A model generated the notes under the pieces. The model made no database searches. It was not told the DNA's origin and saw only the letters and a list, made by a program, of their open reading frames with translations. The translations under genes and the position numbers were made by a program. A stretch of DNA of 64,000 nucleotides from Flavivirga abyssicola (GTDB lineage: Bacteria > Bacteroidota > Bacteroidia > Flavobacteriales > Flavobacteriaceae). Below, piece after piece: positions 1 to 64,000 of the stretch (position 1 is its first letter; every line of letters begins with the position of its first letter). Location: positions 585,501-649,500 of the forward strand of contig NZ_CP141266.1 of NCBI RefSeq assembly GCF_030540775.2, written 5' to 3'.

Positions 1-435
1 TTTGATATCCTTTCCTAATGCCTTCCTTAAAACAAAGTTCTCATCATGGTGTTTAAGTATTTGAATCTGTAATATATTATATGCTAAAGCACTCATCAAT
101 AAAACAATTCCGTAAAACGCAATTGGAGCGGGTTCAAAATGACTTTCTCCAATCCAAGACGTTGTAAACGGGATTAGTGACAACCAGAATAATAGGTGTA
201 AGTTAGACCATAATATTTTCCCATTTACACGCTCGGTTATTTGAAATAAATGATGGTGGTTATTCCAATAAATCCCAATATAAATAAAACTTAAAAGGTA
301 ACTTAAAAATATAGGCATAACTTTTAAGAGTGCTTCAAAATTGGCTTCATGAGGTGTTTTTAACTCCAATACCATAATGGTAATTACTATGGCAAGTACG
401 CCATCGCTAAATGCTTCAAGTCTATTTGTTTTCAT
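1..435 (-). CDS. TMEM175-like (DUF1211) potassium channel family protein, C-terminus cut by the window
   Basis: The translation on the minus strand from ATG at 435 begins with the TMEM175 signature RLEAFSDG (residues 5-12), followed by a hydrophobic segment rich in Ile and Val and further membrane segments. Bacterial TMEM175 proteins are small tetrameric potassium-selective channels of the inner membrane with six or fewer helices per chain; the FSDG motif lies in the first helix. About 145 residues are visible and the stop codon lies left of the window. The start overlaps the end of the ferredoxin-like gene by 14 bases, so it is the last visible gene of the leftward gene set. Family is clear; ion selectivity is inferred. 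Confidence 0.8.
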   Translation of the reverse strand, partial: MKTNRLEAFSDGVLAIVITIMVLELKTPHEANFEALLKVMPIFLSYLLSFIYIGIYWNNHHHLFQITERVNGKILWSNLHLLFWLSLIPFTTSWIGESHFEPAPIAFYGIVLLMSALAYNILQIQILKHHDENFVLRKALGKDIK

Positions 436-649
436 CTATCGTTTCTTTATAGCTTAACGCTCCGGATGGGCACGCATTAATTTGATTTTTCAATGCCTCT
501 ACATTAGCATTTTTGGGTTTTATCCAAGGTTTATCTTTAGGATTATAGACTTCGGGTAGTGTTTTAACACATACCCCTGCGTGTATACATTTTTCAGGTT
601 GCCAAACAACAGTTAGACTGTCATTTTTGTATTCTTTTGTGGTTGCCAT
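422..649 (-). CDS. YjdI-like divergent 4Fe-4S mono-cluster protein (Fer4_19)
   Basis: A 75-residue protein with Cys21, Cys27 and Cys60 in the contexts KCIHAGVC and ACPSGAL, which fits the divergent single-cluster ferredoxin-like family that includes E. coli YjdI. These proteins probably bind one iron-sulfur cluster; no reaction is firmly known. The gene directly follows a GNAT acetyltransferase, the same pairing as yjdI-yjdJ in E. coli, which supports both calls. Only three cysteines are visible rather than four, typical of the divergent group. It overlaps the TMEM175-like gene by 14 bases. Partner and electron donor are unknown. Confidence 0.75.
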   Translation of the reverse strand: MATTKEYKNDSLTVVWQPEKCIHAGVCVKTLPEVYNPKDKPWIKPKNANVEALKNQINACPSGALSYKETIDENK

Positions 650-661
650 TTTTAGTTGGTT

Positions 662-946
662 TTATTGTTTTAGTACATCTCTTATGTCTTCTAATTTTTT
701 GAACATTGCATTAGCAAAAGGACATAATGGGATAATTTTTAAATTCTTCTCTCTAGTCATTTCTACAATTTTATAGAGCATTTTTTTTCCTACCCCCTTA
801 CCATTAAATTCTGGTTCTACCTCGGTATGGTCAATGATAATAAAATCGCTATCGGGAATTGAATAGGTCATTACACCCACTTTTTTTGAATTCTCTTTAG
901 CGATAGAAAACCCCTTGCCTTCTCTTTCTTTTAATTCTACTTCCAT
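662..946 (-). CDS. YjdJ-like GNAT-fold N-acetyltransferase
   Basis: A short (about 94 residue) GCN5-related acetyltransferase of the YjdJ type. The acetyl-CoA pyrophosphate loop is visible as FNGKGVGKKML, preceded by the strand IIIDHTEVEPE and followed by the helix ending in IIPLCPFA. These minimal GNAT proteins are cytoplasmic and their acceptor substrate is unknown. The open frame can begin at a TTG at 979, but ATG at 946 (MEVELKERE) fits the family length better and was chosen. Located 12 bases upstream of the ferredoxin-like gene, so the two are probably cotranscribed. Confidence 0.75.
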   Translation of the reverse strand: MEVELKEREGKGFSIAKENSKKVGVMTYSIPDSDFIIIDHTEVEPEFNGKGVGKKMLYKIVEMTREKNLKIIPLCPFANAMFKKLEDIRDVLKQ

Positions 947-1022
947 ATTTTCACTTTTTAATAACTTTCTATTATTCAACTATTTATATTCTAATATACA
1001 TTTAAGTTTTCGTAATTACTAG

Positions 1023-2375
1023 TTAGAATTTAACCTCGGTAGTAAACACAAAATGATTTAACGTAGCTCCTCTAGCACTTTCTTTAAGAAAAGCCCCTGG
1101 AAAAATGATGTTATATTCTAATTCTATATTTATGTGTCGGTTAAATTCATAGCCCACTATTGCTCCGAATTGATTGGCTATAAATTTTTCATTATTGGTA
1201 TCTGGATACTCTAAAAGTAAGGCGGCATTATAAACGCCATCATTTGTGGAATATCTCCAAAATGCATCATAATCTATTTCAATAAACAAATCGTTAAAAT
1301 TCGTATTGATATATGGATGAATATCGATAAGGTTTGATGGTCCAAATCTGGCTACTCGCCCAAAATAGGCTCCTCTAGGATAAAGAGCATCAAAGGTATT
1401 CATGCTATTATCATTTTCCGCTTTATCTCCACTAATGATCTCAGTTTTTAGACCTGTATTAAAATTATGATTGAATAGATTGGTTTTGTTTTCTAATTGA
1501 AATGATAGCGTCCACGCTTTGATATTTTGATTTCCGAAATCACCAAATTGATACACTAATTCATTGTTATATACTAATGATTTGTATGTTCCGAAATACC
1601 TTGCTCCAATGGAGACGCGTCGTTCGTTTTCACTTCCATTATTATACATAACATTATCATCTTTTTGATAGAATACATAGGCATCCAGATTATTTGATTT
1701 ATTAAATCTTGTAGTTGTGTACAGACCTGAAAAGGTTTCATCAAACTGCAAAAAATCATTATCAAAAACTTCGGGTCTTGGTTTTACTGGAATTGCAAAA
1801 AAACCTTTTACAGAAAATTTATAGTTACTAAAATTTACTTGTGCCAAATCAAATGAACGTCTTACGTTAGGGCCTTCCCTAATATCTACCAATCTTCTTG
1901 CACCAAATTCTAAATTTTCCCTCCCTATACTTATACACCAGTTATTATTGAAATGATACTTTAAAAATAATTGATTGAATGCCAATACATTTTTATCTAC
2001 TGGACTTACATCTTCTTTATTAGTTACCAAACTACTATTGAGTTCAGCAAATACTTCTAGTTTGTTTTTAATGTTTAAGTAACCATGTAAAAGCGCTCTG
2101 TTAAAAAACCATAAACGGTCTTGGTTATCTATATTTTGGAATTGCTCATTAACAAAGGATTCATATTGAAATCTCCAACTCCCTCCAAATGACATAAAGA
2201 TTTCCTTATTAATTGGCATATACTTTAATGAGCTATACCATGTGTTCTTCTCTTGGTTTTTAAATACCAAGGTGTTATCGTTTTGTCTTAATAAACTAAA
2301 ATATTCACCTATTTCTTGAGTATATACACCTTTGCTTATTAATAACCCTATTATTAGAAGTGTTATCGTTTTCAT
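1023..2375 (-). CDS. alginate-export-type outer-membrane porin
   Basis: A 450-residue predicted outer-membrane beta-barrel with a cleavable signal peptide (about residues 1-19, ending VYTQ). Alternating aromatic and polar strands run the whole length, it ends in a terminal aromatic (VKF), and it has the motif RENLEFGARR followed by REGPNVRRSFD, characteristic of the alginate export (AlgE-like) barrel family. In Bacteroidota these barrels are diffusion channels for diverse small substrates, so alginate should not be assumed. It lies 114 bases downstream of the amidohydrolase, separated by a perfect intercistronic hairpin, and probably supplies substrate uptake for the pathway encoded upstream. 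Confidence 0.7.
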   Translation of the reverse strand: MKTITLLIIGLLISKGVYTQEIGEYFSLLRQNDNTLVFKNQEKNTWYSSLKYMPINKEIFMSFGGSWRFQYESFVNEQFQNIDNQDRLWFFNRALLHGYLNIKNKLEVFAELNSSLVTNKEDVSPVDKNVLAFNQLFLKYHFNNNWCISIGRENLEFGARRLVDIREGPNVRRSFDLAQVNFSNYKFSVKGFFAIPVKPRPEVFDNDFLQFDETFSGLYTTTRFNKSNNLDAYVFYQKDDNVMYNNGSENERRVSIGARYFGTYKSLVYNNELVYQFGDFGNQNIKAWTLSFQLENKTNLFNHNFNTGLKTEIISGDKAENDNSMNTFDALYPRGAYFGRVARFGPSNLIDIHPYINTNFNDLFIEIDYDAFWRYSTNDGVYNAALLLEYPDTNNEKFIANQFGAIVGYEFNRHINIELEYNIIFPGAFLKESARGATLNHFVFTTEVKF

Positions 2376-2423
2376 CCTAAAATTTTCTAATGCGCAATAT
2401 TTCTAAAAAACGTAGCCTATTGA

Positions 2424-2456
2424 TATGCTTTATTTAGATAAACCCTATAAAGCATA
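2424..2456 (-). repeat. intercistronic hairpin between amidohydrolase and porin genes
   Basis: A perfect 10-bp inverted repeat, TATGCTTTAT and ATAAAGCATA, with a 13-base loop. There is no downstream T tract on the minus strand, so it resembles an mRNA processing or stabilising stem more than a terminator. It would allow different levels of the porin and the enzymes. Confidence 0.5.
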
Positions 2457-2489
2457 GTCTAAAAATTATTAACAAGGGTGTTAGATAAT

Positions 2490-4289
2490 TTACTTGTTCT
2501 GATAGCCTCCATAATACTTTACTGGTGACCAATTAGGGATGACTTCTGGTATTTTCGGGCTCATGGATTGGTATTCACCGGATGCAAATACTACATTACC
2601 ACCGACTACCGTTAGTACCGATTTTAGATTGTTTATTTCTTTTTCAGGAATGGTAAAGTAATCGTCTGATAGGATGGCAAAGTCTGCAAACATTCCATTT
2701 TCTAAGGTGCCTTTAACAGTTTCTTCATTAGAAATCCAAGCACTGCCTTGTGTATATAGATGTAAGGCTTCTTCCCTTGATAATTGATTGACTGGTTCTG
2801 CTAATTGAAAACCGCCTACTGTTTTACCTGAAACTAACCAATATAATGCTGGCCAAGGGTTATAGCTTGCCACACGAGTACCATCTGTTCCTGCTCCTAC
2901 GGGTAAACCCATATCTATCATTTTACGAACTGGTGGTGCTTGTTTTGCTTTTTCTGCACCATAGCGCTCAACAAAATACTCTCCTGCATACGCCATACGT
3001 GCCTGTATTGCTATACCTCCATTAAGTGCTTTTATGCGTTGTAGCTCTTTATCTTTAACCGTTTCTGCATGATCGAATAGCCATCTTTTAGATGTTAATT
3101 TGCCATTGGTTTCCTGATTAACTTCTTCGATAACATCTAGCATGTTGCCAATGGTTTCTCCATAAGTGGCATGTATTCTAAATGGCCACCCATTATCTAC
3201 ATGAAGTCTAATAATTCTTTTTAAATCTTCTCTCCAAGTTGGCCTATCTTCCAGAAATGGTTGAGGTGCTAAAAAGTTTTCAAAATCTCCTGCACTCCAC
3301 GCTAGAAATTCTCCACCTCCTTCTAACTCATAACCGTGGTCTAAATGTATTTCACCATTATGACCTACCTTATTTTTTGCCATCCATTCTTGAAACTCTG
3401 CATATTCACTTCCTTTGTTTTGTGGAAATAAAAAATAAGATAATCGAATTGGCATTTCCCCATTATCTGCAAGTAATTTAGTACCAGTATAATCCTTTGG
3501 GAATTTGTGACCCCCTCCTCCTGCATCGATGCCACTAGTAATTCCAAAACTATTTAATTCTCTATAGAATTGTTTTGTTCCGTTAACCATTTCATCTTCT
3601 GATAGTGGTGGTAAAGCTCCTATTCTAGCATATAAAATTGTTGGGTTAGGTTCTGCCAGTAATACGCCTGTTAGTTTTCCATCAGCTTCTTTTTCAAACG
3701 AACTCCCTTTAGGCGCCACTGTAGACTCATCTATACCCAAAATGTTCAATCCTGCTTGATTTAGCCATGCTCTACTATATAGAAATAATATATATGTTGG
3801 TACATTTCCAGTTGCGTCATTAATTTCTTGAGGTGTTGGAAATCGTTTTTCTTCAAACTGAAATGGACTCCACCCCCCAACAACTCTTACCCATTGCCCT
3901 TCTGGTGTTCTAGCTGCTTGCTCTTTTAACATTTCAAGAGCACGCTTTAATGTTTTTACACCATCCCAACGTAATTCGGCATTAAAAAAACGACCTCCTC
4001 TGGTTAAATGCAAATGTGAATCATTGAGACCAGGAATTACCGTTTTTCCATGAGCATCAATAATTTGAGTGCTATCTGATTTTAAAGCCAATATTGCTTC
4101 GGACGTTCCTGAAGCTAATATTTTACCATCTTTTACAGCAATGGCTTCCGCGTAGGTTCTATTAGCATCCATAAGCGCTACTTTTGCATTTGTTATAATA
4201 AGATTAGCGACCTCTTGTGCTTGCTGCTGCTCTTGTTTACATGCAATAAAAAGTAACCCTATAAACAGGGTTTTTATGAACTGTTTCAT
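2490..4289 (-). CDS. YtcJ-like amidohydrolase, predicted lipoprotein
   Basis: A 599-residue Amidohydro_3 (YtcJ-like) metal-dependent hydrolase. The lipobox LFIAC places a lipidated Cys at residue 17, so the enzyme is probably membrane-anchored in the periplasm. The metal-binding HxH is His92 and His94 in LNDSHLHL; further His ligands are seen in RIHATYGE and LFDHAET, and the late Asp motif in GAGTDGTR. The family cleaves amide or related C-N bonds of many small molecules; the real substrate cannot be read from sequence. It lies between an isochorismatase-fold hydrolase and an outer-membrane porin, which suggests breakdown of an imported N-containing compound. Confidence 0.8.
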   Translation of the reverse strand: MKQFIKTLFIGLLFIACKQEQQQAQEVANLIITNAKVALMDANRTYAEAIAVKDGKILASGTSEAILALKSDSTQIIDAHGKTVIPGLNDSHLHLTRGGRFFNAELRWDGVKTLKRALEMLKEQAARTPEGQWVRVVGGWSPFQFEEKRFPTPQEINDATGNVPTYILFLYSRAWLNQAGLNILGIDESTVAPKGSSFEKEADGKLTGVLLAEPNPTILYARIGALPPLSEDEMVNGTKQFYRELNSFGITSGIDAGGGGHKFPKDYTGTKLLADNGEMPIRLSYFLFPQNKGSEYAEFQEWMAKNKVGHNGEIHLDHGYELEGGGEFLAWSAGDFENFLAPQPFLEDRPTWREDLKRIIRLHVDNGWPFRIHATYGETIGNMLDVIEEVNQETNGKLTSKRWLFDHAETVKDKELQRIKALNGGIAIQARMAYAGEYFVERYGAEKAKQAPPVRKMIDMGLPVGAGTDGTRVASYNPWPALYWLVSGKTVGGFQLAEPVNQLSREEALHLYTQGSAWISNEETVKGTLENGMFADFAILSDDYFTIPEKEINNLKSVLTVVGGNVVFASGEYQSMSPKIPEVIPNWSPVKYYGGYQNK

Positions 4290-4354
4290 GTTTTTATGAT
4301 TTAGAAATAATATCTCTATTCTATTGAACTTTAGAGATTTTCACTAATTAGAGT

Positions 4355-5104
4355 TTAGTGGTCGCCTTCGTTTTCTTTTGCCCAAGTTTTCATTGTTTTG
4401 ATATAATCGATACCTAAACCATATGCTCCTCCATATCTTTTGGATATTTTTACTACTTCGGCATATTTATCACTTCTAGCCCAATCTCTATGGATTTCCA
4501 ATAAATACTGCAATGAGGTTACTGGTTTTATACCCGCCTGTACCATTCGGGTTATAGCCATATCATGTGCTTCTTGGGACGTGCCCCCGCAAGCATCGAC
4601 TACAACGTATACTTCATAACCATCTTCTAATGCTGAAAGTGCTGCAGAAAGTGTGCATACCTCAGTCCAAAGACCTGCAATGACCAATTTTTTCTTTCCA
4701 ATGTCAGCGACTGCTTTTACTACTCTTTTGTCCTCCCAGGAGTTCATGGTTGTTCTATCTATGTACTCTTTTTCATTTGGAAAATATTCTCTTATTTCTG
4801 GAAAAATGGGTCCGCTAAATGATTTTTCCGCAACGGTAGTTACCACTGTTGGCACTTTATACAGTGTAGCTGATGCTGCCAAAAGACCTGTATTGTTTCT
4901 TAATTCTTCAATGGGTTGTGATTCTACAGCAAATGCCATTTGGCTTTCGTGATCAATTAATAATAAAGTATGATTTGTTGGGTTCAATAATTCCTTTGAA
5001 GCGTTTGCAGGGTCATTATTAGGGTTTGGGTTATACATATCCCATTGTGCAAAAGAAATAGCACTTACTAAAAGGGCAAAAATGGTTAGTTTGATTGTTT
5101 TCAT
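4355..5104 (-). CDS. YcaC-like isochorismatase-family hydrolase, exported
   Basis: A 249-residue cysteine hydrolase of the isochorismatase superfamily, nearest to YcaC. The catalytic triad fits Asp51 (LLLIDHESQ), Lys94 (VAEKSFSG) and Cys150 (GLWTEVC). Residues 1-19 form a signal peptide ending SFAQ, so the protein is probably periplasmic, unusual since most members are cytoplasmic. The family splits amides or vinyl ethers; YcaC itself has no settled substrate. It is followed 65 bases later by the amidohydrolase and preceded 46 bases earlier by the pirin gene, in one direction. Function beyond hydrolase fold is inference. Confidence 0.8.
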   Translation of the reverse strand: MKTIKLTIFALLVSAISFAQWDMYNPNPNNDPANASKELLNPTNHTLLLIDHESQMAFAVESQPIEELRNNTGLLAASATLYKVPTVVTTVAEKSFSGPIFPEIREYFPNEKEYIDRTTMNSWEDKRVVKAVADIGKKKLVIAGLWTEVCTLSAALSALEDGYEVYVVVDACGGTSQEAHDMAITRMVQAGIKPVTSLQYLLEIHRDWARSDKYAEVVKISKRYGGAYGLGIDYIKTMKTWAKENEGDH

Positions 5105-5150
5105 TATTTCTGAGTTTTTGACGATTATATTTATTTAGAATTAATTATTA

Positions 5151-6011
5151 TTAAGCCATAGGCACTTCCATTAACAGGATTTCTGCATCACTATCTGCCT
5201 TGATATCAAGCTCCTTTACATCCCAAATCCCCATACCATCTCTGTTGTTTAATGATTGATTATTGATGGCAACATCACCCTTTAAGATAAATGCATAGAC
5301 CCCATTTTTCTCATTGTCTTTAAGTTGATATTTTAATGACTTCCCTTTTTCTATACCTCCCATATGAAACCATGCATTTTGATGTATCCAAACACCTTCG
5401 TCATCTGGATTAGGCGATAATACTTGTTGTAATTTATTTTTACGGTCTTTTAGATTTAATGTAATCTGGTCATATCTTGGTTCAACGCTCTTCTTATCAG
5501 GAAATACCCAAATTTGAAGGAACTTAACAGGCTTGTCTGGATTATTGTTATATTCGGAATGCATAACTCCTGTGCCCGCACTCATAACCTGAATATCACC
5601 AGCTTTAATCACTGTAGCGTTACCCATATTGTCTTTATGCATTAAATCACCTTCCAATGGAATAGATATGATTTCCATGTCTTTATGGGGATGTGTGCCA
5701 AAGCCCATACTTTCTGACACGGTATCATCGTTTAACACTCTAAGCATACCAAATTGCATTCTTTCTGGGTTGTGATAATTTGCAAAACTGAATGTGTGTT
5801 TTGAATTTAGCCATCCATGGTCTGCATTTCCTCTTGTTTCTGATTTGTGAAGTACTGTGTTCATTGTTTTATATTCTTTGTTTGGCAAATGATTGTATCC
5901 AACTTTTGCTTTTTCAAGATTACTCCTGTTCTTTTTTGCAAAAGCTGAAATACCTACAACCGATAGTGTAGTTCCTGCAATTGCTTTTTTTAAAAAGTTT
6001 TTACGTTTCAT
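5151..6011 (-). CDS. pirin-family protein with N-terminal export-type signal
   Basis: A bicupin of the pirin/YhhW family. Metal ligands are seen in the first cupin as GTHPHKDMEI and, further on, GTGVMHSEYN. YhhW-type pirins bind one Fe or similar metal and some oxidise quercetin. The frame opens at a GTG at 6086, but the ATG at 6011 begins a clean signal (MKRKNFLKKAIAG, hydrophobic stretch, then AFA) resembling a Tat signal with RK instead of RR, so 6011 was chosen. It is the first gene of a leftward set, divergent from a sigma-54 activator. A sigma-54-like promoter lies about 25 bases upstream, and no TAnnTTTG box is visible on this strand. Confidence 0.8.
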   Translation of the reverse strand: MKRKNFLKKAIAGTTLSVVGISAFAKKNRSNLEKAKVGYNHLPNKEYKTMNTVLHKSETRGNADHGWLNSKHTFSFANYHNPERMQFGMLRVLNDDTVSESMGFGTHPHKDMEIISIPLEGDLMHKDNMGNATVIKAGDIQVMSAGTGVMHSEYNNNPDKPVKFLQIWVFPDKKSVEPRYDQITLNLKDRKNKLQQVLSPNPDDEGVWIHQNAWFHMGGIEKGKSLKYQLKDNEKNGVYAFILKGDVAINNQSLNNRDGMGIWDVKELDIKADSDAEILLMEVPMA

Positions 6012-6035
6012 TTTATTTTGTTTATCCTTATGTAG

Positions 6036-6051
6036 GCTAATCTCACACCAA
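6036..6051 (-). promoter_or_regulatory. candidate sigma-54 (-24/-12) promoter for the pirin gene set
   Basis: The minus strand reads TTGGTGTGAGATTAGC, which keeps the required GG-N10-GC core of sigma-54 promoters and matches about 8 of 13 informative consensus positions. The expected start lies near 6025, a leader of about 14 bases before ATG 6011. The divergent gene encodes a sigma-54 activator, which raises the prior. The match is imperfect at the -12 element (TAGCC instead of TTGCA). Confidence 0.4.
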
Positions 6052-6071
6052 ACAATCAAATCGTTGATTGT
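6052..6071. promoter_or_regulatory. 8-bp inverted repeat adjoining the -24 element
   Basis: ACAATCAA, four bases, TTGATTGT: a perfect 8-bp inverted repeat directly upstream of the putative -24 element. It could bind a dimeric regulator. The position is closer to the promoter than is usual for a sigma-54 activator. Confidence 0.4.
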
Positions 6072-6115
6072 CAATAATTTAAACACTAAGCCAAATACTT
6101 TTTTATTCTCTATTT

Positions 6116-6129
6116 ATAGAAATTTCTAT
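6116..6129. promoter_or_regulatory. perfect 14-bp palindrome, candidate activator site
   Basis: ATAGAAATTTCTAT is fully self-complementary and centred about 98 bases upstream of the predicted pirin start, the distance expected for an upstream activating sequence of a sigma-54 activator. A weaker copy (ATTTGAGAAAT) follows at 6131-6141. AT-rich palindromes can arise by chance. Confidence 0.4.
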
Positions 6130-6148
6130 TATTTGAGAAATAATTATT

Positions 6149-6156
6149 TATTTTTG
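6149..6156 (+). promoter_or_regulatory. TAnnTTTG box upstream of the sigma-54 activator gene
   Basis: TATTTTTG matches the Bacteroidota -7 consensus, 19 bases before ATG 6176. No TTG at the right -33 spacing is present, so the promoter is weakly supported. Confidence 0.35.
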
Positions 6157-6175
6157 AATAACTAATCCATGAAAG

Positions 6176-8293
6176 ATGATAGATTTAAGGCATGAATTAT
6201 CAATAAAAGAATGGCTCATTGATGCCCTTCCTCATGAGGTGATATGGGCTTCAGAAGATGGCAAAATTGTATATGCAAATGCTAAATTTTGCATACGCCT
6301 AGGTTATAAAAAGTCTGAGCTAATGAAGCTTTCCATCTTTGACATCAACACTACAGTTACTAAAGAAAGTTGGATAGAACATTGGGAAGAAATAAAAAGA
6401 GAAAAGGTTCTAAATTTTAAAGCGGTTCATAAAAACAAAAGTGGAAAGTTTTACGATGTTGAAGTTTTTGCTCAATTTTTCTCAAATAATGGAAAAGAAA
6501 TGATTTGCTCCATCATTAGTGACATTACAACTTCCAGCTTCAACGAAAATTTATTGCGAAATACCGAAGCTATTGCTCATGTTGGAGGCTGGAAATTAAA
6601 TTTACAAGATGGTTCTATAATTGTAACGGAAGAAGCTTTAAGGATTTTTGAAACTCAAGACAGAGAGAATTTCACACCAGGTAAGGCTATTAAATTTTTT
6701 GCAAATGAAAAAAAAGCTAAAAATTTATTTAGAAATGTGTTGAGAGGTTCTCAAGAATTTGACGAAATATTAGAGACCAAATCTGAACCAAAAAAATTCA
6801 TAAGAGCAATAGCTAAACCTATTTTCAAAGGAAAAAAGGTCATAAACATAACAGGCATTTACCAAGATGTTACCGAGCAGTATCAGAAAGCTAGCACTTT
6901 AAAATTTTTCAAAGAAATTATAGATAATGCCCAGGATTTAGTATACGTTTATAATCGCAAGGGTACTTTATTGCATTATAGCGATTCTGTTTCAAAACAG
7001 TTAGGTTTTTCCCGAAAAGAGCTGGATAATTTTTCTATTTTTAATCTAGACTCCAATATAACACAAGAATGGTGGTATTCTCATTTTGATGAATTGAAAG
7101 AGAAAAGATCAATGCATATGGAGTGGTTAGTTACTAGAAAAGATGGCACCAAATTTCCTGCTGAAATTGTTGCTAATCATTTAGTATATGAAGGGCAAGA
7201 TATTAATTGTGCTGTTGTAAGAGATGTTACAGAAAGGAAAATGAGAGATTTAAAACTTTTTGAAGCATTAGAAGAGATAAAGTCCCTTAAAGAACTTCTT
7301 GAAAATGAAAACGAATACCTGCAGGAAGAAATTAGCAGTAAAATTAATTACGATAATATAATCTGTAAAAGTGCTGCTTATGAAAAAGTTCTCGAACAAG
7401 TAAATCAAGTAGCTCCAACAGATACTACCGTTTTAATTACTGGCGAGTCCGGAACAGGAAAAGAACTCTTAGCAAGGGCATTACATAATAACAGCCTAAG
7501 ACAAAACAGGGCACTCATTAAAATAAATTGCGCAACATTACCTAAAGAACTTATAGAAAGTGAATTGTTCGGACATAAAAAAGGGGCTTTTACCGGAGCT
7601 GTAGCCGATAAAGTTGGGAAGTTTGCTCTTGCCGATAATGGCACCATATTTTTAGATGAAATTGGAGAAATGCCCATAGATTTACAACCTAAATTATTGC
7701 GGGTACTACAAGAAGGTGAATTTGATGAATTAGGAGGCTCTAAAACAATAAAAGTTAATGTTCGTGTTATTGCCGCCACCAATAGGCATCTTGAAAAAAT
7801 GATTAAAGAAGGGGCTTTTAGGGAAGATCTTTACTATCGTTTAAATGTCTTTCCAATACATAATATCCCTTTACGTGCTCATAAGGAAGATATTCCATTG
7901 TTAGCTCAGTACTTTTTAAAAAAGTATTCTTCTAAAGCAGGTAAGGCTTTTAAAAGGTTATCAAAAAAAACAATTGATGTCTTGATGGCATATAATTTTC
8001 CAGGAAACATTAGAGAGTTAGAAAATTTAATTGAACGTGCTGTTATAGTTGAAAGGGGAACAACGCTAAACCCAGGTAGTTGGATGCCAAAAATGAATGG
8101 AAACATAAACTTTGATGATTTTAAGTCATTTGAAACAATGCAGCGCGATTATATAATTAAAGTGTTGAACTATACCAATTGGCGAGTTAGTGGAAAAAAG
8201 GGGGCTGCCACTATACTTAATATGAAAGACAAAACTCTTTTTGCTAAAATGAAGCGGTTAGGGATTGAGAAAAAGATAGTCTTGAAAAATTAG
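6176..8293 (+). CDS. sigma-54-dependent transcriptional activator with tandem PAS sensor domains
   Basis: A 705-residue enhancer-binding protein. About residues 10-350 hold three PAS-type sensor segments (the clearest at 10-120 and 240-350), then a coiled linker and the AAA+ domain with Walker A GESGTGKE, the sigma-54-contacting loop GAFTGA, and Walker B GTIFLDEIGE. The C-terminus has a Fis-type helix-turn-helix (NWRVSGKKGAATILNM). The intact GAFTGA loop indicates true sigma-54 activation. The protein lacks transmembrane segments, so it should sense a cytoplasmic ligand, redox state or light through PAS. It is transcribed divergently from the pirin gene set, its most likely target. Confidence 0.9.
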   Translation: MIDLRHELSIKEWLIDALPHEVIWASEDGKIVYANAKFCIRLGYKKSELMKLSIFDINTTVTKESWIEHWEEIKREKVLNFKAVHKNKSGKFYDVEVFAQFFSNNGKEMICSIISDITTSSFNENLLRNTEAIAHVGGWKLNLQDGSIIVTEEALRIFETQDRENFTPGKAIKFFANEKKAKNLFRNVLRGSQEFDEILETKSEPKKFIRAIAKPIFKGKKVINITGIYQDVTEQYQKASTLKFFKEIIDNAQDLVYVYNRKGTLLHYSDSVSKQLGFSRKELDNFSIFNLDSNITQEWWYSHFDELKEKRSMHMEWLVTRKDGTKFPAEIVANHLVYEGQDINCAVVRDVTERKMRDLKLFEALEEIKSLKELLENENEYLQEEISSKINYDNIICKSAAYEKVLEQVNQVAPTDTTVLITGESGTGKELLARALHNNSLRQNRALIKINCATLPKELIESELFGHKKGAFTGAVADKVGKFALADNGTIFLDEIGEMPIDLQPKLLRVLQEGEFDELGGSKTIKVNVRVIAATNRHLEKMIKEGAFREDLYYRLNVFPIHNIPLRAHKEDIPLLAQYFLKKYSSKAGKAFKRLSKKTIDVLMAYNFPGNIRELENLIERAVIVERGTTLNPGSWMPKMNGNINFDDFKSFETMQRDYIIKVLNYTNWRVSGKKGAATILNMKDKTLFAKMKRLGIEKKIVLKN

Positions 8294-8463
8294 ATATCAG
8301 CTGTTTTTTGGGTTCTGCTTTTTGTCTTTAGGTAGTTTAAATTATTAAGAAGTAGAACTAAACATTGATAAATACCACTGTTTTAAAATTAATTATTTTA
8401 GTGTATATATAACCACTAGTATTACATATCTATCTTAGTCACAAGTTAAAAACACAGCACAAA

Positions 8464-9030
8464 TTGAACGAAATTAGAAAATTTATTGAACATATCTCTC
8501 CAATGAACGATTCTGATTGGCTATTTTTCTCATCGAAGCTACAGCAAGTAACACTAAAAAAACATGCTGTCTTATTGAAAATGGGAGAGACTGAGAACTA
8601 TTTATCTTTTATAACAAAAGGAATAGTCAGACTTTATATCCCAAGAGAAGAACATGATTTAACTTTTGGATTTTTATTTGAAAATGAATTTGTTACAGCT
8701 TATGATTCGTTTTTATCTCAAGCTCCTTCAGAATATCAACTTGATACATTAACAGAAACTGTTCTATGGAGAATTTCGAATAAAGATTTACAAGAGGTCT
8801 ACAAAAGAACAAACAGCGGAAATATTATTGGACGAAAAATGGCTGAATATATGTTTTTAATAAAATCAAAGAGAGAACTTTCATTATTAAGTAAAACAGC
8901 TGAAGAACGCTATTTAAATTTATTCTCAGATCGTCCAAAATTATTACAGCAAATTCCATTAAAATATATTGCCTCATATATTGGAGTTACTCCGCAAGCA
9001 TTGAGCAGAATAAGAAAACGCATTACTTAA
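8464..9030 (+). CDS. Crp/Fnr-family transcriptional regulator
   Basis: A 188-residue regulator of the Bacteroidota Crp/Fnr group: N-terminal cyclic-nucleotide-binding-like beta-roll (about 25-115) and a C-terminal helix-turn-helix (IPLKYIASYIGVTPQALSRI). The cAMP-contacting residues of Crp are not evident and there is no Fnr cysteine cluster, so the ligand is unknown. The start is TTG at 8464, chosen because family members begin with the IRKFIEHISP-like helix; the next ATG at 8503 would remove it. It lies just upstream of a DoxX-like gene in the same direction and may control it. Confidence 0.8.
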   Translation: MNEIRKFIEHISPMNDSDWLFFSSKLQQVTLKKHAVLLKMGETENYLSFITKGIVRLYIPREEHDLTFGFLFENEFVTAYDSFLSQAPSEYQLDTLTETVLWRISNKDLQEVYKRTNSGNIIGRKMAEYMFLIKSKRELSLLSKTAEERYLNLFSDRPKLLQQIPLKYIASYIGVTPQALSRIRKRIT

Positions 9031-9093
9031 CTTGCATTCATTGTTTTTATTTTGGTCTTTTCTGACCTTTGTCTTTTAATAATTCAGAAAAAC

Positions 9094-9546
9094 ATGAAAC
9101 CTTTAATTATACTTTTATCAAGTTTTATAATCTCCATTTTTATAATTAAAATTATCAAAAAAGACTATGATTTTGCCCTATCCGCAAGAATTGCAATGTC
9201 GATAATGCTTGTGTTTACAGCTATTGGCCATTTTGCTTTTACAAAAGGGATGTCAATGATGATACCAAAATTTATCCCTTTTAAAGAAGGTTTTGTTTAT
9301 CTAACTGGAATATTCGAAATACTATTAGCATTAGGTTTATTAATTCCTAAATTTAAAATAGTATCTGGGTGGACACTTATCATTTTTCTACTTTTAATGC
9401 TACCTGCTAACATATATGCTTCCATAAATAATGTGAATTATCAAAAAGGAACATTTGATGGACATGGCATCACGTACTTATGGTTTAGAATTCCTTTGCA
9501 AATCTTTTTTATTATCTGGACATATGTAAGTACAATCAGGGTTTAA
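9094..9546 (+). CDS. DoxX-like integral membrane protein
   Basis: About 150 residues with four predicted membrane helices, including GLLIPKFKIVSGWTLI, and the pattern of small DoxX-like proteins (a first helix, then a conserved GHF/IPKFIPF segment). DoxX relatives are inner-membrane proteins linked to quinone or redox chemistry, but many have no assigned role. An in-frame TTG at 9052 exists; ATG 9094 was chosen since it starts the first membrane segment directly. It follows the Crp/Fnr regulator by 63 bases. Confidence 0.6.
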   Translation: MKPLIILLSSFIISIFIIKIIKKDYDFALSARIAMSIMLVFTAIGHFAFTKGMSMMIPKFIPFKEGFVYLTGIFEILLALGLLIPKFKIVSGWTLIIFLLLMLPANIYASINNVNYQKGTFDGHGITYLWFRIPLQIFFIIWTYVSTIRV

Positions 9547-9604
9547 TAATAATTAAAAAAAGTATCTCTCTCTGAATAAGAAAAAGAGATAGTAAGCTGC
9601 TAAA

Positions 9605-10870
9605 TTAATAACACTTCCCTCGTTCCTTAAAGTTAGACTCTGAATTCTTCTTATTGATTTTTACCTTAAGCAACTGCATGTCATCGCTTACCTTTCTTTC
9701 TATTACTCGTGCATAGATTTGTGTTGTTGCTATTTTAGTATGACCTAGAAGTTTTGAAACCGTTTCTATAGGAACGCCATTACTTAAAGTTACCGTTGTT
9801 GCGAATGTATGTCTAGCAATATGAAATGTTAAGTTCTTTTTGATGCTACATAAATCTGCTATTTCTTTTAAATAACTATTTAATTTTTGATTAGAAATAT
9901 TGGGAAATAGCGTTTTCGTTTTCTCAGTTTTAAGATGGCCTTTGTATTTTGCTATTAGTTCTTCAGCCACAGGAAGTATTGGGATTTTCACTTTGCTATG
10001 CGTTTTTTGTCTATTAGTAATTATCCAACGCCCACCATCAATACCAATAACAATATTGTCTTCGTTAAGCTTCATTACATCTATATATGATAAACCTGTG
10101 TAGCAACTAAAAACAAATAAATCTTTGACCAGAGTTAGTCTTTCTATTTCGAATTCTTTTTCAATAATGGTTTGTAATTCATCTTCTCTTAAAAACTCAC
10201 GTTCATTTTTAATATAAGTTGGCTTGAACTTTACAAAAGGGTCTTTATCTATCCATTCCATTTTATAAGCTAATGTTACCATTTTACGAAGCCTTTGAAT
10301 ATGTTTCATAACTGTATTGTTTTCCATCTTCTTTTGATGATCTTCTGGAACATATAACCGTAGAAACTTTTCAAAGTCAACTAAAAAACGAAAAGTTAAT
10401 TGGGATAAATACACATCTTGAGTTTTTCTTTTTTTGGTTAAGAATAACTTGATATATTTTTGAGTCGTGAAATAGTTCTTTAAAGTACCATAGGTTAAAG
10501 ATTCACTCATTTGAGTATTATGATAATCAACCAATGTTAGTAAAGAATATTCTTGATTGTCTTCTCCTAAAAATCGAGCTTTAATACTTTGGGAACAAAT
10601 GAATGTTTTTTCTTTTACTAGTTGGTCATGTGCTTCGTAAATTCTGTTTTTAACAAGGTCCAAATACCGGTTAAGCAATCGGGATTCTTGTTTGTTTCCT
10701 CGTGCTCTTCCTTTGTTAGAATCCCATTCAGATACCGTTACTTTTCGTTTTAAACTAATATTAGCCCGTTTTCCATTGACCGTTATTCGGGCATAAACAG
10801 AAACTTGATTATTTTTTGCGCGTGTAGCACTTATCCAAAATGATAAGCTAAAGGTAGTTTGTGATTGCAT
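9605..10870 (-). CDS. tyrosine recombinase/integrase of the CTnDOT type
   Basis: A 421-residue site-specific integrase with an N-terminal arm-binding domain (about 5-95), a SAM-like core-binding domain (about 105-200) and a catalytic domain. The visible catalytic residues are HIARHTF (HxxR), the second His in LLGHTKIATTQIY, and the nucleophilic Tyr in that segment. The first Arg position reads CYTGLSYIDV with Ser instead, as in IntDOT of the Bacteroides element CTnDOT. The gene begins 232 bases from the 3' end of tRNA-Pro, a usual arrangement for integrative elements. No conjugation or phage genes are present within the window, so the element is either remnant or extends left. Confidence 0.9.
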   Translation of the reverse strand: MQSQTTFSLSFWISATRAKNNQVSVYARITVNGKRANISLKRKVTVSEWDSNKGRARGNKQESRLLNRYLDLVKNRIYEAHDQLVKEKTFICSQSIKARFLGEDNQEYSLLTLVDYHNTQMSESLTYGTLKNYFTTQKYIKLFLTKKRKTQDVYLSQLTFRFLVDFEKFLRLYVPEDHQKKMENNTVMKHIQRLRKMVTLAYKMEWIDKDPFVKFKPTYIKNEREFLREDELQTIIEKEFEIERLTLVKDLFVFSCYTGLSYIDVMKLNEDNIVIGIDGGRWIITNRQKTHSKVKIPILPVAEELIAKYKGHLKTEKTKTLFPNISNQKLNSYLKEIADLCSIKKNLTFHIARHTFATTVTLSNGVPIETVSKLLGHTKIATTQIYARVIERKVSDDMQLLKVKINKKNSESNFKERGKCY

Positions 10871-10947
10871 AGTTGTCGTCTTTTAGTTAAACATTTACCT
10901 AGACGAAAGTCAAATCAACTATTTCAATTACAGTATTTTAAACATCT

Positions 10948-11001
10948 ATTCGGTTAACACTTTTTAGATTTCAAAAGTGTTAACCGAAGTGTTAACCGAA
11001 T
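10948..11001. repeat. three copies of a 12-bp GTGTTAACCGAA motif, one inverted
   Basis: Two head-to-tail copies occupy 10977-10988 and 10989-11000; the inverted copy is within 10948-10964, giving a 16-bp inverted repeat (TTCGGTTAACACTTTT with AAAAGTGTTAACCGAA). They lie between the integrase start and tRNA-Pro. The layout suits arm-type integrase sites or an operator for the integrase gene. Confidence 0.6.
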
Positions 11002-11043
11002 CAAACTATATTAATTCAATTCTTATGATGACCTAAAAACCAC

Positions 11044-11077
11044 AAAACCTTGTTAATCATAAGATTAACAAGGTTTT
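11044..11077 (-). terminator. intrinsic terminator downstream of tRNA-Pro
   Basis: A perfect 15-bp stem (AAAACCTTGTTAATC with its complement) around a 4-base loop, with a T-rich run after it on the minus strand. It is placed 25 bases beyond the tRNA 3' end. Confidence 0.75.
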
Positions 11078-11101
11078 AGTCTGTGTTTGTATTAATATTT
11101 G

Positions 11102-11176
11102 TCGGGGTGGCAGGATTCGAACCTGCGACCTCCGCGTCCCAAACGCGGCGCGATAACCGGGCTACGCTACACCCCG
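11102..11176 (-). tRNA. tRNA-Pro (anticodon TGG)
   Basis: The minus strand folds into a complete cloverleaf: acceptor stem CGGGGTG with CACCCCG, anticodon stem CCGCG with CGCGG around loop TTTGGGA (anticodon TGG), and T-loop GTTCGAATC. CCA is not encoded. TGG with modified U34 can read all Pro codons. Its 3' end faces the integrase, and tRNA 3' ends are common attachment sites. Confidence 0.95.
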
Positions 11177-11199
11177 AATTGGTTATCATTTTAGGACTG

Positions 11200-11228
11200 C
11201 AAATATAGACTTTTTATTCATTACACAA
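11200..11228 (-). promoter_or_regulatory. Bacteroidota-type promoter for tRNA-Pro
   Basis: On the minus strand TTG (11226-11228), 18 bases, then TATATTTG (11200-11207), matching TTG/TAnnTTTG with correct spacing. The expected start is near 11193, about 17 bases before the tRNA. Confidence 0.65.
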
Positions 11229-11322
11229 TTCTTTATTTAAAAATATTTATCTTAGAGCATAATCAAGAATACTTTATCAAAAAAGCTATAATTTAGTACA
11301 CTTAAATACAGACTCCTTACTT

Positions 11323-13623
11323 GTGCATTTTATAAAAAAAAGAATTCTTATTTTACTCCTTTTTAGCTTTACTTTTAACGCTCTGGGTCAATCAAAGATT
11401 AAAGGGAAAATTATTGATAAAGACAGTGGAACGGCATTATCAAACGTACAAATAACAAACCTTGATACCAAAACTACAGTAGTATCAAATTTAAATGGAA
11501 CTTTTGAAGCCATAAGAGTTGGCAAATATTCATTAAAAAAAGAAGGTTACCTTGAAAAGATTCTTGAATTAAAAAACGACTCATATTACATCATTCAACT
11601 AAATATAAATCCATCTCAATTACATGAAGTTATTATTAACTCAAACCATATTCCTAAAAAGCTAAAAAAAGCGACAACAACCATTAGTGTTATTCCATTA
11701 AAAGATATTGAGCGTGGTAATAATATTAATATAGCTCCCATTTTAAATAGAACCCCTGGAGTTTTCATGCAAAGTGGCGCCCTTAATACTAATCGAATTA
11801 CGATTAGAGGTATTGGTTCCAGAAATTTATTCGGAACAGCAAAAATAAGAGCCTACTTTAAAGACATCCCTTTAACAACAGGGAATGGAGAAACTACTAT
11901 TGAAGATTTTGAATTAAATACCATATCCCGTTTTGAAATCATTAAAGGCGCAACTTCCAGTATTTATGGAGCTGGTCTCGGTGGCACTATACATTTAACA
12001 CCTAAAAATGCGTTTTTAAATCAGTCTAGTATAAATACAGAAATATCTCTAGGGTCTTTTGGGTTGCTTAAAGGTATTGTAAATATAAATCATGGTACTT
12101 CAACTAATAGCTTTAGGGCTGTTTATAGTAATACTCATAGTGATGGGTATCGTGAAAATAACACATATAACAGACAAACTTTTACCTTAAACTCAAACCA
12201 TCACTTAAACAAAAAAAATGAATTATACATTCTGGCCAGCTATATTGATTTAAAAGCCTTTATTCCTAGTTCAATTAACGAGGAAACATATCGAAACAAT
12301 CCAAAATCTGCGGCATTTACCTGGAAGCAATCGCAAGGTTTTGAAGATTCCAAACGTGGAATATTTGGTCTATCCTGGAATCATGAATACAGTAACCATA
12401 CAAAACAACTAACCAGTATCTTTACTTCTTTTTATGATGCTTACGAACCCAGACCTTTTAATATTTTAAAAGAACACATCCTAGCAACAGGCATTAGAAG
12501 CCGAATTTTAGGCAACATTAAACTTTTCGATAAAACTTTTAACTGGACATTAGGCGGAGAACTTTTTAGAGATACTTATAAATCTGAAACGTTTGAGAAT
12601 TTATATCGGAATTTCCCTAACGATACTGGAAGTGTTGAAGGTAATCAATTATCAAACTTCAAAGAAAAAAGAAATTATTACAACGCTTTTTTTGAAACTA
12701 TTTATGAACTAACTAAAAAAACATCACTATCCATAGGTTTGAATTTAAATCAAACTGCATACACTTTAAACGATAGGTTTCCAGCTTCAGAAAATAATCG
12801 GGATCAGTCAGGAAACTTTAAATTTAAAAATATCGTGTCACCAAAATTTGGCATATCTCATCTATTTTCTAAAAGTATTAATGTTTATTCAAATATAAGC
12901 CATGGCTTCTCTCCTATTACATTAAATGAAACATTATTACCCGATGGACAAATAAACACCAATCTTAAACCGGAAACGGGTTGGAATTTTGAAATTGGCA
13001 CACGAGCAAGCCTAATAAATAATCGTTTGCAATTCAATTTAGCACTATACCGTTTAGCAATTAAAAACCTAGTCGTATCTCGTAGAACATCACAAGATGA
13101 ATTTATTGGAATAAACGCTGGAAGTACCCAACATGACGGATTAGAATTATCATTAAATTATGAATGGTTACAAAAAGAAACCTTATCCATAAACTCATTC
13201 GTAAATTATACACTTAATAATTTTAAATTTAAAGAGTTTATTGATGGTGATAATAATTTTTCGGGTAATGATTTAACAGGAGTACCTTCAGAGGTATTTA
13301 ATACAGGAATAGATATAGAATCATCATTTGGGATTTATGGAAACATTAATTTTCAATACGTAGGAAATATGCCTATTACTGATAGTAATGACCTATTTTC
13401 AGACAGTTACAATTTGACAAATTTTAAAGTTGGATACAGAACATCTCTTAATAAAAAGCTAAACTTAAATATTTTCTTAGGGATAAATAATATCTTTGAT
13501 AAAGCCTATGCCTCACAAATTTTAATAAATGCATCAGGTTTTAACGGTAATGCACCAAGATATTTTTATCCAGGAAACCCTTTGAATTATTATACTGGAG
13601 TAAACGTAAACTATATGTTTTAG
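11323..13623 (+). CDS. TonB-dependent outer-membrane receptor
   Basis: A 766-residue receptor with a signal peptide (about 1-22, ending ALGQ), a carboxypeptidase-like regulatory domain (about 24-100), a plug domain (about 115-225, with RTPGVFMQSG, RITIRGIGSR and IEIIKGATSS-like features) and a C-terminal 22-strand barrel ending in a Tyr-Met-Phe. It imports a ligand across the outer membrane using TonB energy. The start is GTG at 11323 since no ATG precedes the signal. The next two genes encode a PQQ-type sugar dehydrogenase and a cytochrome c in the same direction, hinting that the ligand may be PQQ or a sugar-related compound. Substrate is inference. Confidence 0.9.
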   Translation: MHFIKKRILILLLFSFTFNALGQSKIKGKIIDKDSGTALSNVQITNLDTKTTVVSNLNGTFEAIRVGKYSLKKEGYLEKILELKNDSYYIIQLNINPSQLHEVIINSNHIPKKLKKATTTISVIPLKDIERGNNINIAPILNRTPGVFMQSGALNTNRITIRGIGSRNLFGTAKIRAYFKDIPLTTGNGETTIEDFELNTISRFEIIKGATSSIYGAGLGGTIHLTPKNAFLNQSSINTEISLGSFGLLKGIVNINHGTSTNSFRAVYSNTHSDGYRENNTYNRQTFTLNSNHHLNKKNELYILASYIDLKAFIPSSINEETYRNNPKSAAFTWKQSQGFEDSKRGIFGLSWNHEYSNHTKQLTSIFTSFYDAYEPRPFNILKEHILATGIRSRILGNIKLFDKTFNWTLGGELFRDTYKSETFENLYRNFPNDTGSVEGNQLSNFKEKRNYYNAFFETIYELTKKTSLSIGLNLNQTAYTLNDRFPASENNRDQSGNFKFKNIVSPKFGISHLFSKSINVYSNISHGFSPITLNETLLPDGQINTNLKPETGWNFEIGTRASLINNRLQFNLALYRLAIKNLVVSRRTSQDEFIGINAGSTQHDGLELSLNYEWLQKETLSINSFVNYTLNNFKFKEFIDGDNNFSGNDLTGVPSEVFNTGIDIESSFGIYGNINFQYVGNMPITDSNDLFSDSYNLTNFKVGYRTSLNKKLNLNIFLGINNIFDKAYASQILINASGFNGNAPRYFYPGNPLNYYTGVNVNYMF

Positions 13624-13644
13624 AGCACCTTTAAATAAAAAAAC

Positions 13645-14770
13645 ATGAAAAATATTTTTTCCATTCTATCAATAATTCTCATATCATGCATGTCATGTGC
13701 ACAACAAACAGAGTCTGAAGTTAAAGCAGAAACACCAGATACCATTAATTATACAACCCAAGTCATTGTTTCAGATTTAAACATTCCTTGGGGCATGGCC
13801 TTTTTACCAGATGGGAGCATCCTTATTGCTGAAAAAACAGGTGAGCTTATTCATTTTAAAAATGGTACCAAAACAAGCATTGAAGGGCTGCCAGAAATAT
13901 ATGTACGTGGTCAAGGTGGTTTAATGGATTTAAAATTACATCCCGATTATAAAAACAACAGATGGATTTACATATCGTATGCATCACCCGAAGGAGAAGG
14001 AGATGGTGGTAATACAGCTATTTTAAGAGCCAAATTAAATAATAACACTCTGGTTGAGCAACAATTACTTTATAAAGCTGATCCAAACACAAAAAAAGGC
14101 CAACATTGGGGGTCACGTATGGCATTTGATAATGAAGGCTATTTATATTTTTCTATAGGAGATCGAGGAAATAGAGATGTAAACCCACAGGATCTTACCC
14201 GGGATTGTGGTAAAATTTACAGATTAAATGATGATGGAAGCATCCCTCAAGACAATCCTTTTATAAATACTGACAATGCAAAAACCGCTATCTATAGTTA
14301 CGGTCATAGAAATCCACAAGGCATGGCAAAAAACCCGCTAACTGGAGACATCTGGACTAACGAGCATGGTCCACGGGGGGGGAGACGAAATTAACATCAT
14401 ACAGAAAGGAAAAAACTATGGATGGCCAGTCATTTCTTATGGTATAAATTATGATGGCTCGACATTTACCGATATCACTGAAAAAGAAGGCATGGAGCAA
14501 CCGCTATTTTATTGGGTACCTTCTATCGCCCCTAGTGGTATGGCTTTTGTTTCTTCAGACATATACCCTAATTGGAAAGAAAATATTCTAGTTGGTTCTT
14601 TAAAGTTTGAATACCTTGAAAGACTTGTGATAGAAAACAATAAAGTAGTAAAACGCGAAAAACTATTTGAAGATATCGGCCGCGTTAGAAATGTAATAGA
14701 AGCTCCAGATGGTTATATTTATGCAGCTATTGAAGGCTTAGGCATTGTAAAAATTGTTCCAGAAAATTAA
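13645..14770 (+). pseudogene. PQQ-dependent aldose/sorbosone dehydrogenase, frameshifted in a G8 tract
   Basis: Two frames together encode one soluble PQQ-type sugar dehydrogenase (YliI/Asd-like beta-propeller) of about 375 residues. Frame 1 (13645-14394) has a lipoprotein signal (ISCMSCAQ), PWGMAFLPDGSILIAEKTG, the catalytic-His segment GQHWGSRMAF and YSYGHRNPQGMA. Frame 2 continues with GGDEINIIQKGKNYGWPV to the stop at 14770. The break is at 14375-14382, where eight Gs occur; seven would restore EHGPRGGDEIN exactly. It is either a sequencing error, a true mutation or a phase-variable tract. The enzyme would oxidise sugars in the periplasm and pass electrons to the cytochrome c encoded next. 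Confidence 0.85.
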
Positions 14771-14779
14771 AAATAACAC

Positions 14780-15196
14780 ATGAAATTAATTATAGTAAGC
14801 TTAATAGCACTAGCCTCAACAATTATTATTTCTACAAATCAAAATAACAAATCACAAACAGATCCCTTAAAAGAAAGTATACAAAGAGGTCGTGACATTT
14901 ATACAGATTTTTGTGTGTCCTGCCATTTACCAAATGGTAAAGGTGTAGAAAAAGTGTATCCCCCATTAGCCAATTCAGATTATCTTATAAAAAATCGAGA
15001 AGCTAGTATTAGAGGTATTAAATATGGACAAAAAGGTGACATTATTGTAAACGGACAAACATATAATGGCTTTATGGCTCCTATGGGATTAAGTGATGAT
15101 GAAGTAGCCGATGTTATGAACTATATAACAAATAGTTGGGAAAATAAAAATGATAAAATAGTTACAGAAGAAGAAGTTTCAAAAATTAAAAAATAA
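14780..15196 (+). CDS. class I cytochrome c, exported
   Basis: A 138-residue monohaem cytochrome with an N-terminal hydrophobic signal and the haem site CVSCH (Cys45, Cys48, His49). The distal ligand is probably a Met in GFMAPMG, followed by the typical DEVADVMNYI C-terminal helix. It lies 9 bases after the sugar dehydrogenase, so it is the likely electron acceptor. Its signal lacks an obvious lipobox, so it is probably soluble or membrane-tethered by the N-terminus. Confidence 0.85.
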   Translation: MKLIIVSLIALASTIIISTNQNNKSQTDPLKESIQRGRDIYTDFCVSCHLPNGKGVEKVYPPLANSDYLIKNREASIRGIKYGQKGDIIVNGQTYNGFMAPMGLSDDEVADVMNYITNSWENKNDKIVTEEEVSKIKK

Positions 15197-15229
15197 GCAG
15201 TTTCATATTTAAATAACTTTACATTTAAC

Positions 15230-15237
15230 TAACTTTG
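15230..15237 (+). promoter_or_regulatory. TAnnTTTG box upstream of udk
   Basis: TAACTTTG, 26 bases before ATG 15264, fits the -7 element; the -33 position holds TTT instead of TTG. It would start the udk-divIC-mutA-mutB transcript. Confidence 0.5.
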
Positions 15238-15263
15238 TAAAAGCTAACTAAACTAAATTAATA

Positions 15264-15869
15264 ATGCTTATAATTGGAATCGCAGGCGGTACTAGCTGTG
15301 GTAAAACCACTGTTGTAAATCAGATATTAAATGAGCTACCAGAAGGCGAAGTTGGCGTAATTTCGCAAGATTCCTATTATAAAGACACCACGCATTTATC
15401 TTATGAAGAGCGTGTAAAAATAAATTTTGATCACCCACGGTCTATCGATTTTGACCTTTTAGTTGATCATTTAAAAGAACTCAAAAACGATACTCCCATA
15501 CACCAACCCGTGTATTCTTTCGTTAAACATAATAGAACTGGAGATACCATTTTAACACATCCCAGAAAAGTTATGATTGTTGAAGGTATTTTAATTTTAA
15601 CAAACCCGGAATTACGGGATATGTTTGACATTAAAATATTTGTACATGCAGATACAGACGAACGTTTAATAAGACGTTTAAGACGTGATATTTCTGAACG
15701 AGGTAGAGATTTGAATGAAGTTTTAGCACGGTATCAAACAACATTGAAACCCATGCACGACCAATTTATTGAACCTATGAAAGAATACGCAGACATTATA
15801 ATACCAAACAATAAATATAATACAGTGGCTGTAGACATTGTTAAAACCATAATAAACGAAAAACTATAA
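15264..15869 (+). CDS. udk: uridine kinase
   Basis: A 201-residue cytoplasmic kinase that phosphorylates uridine and cytidine in pyrimidine salvage. The P-loop is GGTSCGKTT (residues 8-16), followed by SQDSYYKD and the NFDHPRSIDFDLL substrate segment, all standard in Udk, and length is normal. It begins an operon: the stop is directly followed by the DivIC-like gene with no gap. Confidence 0.95.
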   Translation: MLIIGIAGGTSCGKTTVVNQILNELPEGEVGVISQDSYYKDTTHLSYEERVKINFDHPRSIDFDLLVDHLKELKNDTPIHQPVYSFVKHNRTGDTILTHPRKVMIVEGILILTNPELRDMFDIKIFVHADTDERLIRRLRRDISERGRDLNEVLARYQTTLKPMHDQFIEPMKEYADIIIPNNKYNTVAVDIVKTIINEKL

Positions 15870-16193
15870 ATGGCTATACTAAAACATAAGTTTTTCAAAC
15901 CTTTTAAAAATTGGTTCGTCCTAATTTTAACCGCATTTATAATTTGGATGTTATTTTTTGATGACAATTCATGGCTTATACACCATGAATTGAATACAGA
16001 TGTTGAAGCCCTGGAAAACGAAAAAGAATATTATAAAAAAGAAATAGAAAAAGATAATAAAGCTATAAAAAAGCTAAGTACCCCAGGTGGTTTAGAAAAA
16101 TTTGCTCGCGAAGAATATTATATGAAACGCGATAATGAAGAAATCTACATTATAGAATACGAAGACAGTTTAAAAACTAAAAAGAATGAGTAA
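15870..16193 (+). CDS. septum formation initiator (FtsB/DivIC-like)
   Basis: A 107-residue bitopic membrane protein: a short basic N-terminus, one membrane helix (about 17-32), then a charged coiled coil (about 45-75) and the TPGGLEKFAREEYYMKRDNEE segment typical of FtsB/DivIC, in part shown here as GGLEKFAREEYY. It joins the FtsL-FtsQ divisome subcomplex. It starts immediately after udk and overlaps mutA by 8 bases. Confidence 0.85.
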   Translation: MAILKHKFFKPFKNWFVLILTAFIIWMLFFDDNSWLIHHELNTDVEALENEKEYYKKEIEKDNKAIKKLSTPGGLEKFAREEYYMKRDNEEIYIIEYEDSLKTKKNE

Positions 16194-17544
16194 TAGATTG
16201 TTCAAAGAATTTGATTCGGTTACAGCCAAACAATGGAAACAAAAAATACAATTCGATTTAAAAGGAGCTGATTATAATGATACATTAGTATGGCAAACGA
16301 ATGAAGATATATCTGTAAAACCATTTTATCATGCAGATGATTTTAAAGAACAACCAGAAGTCTCAAACGCAGAAGCTACAACATGGAAAATTTGTCAATC
16401 TATTTTTGTAGCTGATGTAAAAAATGCTAATCAAAAAGCAATTGATGCTATTGAAAGAGGAGCTGAAAGTATTAAATTTATTGTTCCATCAGAAACTGTC
16501 TCAATTAACGATTTACTAAAAGGTATAAATCCCGCATCAACACCGCTCTATTTTGAGTTACAATTTCTTTCTGAAACATATGTAAAACAATTAACTGCTA
16601 TTTCATCAAATGCAAATATCCATACAGATATTATATACAATTTAGCAAAAAACGGAAACTGGTTTCATAGCTTAAATGATGATTTTCATGAATTTAAAGC
16701 AATAACAGCATATACAAAATCATTTTCGGTTGATACGTCTCTATACCAAAATGCTGGTGCTAATATTGTACAGCAATTAGCGTATAGCTTAGCTCATGCC
16801 AATGAATATTTAAATTATTTTGAGGAAAAGAAAGCCATTTCACCTACTTTAAAAATAAGTTTTAACGTTTCTGTTGGTACAAATTACTTTTTTGAAATTG
16901 CAAAATTGCGCGCATTACGAATGCTTTGGGAAACGCTAGCCACAGAGTATCATATCAACCCTACTTGCTATATTTTGGCAACTCCTACAAAACGTAACAA
17001 AACATTATACGATTATAATAATAACATGTTACGTACAACAACCGAATGCATGAGTGCCATTCTTGGGGGTGCAAATAGTGTCTATAACTTACCTTATGAT
17101 GCTATTTATCACAAAGACAATGAATTTGGGGAACGTATTGCTAGAAATCAACTACTGGTTTTAAAACATGAAAGTTATTTTGATGTTGTCAACAACCCTT
17201 CCGACGGTGCATTTTATATAGAATCCCTAACCAATCAACTAACAGAAAAAGCTCTAGACTTATTTAAAAATATTGAAGAAAACGGTGGTTTTTTAAAGCA
17301 ATTAAAACAAGGGACTATTCAACGAAAAATTAAAGAAAATGCCGCCAAAGAAGACGCTCAGTTTAATGCAGGTGAAGAAATCTTATTAGGCACTAACAAA
17401 CATCCAAATACAGAAGATAAAATGAAACAAGAGTTGGAACTTTATCCTTTTGTAAAAACGAACCAAAGAAAAACATTAATTGAACCTATAATTGAAAAGC
17501 GACTAGCAGAAAAAATAGAACAAGAACGATTAAAAAATGAATAA
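16186..17544 (+). CDS. mutA: methylmalonyl-CoA mutase small (beta) subunit
   Basis: A 452-residue protein homologous to the TIM-barrel part of methylmalonyl-CoA mutase, with the features FEIAKLRALRMLWE and SVYNLPYDA-like segments matched in MutB. It lacks the C-terminal B12-binding domain, as expected of the non-catalytic small subunit in Bacteroidota, which is shorter than the actinobacterial one. It pairs with MutB to isomerise succinyl-CoA and methylmalonyl-CoA. It overlaps divIC-like upstream and the small lipoprotein gene downstream by 8 bases each, so translation is probably coupled. Confidence 0.9.
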   Translation: MSNRLFKEFDSVTAKQWKQKIQFDLKGADYNDTLVWQTNEDISVKPFYHADDFKEQPEVSNAEATTWKICQSIFVADVKNANQKAIDAIERGAESIKFIVPSETVSINDLLKGINPASTPLYFELQFLSETYVKQLTAISSNANIHTDIIYNLAKNGNWFHSLNDDFHEFKAITAYTKSFSVDTSLYQNAGANIVQQLAYSLAHANEYLNYFEEKKAISPTLKISFNVSVGTNYFFEIAKLRALRMLWETLATEYHINPTCYILATPTKRNKTLYDYNNNMLRTTTECMSAILGGANSVYNLPYDAIYHKDNEFGERIARNQLLVLKHESYFDVVNNPSDGAFYIESLTNQLTEKALDLFKNIEENGGFLKQLKQGTIQRKIKENAAKEDAQFNAGEEILLGTNKHPNTEDKMKQELELYPFVKTNQRKTLIEPIIEKRLAEKIEQERLKNE

Positions 17545-18184
17545 TAAAATGAACCTGAATTTTAAACTTTTTAGCCTTTTATTAGTACTTACTTTATTAA
17601 ACTGTAAAAACGAAAACTCACTTTCAGAATACAAATATGCGAACATGCCTGTTGTGCTAACCTGTGGTGATTTCAATTCTAAACTCTATCATGAGGCGTT
17701 ATACGCCTTCGAAAATGATATTCTGACTCATTATAGCAATACTAACAAAAATGCCTCTCAAACTCAGTCCTACAATTTGTTTGTTAGAGATGCTATTTAC
17801 GGAAGAGCAAAATACGAAGATGTGGTCTCTGAGCATACATACAAAGTGTTTCAAACTTTAAAAAACGAGAACACATTATGGGATGCTAATAACACTAAAA
17901 GTCACTTAAACTACAACAGTACTATAGTAAATTGTATCTCAAATAATATTCAAGATACTGCCTTAAAAACAACTTTTAATTCGCTTATAACGACCAGTAG
18001 CATGAGTCCTAAGTTGTTTGGAGCTCCTTTAATGAGTAAATACAGAACAGCTCTTAAAGACAAATATTTAGCAACTTATATTGCATTAGATCTGTTTTAC
18101 TCAAAACTTTTTGATGTTGATTTTTCTAAAGTGAATTTTAAAAAACCAGAATCAAAAGTAGATTTTAACAAGAAACCCGAATAG
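17537..18184 (+). CDS. unknown lipoprotein encoded between the two mutase subunits
   Basis: A 215-residue protein with a lipobox (LLVLTLLNC) giving an N-terminal lipidated Cys; no known domain was recognised. The mature part is mostly helical with a CGDF motif near the start and a second cysteine (IVNCIS) later. It starts inside mutA (8-base overlap; an alternative ATG is at 17549) and ends 2 bases before mutB, so it is firmly embedded in the operon. Why an envelope lipoprotein is locked between cytoplasmic mutase subunits is not evident. Confidence 0.7.
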
Positions 18185-18186
18185 TA

Positions 18187-20337
18187 TTGAGAAAAGATCT
18201 TCAACATATCGCAATAAATATTAAACAGAAAAAATCTAAAGGCGAAAAGGCGAAAGTTTTTTTAACTGCGGAAGATATCGCCGTAAAATCATCCTATTCT
18301 AAAGATGATATTAAAGATTTAGAGCACCTCGGATTTGTTGCTGGAATTGCACCAAACCTAAGAGGACCTTATAGTACTATGTATGTTAGAAGACCTTGGA
18401 CTATTAGACAATATGCTGGTTTTAGTACTGCAGAAGAAAGCAATGCTTTTTACAAGCGTAATTTAGCCGCAGGGCAAAAGGGACTTTCGGTTGCATTCGA
18501 TTTAGCAACTCATAGAGGTTACGATAGCGACCATGAACGTGTTGTTGGAGATGTTGGAAAAGCTGGTGTTGCTATCGATTCGGTAGAAGACATGAAAACA
18601 CTGTTTGATGAAATTCCTCTGGATAAAATGTCTGTTTCCATGACCATGAATGGAGCGGTATTACCTATTATGGCATTTTATATAGTGGCAGCCGAAGAAC
18701 AAGGTGTTAAACCAGAACAACTTGCTGGCACCATTCAAAATGATATTTTAAAGGAATTTATGGTTCGTAATACATACATCTACCCACCTACACCTTCTAT
18801 GAAAATCATTTCAGATATTTTTGAATATACCAGTAAAAATATGCCTAAGTTTAATAGCATTAGTATTTCAGGATATCATATGCAAGAAGCCGGAGCAACC
18901 TGCGATATTGAATTAGCTTACACCCTCGCTGATGGTTTAGAATATATTAGAAAAGGACTTGCTGCCGGTATGGACATAGATACGTTTGCACCTCGCCTCT
19001 CTTTCTTTTGGGCTATTGGTATGAATCATTTCATGGAGATCGCCAAAATGCGTGCAGCACGTATGCTTTGGGCAAAGTTGGTTAAACAATTTAATCCTAA
19101 AAATGAAAAATCTCTAGCGTTACGTACTCATTGCCAAACCAGTGGTTGGAGTTTAACCGAACAAGACCCTTTCAACAATGTAGCAAGAACAACTATAGAA
19201 GCTGCCGCCGCTGCTTTTGGTGGTACCCAAAGTTTGCATACCAATGCACTCGATGAAGCAATTGCTTTACCAACCGATTTTTCGGCGCGTATAGCCAGAA
19301 ATACTCAAATATATCTTCAAGAAGAAACAAAAATAACAAAAACTGTAGACCCTTGGGCCGGGAGCTATTATGTTGAAAAACTAACACACGATATAGCCCA
19401 AAAAGCATGGACTTTGATTGAAGAAATTGAAGCATTAGGGGGTATGACAAAAGCTATTGAAGCTGGTATTCCTAAAATTAGAATTGAAGAAGCTGCTGCT
19501 AAAAAACAAGCCCGTATAGATTCTGGGCAAGATATTATTGTTGGAGTTAATAAATATAGACTTGAAGAAGAAGCTGTAATTTCGACACTTGAAGTTGATA
19601 ACCAAACCGTTCGAAATCAACAAATAGAACAATTAAATAGAATAAAAGCTAAGAGAAATTCAGAAAAAGTTAATACAGCACTTTCAAAATTAACTGAAGC
19701 TGCAAAATTTTCCTTAAATTCGAAAGATTCCCACTTTAGTGAGGACAAGAACTTACTAGCTTTAGCTGTAGAAGCTGCTCGGGAACGCGCCACGCTTGGA
19801 GAAATTAGCGATGCTTTAGAAGCTGAGTTTGGACGTTATAAAGCACAAATAAAATCATTTTCTGGTGTGTATAGCAAAGAAATAAAAGACGACGAATCCT
19901 TTAAAAAAGCACAACAATTAGCTGATGTTTTTGCAGAACAAGACGGAAGAAGACCACGTATTATGATTGCAAAAATGGGGCAAGACGGTCATGACCGTGG
20001 CGCTAAAGTAGTAGCTACAGGCTATGCGGATGTCGGTTTTGATGTAGATATTGGGCCATTATTCCAAACACCACAAGAAGCTGCAAAACAAGCCGTAGAA
20101 AACGATGTTCATGTTTTAGGTGTTTCTTCATTGGCAGCAGGACACAAAACCTTGGTGCCTCAGGTTATTGAAGCCCTAAAAACTTATGGTCGTGATGATA
20201 TTATGGTCATTGTTGGTGGTGTTATCCCGAAACAAGATTATCAATATTTATTTGATTCGGGTGCTATAGCTGTGTTTGGTCCCGGAACAAAAATTAGTGA
20301 TGCGGCTATTAAGATTTTAGAAATACTAATTGATTAA
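18187..20337 (+). CDS. mutB: methylmalonyl-CoA mutase large (alpha) subunit
   Basis: A 716-residue B12-dependent mutase. The TIM-barrel domain (about 40-520) has the substrate-channel sequence [20 protein letters not shown] and [13 protein letters not shown]. The C-terminal B12 domain (about 580-716) has the DxHxxG motif in DGHDRGAK, whose His replaces the lower cobalt ligand, followed by GxS (GVSSLAAGH) and GG (VIVGGVIP). It interconverts succinyl-CoA and (R)-methylmalonyl-CoA in propionate metabolism. The start is TTG at 18187; the leading segment is normal for the family. Last gene of the udk operon; convergent with the export genes. Confidence 0.97.
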
Positions 20338-20360
20338 TTTTTATTTCTAAAAAATTGAAA

Positions 20361-21662
20361 CTAATTATATGTTAACACTTCTCTAAATTGATAAAATAAA
20401 CGTTCTGCAACGCTTAAATCTTCAGTTACAATTTCTGCATTACCTAATAGTTCTTGGGTAAATTTAAATGTTTTATTATAGGATGTTTTTGTACCATCTG
20501 GCAACGAAATATAAACAGTATAATTCCCTTCCTTATCAGGAGAAATTGAAAAATCTGTTACTTTACCAATTAACATACCATATTGTTGATATGGATAATT
20601 ATCTAATTTTATAAAAACTTTTTGACCTATTGAAACTTTTCCAGAATTTTGTGCTGGAATAACCAATTTTCCAACCAGATTAGTAGTATCAACAGGTAAA
20701 ACAGAAAATACAATACTACCATTTGGAACAAATTGATTAGAACCCCAATATTCTTGAAAACTAACGACACCTTCTATAGATGAAGATAACACATAATTAT
20801 ATTCCCAGCTTCTTATAGCATCCTTTAATAAACTATAGGATTGTATCATATTCCTCAATAATTTAGTATTCTGTTCTTTCTCATCAATATGCGTTTTCTT
20901 TAAGTTTTGATTTGCAGACCCTATGGCTTCTCTCATTTGAGAAATTGATATAGCCATACTACTTATATTCTTTTGCATTTGTATAAACTCCAACTCCTTT
21001 AACTCATAATTTTGTTTAGAAATAATACCCTTTTCATATAAATGCTTTTGTCTTTTGTATTGTGTTTCTTTTAATTTAAATTCTTGCTCTAAAAGATCTT
21101 TTTGTATAATCTGACTCCTAAGTCTCTCTTGTATCTCTTTAAGTGAAGTTCTATTTCCCTTCAACTGGTTTGTGTAAGGATCTAGATCTTTTAATAGAAA
21201 ATAATCCGAATAGCTCTTTTCAAAATTTATATAAGCCGATTCAATATCTCCTAGCACTAAATAAGTTGTTTCTTCAAATGGGAATGTAAAACTTTCTATA
21301 ATTAATGGTATAGTATCTATAATACTTTTTAGTTTATAAACATCTTTATAATTAGCTATATTTTTTATAATGGCTAGCTTCTGGTTAACTTTTACTGTAT
21401 CTCTATTCTTTATAAAAATTTCATCTAATTGCCCTGAAGACCTAGAAACAACTTTTTCAGTTGGCATTTTAGTAGTAACTAACACCTTAGCGGTAACAAA
21501 ATCTGGGTATTTAATTATAACGGAAAGTATTAAGATAATACAAGTAAACATAAAAATCAATGTAATTCCCCAACGCACAATCCATATTGGCGGATTTGAC
21601 AATATTTCCTGTACTTCTTCTGATCTTAAACTTAATTCGCTTTGTTCAACTTTATCAGGCAT
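20361..21662 (-). CDS. HlyD-family membrane fusion protein of the peptide exporter
   Basis: A periplasmic adaptor of about 433 residues: a short cytoplasmic N-terminus, one membrane helix (about 34-55, RWGITLIFMFTCIILI), a biotinyl-lipoyl-like half motif, a long coiled-coil hairpin (about 150-290) and a beta-barrel C-terminal part (FVPNGSIVFSVLP). It links the inner-membrane ABC exporter to a TolC-like outer-membrane channel, which is not encoded here. ATG 21662 (MPDKVEQ) was chosen; a GTG at 21671 is also in frame. Either way it overlaps the ABC gene, indicating coupled translation. Confidence 0.88.
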   Translation of the reverse strand: MPDKVEQSELSLRSEEVQEILSNPPIWIVRWGITLIFMFTCIILILSVIIKYPDFVTAKVLVTTKMPTEKVVSRSSGQLDEIFIKNRDTVKVNQKLAIIKNIANYKDVYKLKSIIDTIPLIIESFTFPFEETTYLVLGDIESAYINFEKSYSDYFLLKDLDPYTNQLKGNRTSLKEIQERLRSQIIQKDLLEQEFKLKETQYKRQKHLYEKGIISKQNYELKELEFIQMQKNISSMAISISQMREAIGSANQNLKKTHIDEKEQNTKLLRNMIQSYSLLKDAIRSWEYNYVLSSSIEGVVSFQEYWGSNQFVPNGSIVFSVLPVDTTNLVGKLVIPAQNSGKVSIGQKVFIKLDNYPYQQYGMLIGKVTDFSISPDKEGNYTVYISLPDGTKTSYNKTFKFTQELLGNAEIVTEDLSVAERLFYQFREVLTYN

Positions 21663-23862
21663 CCTTATCACTTAATTTTTCTAATTCTAATTGATTCTTT
21701 ACCAATTCATAGTATGCACCCTGTAACTTTAATAATTCACTATGTTTTCCAGATTCTTTTACTTTTCCATCGTCAATAACAACAATCTGATCTGCATTTT
21801 TTACTGTACTTAAACGATGGGCAATAATGACAACTGTTTTATGTTTAAAAAAGGTCTTTAAATTTCCCATAATAATACGTTCATTCTTGGCATCTAAAGC
21901 AGACGTTGCTTCATCAAAAAACAATATATCAGGGTTTTTGTATACTGCTCTGGCAATAAATAAACGTTGTTTTTGTCCTGTACTTAACCCTACTCCTTCG
22001 TTACCAATTTTGGTATTAAAACCTAAAGGCAACGATAGTATAAAATCGTAAATATTAGCAACTTTAGTGGCTTTGATTAAATGTTCTTGATCAAGACTAT
22101 CTTCACCAATGGCAATATTATGAGCAATCGTGTCATTAAATACATAACCTTCCTGCATCACCACACCACAATTGGCTCGCCAAGCTTTATGAGATAATGT
22201 GTTTAAATAGTGTTCTCCATACAAAACAACTCCTTTATCAATATTATAAAACTTTAATAATATTTTCATTAATGTTGTTTTTCCACTACCACTAGCTCCT
22301 ACAATAGCGGTTATTTTATTAGCTGGAATATACATACTCAATCCTTTTATAACATACTCGTCACTACCTAAATACCTAAACATTATATCATTAATTTTAA
22401 GGTCTTGATTTTTCTTAATAGTTGTTATTAAATATGTTTCTCTACTCTCCTCATCATCTTTTTCGTGTACTTCACCTAAACGTTCTAAACTAATTTTAGC
22501 ATCTTGTACCGATTGAATAAAACCAACTAATTGCATAATGGGACCATTTAATTGCCCTATTATATATTGAATAGAAAGCATCATCCCTAAAGTAATAGAA
22601 CCTTCTATAACCAATAAAGCAGAAGTAAATGTGATAATTATGTTTTTAGCTTCATTAATAAAAGATGATCCAACACTCTGGGTTTGCTCTAATGCTAAGC
22701 TTTGCATAGACACCTTAAAGAGTCTGGCTTGTACAAATTCCCATTTCCAACGCTTTTGTTTTTCGGCATTATTCATTTTAATTTCTTGCATACCGTTAAT
22801 AAGCTCTATAACGGTACTTTGTTCTTGACTCATTTGAGTAAAACGCTTATAGTCGAGATCTTTTCGCCGCTTTAAGAAAAATAATATCCAAATAGTGTAA
22901 ATGGTACTTCCAATAGCAAAAATAAAAAAGATGGATGGGCTATAATAAATAAGAACAGCTCCAAACACAAACAAATTAAACATAGAAAACAAGGTATTTA
23001 GTGTAGACCCTGTTAAGAGACTTTCTATACGACTATGGTCATTGATGCGTTGCATAATATCTCCAGTCATTCTGGTATCAAAATAAGCAATGGGCAGGTT
23101 CATGAGTTTTATAAAAAAATCAGACACCAACGAAATATTAATTCTTGTGCTTAAGTGCAATAAAATCCAGCTTCTAAAGACCCCCACACTTGTAGTACCA
23201 AAAAACAACATGATTTGAGCAATGAGCACCATATAGATAAAATTAATATCCTGGTTTTGTATCCCTACATCTACTATACTTTGGGTTAAAAATGGAAATA
23301 TTAGTTGCAACATACTCCCTACCAATAAACCAATAACTAACTGTAGTAGTAATCCTTTATGTTTAAATAGATATTGAAATAAAAATCGAAATGATTTTTT
23401 ATCAACCTCTTCCCAATTATGTTGTTTAAATTTTGGAGTGATTTCCAAAAGCAAAGTAATTCCTTCTTTTGTATTTTCTGTGGCATTGTTCCCTATCCAT
23501 GATTTTATAAACTCTTCTTTAGTATAAGAAACAAGTCCATAAGAAGGGTCGGAAATATAAACCATATCCTTTTTTATTTTATACACCACCACAAAATGGT
23601 TTTTATTCCAGTGTACTATAAGGGGTAAAGGCGCCTCTTTTAGCTTATTAAAATCTAGTTTTGCGCCTAGAGATTTAAATCCAATCGCTTCGGCAGCATC
23701 GCTTAACTTCAATAAATTACTACCTATTCTTGTGGTTTCAGATAGGTCTCTTATATCTTGTAATGAGATTAATTTACCATAATGTTTAGCAACAATTCGT
23801 AAACATGTTGGCCCACAATCTTTTGAATCTGGTTGTTTATAAAAGGGGAAGGTTTTTTTCAA
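21655..23862 (-). CDS. peptidase-containing ABC exporter (C39 protease, double-glycine leader type)
   Basis: A 735-residue PCAT. Residues 1-125 are an active-looking C39 cysteine protease: Gln10, Cys16 (DCGPTC), His89 (KNHFVVVY) and Asp105 (ISDPSYG). Then come six membrane helices (about 165-440) and an ATPase domain with Walker A GASGSGKTT, signature LSTGQKQRL and Walker B ILFFDEATSALD. Such exporters cut the leader after Gly-Gly and transport the core peptide. The start is TTG at 23862, overlapping the TGA of the broken TlpA fragment. It is the obvious exporter for the cysteine-rich precursor upstream. Confidence 0.93.
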   Translation of the reverse strand: MKKTFPFYKQPDSKDCGPTCLRIVAKHYGKLISLQDIRDLSETTRIGSNLLKLSDAAEAIGFKSLGAKLDFNKLKEAPLPLIVHWNKNHFVVVYKIKKDMVYISDPSYGLVSYTKEEFIKSWIGNNATENTKEGITLLLEITPKFKQHNWEEVDKKSFRFLFQYLFKHKGLLLQLVIGLLVGSMLQLIFPFLTQSIVDVGIQNQDINFIYMVLIAQIMLFFGTTSVGVFRSWILLHLSTRINISLVSDFFIKLMNLPIAYFDTRMTGDIMQRINDHSRIESLLTGSTLNTLFSMFNLFVFGAVLIYYSPSIFFIFAIGSTIYTIWILFFLKRRKDLDYKRFTQMSQEQSTVIELINGMQEIKMNNAEKQKRWKWEFVQARLFKVSMQSLALEQTQSVGSSFINEAKNIIITFTSALLVIEGSITLGMMLSIQYIIGQLNGPIMQLVGFIQSVQDAKISLERLGEVHEKDDEESRETYLITTIKKNQDLKINDIMFRYLGSDEYVIKGLSMYIPANKITAIVGASGSGKTTLMKILLKFYNIDKGVVLYGEHYLNTLSHKAWRANCGVVMQEGYVFNDTIAHNIAIGEDSLDQEHLIKATKVANIYDFILSLPLGFNTKIGNEGVGLSTGQKQRLFIARAVYKNPDILFFDEATSALDAKNERIIMGNLKTFFKHKTVVIIAHRLSTVKNADQIVVIDDGKVKESGKHSELLKLQGAYYELVKNQLELEKLSDKDA

Positions 23863-24081
23863 TGATTATTGTTTTTTAAAAGGCTATCAATTGTTTTTTG
23901 TAAATAATCTTCTTTCATGTTTTTTACAATTATTTTACATTCTTCATCGGCTAGAAGTTTAAATGGTATTTCAAATATGTTGTATTGTTTTGCTAAGTCT
24001 CCTTTAAATCCTGTTGTACCAATAACATTTTCCCTAATCCCCCTACTTTAATAGCCTTCAACCAACTTTCACGACTCTTCC
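23859..24081 (-). pseudogene. C-terminal fragment of a TlpA-like thioredoxin protein, frameshifted
   Basis: The minus strand encodes SRESWLKAIKVGGLGK, then after a one-base shift in a G/A-rich run near 24030 continues VIGTTGFKGDLAKQYNIFEI and a C-terminal tail ending at TGA 23859-23861. This matches the last 70 residues of TlpA/AhpC-type proteins, including the cis-Pro segment (EIPFKLLADEE). The CxxC half is missing. The fragment begins exactly where a 45-bp repeat ends, so it was cut by a rearrangement. Its stop overlaps the TTG start of the ABC exporter, a remnant of an intact operon. It differs from the neighbouring complete TlpA gene, so it is not a recent copy. Confidence 0.7.
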
Positions 24082-24126
24082 CAAGGTTTGTGTCTATTCT
24101 TCGCGAAAGAATATTGTTCTTAGCCC
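24082..24126. repeat. 45-bp perfect direct repeat, copy 1
   Basis: Identical over 45 bases to 26107-26151. It contains the stem ATTCTT, CGCGA, AAGAAT. Here it lies between the complete TlpA gene and the truncated TlpA fragment, and ends exactly where the fragment begins. The flanks differ from copy 2 on both sides. Confidence 0.9.
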
Positions 24127-24149
24127 GAAGTAACCCTCCTTAAACTTTA

Positions 24150-25712
24150 TTATTTTATATCATCAATAATTCTTTGAAAAACTATACTATTAGATGGTCT
24201 AGGTGCATTATTCAACACAATCTGATTCTGTCTATTAAAAATAAGATATCTAGGAATCCAACTGATTTTTAACGACTTAGCCAACACAGATTTTTTACCA
24301 TTTAAGACTAAATACTGATTTCTAACATTTAAAAACTCTTTTAGTTGTTCTGATTTTTTTAACCATTTATCTTTTTCTTCATCTATAGATAAATAAATCC
24401 ATTCTACATTATTTTCTATAGAAAGTTTATCTCTAAACGATTTCACTTCTTGTATTTCCTTTACACATGGGGGGCACCAACTTGCCCAAAAATCTATTAC
24501 TCTAATCCTTTTATTAGAGCGATTAAAAACCTCCTTTAAAGTTAAGGTATCTCCATATTTATTTAATAATTTAGTACTTAAAGCGCTCTCAGATAATTTG
24601 AAGTTAAAAGCATTCAAGTCTTCTTTTATTTCAGTCATGTACATTTTGGAAATTCTATCAAACTTACCTTCATATTCATCAATTAACGAAATCATAAATT
24701 TGGCATTTTCAATATCATAACCAAATCCTTTAATATGATAATCTATAATCATTCCTGATATAGCATAGTTATGCAATTCTTTGTCTATATTTTTTTCGAT
24801 AAATCTTTTTTCTGCTAAAAATTTTTCTTTAGAATAATCGATATGTTTAGAGTTTTCAAAATAGTTCCTTATGTAAAGATTTAGATTTTCTCTAAAAAAT
24901 TTATTATTTAGCAAATCTGGTCTATTAAAATCATTTAACGAAATATCAATAAAATATTCGTTTAAATCGAAAAAAGTTTCATTATAACCAAATTCTTTAG
25001 CAACTAAAGAATTAAACCCATCTAATTTAGGATAATATAGGCTATCATTAATCTCATTTAATCGTGTAAACTTTGACCTAGGATTCATTAGTTCATATAA
25101 ATATTCTTGTTTTAGATCATCTTTTACAAAATCAATAAAACTAGAAGAAATTATCTGGTTATCTTGAATATATCCGTTCAAAAAAGCTATCTTTTTTGAA
25201 TAAATTGATTCAACTCCTTTCTTATAGTCAAAAAGATTAGAATTATAAGCATTATATTTATAAGAGGGGCATTTTTCATATAATTCAATATAGAAATTAT
25301 TAACTATAGCATTCGCTCCTAAAAATTTAAGTCTTCCATTTTTTATTTCGAAGTTAATAGTATCTCCAGATCTTAAAAATAGTTTTGTTATATAATATTT
25401 AGCCTTGCTATTAGCAGTAAACTCCATTAATCGCGGTTTTTTTATATTATTCAACAATAAGAAGACTGAATCATTATGCCTTTGGTATATATCTCCTTCA
25501 TTTTTCCCAAAGTAATAAGTCATATCAATGATATTTATATAGTCTAAAGCTTCAAGATCATCAGACTTTCCAAAAATTACAACTTGATTACTTTTGTTTC
25601 TATATTCTTCTTTTATTTTATAATTTTGCTTGACTTTATTTTTTTCATTTGACTTAGAACACCCAATGATTACAATAAAAACTATTAAAATATATTTGAC
25701 TTTTTTGTTCAT
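24150..25712 (-). CDS. TlpA-like thioredoxin-domain lipoprotein
   Basis: A 520-residue envelope protein: lipobox VIIGC with Cys18, a long N-terminal region with no recognised domain (about 20-370), and a C-terminal thioredoxin-fold domain with WASWCPPC (Cys413 and Cys416) and cis-Pro in SWIPRYLIF. TlpA-type proteins reduce or isomerise disulfides in the periplasm. It follows the ten-cysteine precursor by 85 bases across a hairpin, so it probably proofreads disulfides of that peptide or keeps the VKOR-Trx partner working. The size of the N-terminal part is usual for Bacteroidota TlpA lipoproteins. Confidence 0.85.
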   Translation of the reverse strand: MNKKVKYILIVFIVIIGCSKSNEKNKVKQNYKIKEEYRNKSNQVVIFGKSDDLEALDYINIIDMTYYFGKNEGDIYQRHNDSVFLLLNNIKKPRLMEFTANSKAKYYITKLFLRSGDTINFEIKNGRLKFLGANAIVNNFYIELYEKCPSYKYNAYNSNLFDYKKGVESIYSKKIAFLNGYIQDNQIISSSFIDFVKDDLKQEYLYELMNPRSKFTRLNEINDSLYYPKLDGFNSLVAKEFGYNETFFDLNEYFIDISLNDFNRPDLLNNKFFRENLNLYIRNYFENSKHIDYSKEKFLAEKRFIEKNIDKELHNYAISGMIIDYHIKGFGYDIENAKFMISLIDEYEGKFDRISKMYMTEIKEDLNAFNFKLSESALSTKLLNKYGDTLTLKEVFNRSNKRIRVIDFWASWCPPCVKEIQEVKSFRDKLSIENNVEWIYLSIDEEKDKWLKKSEQLKEFLNVRNQYLVLNGKKSVLAKSLKISWIPRYLIFNRQNQIVLNNAPRPSNSIVFQRIIDDIK

Positions 25713-25745
25713 ACCATCTTAACTATTGTTTAATTATACAATTAG

Positions 25746-25792
25746 AAAGAAGCCGATAAAATATATTTTATGATATAACTATCGACTTCTTT
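25746..25792 (-). repeat. intercistronic hairpin after the precursor peptide gene
   Basis: AAAGAAGCCGATA pairs with TATCGACTTCTTT (13 positions with one G-T) around a 21-base loop, 6 bases past the peptide stop. No T tract follows on the minus strand. It probably protects the upstream peptide mRNA or attenuates read-through into the TlpA gene. Confidence 0.5.
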
Positions 25793-25797
25793 AGGGT

Positions 25798-26058
25798 TTA
25801 AATTCCCGTACAAATATAATTACCATTACATCTCAAACTGCACCAAGAACAGTTTGGATGATAGACACCTGGATCATTCCAACCAAGACATCTACAAAAA
25901 GCATCCCCACCATCAGGCATACACGTATCATTTACACAAGATCCTACAAAACAATCAATGTCATGAAAGCATTCTTCTCCATAACCCCCACTAATTTTAC
26001 GCTGTTGGTCCCTGTTTAAAACCTCAGCGTTACTTAAACTAAATTTTATTTTTTTCAT
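25798..26058 (-). CDS. double-glycine-leader precursor of a ten-cysteine secreted peptide
   Basis: An 86-residue precursor. The leader MKKIKFSLSNAEVL followed by KISGG is the Bacteroidota double-glycine leader type (natural-product precursor family, TIGR04149-like), with predicted cleavage after Gly25. The 61-residue core has ten cysteines in the pattern C-x5-C-x4-C-x4-C-x8-C-x-C-x12-C-x2-C-x3-C-x5-C, enough for five disulfides, and carries eight acidic against two basic side chains. It lies inside a cluster with a C39 ABC exporter, HlyD, VKOR-thioredoxin and TlpA. An antimicrobial or signalling role is possible; the acidic charge is unlike most membrane-active bacteriocins. The core is not recognised. 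Confidence 0.88.
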   Translation of the reverse strand: MKKIKFSLSNAEVLNRDQQRKISGGYGEECFHDIDCFVGSCVNDTCMPDGGDAFCRCLGWNDPGVYHPNCSWCSLRCNGNYICTGI

Positions 26059-26077
26059 TTTTAAAAATTTAATAAAT

Positions 26078-26085
26078 TATATTTG
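26078..26085 (+). promoter_or_regulatory. TAnnTTTG box for a possible plus-strand small RNA
   Basis: TATATTTG is an exact -7 match on the plus strand, pointing away from the precursor gene. No TTG lies 18-19 bases upstream, so support is partial. Confidence 0.35.
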
Positions 26086-26091
26086 CCTCGA

Positions 26092-26176
26092 ACAGTTTAA
26101 GACACTCAAGGTTTGTGTCTATTCTTCGCGAAAGAATATTGTTCTTAGCCCAAAGCACTTGTTTTGGGCTTTTTGT
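26092..26176 (+). ncRNA. candidate structured small RNA with intrinsic terminator
   Basis: Between the precursor start and the VKOR stop the plus strand shows a -7 box, then three stems: AGACAC/GTGTCT (26100-26120), ATTCTT/AAGAAT (26121-26137) and AGCCCAAA/TTTGGGCT (26147-26170) followed by TTTTGTTTT. This order looks like a promoter-hairpins-terminator unit of about 85 bases, opposite to the surrounding operon. The same stems also exist on the minus strand and could be an intercistronic mRNA structure. Existence of the RNA is inferred only. Confidence 0.4.
26107..26151. repeat. 45-bp perfect direct repeat, copy 2
   Basis: Identical over 45 bases to 24082-24126, 2,025 bases away. In this copy the left flank completes a stem (AGACAC) and the right flank completes a terminator hairpin; copy 1 lacks both. 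The two copies bracket the precursor and TlpA genes. Confidence 0.9.
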
Positions 26177-26179
26177 TTT
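26147..26179 (+). terminator. intrinsic terminator reading on the plus strand
   Basis: An 8-bp stem AGCCCAAA/TTTGGGCT with 8-base loop followed by TTTTGTTTT on the plus strand. No T tract exists on the minus strand, so it does not end the VKOR transcript. No plus-strand protein gene precedes it. Confidence 0.6.
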
Positions 26180-27770
26180 AATCAAATACGTCCTTTAAAT
26201 CATCTACAGTATACTCTTCAGGGAGTTCATACCCATTGATAAATATGGTTGGTGTATATGTTATATTTTCAACATCGCACCAAGTACTCATAGCTTTTAT
26301 TTTGTAGTACTGTTTTTCTAGTTCTCCGTTCATAGGATATTTGTTTGCAAATACCTCATAATCCTTTTGCTCAGCATGATACCAATCATCTAAAGCTTGT
26401 TGTGTTTTCTTTATATCACCCTGAGCTTCAATAGCTAAAAAATGACTAACTGGTTTTGCATTTGCATCCTTACCATCTGCTTTAGCTGTAAATAGTATTT
26501 GCAAATTTATTTTGCCAGTATTTACCAAATCTTCGAGTGCTGGATGGACCTTAGCACAAGGTCCACAATAGGGGTTACATACTTTTACAACATGGTATTT
26601 AGCGCTTTCATTAATTATAGATATACCTAAACCTTTCGGATTAGTAGTCATTTTTCTAGATTTAACCAATAAGCCTTCTAATACATCAGGATTGTGCTTT
26701 ATTTTTTTAAGCCCTCTTTTGTAAACATTTGTTTCTTTTTCTTGCTCTAATAATGGTTTTAGTAATTTCCATATTAAAATAGGAAGTAGAACCAAAGCAA
26801 ATAGCAAAGGAAGTTTTTCAATTGCTAGTGTGCTTTGATAGTAATTGCCAGAAAACATAATTGTAATTTCTACTACCAATACTGCTTGTATAATAATACA
26901 GAATTTACACCACTGCTTGATAATAAATGCTTGATAATAAACAGAAACTAAAACAATTGGTAATGTTAAAAAACTTGATAGGCTTAAAACTGATAATGCC
27001 GATAATGAGAAACCACTAACAACTAAAAATATAAATGTTGCAAAAAAATAAGAAAACCCTATAATGCTTAAACTCAAAGTACCACTAAATATCTTTGCAT
27101 ATTTAGAATTTAATACGGCATTACAATTTACTTTTCCACTACCACCTGAACAAAAACTTTGTAATGTTGGGTTGTGTTTATCCACATCAAACCAAAGCAA
27201 CAAGACCCCAACTATAAGACCAATAAGTTTTAAAACAGTAAAAACAATAACAGAAACAGTAGATGAGATATTAGTTGTTATTTCGGAATTTAAAAATGTA
27301 ATTCCAATCCAACTTAACAACAAGACAGAAATACTACCTTTTAATATATTAAGCGTACGTTTAGACTTCAGTTTCTCTTCTATATTAATTTCTTTAGATT
27401 CCTTTGATGCTTCTGCCAAAAGACAAACTCCTGTCCATTTCTTTAAAAAATATTCTTTAGATAATGTTACTAGTTTACTTTTGTCATCATAATACAACAC
27501 CTTATCTTCAAGCACTTTATGTAGTACAAAAAACAAAGGTGTTCTATCAACCTTTAACTGTATAATGCAAGGCAATGGTATTTCTGTAAGTTTTCCGGCA
27601 TCTATTTTTACTGCTAGAGTTTCTATATTATATTTCTCTAAAGTATCTGAGATTGATAATAAACTAGGATAGTCAGCATGTGATATAATTGTGTCTTTTA
27701 AATACTTTGAAGTATTAGCAATGCCATATGCATTTAGAAGACTCTTGGTAACTTGTATACAATTATCCAT
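26178..27770 (-). CDS. triple fusion: C39-like domain, VKOR disulfide-forming membrane domain, thioredoxin
   Basis: A 530-residue inner-membrane protein. Residues 1-120 resemble the C39 peptidase fold but the His and Asp of the PCAT are replaced (LFFVLHKV, YYDDKSK), so it is probably a non-catalytic leader-binding domain. Residues 145-335 form a vitamin K epoxide reductase domain with four or five helices, loop cysteines Cys207 and Cys216, and the active CxxC Cys288/Cys291 (WCKFC). The C-terminal thioredoxin-like domain has CGPC at 402-405 and cis-Pro in YTPTIF. It would pass electrons from substrate thiols through Trx and VKOR to quinone, making disulfides. First gene of the export cluster, followed by the ten-cysteine precursor. 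Confidence 0.9.
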   Translation of the reverse strand: MDNCIQVTKSLLNAYGIANTSKYLKDTIISHADYPSLLSISDTLEKYNIETLAVKIDAGKLTEIPLPCIIQLKVDRTPLFFVLHKVLEDKVLYYDDKSKLVTLSKEYFLKKWTGVCLLAEASKESKEINIEEKLKSKRTLNILKGSISVLLLSWIGITFLNSEITTNISSTVSVIVFTVLKLIGLIVGVLLLWFDVDKHNPTLQSFCSGGSGKVNCNAVLNSKYAKIFSGTLSLSIIGFSYFFATFIFLVVSGFSLSALSVLSLSSFLTLPIVLVSVYYQAFIIKQWCKFCIIIQAVLVVEITIMFSGNYYQSTLAIEKLPLLFALVLLPILIWKLLKPLLEQEKETNVYKRGLKKIKHNPDVLEGLLVKSRKMTTNPKGLGISIINESAKYHVVKVCNPYCGPCAKVHPALEDLVNTGKINLQILFTAKADGKDANAKPVSHFLAIEAQGDIKKTQQALDDWYHAEQKDYEVFANKYPMNGELEKQYYKIKAMSTWCDVENITYTPTIFINGYELPEEYTVDDLKDVFD

Positions 27771-27922
27771 AAGTAGGAATTAAGTATTAAAATTAATAAT
27801 CAAGTAAACAGGGACTTAAATGTAAGAAATTTATCTGTAAGTTTTTATTTTCAAAATGTTAAATTATTATTAAGCCTATTGTCCTTTAGGTAATATTAGT
27901 ACTTTTATTAAATTATGATCTA

Positions 27923-28437
27923 TTAATGTGATTGAATAATTGTCATTGCTGTTATCTTAGACAAGATTTTGTTTTTAAATCCATCGAAAGATTTAGTGTA
28001 ATTCCTTCGAATTATAAATTGATCATATGGTTGGGAAAATAATGTTTCAATACGTTTTCTGGGTTTCTTGAAAACATTAAGGTTGTTCTTTATAATTATG
28101 TTGGTTGACTCTCATAGGTATTTCAAGCTTAATATTATGACTTTCAAATAAGTCTAGCTTATATTCTGCTAATAAACAACCTCTATCCCCAAGTAATATA
28201 CAATCCCTGAGTTGATATTGCATATCTTTCAAGTGGTTGATACCATGTACACTAGTAGGACTAATATTCAAGCTCTCAATGGCACCTTACTCAGAACAAA
28301 CAGTATGAAGTTTATAACCATAATAATGAGCCGATTGACTAGCACATTAACCTTTACCAAATCCAACTAAAATCAAAAACAATATCTTAAAAAGAGATTC
28401 CTGGTAAGACATATCTCTTTATTCAACACAAACGTCA
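27923..28437 (-). pseudogene. decayed IS982-family transposase
   Basis: Interrupted minus-strand reading frames match the IS982 transposase: SAHYYGYKLHTVCSE, then (28077-28271) NISPTSVHGINHLKDMQYQL with LLGDRG and PMRVNQH, then after a frameshift near 28078 RKRIETLFSQPYDQF and a tail ending at 27923. At least two stop codons and one frameshift are present and the N-terminal half is missing. Terminal inverted repeats were not found. The rest of 27771-28498 has no gene. It separates the peptide cluster from the par genes. Confidence 0.8.
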
Positions 28438-28498
28438 GTAAAATCTGTTAATTATCCCAAAATAATTGTATTTTTACTCTCCCTATCTATAAGAACTA

Positions 28499-29581
28499 AT
28501 GAACAAAATAATTGCAATCGCTAATCAAAAAGGTGGCGTTGGTAAAACTACTACGTCTATAAATCTGGCAGATGCATTAGGTATTCTTGAGAAAAAAGTA
28601 CTTTTAATAGATTTAGATCCTCAAGCTAATGCTACTTCTGGTGTTGGCCTTGTTCCTTCTAATATTAGGTATAGTAGCTTAAGCTTCTTTACAAATACAT
28701 TTAAAGCTCAAAACAATATTATAAAACCTGAATTTGCACATTTTGATTTTATACCTTCCAACATACGTCTAGCATCTATAGAAATAAATAAATCGAAATC
28801 TGTTGATTTATTTATGTTAAAAACCGCACTTTCCAGTATTATAGAAAATTATGAGTACATCATAATAGACTGCTCACCTTCATTTGGGTTGTTAACCCTT
28901 AACGCCTTAACTGCATGCCATTCGGTAATTATACCTGTACAATGCGAATTCTACGCCTTAGAAGGTTTAAGTAAACTACTTGTTACTATAAAAAGTATCA
29001 AGAAATCATCTAATCCAGATATTGATATTGAAGGTTTATTAATTACTATGTTTGATTCAAGAACAAGTCTATCAAATCAATTACGGGTAGAATTAACTAA
29101 ACATTTTAAGTCCATGGTTTTTAATACAGCTATACGAAGAAATGTCAAGCTAAGAGAAGCTCCTAGTTATGGCTTAAGTATCATAAAGTACAATCCAGAT
29201 AGCGTTGGTTCTAAAAATTATCTAAATTTAGGTTCAGAATTAATCAGCAAAAATAAAATAACAGCTACAGATCCGGAACTTGAAAAAGATCTATCTAAAA
29301 TCTTAACACATGATACAGAAGATGTAGATTATATAATAAAAGGCCATACAACCACTAATGACAAAAAAGAAGAAGATTATAGCCACTTAATAGGCTTAAA
29401 AAGAGACGAAATAGATAATGTATTGGGGTTTTCTTATAATGACATCCATTCAGATGTATGGATGTACAGAACTAGTACCTCATTTAGTTTAATAAAAAAA
29501 AATTACTTATACTTATATTTTGAAAACGAAAAAGTTACAGAATATAAACTCACAACATTTAAAATAAACAAGGTTCAGTAG
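28499..29581 (+). CDS. ParA paralogue with an extra C-terminal domain
   Basis: A 360-residue ParA/Soj-type ATPase. The deviant Walker A KGGVGKTTT (residues 11-19), DLDPQANATSG and IIDCSPSFGLLTLNAL are intact, so it should bind ATP. Residues 1-255 align closely with the true ParA encoded 112 bases downstream, but this copy carries about 100 more residues; the last 65 (LIGLKRDEIDNVLG and W-Y, then LYLYFENEKVTEY) recall the SmpA/BamE fold. DNA-level similarity to the next gene indicates duplication. Role unknown; it may modulate chromosome segregation or position another cargo. The paralogue has diverged more than the canonical copy. Confidence 0.85.
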   Translation: MNKIIAIANQKGGVGKTTTSINLADALGILEKKVLLIDLDPQANATSGVGLVPSNIRYSSLSFFTNTFKAQNNIIKPEFAHFDFIPSNIRLASIEINKSKSVDLFMLKTALSSIIENYEYIIIDCSPSFGLLTLNALTACHSVIIPVQCEFYALEGLSKLLVTIKSIKKSSNPDIDIEGLLITMFDSRTSLSNQLRVELTKHFKSMVFNTAIRRNVKLREAPSYGLSIIKYNPDSVGSKNYLNLGSELISKNKITATDPELEKDLSKILTHDTEDVDYIIKGHTTTNDKKEEDYSHLIGLKRDEIDNVLGFSYNDIHSDVWMYRTSTSFSLIKKNYLYLYFENEKVTEYKLTTFKINKVQ

Positions 29582-29692
29582 TTATCATTAAAAATAAATT
29601 AATACCAGTTTTTTTATCAAAAATCATTACCTTTCGCTCATATTTTCTTATACAAAAAGCTTATATAAAATATAACAAAACCAAATCATTTC

Positions 29693-30457
29693 ATGGGTAA
29701 AATTATTGCAATTGCTAATCAAAAAGGAGGTGTTGGTAAAACAACGACATCTATAAATTTAGCTGCTTCATTAGGAGTTCTGGAAAAAAAAGTATTATTA
29801 ATAGATGCTGACCCTCAGGCAAACGCAACTTCAGGAATAGGAATAGACATAGAATCTATAGAAATAGGAACCTACCAACTTTTAGAGCATTCTAATTCGG
29901 TTAGAGAGACTATAATGAAAACGGAGTCGCCTAACCTAGATATTATTCCTGCGCATATAGATTTGGTTGCTATTGAAATAGAGCTTGTTGATAAGGATGC
30001 TCGTGAATATATGTTAAAAAAGGCTTTAGCTGATATTAAAAACGATTACGATTACATTTTAATTGATTGTGCACCGTCTTTAGGCTTACTAACATTAAAC
30101 GCTTTAACTGCAGCTGATGCCGTTGTCATACCAATACAATGTGAATATTTTGCATTAGAAGGATTAGGAAAATTATTAAATACCATAAAAAGTGTTCAAA
30201 AAATTCATAATCCAGAACTTGATATTGAAGGGTTACTGTTAACCATGTACGATGCCCGATTAAGACTGTCTAATCAAGTGGTTGAAGAAGTCCAAAAGCA
30301 TTTTAATAATATGGTATTTCAAACCATTATTCAACGTAATGTACGCTTAAGTGAAGCACCTAGTTACGGAGAAACCATAATTAATTATGATGCTAGTAGC
30401 AAAGGTGCCAACAATTACTTAAGTTTGGCAAAAGAAATTATCAATAAAAATCCCTAA
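29693..30457 (+). CDS. parA: chromosome partitioning ATPase ParA (Soj)
   Basis: A 254-residue canonical ParA with deviant Walker A KGGVGKTTT, Walker A-prime DADPQANATSG and Walker B-type ILIDCAPSLGLLT. It forms ATP-bound dimers on DNA and with ParB moves chromosomal origins apart. Normal length, no extensions. It is followed 5 bases later by parB, the usual pair. Confidence 0.95.
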   Translation: MGKIIAIANQKGGVGKTTTSINLAASLGVLEKKVLLIDADPQANATSGIGIDIESIEIGTYQLLEHSNSVRETIMKTESPNLDIIPAHIDLVAIEIELVDKDAREYMLKKALADIKNDYDYILIDCAPSLGLLTLNALTAADAVVIPIQCEYFALEGLGKLLNTIKSVQKIHNPELDIEGLLLTMYDARLRLSNQVVEEVQKHFNNMVFQTIIQRNVRLSEAPSYGETIINYDASSKGANNYLSLAKEIINKNP

Positions 30458-30462
30458 GTAAT

Positions 30463-31374
30463 ATGGCTAAGGCAACAAAAAAACAAGCTTTAGGAAGAGG
30501 TTTATCTGCATTATTAAAAGACCCTGAAAACGATATTCAATCGGTTCAGGATAAAAATGCTGATAAAGTTATTGGGAATATAGTTGAATTAGATATTGAC
30601 TCTATTGAAGTTAATCCTTTTCAGCCACGTACTAATTTTAGTGAAGAATCATTACGTGAATTAGCATCTTCTATAAAAGAATTAGGGATCATTCAGCCGA
30701 TAACAGTTAGGAAATTAGATTTTAATAACTATCAGCTAGTTTCTGGGGAACGTCGTTTTAGAGCTTCTAAATCAATAGGTTTAAAAACTATTCCTGCCTA
30801 TATTAGAATTGCCAATGACCAAGAGTCGTTAGAAATGGCATTGGTTGAAAACATTCAACGTCAAGACTTAGATCCTATTGAGATTGCCTTATCATATCAG
30901 CGTTTAATTGATGAAATTAATTTAACGCAAGAGCAAATGAGTGAGCGTGTAGGAAAGAAACGTTCTACCATTGCAAATTATCTGCGCTTATTAAAACTTG
31001 ATCCAATTATTCAAACGGGAATGCGTGATGGTTTCATTTCTATGGGACATGGACGCGCAATCATTAACATTGAAGACACAACCGTTCAATTGGATATTTA
31101 TGAAAAAATACTATCCAATAAACTTTCTGTTAGAGAAACTGAAAACCTGGTTCGTAACTTTAATGACACTCAAGAAGTAAACGTTGTTCCTAAAAAAGAA
31201 CAGACTCAAGACACCCCTAAATTCATAAAAAAAGGTATTAGCACATTTTCTGAATACTTTGGACATAAAATTGACGTTAAAGTTTCTAAAAATGGAAAAG
31301 GAAAAATTACGATTCCATTCCATTCGGAAGAAGATTTTAATCGTATTAAAAAACTAATTGACAGTGCCAAGTAA
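30463..31374 (+). CDS. parB: chromosome partitioning protein ParB (Spo0J)
   Basis: A 303-residue ParB/CTPase: N-terminal LGRGLSALL (ParA-stimulating), the CTP-binding ParB fold (about 40-130, with NPFQPR, SGERRFRAS and ENIQRQDL), the helix-turn-helix that reads parS (about 140-200, SERVGKKRSTIANYLRLL) and a C-terminal dimerisation segment. It loads at parS and stimulates ParA. Overlaps the DUF5683 gene by about 17 bases. No parS site was identified by eye. Confidence 0.95.
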   Translation: MAKATKKQALGRGLSALLKDPENDIQSVQDKNADKVIGNIVELDIDSIEVNPFQPRTNFSEESLRELASSIKELGIIQPITVRKLDFNNYQLVSGERRFRASKSIGLKTIPAYIRIANDQESLEMALVENIQRQDLDPIEIALSYQRLIDEINLTQEQMSERVGKKRSTIANYLRLLKLDPIIQTGMRDGFISMGHGRAIINIEDTTVQLDIYEKILSNKLSVRETENLVRNFNDTQEVNVVPKKEQTQDTPKFIKKGISTFSEYFGHKIDVKVSKNGKGKITIPFHSEEDFNRIKKLIDSAK

Positions 31375-31975
31375 ATTTCTTATAGCTAGCATTTTTGCAT
31401 TTTTATTTTGTTTTTCAACAATAGCACAAGAAAAAGAAAAGAAAAGAAAAAAACTTCCGAAAGAAGTCGTTATAGATTCTATTATAGAAGTTAAAAATCC
31501 TATCAACCCCTTATCTCCAGCCAAAGCGGCATTCTATTCAGCGATATTACCTGGGTTGGGACAAGCCTACAATAAGAAGTACTGGAAAATTCCATTAGTT
31601 TATGGTGCTATTGGTACAGGTATTTATTTTTATGTAAGAAATAACAAAGAGTATAATAGATATAGAGATGCTTACAAGAGAAGATTAGCCGGTTTTGAAG
31701 ATGATGAATTTTATTTCTCTAATGGTGTACGGTTATCACAACCAAGAGTTACTACAGAAAGTTTAGAACGAGGTCAAAAGTTTTTTAGAAAAAACAAAGA
31801 AATCGCACTTCTAGTAACGGTTGGTCTCTATGCTTTAAATATAATTGACGCTAATGTTGATGCCCATTTATTACAATACAATGTAGATGAAAGGCTATCA
31901 TTGGCACCGCATTACAGATTTAACGAATTTGATGCAACTAGCAATCTTGGATTAACTTTAAATTTTAAATTTTAA
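31358..31975 (+). CDS. DUF5683 membrane protein
   Basis: A roughly 205-residue protein found in Bacteroidota beside parB and dapB. It has a signal-like N-terminus (ends STIAQ), then the conserved PAKAAFYSAILPGLGQAYN and KKYWKIPLVYGAIG segments and later membrane segments. Function unknown; it is probably envelope-associated. Start assigned to TTG 31358 inside parB; GTG 31364 is equally possible. It ends directly before the dapB ATG (no gap). Confidence 0.75.
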   Translation: MTVPSKFLIASIFAFLFCFSTIAQEKEKKRKKLPKEVVIDSIIEVKNPINPLSPAKAAFYSAILPGLGQAYNKKYWKIPLVYGAIGTGIYFYVRNNKEYNRYRDAYKRRLAGFEDDEFYFSNGVRLSQPRVTTESLERGQKFFRKNKEIALLVTVGLYALNIIDANVDAHLLQYNVDERLSLAPHYRFNEFDATSNLGLTLNFKF

Positions 31976-32680
31976 ATGAATATAGCTTTACTTGGTTACG
32001 GAAAAATGGGAAAAACCATTGAACAGATTGCCATCAAGCGAGGACATAATATTATATTAACTGTCGACAAAGACGATAAAGATTATGATATTACAAAAGC
32101 AGATGTGGCCATAGACTTTAGTATTCCAACGGTAGCATTTGGTAATATATCTAACTGTATAAACAATCAAGTACCAGTTATTTCCGGAACAACGGGTTGG
32201 TTAGATAATTACGATAAAGCCGTAGCTTTATGTAAAGAAAAAAAAGGGGCTTTCATTTATGCTTCAAATTATAGTTTAGGAGTTAACATTTTTTTCGAGC
32301 TTAATAAAACGCTTGCTAAAATGATGAGTACCCTTAAACAATACAATGTTAGTATGGAAGAAATTCACCATACACAAAAACTAGACGCACCTAGTGGCAC
32401 AGCCATTTCTCTGGCAAACGATATTATTTCGCAACATACTAGTTATGATAAGTGGAAATTAGATGAAAGTGATGCAACGACCATCCCTATAGTTGCAAAG
32501 CGCATTGAAGATGTTCCTGGAACTCATTCAGTTAATTACGAAAGCGAAGTAGACACTATTTCTATAGAACATATAGCGCATACAAGACAAGGATTTGCTT
32601 TAGGTGCGGTAATTGCAGCAGAATGGATCGCAGGTAAAACTGGTGTATTCACAATGAATAATGTGTTAAATATTGGTTAA
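31976..32680 (+). CDS. dapB: 4-hydroxy-tetrahydrodipicolinate reductase
   Basis: A 234-residue enzyme of the diaminopimelate/lysine pathway that reduces HTPA (dihydrodipicolinate) to tetrahydrodipicolinate with NAD(P)H. The nucleotide-binding loop is GYGKMGKTI (7-15) and the substrate motif is EIHHTQKLDAPSGTA. Slightly shorter than the proteobacterial enzyme, as usual in Bacteroidota. The product feeds both lysine and peptidoglycan synthesis. Confidence 0.95.
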   Translation: MNIALLGYGKMGKTIEQIAIKRGHNIILTVDKDDKDYDITKADVAIDFSIPTVAFGNISNCINNQVPVISGTTGWLDNYDKAVALCKEKKGAFIYASNYSLGVNIFFELNKTLAKMMSTLKQYNVSMEEIHHTQKLDAPSGTAISLANDIISQHTSYDKWKLDESDATTIPIVAKRIEDVPGTHSVNYESEVDTISIEHIAHTRQGFALGAVIAAEWIAGKTGVFTMNNVLNIG

Positions 32681-32746
32681 TACTTAATAAATCTGTAACA
32701 GCGCTAATAGATTTGACTACTAACAAAAAATTAAAATTTTAAGATT

Positions 32747-34330
32747 ATGACACTTACGCAATGGTTTATATTCATATTGATTATTCAAGTAATTCATGGC
32801 TTAGGTACTTGGAAACTATATGTAAAAGCAGGTAAACAAGCTTGGGAAGCTTTTGTACCCGTTTATAATGGCGTAGTTTTAATGAAAATCATAAATCGCC
32901 CTTGGTGGTGGGTTATCTTATTATTTTTACCAATAGTAAACCTTATCATGTTTCCTGTTGTATGGGTAGAAACTGCGAGAAGTTTTGGTAAAAACATGCC
33001 CATAGACACCTTTTTAGCCGTTGCAACACTAGGCCTTTATAATTATTATTTAAATTATATGGCAGATGTTAGTTATGTTGAGGACAGAAGCCTTCAGCCT
33101 AAAACATCAAGAGAAGATTGGGTAAGTTCCATTTTGTTCGCCATCGTTGCGGCTACAATTGTGCACACATATTTTATACAACCTTTTACAATACCATCAT
33201 CATCATTAGAAAAATCTTTATTAGTTGGCGATTTCCTTTTTGTAAGCAAATTTCATTATGGAGCCAGAATACCTATGACAACCGTAGCAGCGCCTATGGT
33301 ACATGATACTATTCCAAAATTAGGAACAAAATCATACCTATTCAATGATAACTTTGAAGAAAGAAAAACCTCATGGACAAATAAATTACAGTTACCATAT
33401 TTAAGATTGCCAGGATTTGAAAAGATTGACAGAAATGAAATAGTCGTTTTTAACCAACCAGCAGATACATTACTGGATATGAATGACTTTCATCCAGACA
33501 GAAACTACTATAAACCCATTGATAAAAAAACCAACTTAGTAAAGCGTTGCGTTGCCATTGCTGGTGATTCATTAGAAGTTAGAAATGGCTATGTATACAT
33601 AAATGGTAAACAAAATGTATTACCAGATAGAGCACATTTACAATTTAGTTATCACGTACAACCAAAAACAAGTCAATTTAATCCAAAATACCTTAAAGAT
33701 CGTTATGATATAACGGACGGTTTTGGAATCATAAATCAACAAAATACGTACTACTTTTCAGCAATCTCAGATGAAGCTTTGGCTAAGTTTAAGAATCATC
33801 CCAATGTTGCAAGTATTACACCAAATAAACGAGAAAAAGGCGTAAGAGATCCTAATATTTTTCCACATGACCCCAATTACAAGTGGAATGTTGATTTCTT
33901 TGGTCCTTTGTACATCCCTGAAGAAGGAAAAACAATCGATATAAACTTAGAAGTTTTACCATTATACAAACGGGTCATTACCGAATACGAAGGCAATACA
34001 TTACGAGTAGAAGGAAATCAGATTTTTATAAACGGAGAAGTTGCAAACACCTATACTTTTAAGCAAAACTACTACTGGATGATGGGTGATAACCGTCATA
34101 ACTCTATTGATGCACGTGCTTGGGGCTTTGTTCCTTTTGACCATGTTGTTGGTAAACCTGTATTTATTTGGATGAGTTGGGATGGTTTAAAAAATCCACG
34201 CTGGGAACGTTTCTTTACAACTGTAAGTGGAAGCGGCAAGGCAACCTCTTTCCTTATTCCATTTCTTGTTTTATTATTTGGATGGATTGGATTTAGCAAA
34301 TGGCGAGCACGTAAAAAAGCGAATAGTTAA
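32747..34330 (+). CDS. lepB: signal peptidase I (long Bacteroidota form)
   Basis: A 527-residue leader peptidase, nearly twice the E. coli core length. N-terminal membrane segments (about 5-110), then box B with catalytic Ser in PSSSLEKSLLVGD, box D with general-base Lys in LVKRCVAIAGDS, and box E GDNRHNSIDAR. An insert of about 130 residues separates the conserved boxes and a C-terminal membrane helix follows. It removes signal peptides from exported proteins on the periplasmic face. Ser is followed by Leu rather than Met as is common in this group. Confidence 0.93.
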   Translation: MTLTQWFIFILIIQVIHGLGTWKLYVKAGKQAWEAFVPVYNGVVLMKIINRPWWWVILLFLPIVNLIMFPVVWVETARSFGKNMPIDTFLAVATLGLYNYYLNYMADVSYVEDRSLQPKTSREDWVSSILFAIVAATIVHTYFIQPFTIPSSSLEKSLLVGDFLFVSKFHYGARIPMTTVAAPMVHDTIPKLGTKSYLFNDNFEERKTSWTNKLQLPYLRLPGFEKIDRNEIVVFNQPADTLLDMNDFHPDRNYYKPIDKKTNLVKRCVAIAGDSLEVRNGYVYINGKQNVLPDRAHLQFSYHVQPKTSQFNPKYLKDRYDITDGFGIINQQNTYYFSAISDEALAKFKNHPNVASITPNKREKGVRDPNIFPHDPNYKWNVDFFGPLYIPEEGKTIDINLEVLPLYKRVITEYEGNTLRVEGNQIFINGEVANTYTFKQNYYWMMGDNRHNSIDARAWGFVPFDHVVGKPVFIWMSWDGLKNPRWERFFTTVSGSGKATSFLIPFLVLLFGWIGFSKWRARKKANS

Positions 34331-34334
34331 ATTG

Positions 34335-34435
34335 GTCATTCCTGTGAAGGCAAGAATCCAATAATAAAATAATGAAGTTTCAATTTGTAAGATTCCTGCT
34401 GTAGTTCTTGAGAATAGACAAAAGGCAGGAATGAC
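34335..34435. repeat. REP-like element with terminal inverted repeats
   Basis: A 101-base intergenic unit bounded by GTCATTCCTG (34335-34344) and CAGGAATGAC (34426-34435), a perfect 10-bp inverted repeat, with further partial copies inside (AAGAATCC, GATTCCTGC). It resembles the GTCATTCCTGCGAAGGCAGG-type REP sequences mobilised by RAYT transposases in Bacteroidota. No transposase is next to it. Confidence 0.6.
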
Positions 34436-34443
34436 AAGTCACT

Positions 34444-35067
34444 ATGGACATAATTATACATCCGACATACTTCCCAGATATCGCTCACTTTGTAGCATTC
34501 GTAAAAGCAAAAGTAATCGTATTTGAAACCGATGATAATTTTCTAAAACAAACCTATCGAAATCGTACACATATTTATGGAGCTAATGGTAAACTTACCT
34601 TAAACATTCCTGTAATCCATTCTCAAAAAAATCGTCAAAAATATCGTGATGTAAAAATTTTTAATGAAGAAAAATGGCAAAGTCTACATTGGAAATCATT
34701 ACTTTCTGCATATAGAACATCCCCTTTTTTTGAATATTACGAAGACGAGCTTCAACCATTATTTAATATTAAAGCGGACTTTATTCTAGATTTTAACCTT
34801 AAATGTCTTGAAGTAGTTTGCGATTGTTTGCAATTGGAATTAAATACTTCTAAATCTGAAATTTTCCAAAAAACAGTTAAAGATAAAACAGACTTTAGGA
34901 ATTTAGTAAATGCAAAAAAAGAGCCCTATCAAAATTTTGACATCTATACTCAAGTATTTAGTAATAAACATGGTTTTATATCTAACCTAAGTATTTTAGA
35001 TTTGCTCTTTAATGAAGGCCCAAATGCCCTAAACTATTTAGAATCTCAAACCATAATAACACCATAA
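34444..35067 (+). CDS. WbqC-family protein
   Basis: A 207-residue WbqC-like protein with the family start (HPTYFPDIAHFV), the conserved KLTLNIPVIH and WQSLHWKSLLSAYRTSPFFEYYEDEL segments. Distant relatives in O-antigen clusters are linked to sugar modification; in Bacteroidota the gene is a housekeeping neighbour of lepB. No reaction is proven. It ends immediately before the DUF6122 gene. Confidence 0.8.
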   Translation: MDIIIHPTYFPDIAHFVAFVKAKVIVFETDDNFLKQTYRNRTHIYGANGKLTLNIPVIHSQKNRQKYRDVKIFNEEKWQSLHWKSLLSAYRTSPFFEYYEDELQPLFNIKADFILDFNLKCLEVVCDCLQLELNTSKSEIFQKTVKDKTDFRNLVNAKKEPYQNFDIYTQVFSNKHGFISNLSILDLLFNEGPNALNYLESQTIITP

Positions 35068-35376
35068 ATGCTGCAAACTACGGTTCATTATGGATGTCAT
35101 ATTTTAATTCCTTTAGCAGTAGCCTTAATTTGGTATAAACCCTATTGGAAACTAGCCTTTTTTATTATGTTTTCTGGAATGTCTATCGATTTAGACCACT
35201 TACTTGCCAATCCTGTTTTTGATCCTAATAGATGTAGTATTAATTTTCATCCACTCCACTCCTATTATGCCATGGCAGTGTATCTTATCCTTTTACTTCC
35301 GAAGAAAACACGTTTAATTGGCTTAGGCTTAGTTATACATATCATAGCAGATATAGTGGATTGTTCGTTTATGTAA
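35068..35376 (+). CDS. DUF6122 small membrane protein
   Basis: A 102-residue protein with three hydrophobic helices and conserved His/Asp motifs (HYGCHI, SIDLDHLLANP, HPLHSYYAM, HIIADIVDC). The pattern recalls metal-dependent membrane hydrolases of the YdjM type, but no reaction is known. Starts directly after the wbqC-like stop. Confidence 0.7.
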   Translation: MLQTTVHYGCHILIPLAVALIWYKPYWKLAFFIMFSGMSIDLDHLLANPVFDPNRCSINFHPLHSYYAMAVYLILLLPKKTRLIGLGLVIHIIADIVDCSFM

Positions 35377-35518
35377 AAGAGTAGTTGCACAAAGGGTCGT
35401 AGAGGTTATACTAAGATAAATACAATTTAAGATGATTATAAGATTGATTTAAGGTGATCGTTAATAAATGACCATCAGGCAAGCCCCAAAACTATCTAAA
35501 TACTAAGATTGTGACTAT

Positions 35519-36547
35519 TTACTGTTTACCTAAACTAAGTGTTGTCATAATAGGGTAATGATCTGAATAATGCGCGTTAAAAGTCTTAAAACCATTTACG
35601 GAAAATGCATTATCTGCGAAAATAAAATCAATTCTTATAGGGAAAAATCTAAAATCATAAGTACGTCCAAATCCATTACCAGCTTCTTTAAACGTATCAT
35701 TTAAATCGCTTTTAATTTTCCTATACACATAAGAGAATGTTGTATTATTAAAATCACCACAAATAATCATCTTATACTTGCATTGCTTTTTATGCAATAA
35801 AAATAACTCCGTTTGAAATTGTTGCATCTTAAAAGTGGCTCCAATACGATTAAAAAGGCGTTCGGAATCTTCATTCTTAAGGGTTTCAACATTAGTATTT
35901 ATTCGCAACGATTCTAAATGGATATTATAAACCCTAATGGTATCATTTCCTTTAAGAATATCGGCAAAAATAGCATTGTTAGCTGTGTCCGGGAACTCAA
36001 TCGAACCAGAATTCACAATAGGGTATTGCGAGAAAATAGCTTGCCCATATTTTGTTTTGTTCCCAGAAAGCTTTTCATATTTATGCTTAAAAAAAGAAAG
36101 ATCAATATTTTTATGAGGATGATACTCTTGAATACTTAAAATATCTGGATTTTGTGTCTTAATAAAATCGACAATTTTGTTTTCAATACGTTTTTCAGGA
36201 ATCCAATTATAGAGATTAAATAGCCTAACATTGTAATTCATCACTCTTATATTATTCGGACTTTCTATAGTTTTTGAAGAAGAAAACTTATATAAAGAGC
36301 CGAAAGAAATATACCCGACACAAAGGACAAATAATGATAATATTAATTGCTTTTTAAGCTTTATTAACCAATACAAAAAGAATAATACATTAATTAGTAT
36401 TAAAAGTGAAACACCCAAATTTAGTACTGATAATATAGAAAATGTCTTTGGTGGTAAAAAAGGTAAGGCAAATGAAAATAGCAGCAAAACAGCCACAATT
36501 ACATTTATGAAATAAATAATTTTATTAATAAAACTTAGTTTCTTCAT
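35519..36547 (-). CDS. membrane-anchored endonuclease/exonuclease/phosphatase-fold protein
   Basis: A 342-residue protein: three N-terminal membrane helices (about 10-90), then an EEP catalytic domain with Glu in LSIQEYHPH, Asp-Phe-Asn in IICGDFNNT and the terminal SDHYPIMTTL (Asp and His). The domain should lie in the periplasm or outside the membrane. EEP enzymes cut DNA, RNA or phosphoesters in lipids; here the substrate is unknown. Bacteroidota commonly encode two or three such membrane-anchored members. Confidence 0.85.
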   Translation of the reverse strand: MKKLSFINKIIYFINVIVAVLLLFSFALPFLPPKTFSILSVLNLGVSLLILINVLFFLYWLIKLKKQLILSLFVLCVGYISFGSLYKFSSSKTIESPNNIRVMNYNVRLFNLYNWIPEKRIENKIVDFIKTQNPDILSIQEYHPHKNIDLSFFKHKYEKLSGNKTKYGQAIFSQYPIVNSGSIEFPDTANNAIFADILKGNDTIRVYNIHLESLRINTNVETLKNEDSERLFNRIGATFKMQQFQTELFLLHKKQCKYKMIICGDFNNTTFSYVYRKIKSDLNDTFKEAGNGFGRTYDFRFFPIRIDFIFADNAFSVNGFKTFNAHYSDHYPIMTTLSLGKQ

Positions 36548-36821
36548 ATTATCACTCGAAGACCATCAATCAATGAACAAAATTATATTTTGAATTTATC
36601 CATTCGTTTTATTAGAAAACAAATAAAACTTCCGATAAATTAATTTTGTTCTAGATTAAGCTAATCAATTGAACCCCTCTTAAATATTAAAACTCTAAAA
36701 TCTGAAGCATTTAACTACTGGGAAGATAAAACATAAATATTTTCTTACTAAAATTTTTCGATAAACGAATGAATTCCCCCATTAAACCCATGATTATTTA
36801 TTGCCCTTCTATCCGATAAAG

Positions 36822-37724
36822 CTATTTTCCAGCTCTAAATAAAAATTCCTTTTCCTCGGCAGTTAAACTATCATAACCACTTTTACTTATCTTATCTAGA
36901 ATAACGTCTATTTTCTTCTGATTATTAAACTCTTTAAAATCAGCTTTAGTATATCCTCCAACCTTCGATTTATTTTTGTGAACCGTTTTTAAAGGTCCTT
37001 TTTTCGATGATTTAAAAAACCCAAAAATCATATCTACTAAGCCTTCAAAACCTCTGCCTATATCATTACCCTTTAATAATTGTTTTGCATAAAAATACCC
37101 CAGTAAAACACCTCCAAGGTGTGCTAAATACCCCCCTGGGTTCCCCTCTAAAGGGTTATTAATCCCAGAAAATAATCCAATGACATCAATAATTACAATA
37201 GCTAAGCCTACATACCAGAGTTTTAAATTAAATGTAAAAAAGCGAATCTCTTGATTGGGCATATATGCGCAAAGAAAAATCAATAAAGCTCTAATTGCAG
37301 CTGAAGCACCTATTAGTTGTGAGTTAGCTTGAAACACATTAGAAAACATTGTATAGCATAACATATACAATAAACCTCCTGACATAGCACCTAAAAAATA
37401 AACATTAAGTGCCATTTTGGGGCTAAATAGATTTAAAAGCATACGTCCTATAAAATACAACCAAAGCATGTTAAAAAAAAGATGCCAAAAATCGTAATGT
37501 GAGAAAGCGTAGGTTATAATGGTCCAGAACTTTACTATAAAATCAGAAAAATCACTTGGTAACTCCAACCAATTTAAACTAGTTCCCTCAGGAAGGTTTA
37601 AAGTTTTAGTAAGTATATAACCTGTTACAAAAATTATGGTGTTAACAACTATAATTTTTTCTAGAACATTAAGCCTAGACAATTTGTCTTTTATGTCTTG
37701 AGAGAGCGACGTCATTAATTCCAA
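36822..37724 (-). CDS. rhomboid intramembrane serine protease (second of a tandem pair)
   Basis: A 300-residue rhomboid with six helices; nucleophile Ser in LIGASAAIRALL, the His in LAHLGGVLLGY, and the WR-loop-type HYDFWHLFFNMLWLYF segment. The C-terminal 80 residues are soluble and basic. The protease cleaves membrane proteins within their helices; substrates unknown. It overlaps the first rhomboid gene by 10 bases. The 274-base gap on its other side (36548-36821) has no gene. Confidence 0.88.
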   Translation of the reverse strand: MELMTSLSQDIKDKLSRLNVLEKIIVVNTIIFVTGYILTKTLNLPEGTSLNWLELPSDFSDFIVKFWTIITYAFSHYDFWHLFFNMLWLYFIGRMLLNLFSPKMALNVYFLGAMSGGLLYMLCYTMFSNVFQANSQLIGASAAIRALLIFLCAYMPNQEIRFFTFNLKLWYVGLAIVIIDVIGLFSGINNPLEGNPGGYLAHLGGVLLGYFYAKQLLKGNDIGRGFEGLVDMIFGFFKSSKKGPLKTVHKNKSKVGGYTKADFKEFNNQKKIDVILDKISKSGYDSLTAEEKEFLFRAGK

Positions 37725-38473
37725 CGATTTCTATTAAACTGTGTTTTTTTCCAATACCACATAATTAAAAAACCTGTTATAGCGCCACCTACGTGTGCAA
37801 AATGAGCAATATTTCCATATCCAAAAATTGATTGCCCTCTTATACCTGAAATCAAATCAATTAAAATAATTCCAGGAATAAAATATTTTGCCTTAATAGG
37901 AATTGGCAAAAATATCATCATAAGTTCTGCATTAGGATTCATCATACCAAAAGCGGCCATAATCCCCATAAGGCAACCAGAAGCTCCAACCATAGGGGTA
38001 TAATAAGCATCTTGAAAAGCTTTTAATTGATCCACAGAAATAACATCTGCCAAATTGGTTGCTAATAAATTCTTATTAGCACTCAAAGCATTCATAATCT
38101 CCGAATGAGGAAAACCAGCCTCAGTTATTAGATTCAATCCTGAATTAAATTCATAATAGGAATACCCTGTTTGCATGGCTACAGCACCTAACCCTGCAGA
38201 AATATAAATAAATAAAAAACGTTTGGAGCCCAAAACTTGCTCCACTGGCGTACCAAACATCCATAAACCAAACATATTAAAAAGAATATGTGTAGGACTA
38301 CCATGCATAAACATATGTGTTATTATTTGCCAAGGCTGAAATACCTCATTCTTAGGGAAATGCATAGCAAACCAATCGTAAAACAAAACACCTTCTCCTA
38401 TAGCTAAAGTACCGATAAACATAATCACATTAATGATTAATAGGTGTTTAACCGTTTCTGAAATCCTCATCAT
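37715..38473 (-). CDS. rhomboid intramembrane serine protease (first of a tandem pair)
   Basis: A 252-residue rhomboid with HMFMHGSPTHILFNMFGLW, catalytic Ser in GASGCLMGIMAAFG and His in FAHVGGAITGF. Between TM1 and the Ser helix there is a 45-residue insert with an amphipathic part (EAGFPHSEIMNALS). Starts 4 bases after mutL, so the order is mutL-rhomboid-rhomboid, a frequent Flavobacteriia arrangement. Confidence 0.88.
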   Translation of the reverse strand: MMRISETVKHLLIINVIMFIGTLAIGEGVLFYDWFAMHFPKNEVFQPWQIITHMFMHGSPTHILFNMFGLWMFGTPVEQVLGSKRFLFIYISAGLGAVAMQTGYSYYEFNSGLNLITEAGFPHSEIMNALSANKNLLATNLADVISVDQLKAFQDAYYTPMVGASGCLMGIMAAFGMMNPNAELMMIFLPIPIKAKYFIPGIILIDLISGIRGQSIFGYGNIAHFAHVGGAITGFLIMWYWKKTQFNRNRWN

Positions 38474-38476
38474 AAT

Positions 38477-40324
38477 CTATAAAAATTTTTTATCCAATTC
38501 ATCAACGCTTAATGTAATAAATGTTGACCTGTTAGTAGGCGAAATGTTTGGTTCTTTACAAGCAAACAGTTTATTTACCAAATGTTCCTGTTCATCTTTC
38601 TGTAGCGATTGCCCTGTTTTAATAGCCAAACTTTTAGCCATAGACTTGGCTAATAAATCGGTAGCACTAAAATTACTATCCGGCACTTCATTTTCTACAT
38701 CGCTAATTAATTGTTCTAAAATAATGGACACTTCGCTTTCAGGAACCGAAACTGGAACACCTGTTATTTCAAGAGATTCATCATTAAAGTTAGAAAATAC
38801 AAACCCTGTATTTTCTAAATCATCTTTTAATTGCTTTACAATTGTAATTTCCTGTGTTGAAAAATGTAGCTGAAGTGGAAATAATAATTGCTGACTCACT
38901 GCTTCTTTAACTGTCATATTCTTTAGAAGCTCTTCATATAAAATACGTTGATGAGCCCGATGCTGATCTATAACCAACATCCCCGATTTAATAGTACTAA
39001 CAATATATTTATTATGAAGTTGATAGGTTGTATTAGCTTGCTCTATTTGCTTTTCATCATCAAAAATAGAAGGTGTAGATTCTTCACTTTCAAAATGCAC
39101 TTCACTAAAATCCTGATGCGTTTTTGTGCCTTTAGATTCTAACCCAACATATAAATTTTCCCAACTTGCAGCAGGTTCTTTTTTATAAGCAGTAGTTGTT
39201 CTAGATTTTGTTTCTTCCTGAAACGGATTAAAACTACGATCTACCTCAACTTTAGGAGCCTTCGTTTCACTACTTTTATAATCATACGGCGTATCAAGAT
39301 TAGGGTCACGTTCAAAATCCAAAACAGGCGCTATATTAAATTGCCCCAAACTATGCTTTACTGCAGAACGCAACAAGGCATACAAAGTATGCTCGTCATC
39401 AAACTTAATTTCTGTTTTAGTTGGATGTATATTAATATCGATAGTTTGCGGGTCTACATCTAAATTTAAAAAATAGCTTGGATGTGTCCCACTTTTTAAT
39501 AACCCATCAAATGCAGAAGCAATAGCATGATTTAAATAGGCACTTTTAATAAAGCGATTGTTTACGAAAAAATACTGTTCGCCTCTTGTTTTCTTAGCAA
39601 ATTCAGGTTTACCAACAAATCCTGAAATTTTTAAAACCTCGGTATCTTCTTCTACAGGGACTAGTTTTTCATTCGTTTTATTCCCAAAAATATTTACAAT
39701 ACGCTGTCTGTAATTACTAATTGGCAAATTAAAAGATTCGCTTCCATTGTTATATAAGACAAAACTAATATTGGGATGTGCTAAAGCCACACGGTGAAAT
39801 TCATCAATAACATGGCGTAATTCAACGGTATTCGACTTTAAAAAATTACGTCGTGCTGGAATATTAAAGAAAAGATTTTTTACAGAAATAGATGTCCCTT
39901 TTGGCGTTACTACAACCTCTTGGGATGCTACATTACTACCTTCAATCACAATGGCAGTTCCTACATCATCTTGCTCTTGCTTTGTTTTTAATTCTACATG
40001 TGCAATGGCCGCTATACTCGCCAAAGCCTCTCCACGAAACCCTTTTGTATGCAATTGAAATAAATCATCAGCACTGCGAATTTTAGAGGTAGCATGACGC
40101 TCGAAACTTAACCGGGCATCCGTAACACTCATCCCTTTACCATCATCAATAACTTGAATTAATGTTTTTCCCGCATCCTTTACTATAAGTTTAATAGTTG
40201 AAGCTCCCGCATCAATAGCGTTTTCTAACAACTCTTTTACAACCGATGCCGGACGTTGTACGACCTCTCCTGCTGCTATTTGATTAGCTACATGATCGGG
40301 TAAAAGCTGGATAATGTCTGCCAT
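38477..40324 (-). CDS. mutL: DNA mismatch repair protein MutL
   Basis: A 615-residue MutL: GHKL ATPase with ELLENAIDAGAS, DDGKGM and GFRGEALASI, a transducer domain to about 330, a proline-poor linker, and a C-terminal dimerisation domain (about 425-615). The metal-binding endonuclease motif DQHAxxE reads DQHRAHQRILYEE, with Gln where Glu is usual, and the later CPHGRP-like motif is not evident. Thus nicking activity is uncertain. It coordinates repair after MutS. The two rhomboids follow. Confidence 0.94.
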   Translation of the reverse strand: MADIIQLLPDHVANQIAAGEVVQRPASVVKELLENAIDAGASTIKLIVKDAGKTLIQVIDDGKGMSVTDARLSFERHATSKIRSADDLFQLHTKGFRGEALASIAAIAHVELKTKQEQDDVGTAIVIEGSNVASQEVVVTPKGTSISVKNLFFNIPARRNFLKSNTVELRHVIDEFHRVALAHPNISFVLYNNGSESFNLPISNYRQRIVNIFGNKTNEKLVPVEEDTEVLKISGFVGKPEFAKKTRGEQYFFVNNRFIKSAYLNHAIASAFDGLLKSGTHPSYFLNLDVDPQTIDINIHPTKTEIKFDDEHTLYALLRSAVKHSLGQFNIAPVLDFERDPNLDTPYDYKSSETKAPKVEVDRSFNPFQEETKSRTTTAYKKEPAASWENLYVGLESKGTKTHQDFSEVHFESEESTPSIFDDEKQIEQANTTYQLHNKYIVSTIKSGMLVIDQHRAHQRILYEELLKNMTVKEAVSQQLLFPLQLHFSTQEITIVKQLKDDLENTGFVFSNFNDESLEITGVPVSVPESEVSIILEQLISDVENEVPDSNFSATDLLAKSMAKSLAIKTGQSLQKDEQEHLVNKLFACKEPNISPTNRSTFITLSVDELDKKFL

Positions 40325-40327
40325 GTA

Positions 40328-40615
40328 TTACTTTGAAAAGAATATAGATAAATCGAAATCGATAATAAAAAGAAATATTAAAACAAGAATACCAACAATT
40401 ATTAAAACACGTCTGTTAACTTCTCTGTCCGGATTATTTTTTAAATCATCTAAAGCATTATTAAATTTTGCTTTTAAACCCTTATTACTACCAACGGTCG
40501 TCCTATGCTCATCAAACTTATGCTTAATTTCAAAAGGATTCCCTTCTCCTTTATCATCAAAATAACGCGGTGTATAACTAAACTTTTTGTTTTTCCGTAA
40601 TTTTAAAATTCCCAT
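40328..40615 (-). CDS. small membrane-anchored protein, paralogue pair member A
   Basis: A 95-residue protein with a basic N-terminus (KLRKNKKFSYTPRYF) and one C-terminal membrane helix (about 70-92). It shares the KxFxYxPRF start and layout with the next gene. Similar proteins in related genomes are labelled riboflavin synthase beta, but nothing in the sequence supports an enzyme. It follows mutL's start by 3 bases on the same strand. Confidence 0.6.
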   Translation of the reverse strand: MGILKLRKNKKFSYTPRYFDDKGEGNPFEIKHKFDEHRTTVGSNKGLKAKFNNALDDLKNNPDREVNRRVLIIVGILVLIFLFIIDFDLSIFFSK

Positions 40616-40633
40616 GATTTCTAAGCTTTAAGG

Positions 40634-40867
40634 TTACATGTATTTTTTCTCTAATAAATACATACAAAGCAATAATAATACCAAAACTAAAATTAAAGTT
40701 TTTACAGGCAAAGCACCTTTAACACGAACATTATTGCCTCTTTGTCTCCGCCATTTGGAAGTAAAATCTTTAGAATCAAAATTATCATCCAAATCTACAT
40801 CTGTTTGATTTTCTTCAGAAAATCTAGGCTTATATTTAAAGGTTTTATTTTTACGTTGTTTAAACAA
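40634..40867 (-). CDS. small membrane-anchored protein, paralogue pair member B
   Basis: A 77-residue protein with an N-terminus KQRKNKTFKYKPRF, an acidic patch and a C-terminal membrane helix (about 52-70). Like its neighbour it is probably tail-anchored. The shared N-terminal motif suggests a duplicated gene. Function unknown. Confidence 0.6.
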   Translation of the reverse strand: MFKQRKNKTFKYKPRFSEENQTDVDLDDNFDSKDFTSKWRRQRGNNVRVKGALPVKTLILVLVLLLLCMYLLEKKYM

Positions 40868-41271
40868 AATCTATAATGATCTTTAATTCAAAAATACTTA
40901 AAAATAGGGAAAAAACAGGGGTTTAGCTGTCAAAAATTGTTAACATATTCCTTTTGGGAAGTTTTAAAAAATATAAATTACTAGTGGTGAAGATTTGAGG
41001 CTGTTGCTTGTTATTAAACAGAGATACACTGAGGTTCACAGAGAAAAGGATAGGATCCCATGTTTTAAGTTAACTAGAAACAAGTTTTTTCTTGGTTCTA
41101 ATAGCGGAGAAGTTGGGGCTTTGTCTTGCCATGAAAGGGAGCACTGCTAACTGATACTGAATACTGATGTGTTTTTAAGGAATTATTTTAATGAGAGACA
41201 TAGAGGTTTTTCTCGCCAAGACGCTGAGGCGCAAAGGGAATACTGTTAACTACCACTGAATACTGAACTAA
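40868..41271. other. 404-base gap with decayed short repeats
   Basis: No gene was found. It holds fragments of widespread intergenic repeats: ACACTGAGGTTCACAGAGAA near 41030, CCAAGACGCTGAGGCGCAAA near 41216, and ACTGAATACTG-type units at 41141-41169 and 41240-41270, the last shared with 49.6 kb. Confidence 0.5.
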
Positions 41272-41757
41272 CTAGCTATTCTTACGCAGTTCTGCCATTT
41301 TAATGGCAGCAACAGCAGCTTCGGTACCTTTATTACCATGTTTCCCGCCTGAGCGCTCTATGGCTTGCTGCATATTATTATCTGTAAGGACACAGAATAT
41401 TACAGGCGTTTCTCTGGTTACATTTAAGTCTTTTATACCTTGAGATACCGCTTCACAAACAAAATCGAAATGTTTTGTTTCTCCTTGTATAACACTACCA
41501 ATGGCTATAACTGCATTTACCATTTGCTCTTGCATTTTTTTACAGCCATAAATAAGTTCAAAACTGCCTGGCACATCCCATCTAATAATATTATTTGGAG
41601 AGACACCATTTTCTATTAAAGTATTATAAGCACCTTCATAAAGCCCTTCTGTCACCGTGTCATTCCACTCAGAAACAACAATCCCAAACCGAAATTTATT
41701 CGCGTTTGGGATTGTTGTTTTATCGTAATCGGATAAATTTTTATTTACCGTAGCCAT
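41272..41757 (-). CDS. ribH: 6,7-dimethyl-8-ribityllumazine synthase
   Basis: A 161-residue lumazine synthase that makes the riboflavin precursor from a pyrimidine and a butanone phosphate, in a cytoplasmic capsid-like assembly. Visible are SEWNDTVTEGL, WDVPGSFEL, GSVIQGETKHFDFVCEAV (substrate and catalytic His) and the GGKHGNKGTEAA end. It starts 1 base after the TPR gene's stop, so the TPR gene and ribH are cotranscribed. Confidence 0.96.
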   Translation of the reverse strand: MATVNKNLSDYDKTTIPNANKFRFGIVVSEWNDTVTEGLYEGAYNTLIENGVSPNNIIRWDVPGSFELIYGCKKMQEQMVNAVIAIGSVIQGETKHFDFVCEAVSQGIKDLNVTRETPVIFCVLTDNNMQQAIERSGGKHGNKGTEAAVAAIKMAELRKNS

Positions 41758-41758
41758 A

Positions 41759-42529
41759 TTATTTACCTGCCAATACTTGAGCTTTACCTATAAACACATC
41801 TACTTTAGACGCCTCAGTTGAATTAGGGTAATCCTCTTTAATTCCTTTAAAATAAGTCAATGCCTTATCCGCTTTTCCTAAATCCAAAGCAATGGCTCCA
41901 GCTTTAAATAAATACATTGGCGTTGTATATTCATTATTACGCATTTCTGCTGCTTGCTCATAATACCCTAAAGCTTCTTCCGGCTGATTTAACTGCACAA
42001 AAGCATCACCAATATTTCCTTTAGCTATAGGTGCTAATATTTCGTCATCGCTTTTAAAATTCTCTAAATGCTCTACTGCTTTTTTGTAATCTTTTAATCT
42101 TAAATAAGCTGTTCCTGCATAATAGCTTGCTAAATTAGCAGAAGGTGTACCACTGTACTCTTCTATAATATCCAACATCCCAAATTTTCCTTCACCACCA
42201 TTTAAAGCTAAATTATACAAGGAGTCTTTTTCAACACCAGTAACGGCTTGATCAAAATATTTTTGAGCTTGAAACATATCATTCATTGCTGATTCTTGCT
42301 TAGGTTTCGCTATAAATTCTTTATACCCTAAAGACCCTAAAACAATTACTGCAACAAGTCCAATAATTACAAAAATGTATTTCTGATTCTTTTGAACGAA
42401 CTCTTCTGTTTTTGATGCAGTTTCATCCAGTGTATTGAAAACCTCTGCCGTTGTAGAGTCTGCCTCAATGTTTTGCTCTTTCTCTACTTTATTTTTAGGT
42501 TTGTATCCTCTTTTATTATAAGTCGCCAT
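41759..42529 (-). CDS. membrane-anchored tetratricopeptide repeat protein
   Basis: A 256-residue protein: an N-terminal soluble segment, one membrane helix (about 50-68, KYIFVIIGLVAVIVLGSLGY), and TPR-type helices in the outer part (YYAGTAYLRLKDYKKAVEHL). The layout matches YfgM-like tetratricopeptide proteins, which link the Sec translocon with periplasmic chaperones in E. coli. This role is inferred only. It precedes ribH. Confidence 0.75.
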   Translation of the reverse strand: MATYNKRGYKPKNKVEKEQNIEADSTTAEVFNTLDETASKTEEFVQKNQKYIFVIIGLVAVIVLGSLGYKEFIAKPKQESAMNDMFQAQKYFDQAVTGVEKDSLYNLALNGGEGKFGMLDIIEEYSGTPSANLASYYAGTAYLRLKDYKKAVEHLENFKSDDEILAPIAKGNIGDAFVQLNQPEEALGYYEQAAEMRNNEYTTPMYLFKAGAIALDLGKADKALTYFKGIKEDYPNSTEASKVDVFIGKAQVLAGK

Positions 42530-42854
42530 GTATTCAGTTCTGTATTAATGCGCCGCAAAAATATAATTTTTCTTCATAACTAAAAGGGTATTTATTTGAT
42601 ATTTTTCAATAATTTGCACTTCTTTTTAAAGAGTTTAGCAACTAAATAGCCTTTAATACCAATTAAACATTAAAATGTCGCATATAAATTGTTTACCCAA
42701 TCAAGTTGAGTACAGGCCTTTTTCGCTTACTTTTCATTTAAAAATAGAATCGTAGCTATGGCTATGGCTAGATTTTTAAACTCAATTAATCAAAAAATAA
42801 TTCAATTTATTTATACAACACCTTAAAATTCAATTAGTATAAGTCGCTTATTAT
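42530..42854. other. divergent control region between the TPR gene and recF
   Basis: On the minus strand TATTTTTG (42556-42563) is a -7 match 26 bases from the TPR start. The recF side has no clear box. Low-complexity GGCTATGGCTAG near 42760 is also present, and ATACCAAT (42656-42663). No gene. Confidence 0.4.
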
Positions 42855-43934
42855 ATGATTTTAAAATCACTTTCGTTACTCAATTATAAAAACTTTGACA
42901 GTAAGTCATTTACTTTCAATGATAAAATAAATTGCATCGTTGGTAATAATGGTATTGGAAAAACCAATGTACTTGATGCCATCTATCACTTATCTTTTGG
43001 TAAAAGTTATTTTAATCCTGTAGCGACTCAAAACATAAAACATGATGAAGACTTTTTTGTAATCAATGGTGATTACGAAAAAAACGACCAAACCGAAAAA
43101 ATAATTATTAGCCTTAAGCGAGGCAAAAAAAAAGTGATTAAGCGAAATGCTAAAGCTTACGAAAAGTTTAGCGAACACATTGGTTTTTTACCTTTAGTTA
43201 TTATTTCGCCAGCCGACAGAGATTTAATTATAGAAGGTAGTGATACTCGACGAAAGTTTATAGATAGTGTTATTTCCCAAGGTGATAAAACCTATTTAAA
43301 CCACTTAATTAAGTATAACAAAACACTGGCCCAACGCAATGCATTACTTAAATACTTTGCATTAAACCATACTTTTAATAACGATACTTTAGAAGTTTAC
43401 AACAATCAATTAACAGAATTTGGCACGCTTATTTTTGAAAAAAGAGACGCTTTTTTAAAGGAATTTATTCCCATTTTTAAATCGCGTTACGAAGCTATAA
43501 GTAATGGTAATGAAATAGTTAATTTAAAATATCATAGCGATTTATTTGAAGCTGATTTAAACACGCTTTTAAAAAATATAATTAATAAAGACAAGGCATT
43601 ACAGTATACTAGTGTTGGCATTCATAAAGATGACTTACACTTTAATATAAACGGGTATCCCATCAAAAAATTTGGAAGTCAAGGACAACAAAAATCATTT
43701 TTAATCGCTTTAAAATTAGCACAGTTCGATTTTATTAAAGCGCAAAGTGGTGTAAATCCTATTTTATTATTAGATGATATTTTTGATAAATTAGATGAAC
43801 AACGTGTCGCTCAAATCATTAAATTAGTGGATGATGAAAATTTTGGTCAATTGTTTATAAGTGATACACATGCTGAACGTACAGAAGCTGTTGTAAAACA
43901 AGTGCATCAATCTTATGAAATTTTCAAGCTGTAA
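42855..43934 (+). CDS. recF: DNA replication and repair protein RecF
   Basis: A 359-residue SMC-like ATPase that helps RecOR load RecA at gaps. Walker A is GNNGIGKTN (30-38), the signature motif [10 protein letters not shown] and Walker [12 protein letters not shown] are intact, and the length is normal. In Bacteroidota recF often leads to a DciA-like gene, as here. Confidence 0.95.
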
Positions 43935-44112
43935 ATTTTAAGATATATTTTCAATGAATCAATTGAACACTTCAAAATTATGATTTTGGTAGTTTCAAAG
44001 TCAAAACCCTTGAATTAGTATATAATGATTGGTATCAAAAAGAAAAACATGTAAAAAGATTGTTTGATTTTAGTATTTAAAGTTCAAATAACTCAAAAAA
44101 AAACAAAAGCTA

Positions 44113-44409
44113 ATGGCAAAACGTAATAATGAACATATCAGCATAAGTGATGCATTAAAAGAATTTGTGGAAACCAATAAACTAGAAAAAGGTTTAAACA
44201 AAGTTAATGTAGCTGATGCCTGGGCAAACCTTATGGGCAATGGTGTAAATAATTATACGGCATCTGTAAACTTAGAGCATAACACACTTTATGTGCAACT
44301 AACCTCCAGTGTTCTTAGAGAAGAATTAAGTTATGGCAAACAAAAAATAATTAACATGCTTAACGAAGAGTTAGGAAAAGAAATCATTAAGAAACTGGTA
44401 CTCCGTTAA
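44113..44409 (+). CDS. DUF721 (DciA-like) protein
   Basis: A 98-residue protein with the DUF721 pattern (VNVADAWANLMGNGVNNYTA, then LYVQLTSSVLREEL). DciA recruits the replicative helicase DnaB in bacteria that lack DnaC. The recF neighbourhood is typical. This is a short form with only the domain. Confidence 0.8.
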   Translation: MAKRNNEHISISDALKEFVETNKLEKGLNKVNVADAWANLMGNGVNNYTASVNLEHNTLYVQLTSSVLREELSYGKQKIINMLNEELGKEIIKKLVLR

Positions 44410-44471
44410 TTACAAAAACGAACTTTATACAAAAATTTCATCCAAAACCAAAAAGCTATTATTATTTATAC

Positions 44472-44479
44472 TATATTTG
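44472..44479 (+). promoter_or_regulatory. TAnnTTTG box for the cold-shock gene
   Basis: TATATTTG, 28 bases before ATG 44507, is an exact -7 match; no TTG is at the expected -33 position. Confidence 0.5.
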
Positions 44480-44506
44480 TGACTTAATTTTTATATAACA
44501 AATACA

Positions 44507-44698
44507 ATGAGTAAAGGTACCGTAAAATTTTTCAATGACTCTAAAGGTTTTGGATTCATCGTTGAAGACGACAACAACAAAGAACATTTCGTACACATTT
44601 CAGGACTTATCGATGAAATTCGTGAAGGTGATGCAGTAGAATTCGATCTACAAGAAGGTAGAAAAGGATTAAACGCCGTAAACGTAAAAGTAATCTAA
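44507..44698 (+). CDS. cold-shock domain protein
   Basis: A 63-residue single OB-fold nucleic-acid-binding protein with RNP1 SKGFGFIVED and RNP2 KEHFVHISGL. Such proteins melt RNA structure at low temperature or serve as constitutive RNA chaperones. Single gene with its own promoter-like box and terminator. Confidence 0.92.
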   Translation: MSKGTVKFFNDSKGFGFIVEDDNNKEHFVHISGLIDEIREGDAVEFDLQEGRKGLNAVNVKVI

Positions 44699-44724
44699 TA
44701 CATATACTTTAACAATTACAATTA

Positions 44725-44758
44725 AAAGTCTATCATTTATTTGATAGGCTTTTTTTTA
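44725..44758 (+). terminator. intrinsic terminator of the cold-shock gene
   Basis: AGTCTATCA pairs with TGATAGGCT around a short loop, followed by eight T residues, 28 bases after the stop. Confidence 0.8.
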
Positions 44759-44903
44759 TGGAACTAATTTTATTTTTAATTCACAACAGGTCCTTTTTGA
44801 AACTAAAAGTCTTAAAAATAATGGTTGGATAAAAGGGGGATTATTGAAGAAGCTTTAAAAAAATAAATTTGGTAATAAATAATCACAATTTATTTCTAAA
44901 ACA

Positions 44904-44934
44904 ACAAACCCCACAACTTAGTTGTGGGGTTTGT
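44904..44934 (-). terminator. terminator downstream of ndk
   Basis: A strong stem CAAACCCCACAAC with its complement and TTAG loop; T-rich sequence follows on the minus strand, 22 bases past the ndk stop. It may also act on the plus strand. Confidence 0.75.
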
Positions 44935-44955
44935 TTATTTATAATTTTTTAATGA

Positions 44956-45375
44956 CTAAAACATCTCTCTACCAGAAAAATGGAAAGCACCTTCTATAGC
45001 CGCATTATCGTCACTATCACTACCATGTACTGCATTTTCTCCAATAGAAGCTGCATATAACTTACGGATTGTTCCCTCAGCAGCATCAGCAGGGTTAGTA
45101 GCCCCTATTAATGTTCTAAAATCATCAACCGCATTGTCTTTTTCTAAAATCGCTGCAACAATAGGACCACGTGTCATATATTCAACTAAATCTCCAAAAA
45201 ATGGACGTTCGTTATGTATTGCATAAAATGCTTCAGCATCAGCTTTTGTCATTTGTGTTAATTTCATTGCTACGATTCTAAATCCTGAAGCTGAAATTTT
45301 TTCTAATATTGCACCGATGTGTCCTTTCTCAACAGCATCTGGCTTAAGCATTGTAAATGTTCTATTTGTTGCCAT
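44956..45375 (-). CDS. ndk: nucleoside-diphosphate kinase
   Basis: A 139-residue enzyme that balances nucleoside triphosphates. [13 protein letters not shown] begins the fold and the phosphorylated His lies in ENAVHGSDS (near residue 117). Length and motifs are standard. It has its own promoter and terminator. Confidence 0.97.
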
Positions 45376-45396
45376 CTTATTGTTTTAATTTTGCTG

Positions 45397-45426
45397 CAAA
45401 AGTAATGTATTTCTAATTAAAAACAA
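45397..45426 (-). promoter_or_regulatory. Bacteroidota-type promoter of ndk
   Basis: On the minus strand TTG (45424-45426), 19 bases, TACTTTTG (45397-45404), 22 bases before the ATG. Both elements and spacing match. Confidence 0.75.
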
Positions 45427-45463
45427 GTTTATCAAATTTTAAAAAGTTGTATCTTCGTCAACT

Positions 45464-46483
45464 ATGAACAGACAAGACATTACTAGTATAAAACAATTAT
45501 TATCTACTCCAAAAAAGATTGTAATTGTACCACATAAAAATCCAGATGGAGATGCTATTGGTTCAACACTTGGGTTATATCACTACCTTATAAAAGGCAA
45601 TCACCAGGTAAATGTTTTAGTTCCCAATGACTATCCTACTTTCTTAAAATGGATTCCAGGTAATGACACTATTTTAAAGCATGATTCCCAAACTAAAGCA
45701 TGTGATGCACTAATTGAAGCTGCAGATATTATATTTACCCTAGATTTTAATGCATTTCATAGAACAGGTAGTATGGAAACTGTTTTAGCAAATAGCAGTG
45801 CTTTAAAAATTATGATTGATCATCATCAAGCACCAGATGATTACGCTACATATATGTTTAGCGATGTTACAATGAGTTCTACCTGCGAAATGGTATATCA
45901 TTTTATTGATATGCTAGGTGATACAGACTTAATTGATGCTAATATTTCAACTTGCTTGTATGTAGGTATAATGACCGATACTGGATCATTCAGATTTTTA
46001 TCTACAACCAGTAAAACACACCAAATCGTAGCCCAACTTATTGAAAAAGGAGCTAATAATACTGAAATTCATAATAATGTTTACGATACCAATAGCTATG
46101 AACGGTTGCAGCTCTTAGGGTGCGCGTTAAGCAATTTAAAAGTTATTCCCGAAGCAAAAACAGCTTACATAACCCTTTCTCAGGAAGAATTATATAAGTA
46201 CGATTATAAAAAAGGAGACACAGAAGGCGTTGTAAATTATGCTTTGTCTTTAAAAGACACTGTGCTTGCCGCTATTTTTATTGAAGATAAACAAGAAGGC
46301 ATTATAAAAATATCATTACGCTCAAAAGGTAATTTCTCTGTTAACGAATTATCAAGAGCACATTTTGGAGGTGGTGGTCATACCAATGCTGCAGGAGGAA
46401 AAAGTCATTTATCAATGGAGGATACAGTTGCTAAATTTATTAGTATATTGCCTAGTTATAATAAAGCCCTAAATAATGAATAA
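45464..46483 (+). CDS. nrnA: DHH-family oligoribonuclease/pAp phosphatase NrnA-like
   Basis: A 339-residue DHH/DHHA1 phosphoesterase: PHKNPDGDAIGS binds metal, MIDHHQAPDD is the DHH motif, and GGGGHTNAAGG is the C-terminal DHHA1 substrate motif. NrnA degrades short RNA and 3'-phosphoadenosine 5'-phosphate. Overlaps gldI by 8 bases, so the two are coupled. Confidence 0.9.
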   Translation: MNRQDITSIKQLLSTPKKIVIVPHKNPDGDAIGSTLGLYHYLIKGNHQVNVLVPNDYPTFLKWIPGNDTILKHDSQTKACDALIEAADIIFTLDFNAFHRTGSMETVLANSSALKIMIDHHQAPDDYATYMFSDVTMSSTCEMVYHFIDMLGDTDLIDANISTCLYVGIMTDTGSFRFLSTTSKTHQIVAQLIEKGANNTEIHNNVYDTNSYERLQLLGCALSNLKVIPEAKTAYITLSQEELYKYDYKKGDTEGVVNYALSLKDTVLAAIFIEDKQEGIIKISLRSKGNFSVNELSRAHFGGGGHTNAAGGKSHLSMEDTVAKFISILPSYNKALNNE

Positions 46484-47018
46484 ACTATTAACATTAACCG
46501 TTGTCTTACTGGCATTACACTGCAAAACACCCGAAGCAAGACGTCCCGTTTCTGTAAAAACGGGTTCATTTATAGATGCCTCAGTTGAGCGTAATAAAAG
46601 GCGCTTTGCCAACGAGCAAGTTTCCATAGAAAAAATTATGCAAGAGCAAGACAATAATTACTTAGCCTCTGAGAGTGGTTTTTGGTATTATTACAATAAT
46701 AAAACAGAAATTGATACTTTAAAAACACCTCTCTTTGGAGATATTATAAACTATAATTATAACGTAAAAGCTTTAAATGGCAGCTTAATATATTCAAAAG
46801 AAGATATTAAAACGCAAACCTATGCTATGGATAAAGAAGAATTATTTACAGGGTTACGTGAAGGTTTAAAACTAATGAAAACTGGTGAAACTGCTACCTT
46901 TATATTCCCTTCGCAAAAAGCATATGGTTATTATGGCGATGAAAATAAAATAGGGAGTAACACGCCCATAATTTGTGAAGTTACAGTGAACTCAATTACC
47001 CAAAATCAAACTAATTAA
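46476..47018 (+). CDS. gldI: gliding-motility peptidyl-prolyl isomerase lipoprotein GldI
   Basis: A 180-residue lipoprotein (Cys16 in LLALHC) with a helical N-terminal part and a C-terminal FKBP domain (about 85-176, [32 protein letters not shown]). GldI is needed for gliding motility and type IX secretion in Flavobacterium johnsoniae, probably folding other Gld proteins. It is followed by another isomerase gene 2 bases later. Confidence 0.9.
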
Positions 47019-47020
47019 TA

Positions 47021-48148
47021 ATGAATTTTTTAAAAAAATCTATCAAAGTTTTATCTATTACGTCTTTAATAATTTTAGCTTCATGTAAAGCACAATATCC
47101 AGACCTTGAGGATGGACTATATGCAGAATTCATTACTACAGAAGGTATTATGGTTGCTAAATTAGAGCATAAAAAAGCACCTATAACTGTTGCTAATTTT
47201 GTATCATTAGCAGAGGGTACTAATACAATGGTAGACAGTATATATAAAGGAAAAAAATTCTATAACGGACTTATTTTCCATCGGGTTATAGATAAATTTA
47301 TGATTCAAGGAGGCGATCCTACAGGTACTGGAGGAGGAAGTCCTGGTTATAAATTTACAGATGAGTTTCATCCTGATTTAAAACATGATAAACCTGGTAT
47401 TTTATCTATGGCAAACTCCGGACGTAACACAAATGGGAGTCAATTTTTTATTACAGAAGTTCCAAAACCTCATTTAGACAATGGATATAATATTTTTGGA
47501 GAATTGGTTCTTGGAATAAATATTCAAGATAGTATTTCTAATGTAAAAACCGGTTCTGGCGATAGGCCAATAAAAGATGTTGTTATTAAAGAACTGAACA
47601 TTATTAGAAAAGGAAAAGAAGCTAAATCTTTTGATGCTCCTAGCACATTTAACAATCATTTTGCTGAAGCAGAACGTAAAGAAAAAGAAAAGAAAGCCAG
47701 AAAAGAAGCTATTATAAAAGCGTCTAAAGAGAAGTTTGATAAACAAAAAAACGAAGCCACTACATTGTCTTCAGGTTTACAATATGTTGTTACAGAAAAA
47801 GGCAATGGAGAAAAATTACCAGAAAGTGCTGAAGTACTTACGCACTATGCCGTATATTTTGAAAATGGAAAATTACTTCAAACGAGTAAACTAGAAATTG
47901 CTGAAGCTCTTGATGCTGTAAATGAAAAACGTAAAGCTGCAAACCAATACCAACCAATTACCGCAGGTATTGGTCCAGATGCTGGTATGATTCCAGGTTT
48001 TAAAGAAGGCTTACAGCAATTGAGTGTTGGAGACAAGGCAACATTATTCATTCCATATCACTTAGCATATGGAGAAGCTGGAACTAGAGGAATTCCTGGG
48101 AAATCTAATATCATTTTTGAAGTCGAAATCATAGAACTTTTAAAGTAA
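47021..48148 (+). CDS. cyclophilin-FKBP fusion peptidyl-prolyl isomerase lipoprotein
   Basis: A 375-residue lipoprotein (lipobox ILASC, Cys22). Residues 30-195 form a cyclophilin with [20 protein letters not shown] and the [12 protein letters not shown] segment; a charged linker (205-240) leads to a C-terminal FKBP domain (about 250-375, [20 protein letters not shown]). Having both isomerase families in one chain is seen in Bacteroidota. Probably folds exported proteins together with GldI. Confidence 0.9.
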
Positions 48149-48159
48149 AAACAAAACGT

Positions 48160-49089
48160 ATGCATGCATTAAAATTTGATTGGAATCCTGTAACTGGAAT
48201 TGACATTATTGGGAATTTCAAATTACACTTCTATAGTCTTATGTGGGTCATTGCCTTTATAATAGGCTGGTATATAATGAAACGTATTTTTACTAAAGAA
48301 AAGATATCTTTAGATTATCTAGACCCTTTATTTATTTATACCGTATTAGCGACTATGCTTGGAGCACGCTTAGGACATGTTTTATTTTATCAATCAGAAT
48401 TAATATCTCAAGACTTCTTTAGTATTTTTCTACCATTCAAATTTAAAGGCGGCTTTGAATTTACAGGCTTTCAAGGATTGGCTAGTCATGGTGCTGCTAT
48501 TGGTATAATTATAGGGATGTACTTGTATCGAAAAAAATACAACTATAAATCATTATTATGGGTTTTAGATCGTGTTGTTATATCGGTAGCTTCTGGTGCC
48601 GTTTTTATTAGAATTGGAAACTTTATTAACTCTGAGATTATTGGAAAAGTTACCGAATCTAATTTTGGAGTTCGTTTTATTCAAGACCAGTACCATAAGA
48701 GTCATATCACACAACTCACAGGTATTAAAGACGTTCAGGAAGCTTATAATGCTGTTACAGATAATCCTCAATTTGCAGAATTATTAGAAAAAGTACCTTA
48801 CAGACACCCAGCACAGTTATACGAATCTTTTTGCTATATTTTTGTGTTTATAATTTTATGGTATTTCTATTCAAAAACTAAAAAAAGAGAACAAACAGGT
48901 TTCCTTTTCGGGTTGTTTTTAATCTTGTTATGGACCATTCGTTTCTTTGTTGAATTTACAAAAGAGCCTCAGGGTGATGAATATATAAATTGGGCCGGTT
49001 TGAATACAGGACAATGGCTTAGTATCCCATTCATTCTTATTGGTTTATATTTTATGTTTGTTTACAAACCAAAAACAGCTGTTAAATAA
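48160..49089 (+). CDS. lgt: prolipoprotein diacylglyceryl transferase
   Basis: A 309-residue inner-membrane enzyme that adds diacylglycerol to the lipobox Cys of prolipoproteins. Seven helices and the motifs GARLGHVLFY, GLASHGAAIG, RIGNFINSEIIG and HPAQLYE are present. It lies just after two lipoprotein genes and 1 base before a further one. Confidence 0.95.
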   Translation: MHALKFDWNPVTGIDIIGNFKLHFYSLMWVIAFIIGWYIMKRIFTKEKISLDYLDPLFIYTVLATMLGARLGHVLFYQSELISQDFFSIFLPFKFKGGFEFTGFQGLASHGAAIGIIIGMYLYRKKYNYKSLLWVLDRVVISVASGAVFIRIGNFINSEIIGKVTESNFGVRFIQDQYHKSHITQLTGIKDVQEAYNAVTDNPQFAELLEKVPYRHPAQLYESFCYIFVFIILWYFYSKTKKREQTGFLFGLFLILLWTIRFFVEFTKEPQGDEYINWAGLNTGQWLSIPFILIGLYFMFVYKPKTAVK

Positions 49090-49090
49090 G

Positions 49091-49588
49091 ATGTTGTTAC
49101 CTAAACGTTTTTCTTTATTAATTTTTATAACGTCTACTGGTTTACTTTTAAATCTTTCGGCTTGTAAAGAAAACAAAAAGACCATAAAACAGACTGAAGT
49201 TATTTTTAAGAAAGAAGGTGAACTTACCATTTTTAAGTCTATTGACTCTACAAAAATAACGTTAGATATCGAAATAGCCGATACAGATTTTGATGTTCAA
49301 ACTGGATTAATGTATAGAAATTCTATGGACACAAAACAGGGGATGCTATTTGTATTTGAAGACGTAAAAGAGCGTTTCTTTTATATGAAGAACACCAAAA
49401 TACCTTTAGACTTAATTTACATCAATGAAAATAAAAGTATAGTGAGCTTTCAGAAAAATGCTAAACCATTTGATGAAAGCTCTTTACCATCTAATTTTCC
49501 TGCAAAATATGTATTGGAAATTAATGCCGGTTTAATTGATACTTGGGGGCTTTCGGTTGGTGATAGTATTAATTACACGGAAGACTGA
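49091..49588 (+). CDS. DUF192 lipoprotein
   Basis: About 165 residues with lipobox LNLSAC (Cys25) and a DUF192 domain (about 50-160, TGLMYRNSMDTKQGMLFVFE and FYMKNTKIPLDLIYI). Function unknown; often small exported. An upstream ATG at 49040 lies inside lgt and is rejected since ATG 49091 begins the lipoprotein signal directly after the lgt stop. Confidence 0.85.
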   Translation: MLLPKRFSLLIFITSTGLLLNLSACKENKKTIKQTEVIFKKEGELTIFKSIDSTKITLDIEIADTDFDVQTGLMYRNSMDTKQGMLFVFEDVKERFFYMKNTKIPLDLIYINENKSIVSFQKNAKPFDESSLPSNFPAKYVLEINAGLIDTWGLSVGDSINYTED

Positions 49589-49604
49589 AAACAAGACCTA
49601 AGAT

Positions 49605-49715
49605 TGGAAGACCGAAGACCAAGGACCAAAGACGAAACACTGAATACTGAATACTGCGACTGAACACTGAATACTGAGACCGCATACTGCGACTAAACAC
49701 CAAACACCAAGCAAA
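49605..49715. repeat. degenerate heptanucleotide repeat cluster
   Basis: Seven-base units that drift: GAAGACC, AAGGACC, AAAGACG, then ACTGAAT repeated with ACTGCG and ACTGAAC, then ACTAAAC and ACCAAAC. It fills the gap between converging genes DUF192 and valS. The ACTGAATACTG unit also occurs at 41141-41270. Confidence 0.65.
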
Positions 49716-49723
49716 CAACTAAC

Positions 49724-52390
49724 TTAATGCAAACTCGACAAACTTGCTTTAAGTGTTTCAATTTTTGCCAAAGCATCAGCTTCTTTTTTCTTCTCACTAG
49801 CAACAACTTGTTCTGGTGCTCCAGCAACAAAACGTTCATTAGAAAGTTTCTTTTGTACAGATTTCAAAAAACCTTCTGTATAATTTAGCTCTTCTGTTAA
49901 TTTTTTAATTTCAGCTTCAACATCAATACTACCTGCCATAGGTATAAAATATTCATTAGATTTTACCCTGTAAGTTAAAGCACCATCAACAGCATCAGAC
50001 ACATAATCGATGCTTTCTAAGTTTCCTAGTTTAGAAATAATACTATCGAATGTTGTATGACTCTTTTCATTATTAATTACCGAAAAGCCAATAGCATCTT
50101 TAAAAGCTATATTTTTTTGTTTTCTAATATTTCTAATACCAGAAATAACTTCCGAAGCAAATTCAAATTCATCAATTAACCCGGCATTAATTGGCTTAGA
50201 TTCTGGCCATTTAGCAACAATTAATGCTTCTTCTGGAGTTCTTTCAGTGATATAATGCCATATATCTTCCGTTAAGAACGGCATAAAAGGATGTACTATT
50301 TTTAAATTATCTTCAAAAATAGCAATAGCACTTTTTAAAGTTTTAGCATCAATTGGTTGTTGATACCCTGGTTTGATCATTTCTAAGAACCATCCGCAAA
50401 AATCATCATAAATAAGCTTATAAGTAGTCATTAATGCATCACTCAATCTATATTTACTAAAATGGTCTTCAATCTCAATTAAAGCCTTCTGAAATTTCGA
50501 TTCATACCATTCTACAGCAATCTTACTTGATTCTGGTTGTGAAATGTTTTTATCAACTTCCCATCCATCAACCAAACGATAGGCATTCCAGATTTTGTTT
50601 CCAAAACCTTTACCTTGCTGACAAAGTGCTTCATCAAACATTAAATCATTTCCTGCCGCAGAACTTAATAATAACCCAACACGAACGCCACCAGCTCCAT
50701 ACGCTTCTATAAGCTTTAAAGCATCTGGCGAATTACCAAGTTGTTTAGACATTTTACGGCGTTGCTTATCGCGAACTAAACCCGTTAAATACACATTTTT
50801 AAACGGTTTTTCACCTTTATATTCGTAGCCTGAGATTATCATACGTGCTACCCAAAAGAATAAAATATCTGGTCCTGTTACCAAATCATTTGTTGGGTAA
50901 TAGTATTTAATATCCTCATTCTCTGGATTTCTAATCCCATCAAAAACACTTATTGGCCATAACCATGAACTAAACCAAGTATCCAAAGCATCAGTATCTT
51001 GTTTTAAGTCCGAAGCTTGAAGTTCGGAGTTTGAAGTCTTCTCCTGTGCCAATTCCAAAGCTCTTTCAATCGTCTCTGCAACTACAAAATCCTCTTTTCC
51101 TTCTCCGTAGTAATACGCTGGAATTTGTTGTCCCCAAAGTAATTGACGTGAAATATTCCAATCGCGAATATTCTCCATCCAGTGACGATACGTATTTTCA
51201 AATTTCTTAGGAAACAAATTAATTTCAGAATCTTCACCTAAAACCGCTTTAATTGCAGGTTTTACCAAATCTTCCATTTTTAAAAACCACTGATCACTTA
51301 AACGTGGTTCTATAACAGCTTTAGTTCTTTCCGAAGTTCCTACTTTATTAATATGGGTTTCCGTTTTCACTAAAACACCAGTTTCCTCTAATTCTTTAAC
51401 AACCGATTTTCTAGCTACAAAACGGTCTTGTCCTTCAAAATGTAATCCAAAACTATTTAGAGAAGCGTCTTCATTAAAAATATCTATAACTTCCAGCTGA
51501 TGTTTATCTCCTAAATTCTTATCGTTTTCATCATGTGCAGGTGTTACTTTAAGACATCCAGTACCAAATTCAACATCTACATAGTCATCTTCAATAATAG
51601 GAATCACACGGTTACATATGGGTACAATGGCCTTTTTTCCACGCAAGTGCAAAAACCTTTCATCATTGGGGTTAATACAAATGGCTGTATCTCCAAAAAT
51701 AGTTTCAGGACGTGTAGTTGCTATGGTTAGGTATTCTTCCCTTAGATCCTTCTTACTCGCCCCTGCTCCTTCCGAAAGGATTTTATATTTTAAATAATAT
51801 AAATTCCCTTGACGTTCCTCATGAATAACCTCTTCATCAGATAAGGTTGTTTTTGCTTCAGGATCCCAGTTTACCATTCGGAAACCACGATAAATCAATC
51901 CTTTATTGTATAAATCTACAAATACTTTGATAACAGCTTCACTCATATCGTCATCCATCGTGAACTTGGTTCGTTCCCAATCGCAAGAGCATCCTAACTT
52001 TTTTAGCTGTTCTAAAATAACACCTCCATATTCATGAGTCCAATCCCATGCATGTTTTAAAAACTCATCGCGAGACAAATCGTTTTTATCAATACCTTGT
52101 TCTTTTAATTTAGCAACTACTTTTGCCTCGGTAGCAATAGATGCATGATCTGTACCCGGTACCCAACAAGCATTTTTACCTTGCAAACGCGCCCGACGAA
52201 TTAACACATCTTGAATCGTGTTATTAAGCATATGCCCCATATGTAAGACTCCCGTTACATTAGGTGGGGGTATTACAATAGTATAAGGTTCTCTTTCATC
52301 TGGCTCTGAATGAAAATAATTATGCTTCATCCAGTAATCATACCACTTACTTTCTACTTGATTCGCCTCATATTTTGAAGGTATTTGCAT
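49724..52390 (-). CDS. valS: valyl-tRNA synthetase
   Basis: An 888-residue class I synthetase that charges tRNA-Val. HIGH box is HMGH in PPNVTGVLHMGHMLNN; KMSKS box is KMSKQ in RRKMSKQLGNSPD; the CP1 editing domain and a C-terminal coiled coil (NYTEGFLKSVQKKLSNERF) are present. An ATG at 52423 is in frame but lies at the promoter -7 box, so ATG 52390 (MQIPSKYEA) is the real start. Confidence 0.95.
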   Translation of the reverse strand: MQIPSKYEANQVESKWYDYWMKHNYFHSEPDEREPYTIVIPPPNVTGVLHMGHMLNNTIQDVLIRRARLQGKNACWVPGTDHASIATEAKVVAKLKEQGIDKNDLSRDEFLKHAWDWTHEYGGVILEQLKKLGCSCDWERTKFTMDDDMSEAVIKVFVDLYNKGLIYRGFRMVNWDPEAKTTLSDEEVIHEERQGNLYYLKYKILSEGAGASKKDLREEYLTIATTRPETIFGDTAICINPNDERFLHLRGKKAIVPICNRVIPIIEDDYVDVEFGTGCLKVTPAHDENDKNLGDKHQLEVIDIFNEDASLNSFGLHFEGQDRFVARKSVVKELEETGVLVKTETHINKVGTSERTKAVIEPRLSDQWFLKMEDLVKPAIKAVLGEDSEINLFPKKFENTYRHWMENIRDWNISRQLLWGQQIPAYYYGEGKEDFVVAETIERALELAQEKTSNSELQASDLKQDTDALDTWFSSWLWPISVFDGIRNPENEDIKYYYPTNDLVTGPDILFFWVARMIISGYEYKGEKPFKNVYLTGLVRDKQRRKMSKQLGNSPDALKLIEAYGAGGVRVGLLLSSAAGNDLMFDEALCQQGKGFGNKIWNAYRLVDGWEVDKNISQPESSKIAVEWYESKFQKALIEIEDHFSKYRLSDALMTTYKLIYDDFCGWFLEMIKPGYQQPIDAKTLKSAIAIFEDNLKIVHPFMPFLTEDIWHYITERTPEEALIVAKWPESKPINAGLIDEFEFASEVISGIRNIRKQKNIAFKDAIGFSVINNEKSHTTFDSIISKLGNLESIDYVSDAVDGALTYRVKSNEYFIPMAGSIDVEAEIKKLTEELNYTEGFLKSVQKKLSNERFVAGAPEQVVASEKKKEADALAKIETLKASLSSLH

Positions 52391-52420
52391 ACTTTGGAAT
52401 AGTTTTTGAACATTGATGTG

Positions 52421-52428
52421 CAAAAGTA
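52421..52428 (-). promoter_or_regulatory. TAnnTTTG box for valS
   Basis: TACTTTTG on the minus strand with TTC 19 bases upstream. The transcription start would be near 52414, inside the longer reading frame, which supports the shorter start. Confidence 0.5.
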
Positions 52429-52806
52429 CTTATATTTCTTTTTCTGTGAAATGAGCATAGCTATTAATTTCATTAATAAATACGATTTTAATATGCAAAC
52501 TGTATCTCACTGTTAAAAATAAATATAAACAGATGAAAAAGTTATAATATTAATCGTAAAACAATAAGTAATAATATTTTAACAAAAAACTGGCTTATTT
52601 GAGAAAAGTTGTACGTACTTTTAACTCTGTTGAATATGTTAACATACCTGTATTATGTCTAATATTTTTGCAGGTTGTAGAAAAAGTAAGTATGTTTGAC
52701 ATGGAATTAGGAGTAATAATATAAACGTTACTTCGTCCAATAGTTATAGAAAATTTATTTAATGCAAATTGCATTTGAACATATAAAACAATAAAAAAAC
52801 AGAAAA
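52429..52806. other. AT-rich divergent gap between valS and DUF1573
   Basis: No gene was found. TATTTTTG at 52663-52670 on the plus strand is a -7 match that would give a leader of about 130 bases. AAAAGT, 7 bases, ACTTTT near 52610-52630 is an inverted repeat. Confidence 0.4.
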
Positions 52807-53232
52807 ATGAAACAATTAATTACAATTTTATTTATCGGATTAATCAGCCTATCTGTAAATGCACAAGGTAAGGTAGCTAAGATAGAATTTAAAACGGATA
52901 CTATTGATTATGGTACTATTGAAAAAGGATCAAATGGTGTACGTGTTTTTGAATTTACAAATACTGGTGATGCACCGCTTATAATCTCTAAAGTGTCATC
53001 TAGTTGTGGTTGTACTATTCCAAAAAAACCAAAAGATCCTATTTTACCAGGAAAAACCGGAGAAATAGAGGTTAAATATGACACAAACAGAGTAAACCCT
53101 ATTAGAAAAACGATTACTGTTATTTCTAATGCAGATACCCCTACTGTTGCTTTAAAAATTAAAGGCTTAGTAGTAGACTCAAGCAAAAAGAGTGTTTTAG
53201 AAAAGAAAGATAAAAGTATTGTTCAGCAATAA
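52807..53232 (+). CDS. exported DUF1573 protein
   Basis: A 141-residue protein with signal peptide (ends SVNAQ) and one DUF1573 (ASH-like beta sandwich) domain, including FTNTGDAPLIISKVSSSCGC and the PGKTGEIEVKYDT strand. Role unknown; such proteins are common in the Bacteroidota periplasm. Own terminator follows. Confidence 0.85.
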   Translation: MKQLITILFIGLISLSVNAQGKVAKIEFKTDTIDYGTIEKGSNGVRVFEFTNTGDAPLIISKVSSSCGCTIPKKPKDPILPGKTGEIEVKYDTNRVNPIRKTITVISNADTPTVALKIKGLVVDSSKKSVLEKKDKSIVQQ

Positions 53233-53256
53233 ACTTCTTTTACAAAAGAAAATAAG

Positions 53257-53286
53257 AGCCCAAACCATATCGTTTGGGCTTTTTTA
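53257..53286 (+). terminator. terminator between converging genes
   Basis: AGCCCAAAC/GTTTGGGCT stem with six-base loop and T tract on both strands; serves DUF1573 and the aspartyl protease gene. Confidence 0.75.
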
Positions 53287-54639
53287 TTTAAAAAGGTCTT
53301 CTAATTTAAAATTGAAAGTTAAAACGCTACCATTTCTTTCAATTTTAAGTTTAATACGTTTCCCTGAATCTTCATAAAACATGTGAATTAGCTCTTGAAG
53401 CTTTAATCGATGGGTATCCTTGTTATTTATACTCAAAACGACATCTCCTATAAGCAGCCCAGCTTTTTCTGCTGGAGAATCTTTTCTTAATTCCACTATA
53501 GTATAAGCTGGCTTTAATGATAATTTGTATTTAGTATCTATTATAACTTTTATACCGCTTTGGGCACTCCCGTACTGCTTATCTTCTTTTGGGGTTTCAT
53601 TATCTTGCTCCCTTACTAATCTAAAACCCTCGTGAGCCAACTCAATACCACTTTTATTATACCTAAACTTCTCATTAAAATAACGGTTCTTTGTTAATGT
53701 GACTATAGCTCTTTGATAATCAAAAATAACATTAAAACGTTTTAAAATATTGCCTGACAAACTTCCATTTCTGTTTTTATGTTTTCTTGCATGTGATATA
53801 TACGTTGAATCCGGAAATGAAACATTAACCTTATCAAGCATAAAGCTTTTTAAAGAAAAATTTCTAACTTTTGAACGTTTACCATAAACACTGCCACTCA
53901 AGCCATGACCAAGAAAATCATAAAAATATTTATTACTAGATTTTATTCCCAAAGAATCATCTTCAAACAACCACAAAGCATCACTGCCTCCAGAATCTAT
54001 CAATAGCTTAACAGGAATCATTTTCCTATTCATTACTACTTCTGCATTTATATAAGGCTTGTTATTATAAAACTCCAAATTTAGCCTTTCACAGTTTTTA
54101 CATTTTTTATACGTATACGCTTCCGGCTTTGTTAGTTTTATAATCTTTTTAGAATAGTTTATTTCAACTACTAAATCCTTAAATAAATCAAAACCAACTA
54201 TACCATGAACCGGAAAACCTAATCTGGGAGCAAAATTGAGATTAGAATCAAAAACGGCATATAAATCCTGCTTTAGCTTAATAGCTTCTCCTACTTTAAA
54301 AATATTATTCTTAGATCTTAATGCTTCTACAGATTCTCCTTTACCTAAACCTCTTAAAAATATAGTCTCGGTATCTTTTATTTTTAAAGTATCAGAAACA
54401 TTTAGGAAATTGAAAATAATCGGTTTACTTACTCCCGTATCTAATAAAAAAGATAATTTAACACCATTCACTTCAACAGGAATTATAATTAAATTATTTA
54501 TTAATTTGAACCTAATTTTATCTGACTGTTTTTTATTTTGAATAACAAAATTTTTTTGAGAATAGCTAAGGTTACTAACACAAAAAATTATTAAAATAAG
54601 AATTAAGAGCTTTTTAATTGAGAAGCATGCAATTTTCAT
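53284..54639 (-). CDS. aspartyl protease-like protein with PDZ domain
   Basis: A 451-residue exported protein: signal peptide (about 1-27), two retropepsin-like halves with catalytic Asp in LLDTGVSKP and LIDSGGSDAL, and a C-terminal PDZ domain (about 355-448, KAGLLIGDVVLSINNKD). This two-Asp plus PDZ layout is the Bacteroidota aspartyl protease family; substrates unknown. No TTG-type promoter was seen. Confidence 0.88.
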   Translation of the reverse strand: MKIACFSIKKLLILILIIFCVSNLSYSQKNFVIQNKKQSDKIRFKLINNLIIIPVEVNGVKLSFLLDTGVSKPIIFNFLNVSDTLKIKDTETIFLRGLGKGESVEALRSKNNIFKVGEAIKLKQDLYAVFDSNLNFAPRLGFPVHGIVGFDLFKDLVVEINYSKKIIKLTKPEAYTYKKCKNCERLNLEFYNNKPYINAEVVMNRKMIPVKLLIDSGGSDALWLFEDDSLGIKSSNKYFYDFLGHGLSGSVYGKRSKVRNFSLKSFMLDKVNVSFPDSTYISHARKHKNRNGSLSGNILKRFNVIFDYQRAIVTLTKNRYFNEKFRYNKSGIELAHEGFRLVREQDNETPKEDKQYGSAQSGIKVIIDTKYKLSLKPAYTIVELRKDSPAEKAGLLIGDVVLSINNKDTHRLKLQELIHMFYEDSGKRIKLKIERNGSVLTFNFKLEDLFK

Positions 54640-54742
54640 AAAATGAATTTACGAATCTTTTAGATTAACTTGATTATTTAGTCTTGTTTTTTAAAAAAAC
54701 TTTAAGATAATTTTCTCAACTTTGCAGCATAATTTATCATCA

Positions 54743-55933
54743 ATGCCAACAATATCGAAAAAAGGGCAAAAAATGCCTGCATCACCAATACGCAAGTTAG
54801 TTCCTTATGCTGAAGAAGCTGTAAAAAAAGGAAAAAGTATTTACTATTTAAATATTGGGCAACCAGACATTAAAACACCTAAAATTGCTCTGCAAGCTGT
54901 AAGAGAGAGCAATTTAGATGTATTAGCTTATTCAAGATCGGAAGGATCTGAAATATATAGACAAAAAATTTCGACATATTATTCTAAACACCATATTAAC
55001 GTTACTCACGATGATATTGTAGTAACAACCGGAGGTAGTGAGGCACTTCTCTTTGCTTTTGGAAGTATTATGGATATTGATGATGAAATTATTATCCCTG
55101 AGCCATTTTATGCTAATTACAACGGATTCTCGACAGCATCTGGAGTAAAAGTAGTACCAGTAATTTCTAAGATTGAAAATAATTTTGCCTTACCTCCAAT
55201 TGAAGAATTTGAGAAGTTAATTACACCTAAAACCAAGGCCATTTTAATTTGTAATCCCGGAAACCCAACAGGTTATTTATACTCTAAAGAAGAAATACAA
55301 AAATTAGCAGCTATAGTTAAAAAACATGATTTGTTTTTAATTGCTGATGAAGTTTACCGAGAATTCACATATGATGGCAATACACACTATTCCGTCATGC
55401 AAGAAACAGGACTCGAAGATCATGCTATTATGATTGATTCCGTTTCAAAACGATATAGCATGTGTGGTGCTAGGGTTGGATGCTTAGTATCAAAGAACAA
55501 GACCCTCATACAAACTGTTTTAAAATTTGCTCAAGCACGTTTAAGTCCTCCAACATTAGCGCAAATTGCTAGTGAAGCAGCGCTTGAAACCCCTCAAAGT
55601 TACTTTAATGATGTTATTGAAGAATATGTAGAAAGAAGAAACACTTTAATTACTGAATTACAAAAAATAGAGGGTGTTAAAGTAGCAAAACCCAAAGGCG
55701 CATTTTACTGTATTGCCGAACTTCCTGTGAAAAACTCTGATGATTTTGCTCAGTGGCTTTTAGAGCATTTTGATGTTAATGGTGAAACTATAATGGTTGC
55801 CCCTGCTGGTGGTTTTTACTCAACACCTGGAGTTGGTCTAAACCAAATACGAATTGCCTACGTGCTAAAAGAGGAAAGCTTAATAAAAGCAGTTAACATT
55901 TTAAAAGAGGCTTTAAAGGCTTATAACGATTAG
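54743..55933 (+). CDS. class I/II pyridoxal-phosphate aminotransferase
   Basis: About 396 residues of fold type I. The PLP Lys lies in SVSKRYSMCGAR, with CNPGNPTG, IADEVYREF and RIAYVL (Arg for the substrate carboxylate). Probably an aspartate or related aminotransferase; exact amino donor cannot be read. TTG at 54722 is in frame, but ATG 54743 (MPTISKKG) is the family start. Its TAG overlaps the GTG of murB by one base. Confidence 0.9.
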   Translation: MPTISKKGQKMPASPIRKLVPYAEEAVKKGKSIYYLNIGQPDIKTPKIALQAVRESNLDVLAYSRSEGSEIYRQKISTYYSKHHINVTHDDIVVTTGGSEALLFAFGSIMDIDDEIIIPEPFYANYNGFSTASGVKVVPVISKIENNFALPPIEEFEKLITPKTKAILICNPGNPTGYLYSKEEIQKLAAIVKKHDLFLIADEVYREFTYDGNTHYSVMQETGLEDHAIMIDSVSKRYSMCGARVGCLVSKNKTLIQTVLKFAQARLSPPTLAQIASEAALETPQSYFNDVIEEYVERRNTLITELQKIEGVKVAKPKGAFYCIAELPVKNSDDFAQWLLEHFDVNGETIMVAPAGGFYSTPGVGLNQIRIAYVLKEESLIKAVNILKEALKAYND

Positions 55934-56946
55934 TGCATATAAAAGAAAACATATCTTTAAAACCATACAATACTTTCGGTATTGATGCCTTGGCCAGCTT
56001 TTTTATTTCTGTTTCTAGCATTGACGAATTAAAACAAGTTTTAGCCCTTAAAGCATACCCTAATAAGCTTATTTTAGGTGGCGGTAGCAATATGTTACTT
56101 ACAAAAGATTTTAAAGGCCTAGTTATTCACATCAATTTAAAAGGCATTGAGGTGGTTTCTGAAACTGATAATTTTGTTACCATTAAAGCTCATGCTGGTG
56201 AAAATTGGCATGAATTTGTGCTTTGGTGCATTGATAATGATTTTGGAGGTATTGAAAACTTATCATTAATTCCTGGTAATGTTGGTACGGCCCCTATTCA
56301 AAATATTGGAGCTTATGGTGTTGAACTAAAAGACACTTTTGTATCATGCGAAGCCCTATCATTAGAGTCACAAACTGTAACAGCTTTTACAAAAGCCGAT
56401 TGCGATTTTGGCTATAGAAACTCTATTTTCAAGCAACAAGCTAAAGGACAATATATTATAACTAGTGTTACATTCGTTCTTAGTAAGAAGAATCATAAAC
56501 TCCATGTAAATTATGGATCTATAACTTCTCAACTTAAAACCATGCATGTAACCCAACCAACTATTCAAGATATTTCAAAAGCTGTGATCGCTATTAGAGA
56601 AAGTAAGTTACCAAACCCTAAAGAAATTGGAAATAGTGGTAGTTTTTTCAAAAATCCAGTGATTTCAAAATCACATTTCGATAAGCTGTCACAAAATTTC
56701 TCAGATATTCCAAGTTATCCGGTTTCAGAAAGCGAAGTAAAGGTTCCTGCAGGTTGGCTTATTGAAAAAGCAGGTTTTAAAGGCAAACAATTCGAGAACT
56801 ACGGCGTCCATAAAAAACAAGCTCTAGTACTTGTAAATTATGGTAATGCCAAGGGGTCAGACATCTTAAATCTTTCAAAATTAATACAAAAAACTGTTAA
56901 GAGGCTTTTTGGCATTTCTATTGAAGCTGAAGTAAATATATTGTAA
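55933..56946 (+). CDS. murB: UDP-N-acetylenolpyruvoylglucosamine reductase
   Basis: A 337-residue FAD enzyme that reduces UDP-GlcNAc-enolpyruvate to UDP-MurNAc in peptidoglycan synthesis. FAD motifs GGGSNMLL and NVGTAPIQNIGAYGVE and the catalytic Ser segment GNSGSFFKNPV are present. Starts at GTG 55933, sharing a base with the preceding stop, so translation is coupled. Confidence 0.96.
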   Translation: MHIKENISLKPYNTFGIDALASFFISVSSIDELKQVLALKAYPNKLILGGGSNMLLTKDFKGLVIHINLKGIEVVSETDNFVTIKAHAGENWHEFVLWCIDNDFGGIENLSLIPGNVGTAPIQNIGAYGVELKDTFVSCEALSLESQTVTAFTKADCDFGYRNSIFKQQAKGQYIITSVTFVLSKKNHKLHVNYGSITSQLKTMHVTQPTIQDISKAVIAIRESKLPNPKEIGNSGSFFKNPVISKSHFDKLSQNFSDIPSYPVSESEVKVPAGWLIEKAGFKGKQFENYGVHKKQALVLVNYGNAKGSDILNLSKLIQKTVKRLFGISIEAEVNIL

Positions 56947-56969
56947 TCTAAAAGAAATTTCTAACTTTG
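56941..56969 (+). promoter_or_regulatory. Bacteroidota-type promoter of the sigma/anti-sigma pair
   Basis: TTG (56941-56943), 18 bases, TAACTTTG (56962-56969), 25 bases before the sigma ATG; the -33 element lies in the murB stop region. Confidence 0.7.
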
Positions 56970-56994
56970 GCAGAATTACTCGCCATATTAATTT

Positions 56995-57546
56995 ATGGTA
57001 AAAACCAAATTAACCTTGATTTCATCTACAGAAAAAGAAATAATTAACTTCCTGGAAAATGGCGATAAAAAAGCCATTACCCTACTTTATGAAAGCTATT
57101 CTGATTCACTATTTGGTGTTATAAAAAAGATTATATCAGATGATGATATTGCACAAGACGTGCTGCAAGAAAGTTTTGTAAAAATATGGAGATACGCAAA
57201 AAAATACGATTCTAATAAAGCTAAATTGTTTACTTGGCTGTATAGAATTGCTTATAATACTGCCATAGACAAAGTTAGATCTCTAAAAAATAAAAGTGGC
57301 AAAGAAGTCCAAATAGAGACCTCATCCGTATATAAAATAACGTCGAATGAATTAAATCAAGACGTTTTAGATATAAAAACCCATCTAAATACGCTTGATG
57401 AGAAATATCAAATAGTGATTAATGCGCTCTTTTTTGAGGGCATGACACAACAAGAAGCCAGTGATGAATTAGATATTCCGCTGGGAACTATAAAATCAAG
57501 ATTAAAAATCGGATTACGTGAATTGAAAAAAATTTACAATCCTTAA
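56995..57546 (+). CDS. ECF-type sigma-70 family factor
   Basis: A 183-residue ECF sigma factor with sigma2 (about 25-95, DVLQESFVKIWRYAKKY) and sigma4 (about 125-178, TQQEASDELDIPLGTIKSRL). It is followed 12 bases later by an anti-sigma gene, its likely partner. Target promoters unknown. Confidence 0.93.
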   Translation: MVKTKLTLISSTEKEIINFLENGDKKAITLLYESYSDSLFGVIKKIISDDDIAQDVLQESFVKIWRYAKKYDSNKAKLFTWLYRIAYNTAIDKVRSLKNKSGKEVQIETSSVYKITSNELNQDVLDIKTHLNTLDEKYQIVINALFFEGMTQQEASDELDIPLGTIKSRLKIGLRELKKIYNP

Positions 57547-57558
57547 CTAAACAAAGTC

Positions 57559-58347
57559 ATGAATGAGAAAATAACTACTTTTTTAAATTCTGGCCTATTA
57601 GAAAAATATCTATTAGGTGAAACTACTTCTGTTGATACTGAAATGGTTGAATCTTATATTTCAAAATACCCAGAAGTACAGAACGCATACAACACATTGC
57701 AATACAATTTAGAAATTGTTGCTAAAAGCAATGCTGTTGAAGCCCCTAAAAATATTTTAGATGATATTTTAGAGGAGCTTGATGAAAAACCAGTTGTCAA
57801 TTTAAATACGCAAAAGAAATACAAATCATGGTATAAATTTGCTGTAGCTGCAAGTATTGCTGCCTTTATTTTTGCTGGTACGTCTTATCATTTCTATTCT
57901 CAAAAACGAAAACTGTCACAAGAAAACCAAATAGTGGTTGAGGAAATTTTTGATTTACGAAGTGATATTGAAAAAAACAATCTGATGCTTGATAATGTCA
58001 TGAGACAATTATTGAAACTTAACAACCCTGAGACTGAAAAATACATCATTAAAGGGAATGAAAGAGCTAAAGATTTAAAAACTGTTGCTTACATAAACCC
58101 AAAAGAAAAAACATCCATGATCGATGTTGTTTCATTACCTCAATTACCAGAAGAGCAATGCTACCAGATATGGGCAGACTTGCAAGGTAAAATGGTTAGC
58201 TTGGGCATCTTAAATGAAGCCGACAGACAACTTATGTCTATTCCTTATGCTGAAAATGCGCTTGCTTTAAATATTACTATAGAGCCAAAAGGAGGAAACA
58301 CCATAGCTTCCAAAGAAAATACAGTAGCAGAAATTAGCTTACAGTAA
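57559..58347 (+). CDS. RskA-like anti-sigma factor
   Basis: A 262-residue membrane protein: a cytoplasmic N-terminal anti-sigma domain (about 10-75, LEKYLLGETTSVDTEMV), one membrane helix (about 95-113), a coiled coil (about 114-150) and a C-terminal RskA domain in the periplasm (LPEEQCYQIWAD). It should inhibit the preceding ECF factor until released. Typically signal-responsive by proteolysis, not visible here. Confidence 0.88.
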   Translation: MNEKITTFLNSGLLEKYLLGETTSVDTEMVESYISKYPEVQNAYNTLQYNLEIVAKSNAVEAPKNILDDILEELDEKPVVNLNTQKKYKSWYKFAVAASIAAFIFAGTSYHFYSQKRKLSQENQIVVEEIFDLRSDIEKNNLMLDNVMRQLLKLNNPETEKYIIKGNERAKDLKTVAYINPKEKTSMIDVVSLPQLPEEQCYQIWADLQGKMVSLGILNEADRQLMSIPYAENALALNITIEPKGGNTIASKENTVAEISLQ

Positions 58348-58370
58348 AAACAATACATAGTAACAAACAA

Positions 58371-58405
58371 AAAAGCCTCGTTTTAATAATTAAAACGAGG
58401 CTTTT
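58371..58405 (+). terminator. terminator between anti-sigma and aquaporin genes
   Basis: A 15-bp stem AAAAGCCTCGTTTTA with its complement and T/A runs on both sides, for converging genes. Confidence 0.8.
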
Positions 58406-58424
58406 GCTTTCTTATAATAAAAAA

Positions 58425-59111
58425 TCACGCTTTATCGAACAGTGCTTTATGGATAAAACCTGCAACTATAGCACCAGCAATTGGAGCCACCCAAAACAAC
58501 CAAAGTTGTGATGTAAAGGCGCCTTCTGCAAATAATGCCTGACTTGTAGAACGTGCTGGATTAACCGATGTATTGGTTATTGGAATACTTATTAAATGTA
58601 TTAAGGTTAAGCCTAAACCAATAGCTATGGGAGCAAACCCTTTAGGAGCTCTGTCGTTGGTACTTCCCAAAATTATTAATAAGAAAAAAGCCGTTAGCAA
58701 AAACTCTGCTATTAATGCAGCAGTCATAGAATAACCATCGGGCGATAAATCCCCATAACCATTAGCAGCAAAACCTCCAACGGTAATGAAGTCAGATTTA
58801 TTTGTTACTATTAAGTACAATACTCCTGCCGCTGTTATGGCTCCTACCAATTGGGCCACAATGTAACCTAGTAAATTTTTAGCCTCAAACTTCCCTCCTG
58901 CCCACAAACCAAAAGATACAGCAGGATTAAAATGACCTCCAGAAATATGCCCTACAGCATAGGCCATCGTTAACACAGTAAGTCCAAATGCCAATGCCAC
59001 ACCTACAAAACCAATCCCTAATTCTGGGTAACCAGCTGCAAAAACTGCACTCCCACAGCCTCCAAAAACAAGCCAAAATGTTCCAAAAAATTCTGCAAAT
59101 AATTTTTTCAT
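58425..59111 (-). CDS. aqpZ: aquaporin Z-type water channel
   Basis: A 228-residue six-helix channel with both half-helix boxes NPAVSFG and NPARST and the selectivity segment [10 protein letters not shown], in family order. His and small residues at the pore suggest a water rather than glycerol channel, but the residue set was not modelled. Convergent with the anti-sigma gene. Confidence 0.95.
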
Positions 59112-59125
59112 AAATAGTAATTTAA

Positions 59126-59362
59126 TTAGTTAGTATTTTTAATGTACATATTATTTTTTAGACACCAAATATTACAATCCGTCACCTTAGGCATATCATC
59201 TCTATATTCAGCACCATTTTTAATGAAAAGCATTATCTTTGTAAAAAATAAATTATAGAACTCATCTTTACTTTTTGTTTTTAACCAAAAATGAGATAAA
59301 ATTTGTTCAGATGAGGCCTTTTTTGCAAGGCATAGTAGTGCTAAGCATAAAAAAAGTAACAA
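59126..59362 (-). CDS. uncertain small protein, unknown
   Basis: An open frame of 78 residues with a hydrophobic start ([11 protein letters not shown]) and two Cys near the end. The start would be TTG and no relative was recognised. The gap 59112-59510 shows nothing else. It may be chance coding. Confidence 0.25.
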
Positions 59363-59510
59363 AATATGGGCTAATTTTAGCCATTTTTTAGGAAATAGAA
59401 AAAGTCAAGATGAGTTCATAATGAAACATCTTTTACAAAAGTCTTCAGGCTTAACAAAAATATTGTACAAGATGCTACATGTGACTTTAGATAAATAATA
59501 AATATTACAC

Positions 59511-59714
59511 ATGAAACTTCTTTTAATAACTATCATTTTATTAGGACTAGGAATTGCAGGAATTGCTGTTAAAATTTGGGCAAAAAAGGACGGTAAATTT
59601 GCTGGCACTTGTGCAAGTCAAAACCCAATGCTTAATAAAGATGGAGAAGCTTGTGGTTTTTGTGGAAAAACTCCAGACCAATTTAGCGATTGTAACGAAC
59701 CTCAACATTCATAA
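59511..59714 (+). CDS. small membrane or secreted cysteine-motif protein
   Basis: A 67-residue protein with an N-terminal membrane anchor (about 3-22) and four cysteines in the contexts GTCAS, EACGFCGK and FSDCNEP, perhaps a small metal or redox site. Conserved among Flavobacteriia next to glycosyltransferase genes by general experience. No function is known. Confidence 0.7.
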   Translation: MKLLLITIILLGLGIAGIAVKIWAKKDGKFAGTCASQNPMLNKDGEACGFCGKTPDQFSDCNEPQHS

Positions 59715-59720
59715 TCTTTT

Positions 59721-60833
59721 ATGATGCTTCTTGATTTTATTTTCTACGCATTCATTGCTGTAGTGATTATTCAAGCACTCTTTTATATTTTTTTCTTTAC
59801 AAGGTTTACCTTTCTTAAACAAGAAAAAAAAACGCTTAAAAATATTGATGTTTCAGTTATTATTTGTGCAAAAAATGAAGCTGAAAACCTGCAAAACTTT
59901 TTACCTTCCATAATTAACCAAAACCACCCAAACTTTGAAATTGTTTTAATTAATGATGCCTCTAATGATAATACATTAGAAATCATGGAACAGTTTGCGA
60001 GTCAACACAAAAACATCAAAATTGTAAACGTTAAAAACAACGAAACGTTTTGGGGAAATAAAAAATATGCTTTAACGCTAGGTATTAAAGCTTCAAAAAA
60101 TGAGTTTCTTTTATTTACAGATGCCGACTGCAAACCTGTTTCTAAATATTGGATTAAAAATATGACTAGCCATTTTAGCAAAAAGAAACAACTTGTTTTA
60201 GGTTATGGCGGTTACTTAAAAATTAAAAACTCTTTGCTAAACAAACTCATCCGTTTTGAAACATTAGTAACGGCAATGCACTACTTTTCTTTTGCAAAAC
60301 TAGGGATACCCTATATGGGAGTTGGTAGAAATTTAGCTTATACAAAAACGATGTTTTTCAAAAACAATGGCTTTGTTAATCATATGAAAGTCCTTTCTGG
60401 TGATGATGATTTATTTGTTAATCAAATAGCGAACAAAAAAAATACGTCTATTTGCTTTTCAAAAAATGGTTTTACGGAGTCAATTCCCAAAACCACATTT
60501 AAAGATTGGTTTAAACAAAAAAGGCGTCATGTTTCAACAGCAAAACACTATAAATTAAAGCATAAAATTCTACTAACCCTAATTTACAGTTCTCAGTTAC
60601 TATTTTGGGTTTTAGCAACCATTTTATTTATAACAGCACACCATTGGCTCATTGTTTTAGCTTTATTTTTATTCAGAATTATTATACAATATTATATTTT
60701 TAGAACGCCTTCAAAGAAATTAAAAGAAAACGATCTGTTGGTACTACTCCCTTTCTTAGAAGTTTTTTTAATTCTCATTCAATTGACTATCTTTATAAAT
60801 AATCTTATATCAAAACCTAATTATTGGAAATAA
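59721..60833 (+). CDS. membrane glycosyltransferase, family 2
   Basis: A 370-residue GT2 enzyme: an N-terminal membrane segment, a GT-A domain (about 45-265) with IICAKNEAENL, DASNDNT and the DxD motif TDADCKP, the QxxRW-like KQKRRHVS, and two to three C-terminal helices. It probably builds envelope glycans or lipids; acceptor unknown. Its end overlaps the next sigma gene by 10 bases. Confidence 0.88.
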   Translation: MMLLDFIFYAFIAVVIIQALFYIFFFTRFTFLKQEKKTLKNIDVSVIICAKNEAENLQNFLPSIINQNHPNFEIVLINDASNDNTLEIMEQFASQHKNIKIVNVKNNETFWGNKKYALTLGIKASKNEFLLFTDADCKPVSKYWIKNMTSHFSKKKQLVLGYGGYLKIKNSLLNKLIRFETLVTAMHYFSFAKLGIPYMGVGRNLAYTKTMFFKNNGFVNHMKVLSGDDDLFVNQIANKKNTSICFSKNGFTESIPKTTFKDWFKQKRRHVSTAKHYKLKHKILLTLIYSSQLLFWVLATILFITAHHWLIVLALFLFRIIIQYYIFRTPSKKLKENDLLVLLPFLEVFLILIQLTIFINNLISKPNYWK

Positions 60834-61369
60834 ACGAAGCCATTAAACGCGCAAAAGAAAACGACCAAAAAGCGTTTAATTATTTATTAGACCTTTTTTG
60901 GGACGACGTATATGGTTTTCAATTAAAACGCATTCAAAATGAAAACGATGCGGAGGATGTCACTATTCAAACGTTCTCTAAAGCATTCGATAAAATTGAA
61001 ACCTTTGATGACGATTTCAAATTTAAAACATGGCTAATTACCATCTCAAAAAATATACATATAGATTTACTTCGGAAAGAAAAAAATTCTATAGCCCAAG
61101 TAATATCTAAAAATGATGGTGATGCTTTTCAAGTCTTAGATGAATCTCCCTCTCCTGAGGATAAATTAATAACCGAGCAACATTTAGCAAAACTGCTTCG
61201 TGATATCAAAAAACTGAAACCTCATTATCAAGAAGTTATAAATTTGCGTTACTTTCAGGAATTAAGTTATAAAGAAATCACCAAAGAATTAGACGAGCCT
61301 ATAAATAATGTCAAAGTAAAACTACTCCGCGCTAAAAAACTGCTTGCAGAAATTATTCGAAAAAAATAG
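60824..61369 (+). CDS. second ECF-type sigma-70 family factor
   Basis: A 181-residue sigma factor with sigma2 (DAEDVTIQTFSKAFDKIETF) and sigma4 (ELSYKEITKELDEPINNVKV). TTG 60824 is the only start that keeps the first helix; it lies inside the GT2 gene. No anti-sigma gene follows, as the next gene is a transporter. It differs in sequence from the 57-kb factor. Confidence 0.88.
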   Translation: MEINEAIKRAKENDQKAFNYLLDLFWDDVYGFQLKRIQNENDAEDVTIQTFSKAFDKIETFDDDFKFKTWLITISKNIHIDLLRKEKNSIAQVISKNDGDAFQVLDESPSPEDKLITEQHLAKLLRDIKKLKPHYQEVINLRYFQELSYKEITKELDEPINNVKVKLLRAKKLLAEIIRKK

Positions 61370-62620
61370 ATGATTGCTAAACTCAAAAACTTAGGTCCAG
61401 GCTTATTATTTGCTGGTGCTGCTATTGGTGTATCACACTTGGTACAATCTACTCGTGCTGGTGCCGATTTTGGTTTAGGGTTACTTTGGGCGTTACTTTT
61501 AGTGAATATATTTAAATATCCGTTTTTTCAATTTGCTCCCCGTTATGCTGCTGCAACAGGAGAAAGTCTATTAGATGGTTATAACAAATTAGGAAAAGGT
61601 GTTTTGGGTGTCTATTATGTATTAAATATAGCAACTATGTTTACCATACAAACAGCTGTAACAATAGTAACTGCTGGCTTAGCCTCTTCTCTTTTTGGAA
61701 ATTTCGGAACAATTGAATTTGATAATGGTGTCATTATAAATAGCACAAAAATCTGGACTATAATTATAACATCTATTTGCTTATTATTACTGTTATTTGG
61801 TAAGTATAAGCTCTTGGATAAACTAATGAAGATCATTATAATTACTTTAACTATTAGCACTATGATCGCTGTGAGTATGGCTCTAAAAAGCTCTGATCCT
61901 CTTTCCTTTAAACAAGTATTCCCTAATGATAGTCTAGAAATTGTTTTTTTAATTACGTTTATGGGCTGGATGCCAGCACCATTAGATGTTTCGGTTTGGC
62001 ACTCACTTTGGGCCATTGAAAAGAAAAAAAACATTGAAGCTTATAATCCTAAATCTGCTTTATTCGATTTCAATATAGGATATATAAGTACCATCGTATT
62101 GGGTATTGGATTCTTATTATTAGGTGCACTAGTCATGTTTAATAGCCAAGAAACTTTTAGTAATTCAGCTGGAACGTTTGCCAACCAATTAATAAGCATG
62201 TACAAAACCAGTCTGGGTAATTGGAGTTGGGCCTATATTATAATTGGCATTGCTGCATTTACAACCATGTTTAGCACCACTTTAACAACTTTAGACGCAT
62301 CCCCAAGAGTCATGACTAAAGCAACACAATTGCTTTTTAATAAAACCTCTAAACTAAACTATAAGTTTTGGATATTCTTACTTGCAACAGGCACAATTAT
62401 TATCTTTCTATTTTTTGCATCAGAAATGGGCTTCCTTATTAAGGTGGCCACTATTTTATCCTTTATCACAGCTCCTTTTTACGCTATTATCAATTATCGT
62501 CTCATTTCCAGCAAGCACACGCCCAAAAATTGGCAACCATCAAAACAACTTCACATTTTAAGCTGGTTGGGAATTGCTTTTTTAATCGGATTTAGTATCT
62601 GGTACCTCACAACTTTATAG
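61370..62620 (+). CDS. Nramp-family transporter with non-canonical metal-site motifs
   Basis: A 416-residue, about 11-helix protein with the Nramp start LGPGLLFAGAAIG. The TM1 metal motif DPGN is absent (reads AAIGVSHLVQ) and the TM6 A-x-x-MPH motif reads FMGWMPAPLD. Canonical Nramps move Mn, Fe with protons; this divergent clade may take another ion, for example Mg, by inference. Starts directly after the sigma factor stop. Confidence 0.8.
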   Translation: MIAKLKNLGPGLLFAGAAIGVSHLVQSTRAGADFGLGLLWALLLVNIFKYPFFQFAPRYAAATGESLLDGYNKLGKGVLGVYYVLNIATMFTIQTAVTIVTAGLASSLFGNFGTIEFDNGVIINSTKIWTIIITSICLLLLLFGKYKLLDKLMKIIIITLTISTMIAVSMALKSSDPLSFKQVFPNDSLEIVFLITFMGWMPAPLDVSVWHSLWAIEKKKNIEAYNPKSALFDFNIGYISTIVLGIGFLLLGALVMFNSQETFSNSAGTFANQLISMYKTSLGNWSWAYIIIGIAAFTTMFSTTLTTLDASPRVMTKATQLLFNKTSKLNYKFWIFLLATGTIIIFLFFASEMGFLIKVATILSFITAPFYAIINYRLISSKHTPKNWQPSKQLHILSWLGIAFLIGFSIWYLTTL

Positions 62621-62644
62621 AGTACTTTTAAAAGCATTAATTTG

Positions 62645-62652
62645 TATCTTTG
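62645..62652 (+). promoter_or_regulatory. TAnnTTTG box for lipA
   Basis: TATCTTTG, 16 bases before ATG 62669, with no clear TTG at -33. Confidence 0.45.
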
Positions 62653-62668
62653 CACTTTATTTTAATGT

Positions 62669-63547
62669 ATGAATACAGAAACGGCTTCAAATATATTACC
62701 AGAACGACAAGCAAAACCAAAATGGCTACGTGTTAAGCTTCCAACGGGTAAAAAATATACTGAACTTAGAGGTTTAGTAGATAAATACAAATTAAATACT
62801 ATTTGTACTTCTGGTAGCTGTCCTAATATGGGAGAATGCTGGGGAGAAGGTACTGCAACGTTTATGATATTAGGAAATGTTTGCACACGTTCTTGTGGTT
62901 TTTGTGGTGTAAAAACCGGAAGGCCAGAAACTGTAGATTGGGACGAACCTGAAAAAGTAGCTAGATCTATTAAAATCATGAACATAAAACATGCGGTTTT
63001 AACTAGTGTTGATAGGGATGATTTAAAAGATATGGGAAGTATTATGTGGTCTGAAACCGTTAAAGCGGTACGTAGAATGAATACCGAAACAACACTGGAA
63101 ACTTTAATCCCAGATTTTCAAGGTATTGAAAAGCATTTAGACAGGATTATAGATGTCGCACCAGAAGTTGTGTCACATAATATTGAAACCGTTAGACGCT
63201 TAACTCGCGAAGTTCGCATACAAGCTCAATATGACAGAAGTATGGGGGTTTTAAAATATTTAAAACAACAAGGGCAAAGACGCACAAAATCTGGTATTAT
63301 GCTTGGTTTGGGTGAAACCAGAGAAGAAGTTATTGCTACGCTTCATGACCTTAAAGAAAATGATGTTGATGTGGTTACTATCGGACAATACCTGCAACCT
63401 AGTAAAAAACATTTACCAGTAAAACAGTTTATAAATCCTGATCAATTTAAAGAATACGAAGAAATAGGACTTGAATTGGGTTTTCGTCACGTAGAAAGTA
63501 GTGCTTTGGTAAGGTCTTCTTACAGAGCGCAAAAACACATAAACTAA
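62669..63547 (+). CDS. lipA: lipoyl synthase
   Basis: A 292-residue radical-SAM enzyme that inserts two sulfurs into octanoyl groups on lipoyl domains. The auxiliary cluster cysteines are in [12 protein letters not shown] and the SAM cluster in [20 protein letters not shown] is the C-terminal Ser motif. Normal length. It probably serves the 2-oxoacid dehydrogenases. Confidence 0.97.
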
Positions 63548-63550
63548 ATT

Positions 63551-64000
63551 ATGATTAGTGTTGCAATCAATGGCTTTGGTAGAATTGGTAGGCGCGTTTT
63601 TAGATTACTTCAAGATTACAAAAACATAAAAGTTGTTGCTATTAATGATTTAGCAGATACTAAAACGTTAAGCCACCTCCTTAAATATGATAGTGTACAT
63701 GGGTTATTTAATGGCACGGTATCTTACGACGATAACGACATCATTATTAATGAAGAAAAAATACCTTTATTAAACAATAATCATCCAAAAACCACAAATT
63801 GGACGCCATATGATGTAGATTTTGTTATTGAAGCTACAGGGAAATTTAAAACCACTTCAGAACTTCAAAACCATATAAATAATGGTGCAAAATGTGTTAT
63901 TTTAAGTGTCCCGCCTACTGAAGACACAATAAAGACAATTGTTCTTGGTGTTAATGATTGTAGTATAGATGGTTCTGAAACCATAATTTCTAATGCGTCG
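63551..64000 (+). CDS. gap: glyceraldehyde-3-phosphate dehydrogenase, C-terminus cut by the window
   Basis: The first 150 residues begin with the NAD-binding GFGRIGRRVFR (residues 8-18), then NDLADTKTLSHLLKYDS and VIEATGKF, all typical of type I GAPDH. The catalytic Cys, normally in NAS-C, would lie just after the window end. It converts glyceraldehyde 3-phosphate to 1,3-bisphosphoglycerate. Starts 3 bases after lipA. Confidence 0.93.
   Translation, partial: MISVAINGFGRIGRRVFRLLQDYKNIKVVAINDLADTKTLSHLLKYDSVHGLFNGTVSYDDNDIIINEEKIPLLNNNHPKTTNWTPYDVDFVIEATGKFKTTSELQNHINNGAKCVILSVPPTEDTIKTIVLGVNDCSIDGSETIISNAS

What the first reader, a model, noticed from the sequence alone, without database searches (positions are those of the whole stretch)
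20361..27770. Complete export and disulfide-maturation cluster for a ten-cysteine double-glycine peptide
Seen: a precursor with a KISGG leader end and ten-cysteine acidic core is bracketed by a C39-like/VKOR/Trx fusion, a TlpA lipoprotein, a C39 ABC exporter and HlyD, all on one strand. Known: C39 ABC exporters cut double-glycine leaders; VKOR and thioredoxin make disulfides. Inference: the cluster secretes a five-disulfide peptide of unknown role. The core net charge (about minus six) is unlike cationic bacteriocins, and no obvious immunity gene is present.
Basis: partly seen in the sequence, partly recalled or inferred. Interest (0 to 1): 0.85.

Follow-up and report, generated by a model that had tools for sequence, protein, structure and literature searches.

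The report
Leader-guided disulfide peptide operon
This stretch of DNA encodes a small peptide with ten cysteines, probably held together by sulfur bridges, together with the machines that appear to grip its leader, make the bridges, cut it and export it; the same kit recurs across many related bacteria with an ever-changing peptide, which suggests a weapon or signal made by an unusual folding step.

Summary
Window 20361-27770 (- strand) holds five genes: C39-like/VKOR/thioredoxin fusion, an 86-aa precursor (25-aa GG leader, 61-aa core, ten Cys, net -6), TlpA lipoprotein, C39 ABC exporter and HlyD. They fill an 8.1-kb island absent from this site in all 11 congeners held. The kit recurs in Flavobacteriaceae: of 68 other fusion genes with enough downstream sequence, 49 have the exporter, 55 a leader-type peptide, 39 exporter, HlyD and peptide. 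Cores are hypervariable, mostly acidic and mostly even in cysteine (93 of 107). GG peptides carry at least 4 Cys in 99 of 102 cases beside fusion plus exporter, but 8 of 26 beside related exporters lacking the fusion. The fusion's C39-like domain has lost the catalytic His and, by alignment, Cys; its redox cysteines are invariant. Best reading: the dead protease domain holds the leader while VKOR-Trx oxidises the core, then the exporter cuts and exports. Charge bias and six predicted membrane helices suggest that this happens in the cytoplasm, an inverted VKOR. Closest known: bacteroidetocin operons (same gene order, no immunity gene). New variant of a known kind; activity unproven.

The parts
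20338..28434 (.). island carrying the operon, inserted between a methylmalonyl-CoA mutase gene (name from its sequence, recalled) and a parA-like gene
   Evidence: in all 11 congeners aligned, window ~18.1k-20337 and ~28435 onward are adjacent (about 50 to 670 bp apart)
20361..21671 (-). HlyD-family adaptor
   Evidence: PF13437 E 4e-11; a homologue lies downstream of the fusion in 46 of 68 loci
21655..23862 (-). peptidase-containing ABC exporter (PCAT), TTG start
   Evidence: PF03412, PF00664, PF00005; catalytic C16, H89, D105 in 47 of 47 aligned sequences including this one
23488..23850 (-). active-type C39 peptidase domain of the exporter
   Evidence: Pfam residues 5-125; triad conserved
23859..24047 (-). 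open piece that looks like the C-terminal part of a decayed second TlpA-like gene
   Evidence: tblastn E 0.001 to 0.012 to thioredoxin-like stretches in three relatives; relatives often have such a gene just before the exporter
24082..24130 (.). 49-bp direct repeat, copy 1
   Evidence: 98% identical to copy 2; its 40-bp core, up to 3 mismatches, has only two copies in the genome
24150..25712 (-). TlpA-like lipoprotein (lipobox Cys18, WCPPC motif)
   Evidence: Thioredoxin_8 E 6.5e-12; C18, W412, C413, C416 invariant in 9 of 9 aligned; fold model
25798..26058 (-). precursor, 86 aa; leader 25984-26058, core 25801-25983 (10 Cys)
   Evidence: sequence; leader shared with family; C-terminal 6-Cys pattern shared with L010 and L021/L061
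26107..26155 (.). 49-bp direct repeat, copy 2
26178..27770 (-). C39-like/VKOR/thioredoxin fusion, 530 aa
   Evidence: Pfam, fold model and fold search, 74 relatives
27396..27770 (-). C39-like domain, catalytically dead by sequence; proposed leader grip
   Evidence: aligned Cys and His positions not conserved; fold like ComA peptidase and HlyB C39-like domain
26865..27245 (-). VKOR domain (C207, C216, C288, C291)
   Evidence: PF07884 E 1.2e-15; four Cys in 23 of 23 close and 51 of 51 distant relatives
26187..26612 (-). DsbA/BdbD-like thioredoxin domain (C402, C405, T506-P507)
   Evidence: PF13462; C402/C405 in 74 of 74 relatives
27923..28271 (-). broken transposase-like pieces at the island edge
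   Evidence: one piece weakly matches PF01609 DDE_Tnp_1, E 0.03, below cut-off; the other piece has no match

Best explanation
A horizontally acquired operon makes and exports a multi-disulfide peptide. The precursor's GG leader is held by the dead C39-like domain of the fusion (inferred). The adjoining VKOR-thioredoxin part, fed by quinone, oxidises the core cysteines into up to five disulfides (inferred from invariant redox cysteines and from the association with cysteine-rich cores). The exporter's intact C39 domain then cuts after GG, and ABC + HlyD, with a TolC-like partner from elsewhere, export the core (from family knowledge). The TlpA lipoprotein probably proofreads or reshuffles disulfides on the far side of the membrane and may be matched to the core type (suggestive). 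The likely role is antagonism of related bacteria, because machinery is conserved while cores are hypervariable and because bacteroidetocins share the gene order (inferred; signal is the rival).
For: Recurrent operon: 39 of 68 fusion genes with at least 6.5 kb downstream have exporter + HlyD + peptide on one strand; 111 distinct leader-type peptides on the fusion's strand against 1 on the other, over 74 fusion genes. Reverse test: exporters at least 74% identical have a fusion within 12 kb in 7 of 8 (the window's own included; 6 of 8 on the same strand), 60-68% identical in 32 of 61, below 60% in 2 of 24. Cysteine link: cores with at least 4 Cys in 99 of 102 beside fusion + exporter, 8 of 26 beside exporters without fusion; L180, with an 86%-identical exporter and no fusion in the stretch, has a core with 1 Cys. 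Even cysteine number in 93 of 107 cores, none in leaders. Redox cysteines invariant in 74 of 74, C39 Cys/His not kept, exporter triad kept 47 of 47. Fold of the N-domain like C39 peptidases, including a leader-bound one (6mpz) and the HlyB C39-like domain (3zua). Bacteroidetocin operon has the same order, and loss of its TM protein or thiol oxidoreductase attenuates toxin activity (PMC6671954).
Against: No expression, mass or activity data. Leader binding by the C39-like domain is inferred from fold only. 19 of 68 fusion loci have no exporter within 8.5 kb downstream (13 of these 19 still have a peptide) and 13 of 68 no downstream leader-type peptide; 3 of those 13 have one upstream, leaving 10 without any on that strand. 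14 of 107 cores have odd cysteine numbers. The window's core has no full-length homologue in 197 other genomes. The loci are related, so the counts are not independent.
Confidence: 0.68

Rival explanations
1. Conventional site of action: the peptide is cut and exported first, and VKOR-Trx oxidises it in the periplasm; the C39-like domain is a scaffold or touches the exporter.
For: Bacterial VKORs and the TlpA partner act in the periplasm (established knowledge). Two standalone VKORs of the same class also have K/R-rich Cys loops (4 and 6) and K/R-poor TM2-3 loops (0 and 1), so the core loops alone discriminate poorly.
Against: Six predicted membrane helices put the C39-like domain, the VKOR cysteines and Trx on one side; that side is K/R-rich in 75 of 75 (density 0.198 v 0.037 per residue in the flanks). 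No signal peptide precedes the C39-like domain (sequence). A conventional cyanobacterial VKOR-Trx shows the opposite pattern.
Confidence: 0.4
2. The peptide is a signal or developmental peptide rather than an antibacterial.
For: Emticicia plasmid copy has a histidine kinase and LytTR regulator directly upstream; acidic cores; arrays of several peptides per locus (up to 7).
Against: No two-component genes in the window's island; hypervariable cores would need equally variable receptors, none seen in the island.
Confidence: 0.25
3. The cysteines bind metal (metallothionein-like) and VKOR/TlpA serve another substrate.
For: Cys-rich and acidic core.
Against: Association of cysteine-rich cores with an oxidase fusion and mostly even cysteine counts.
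Confidence: 0.05
4. The C39-like domain is an active second protease that pre-trims the leader.
For: Pfam C39 match E 1.5e-14; a Cys at residue 4 is present in 15 of 23 close relatives and could be a displaced nucleophile; one class-level copy, L153, still has HFVV and DPG motifs.
Against: At the aligned positions the catalytic Cys and His are not conserved in the family, and L153 has no Cys there.
Confidence: 0.04

Closest known systems
Bacteroidetocin operons of Bacteroidales (PMC6671954; sections 7 and 14 read in full, other passages by search)
   Same: Order TM protein - GG precursor with Cys - thiol oxidoreductase - C39 ABC exporter; no immunity gene; horizontally acquired.
   Different: There the leader is 15-16 aa and the core 42-48 aa; A and B have four Cys and one (P. 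oralis) has an uneven number; the TM protein is described only as unknown with five TM regions; no HlyD in the four-gene set. Here leader 25 aa, core 61 aa with 10 Cys, and the TM protein is a recognisable C39-like/VKOR/Trx fusion. Homology of the two TM proteins could not be tested.
VKOR-thioredoxin proteins of cyanobacteria (PDB 3kp9, 4nv6; Chroococcidiopsis copy)
   Same: VKOR joined to a thioredoxin-fold partner, with the paired cysteines.
   Different: No C39-like domain, no extra N-terminal helix, opposite charge pattern, not seen beside a GG peptide in the one locus viewed.
Peptidase-containing ABC transporters (PCAT1, ComA) and the HlyB C39-like domain
   Same: Exporter belongs here; the fusion's N-domain has the same fold, with loss of catalysis as in the HlyB domain (recalled).
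   Different: C39-like domain fused to an oxidase instead of a transporter.
NCBIfam leader_Chryseo NF047798 and TIGR04149 GG-leader peptides
   Same: GG-type leaders in Bacteroidota; of 10 relatives scanned, 8 show sub-threshold matches to one or both, 1 (L003, same order) passes NF047798, 1 has none.
   Different: The window's precursor matches neither at E up to 1.

Membership tests
PCAT / C39 double-glycine exporter | C39 domain with Cys-His-Asp triad fused to ABC transporter | tested here: met
   Pfam domains; C16/H89/D105 in 47 of 47 aligned sequences
Double-glycine leader peptide | hydrophilic leader ending GG beside a C39 exporter | tested here: met
   leader KISGG and shared leader profile; exporter 1.9 kb downstream of the precursor; cleavage itself untested
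Bacteroidetocin | 15-16 aa leader and 42-48 aa core | tested here: not met
   25 aa leader, 61 aa core against PMC6671954 section 14
Bacteroidetocin | gene order TM protein - precursor - thiol oxidoreductase - C39 ABC | tested here: met
Bacteroidetocin | TM protein and peptide homologous to bacteroidetocin A/B region | not testable with these tools
   their sequences are not in the held text that I saw, so I had nothing to search with
Bacteroidetocin / class II bacteriocin | antibacterial activity | not testable with these tools
   needs peptide
VKOR family | loop cysteine pair plus CXXC | tested here: met
   C207, C216, C288, C291 in 74 of 74 relatives; PF07884 over cut-off
C39 peptidase (fusion N-domain) | catalytic Cys and His | tested here: not met
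   not conserved at aligned positions
Conventional (periplasm-facing) bacterial VKOR | N-in, active site and Trx outside | tested here: inconclusive
   charge pattern and helix count point the other way; standalone VKOR controls are ambiguous
leader_Chryseo NF047798 / TIGR04149 | score over curated cut-off | tested here: not met
   no match for the window precursor at E up to 1

The most novel reading that the evidence does not exclude
The fusion is an inverted VKOR: its C39-like leader-binding domain, quinone-coupled cysteine pairs and thioredoxin domain all face the cytoplasm, so disulfides are installed in a leader-tethered precursor inside the reducing cytoplasm and the oxidised peptide is then cut and exported. 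This would be a ribosomal-peptide modification enzyme whose modification is the disulfide itself, shared by many Bacteroidota and possibly by bacteroidetocin producers.
Probability: 0.45. Interest if true: 0.85.

Novelty: new variant of a known kind. Interest (0 to 1): 0.62.

Why it matters
It points to a widespread Bacteroidota system in which a dead protease domain, recognising a leader, appears to deliver a dedicated oxidase to one peptide substrate. If right, it explains how such bacteria make multi-disulfide peptides, offers a possible identity for the unexplained TM protein of bacteroidetocin operons, gives a searchable handle (the fusion gene) for a large set of unstudied cysteine-rich peptides, and could provide a cytoplasmic disulfide-making tool.

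Tried and rejected
Precursor core as a known family: no Pfam match, no NCBIfam match over cut-off, and PDB E at best 0.77 (an evasin, treated as chance). Radical-SAM or lanthipeptide modification: no such ORF in the window's island, nor among 6 accessory proteins of relatives scanned with Pfam (104 accessory ORFs were listed, most not scanned). Against this, a LanC-like gene occurs in one Parabacteroides copy and a 'thiopeptide-type bacteriocin biosynthesis' gene lies about 4 kb upstream of the Emticicia copy. Compositional island signal: G+C 0.27-0.32 against 0.29-0.38 around, weak. Bacteroidetes-type promoter motif (recalled) upstream of the fusion: none found by two patterns. TlpA-core matching: Mantel r 0.42, 18 of 5000 permutations; Spearman -0.02; partial r 0.42 given fusion similarity, 42 of 10000; 14 pairs only, 5 TlpA genes dropped for lack of a parsed peptide, and the signal leans on a few clusters; L114 has a TlpA 42-44% identical to the window's but a different core. 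So only suggestive. Literature: the ten searches (lists capped at 20) showed no paper describing a C39-like/VKOR/thioredoxin fusion; subscription journals are mostly not held and most listed papers were seen only as listings. Passages were read in PMC12648078 and PMC12453122; PMC4555120 gave no hit for my terms. The inverted Aeropyrum VKOR is known to me from recall and from its title in the reference list of PMC12453122; the paper itself is not held.
Full report
The observation. The precursor is 86 aa: a 25-aa leader ending KISGG and a 61-aa core with 10 Cys and net charge -6. The exporter uses a TTG start and overlaps HlyD by 17 bp.

An island. The block sits between a methylmalonyl-CoA mutase gene (name recalled from its sequence) and a parA-like gene. 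All 12 genomes held for the genus have the mutase gene; in the 11 others, the stretch up to window 20337 and the stretch from about 28435 are neighbours. So about 8.1 kb was inserted in this lineage (or lost in all others, less simple). Broken transposase-like pieces lie at the edge (weak match to one piece only). The precursor was not found in the 11 congeners; I did not establish for all of them whether the fusion lies elsewhere (one search lists two of them, both without a match).

A cassette inside the island. A 49-bp direct repeat (98% identical, two copies in the genome by its 40-bp core) brackets precursor + TlpA, and between TlpA and the exporter lies a piece resembling the end of another TlpA-like gene. 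Relatives often have a thioredoxin-like gene just before the exporter. I infer that a precursor-TlpA cassette arrived beside, and partly replaced, an older one. The window core's C-terminal six-cysteine pattern, searched as a regular expression I wrote after seeing three cores, occurs among 4406 small ORFs of the 118 loci then held (some overlapping) only in the window, L010 and L021 (the same gene as L061), each directly upstream of a TlpA 46-47% identical to the window's, or the window's own; a fourth locus, L081, has such a TlpA and a leaderless stretch with the same cysteines. The wider TlpA-core correlation is suggestive only.

The kit is widespread. The fusion was found in 18 loci of named genomes, all of genera (or, if uncultured, a family) that I place in Flavobacteriaceae, and in 53 of 397 sampled family genomes at E up to 1e-30, 65 places, at most three candidates scored per genome. 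By tblastn they form a close group (40-68% identity, 23 genes) and a distant group (24-30%, 51 genes). I fetched the 64 other places; one is a fragment, and the other 63 with 11 not among them make 74 distinct fusion genes besides the window's. Of these, 68 have at least 6.5 kb downstream: 49 have the exporter within 8.5 kb, 46 HlyD, 15 a TlpA-like gene detectable with the window's TlpA, 55 at least one leader-type peptide, 39 exporter + HlyD + peptide; with peptides upstream counted, 58 of 68 have one on the same strand. The leader profile covers the leader and about three core residues; its seeds came from peptides I had picked partly for cysteines, but no cysteine filter was applied in the search. 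It gave 111 distinct peptides on the fusion's strand downstream and 1 on the opposite strand, over all 74 genes. In 107 with a parsed core (4 dropped), cysteine number is even in 93, median net charge -3, median length 40; no leader has a cysteine. In named records labelled plasmid, VKOR-type relatives lie with a PCAT in Emticicia (with sensor kinase, LytTR regulator and TolC alongside), Aureibacter, Spirosoma and Parabacteroides; a second Parabacteroides record has the fusion split in two genes and no PCAT in view, and such records with housekeeping genes may be chromosome fragments.

Specificity controls. Starting from the exporter instead (93 places in 77 of 397 genomes, at most two candidates scored per genome), a fusion lies within 12 kb for 7 of 8 exporters at least 74% identical to the window's (its own included; 6 on the same strand), 32 of 61 at 60-68% and 2 of 24 below 60%. 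With one generic leader filter, blind to cysteine, applied to both sets, cores have at least 4 Cys in 99 of 102 peptides from 51 fusion + exporter loci (46 gave a peptide) and in 8 of 26 from 40 exporter loci without a fusion nearby (only 16 gave a peptide, and some of the 26 may be chance ORFs) (Fisher p about 4e-13, not corrected for kinship). Seven of those 8 come from L189 and L190; L189's genome has fusions elsewhere, L190's is not among the matches. L180, whose exporter is 86% identical but which has no fusion in the stretch, has a peptide with a single cysteine.

How the fusion should work. VKOR cysteines C207, C216, C288, C291 and thioredoxin C402, C405 are invariant in 23 of 23 close and 51 of 51 distant relatives. 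The N-domain aligns with the exporter's C39 domain (hhalign probability 98.7), but the catalytic Cys and His are not kept, whereas the exporter keeps its triad in 47 of 47. A Cys at residue 4 in 15 of 23 close relatives could be a displaced remnant, and one class-level copy, L153, still has the His and Asp motifs but no Cys. A model (mean pLDDT 80.7, pTM 0.51) places this domain with C39 peptidases (3k8u TM 0.75 by target length; leader-bound 6mpz 0.75; HlyB C39-like 3zua 0.71) and the C-domain with BdbD/DsbA-like proteins. A dead C39 domain joined to an oxidase is most simply a leader grip.

Which side of the membrane. The model and family hydropathy suggest six helices, one (142-160) ahead of the VKOR core; over 73 measurable of 75 sequences, 99% reach a hydropathy of 1.3 there and 90% reach 1.6. 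My own simple scan of the window protein alone called only five segments, one of them spanning the TM2-TM3 turn. The C39-like domain, both VKOR cysteine sites and Trx then share one side. That side's loops hold on average 15.0 K/R, the other side's 1.0; the loops differ in length, and per residue in the flanks it is 0.198 against 0.037, in the same direction in 75 of 75. By the positive-inside rule this side is the cytoplasm, and the N-domain starts at Met1 without a signal peptide. Controls: 4nv6 has 2 K/R in its periplasmic Cys loop and 3 in its shorter cytoplasmic TM2-3 loop; two standalone VKORs of the class have 4 and 6 against 0 and 1, so the core loops are weak evidence. A full cyanobacterial VKOR-Trx, with segments that I drew, has 3, 3 and 1 K/R in the cytoplasmic segments and 1, 1 and 0 in the periplasmic ones, including none in 33 residues after TM5, where the fusions have 6.4 in 25. 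I give the inverted arrangement about 0.45.

What is known. Bacteroidetocin operons (PMC6671954; sections 7 and 14 read, other passages searched) have the same order: unknown five-TM protein, GG peptide with cysteines, thiol oxidoreductase, C39 exporter. There the four genes suffice for activity from E. coli, loss of the TM protein or the oxidoreductase attenuates activity, and neither protects. Whether that TM protein is a VKOR could not be tested. The present peptide fails the size and leader features of bacteroidetocins, so I do not file it there; it works like one in layout. The role as a weapon is inference.

Noticed in passing
window 28499-30457: Two tandem parA-like genes (360 and 254 aa), the first with an extra C-terminal part; both regions align in the congeners, with cross-matches between the two copies at about 72-84% DNA identity.
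   Followed up: partly
window 27923-28271: Broken transposase-like pieces in different frames at the island's edge.
   Followed up: partly
L178 4719-15545 (Emticicia plasmid pEMTOL01): Sensor kinase and LytTR regulator upstream and TolC downstream of a VKOR - two small ORFs - TlpA - PCAT - HlyD operon on a conjugative plasmid.
   Followed up: no
L177 1935-10196 (Parabacteroides distasonis record): VKOR fusion, small Cys-rich ORF, DUF4369, LanC-like, two glycosyltransferases and PCAT in one cluster: disulfide oxidase together with a LanC-like gene.
   Followed up: no
L066, L075, L080, L087: Fusion loci with 6-7 different Cys-rich GG peptides sharing similar leaders.
   Followed up: no
L054 3531-6972, L062: L054 carries, where TlpA would be, a Porph_ging protein (GLPGLI-like, label recalled) and a CarbopepD_reg-like large protein below cut-off; L062 looks similar by eye.
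   Followed up: partly
L081 7586-9302: A truncated fusion gene beside a leaderless remnant core of the window's six-cysteine type.
   Followed up: partly
L005, L006 (Flavobacterium undicola and F. sufflavum): Fusion, exporter and HlyD without a detected peptide between them; in L006 a 10-Cys GG peptide lies upstream on the opposite strand.
   Followed up: no
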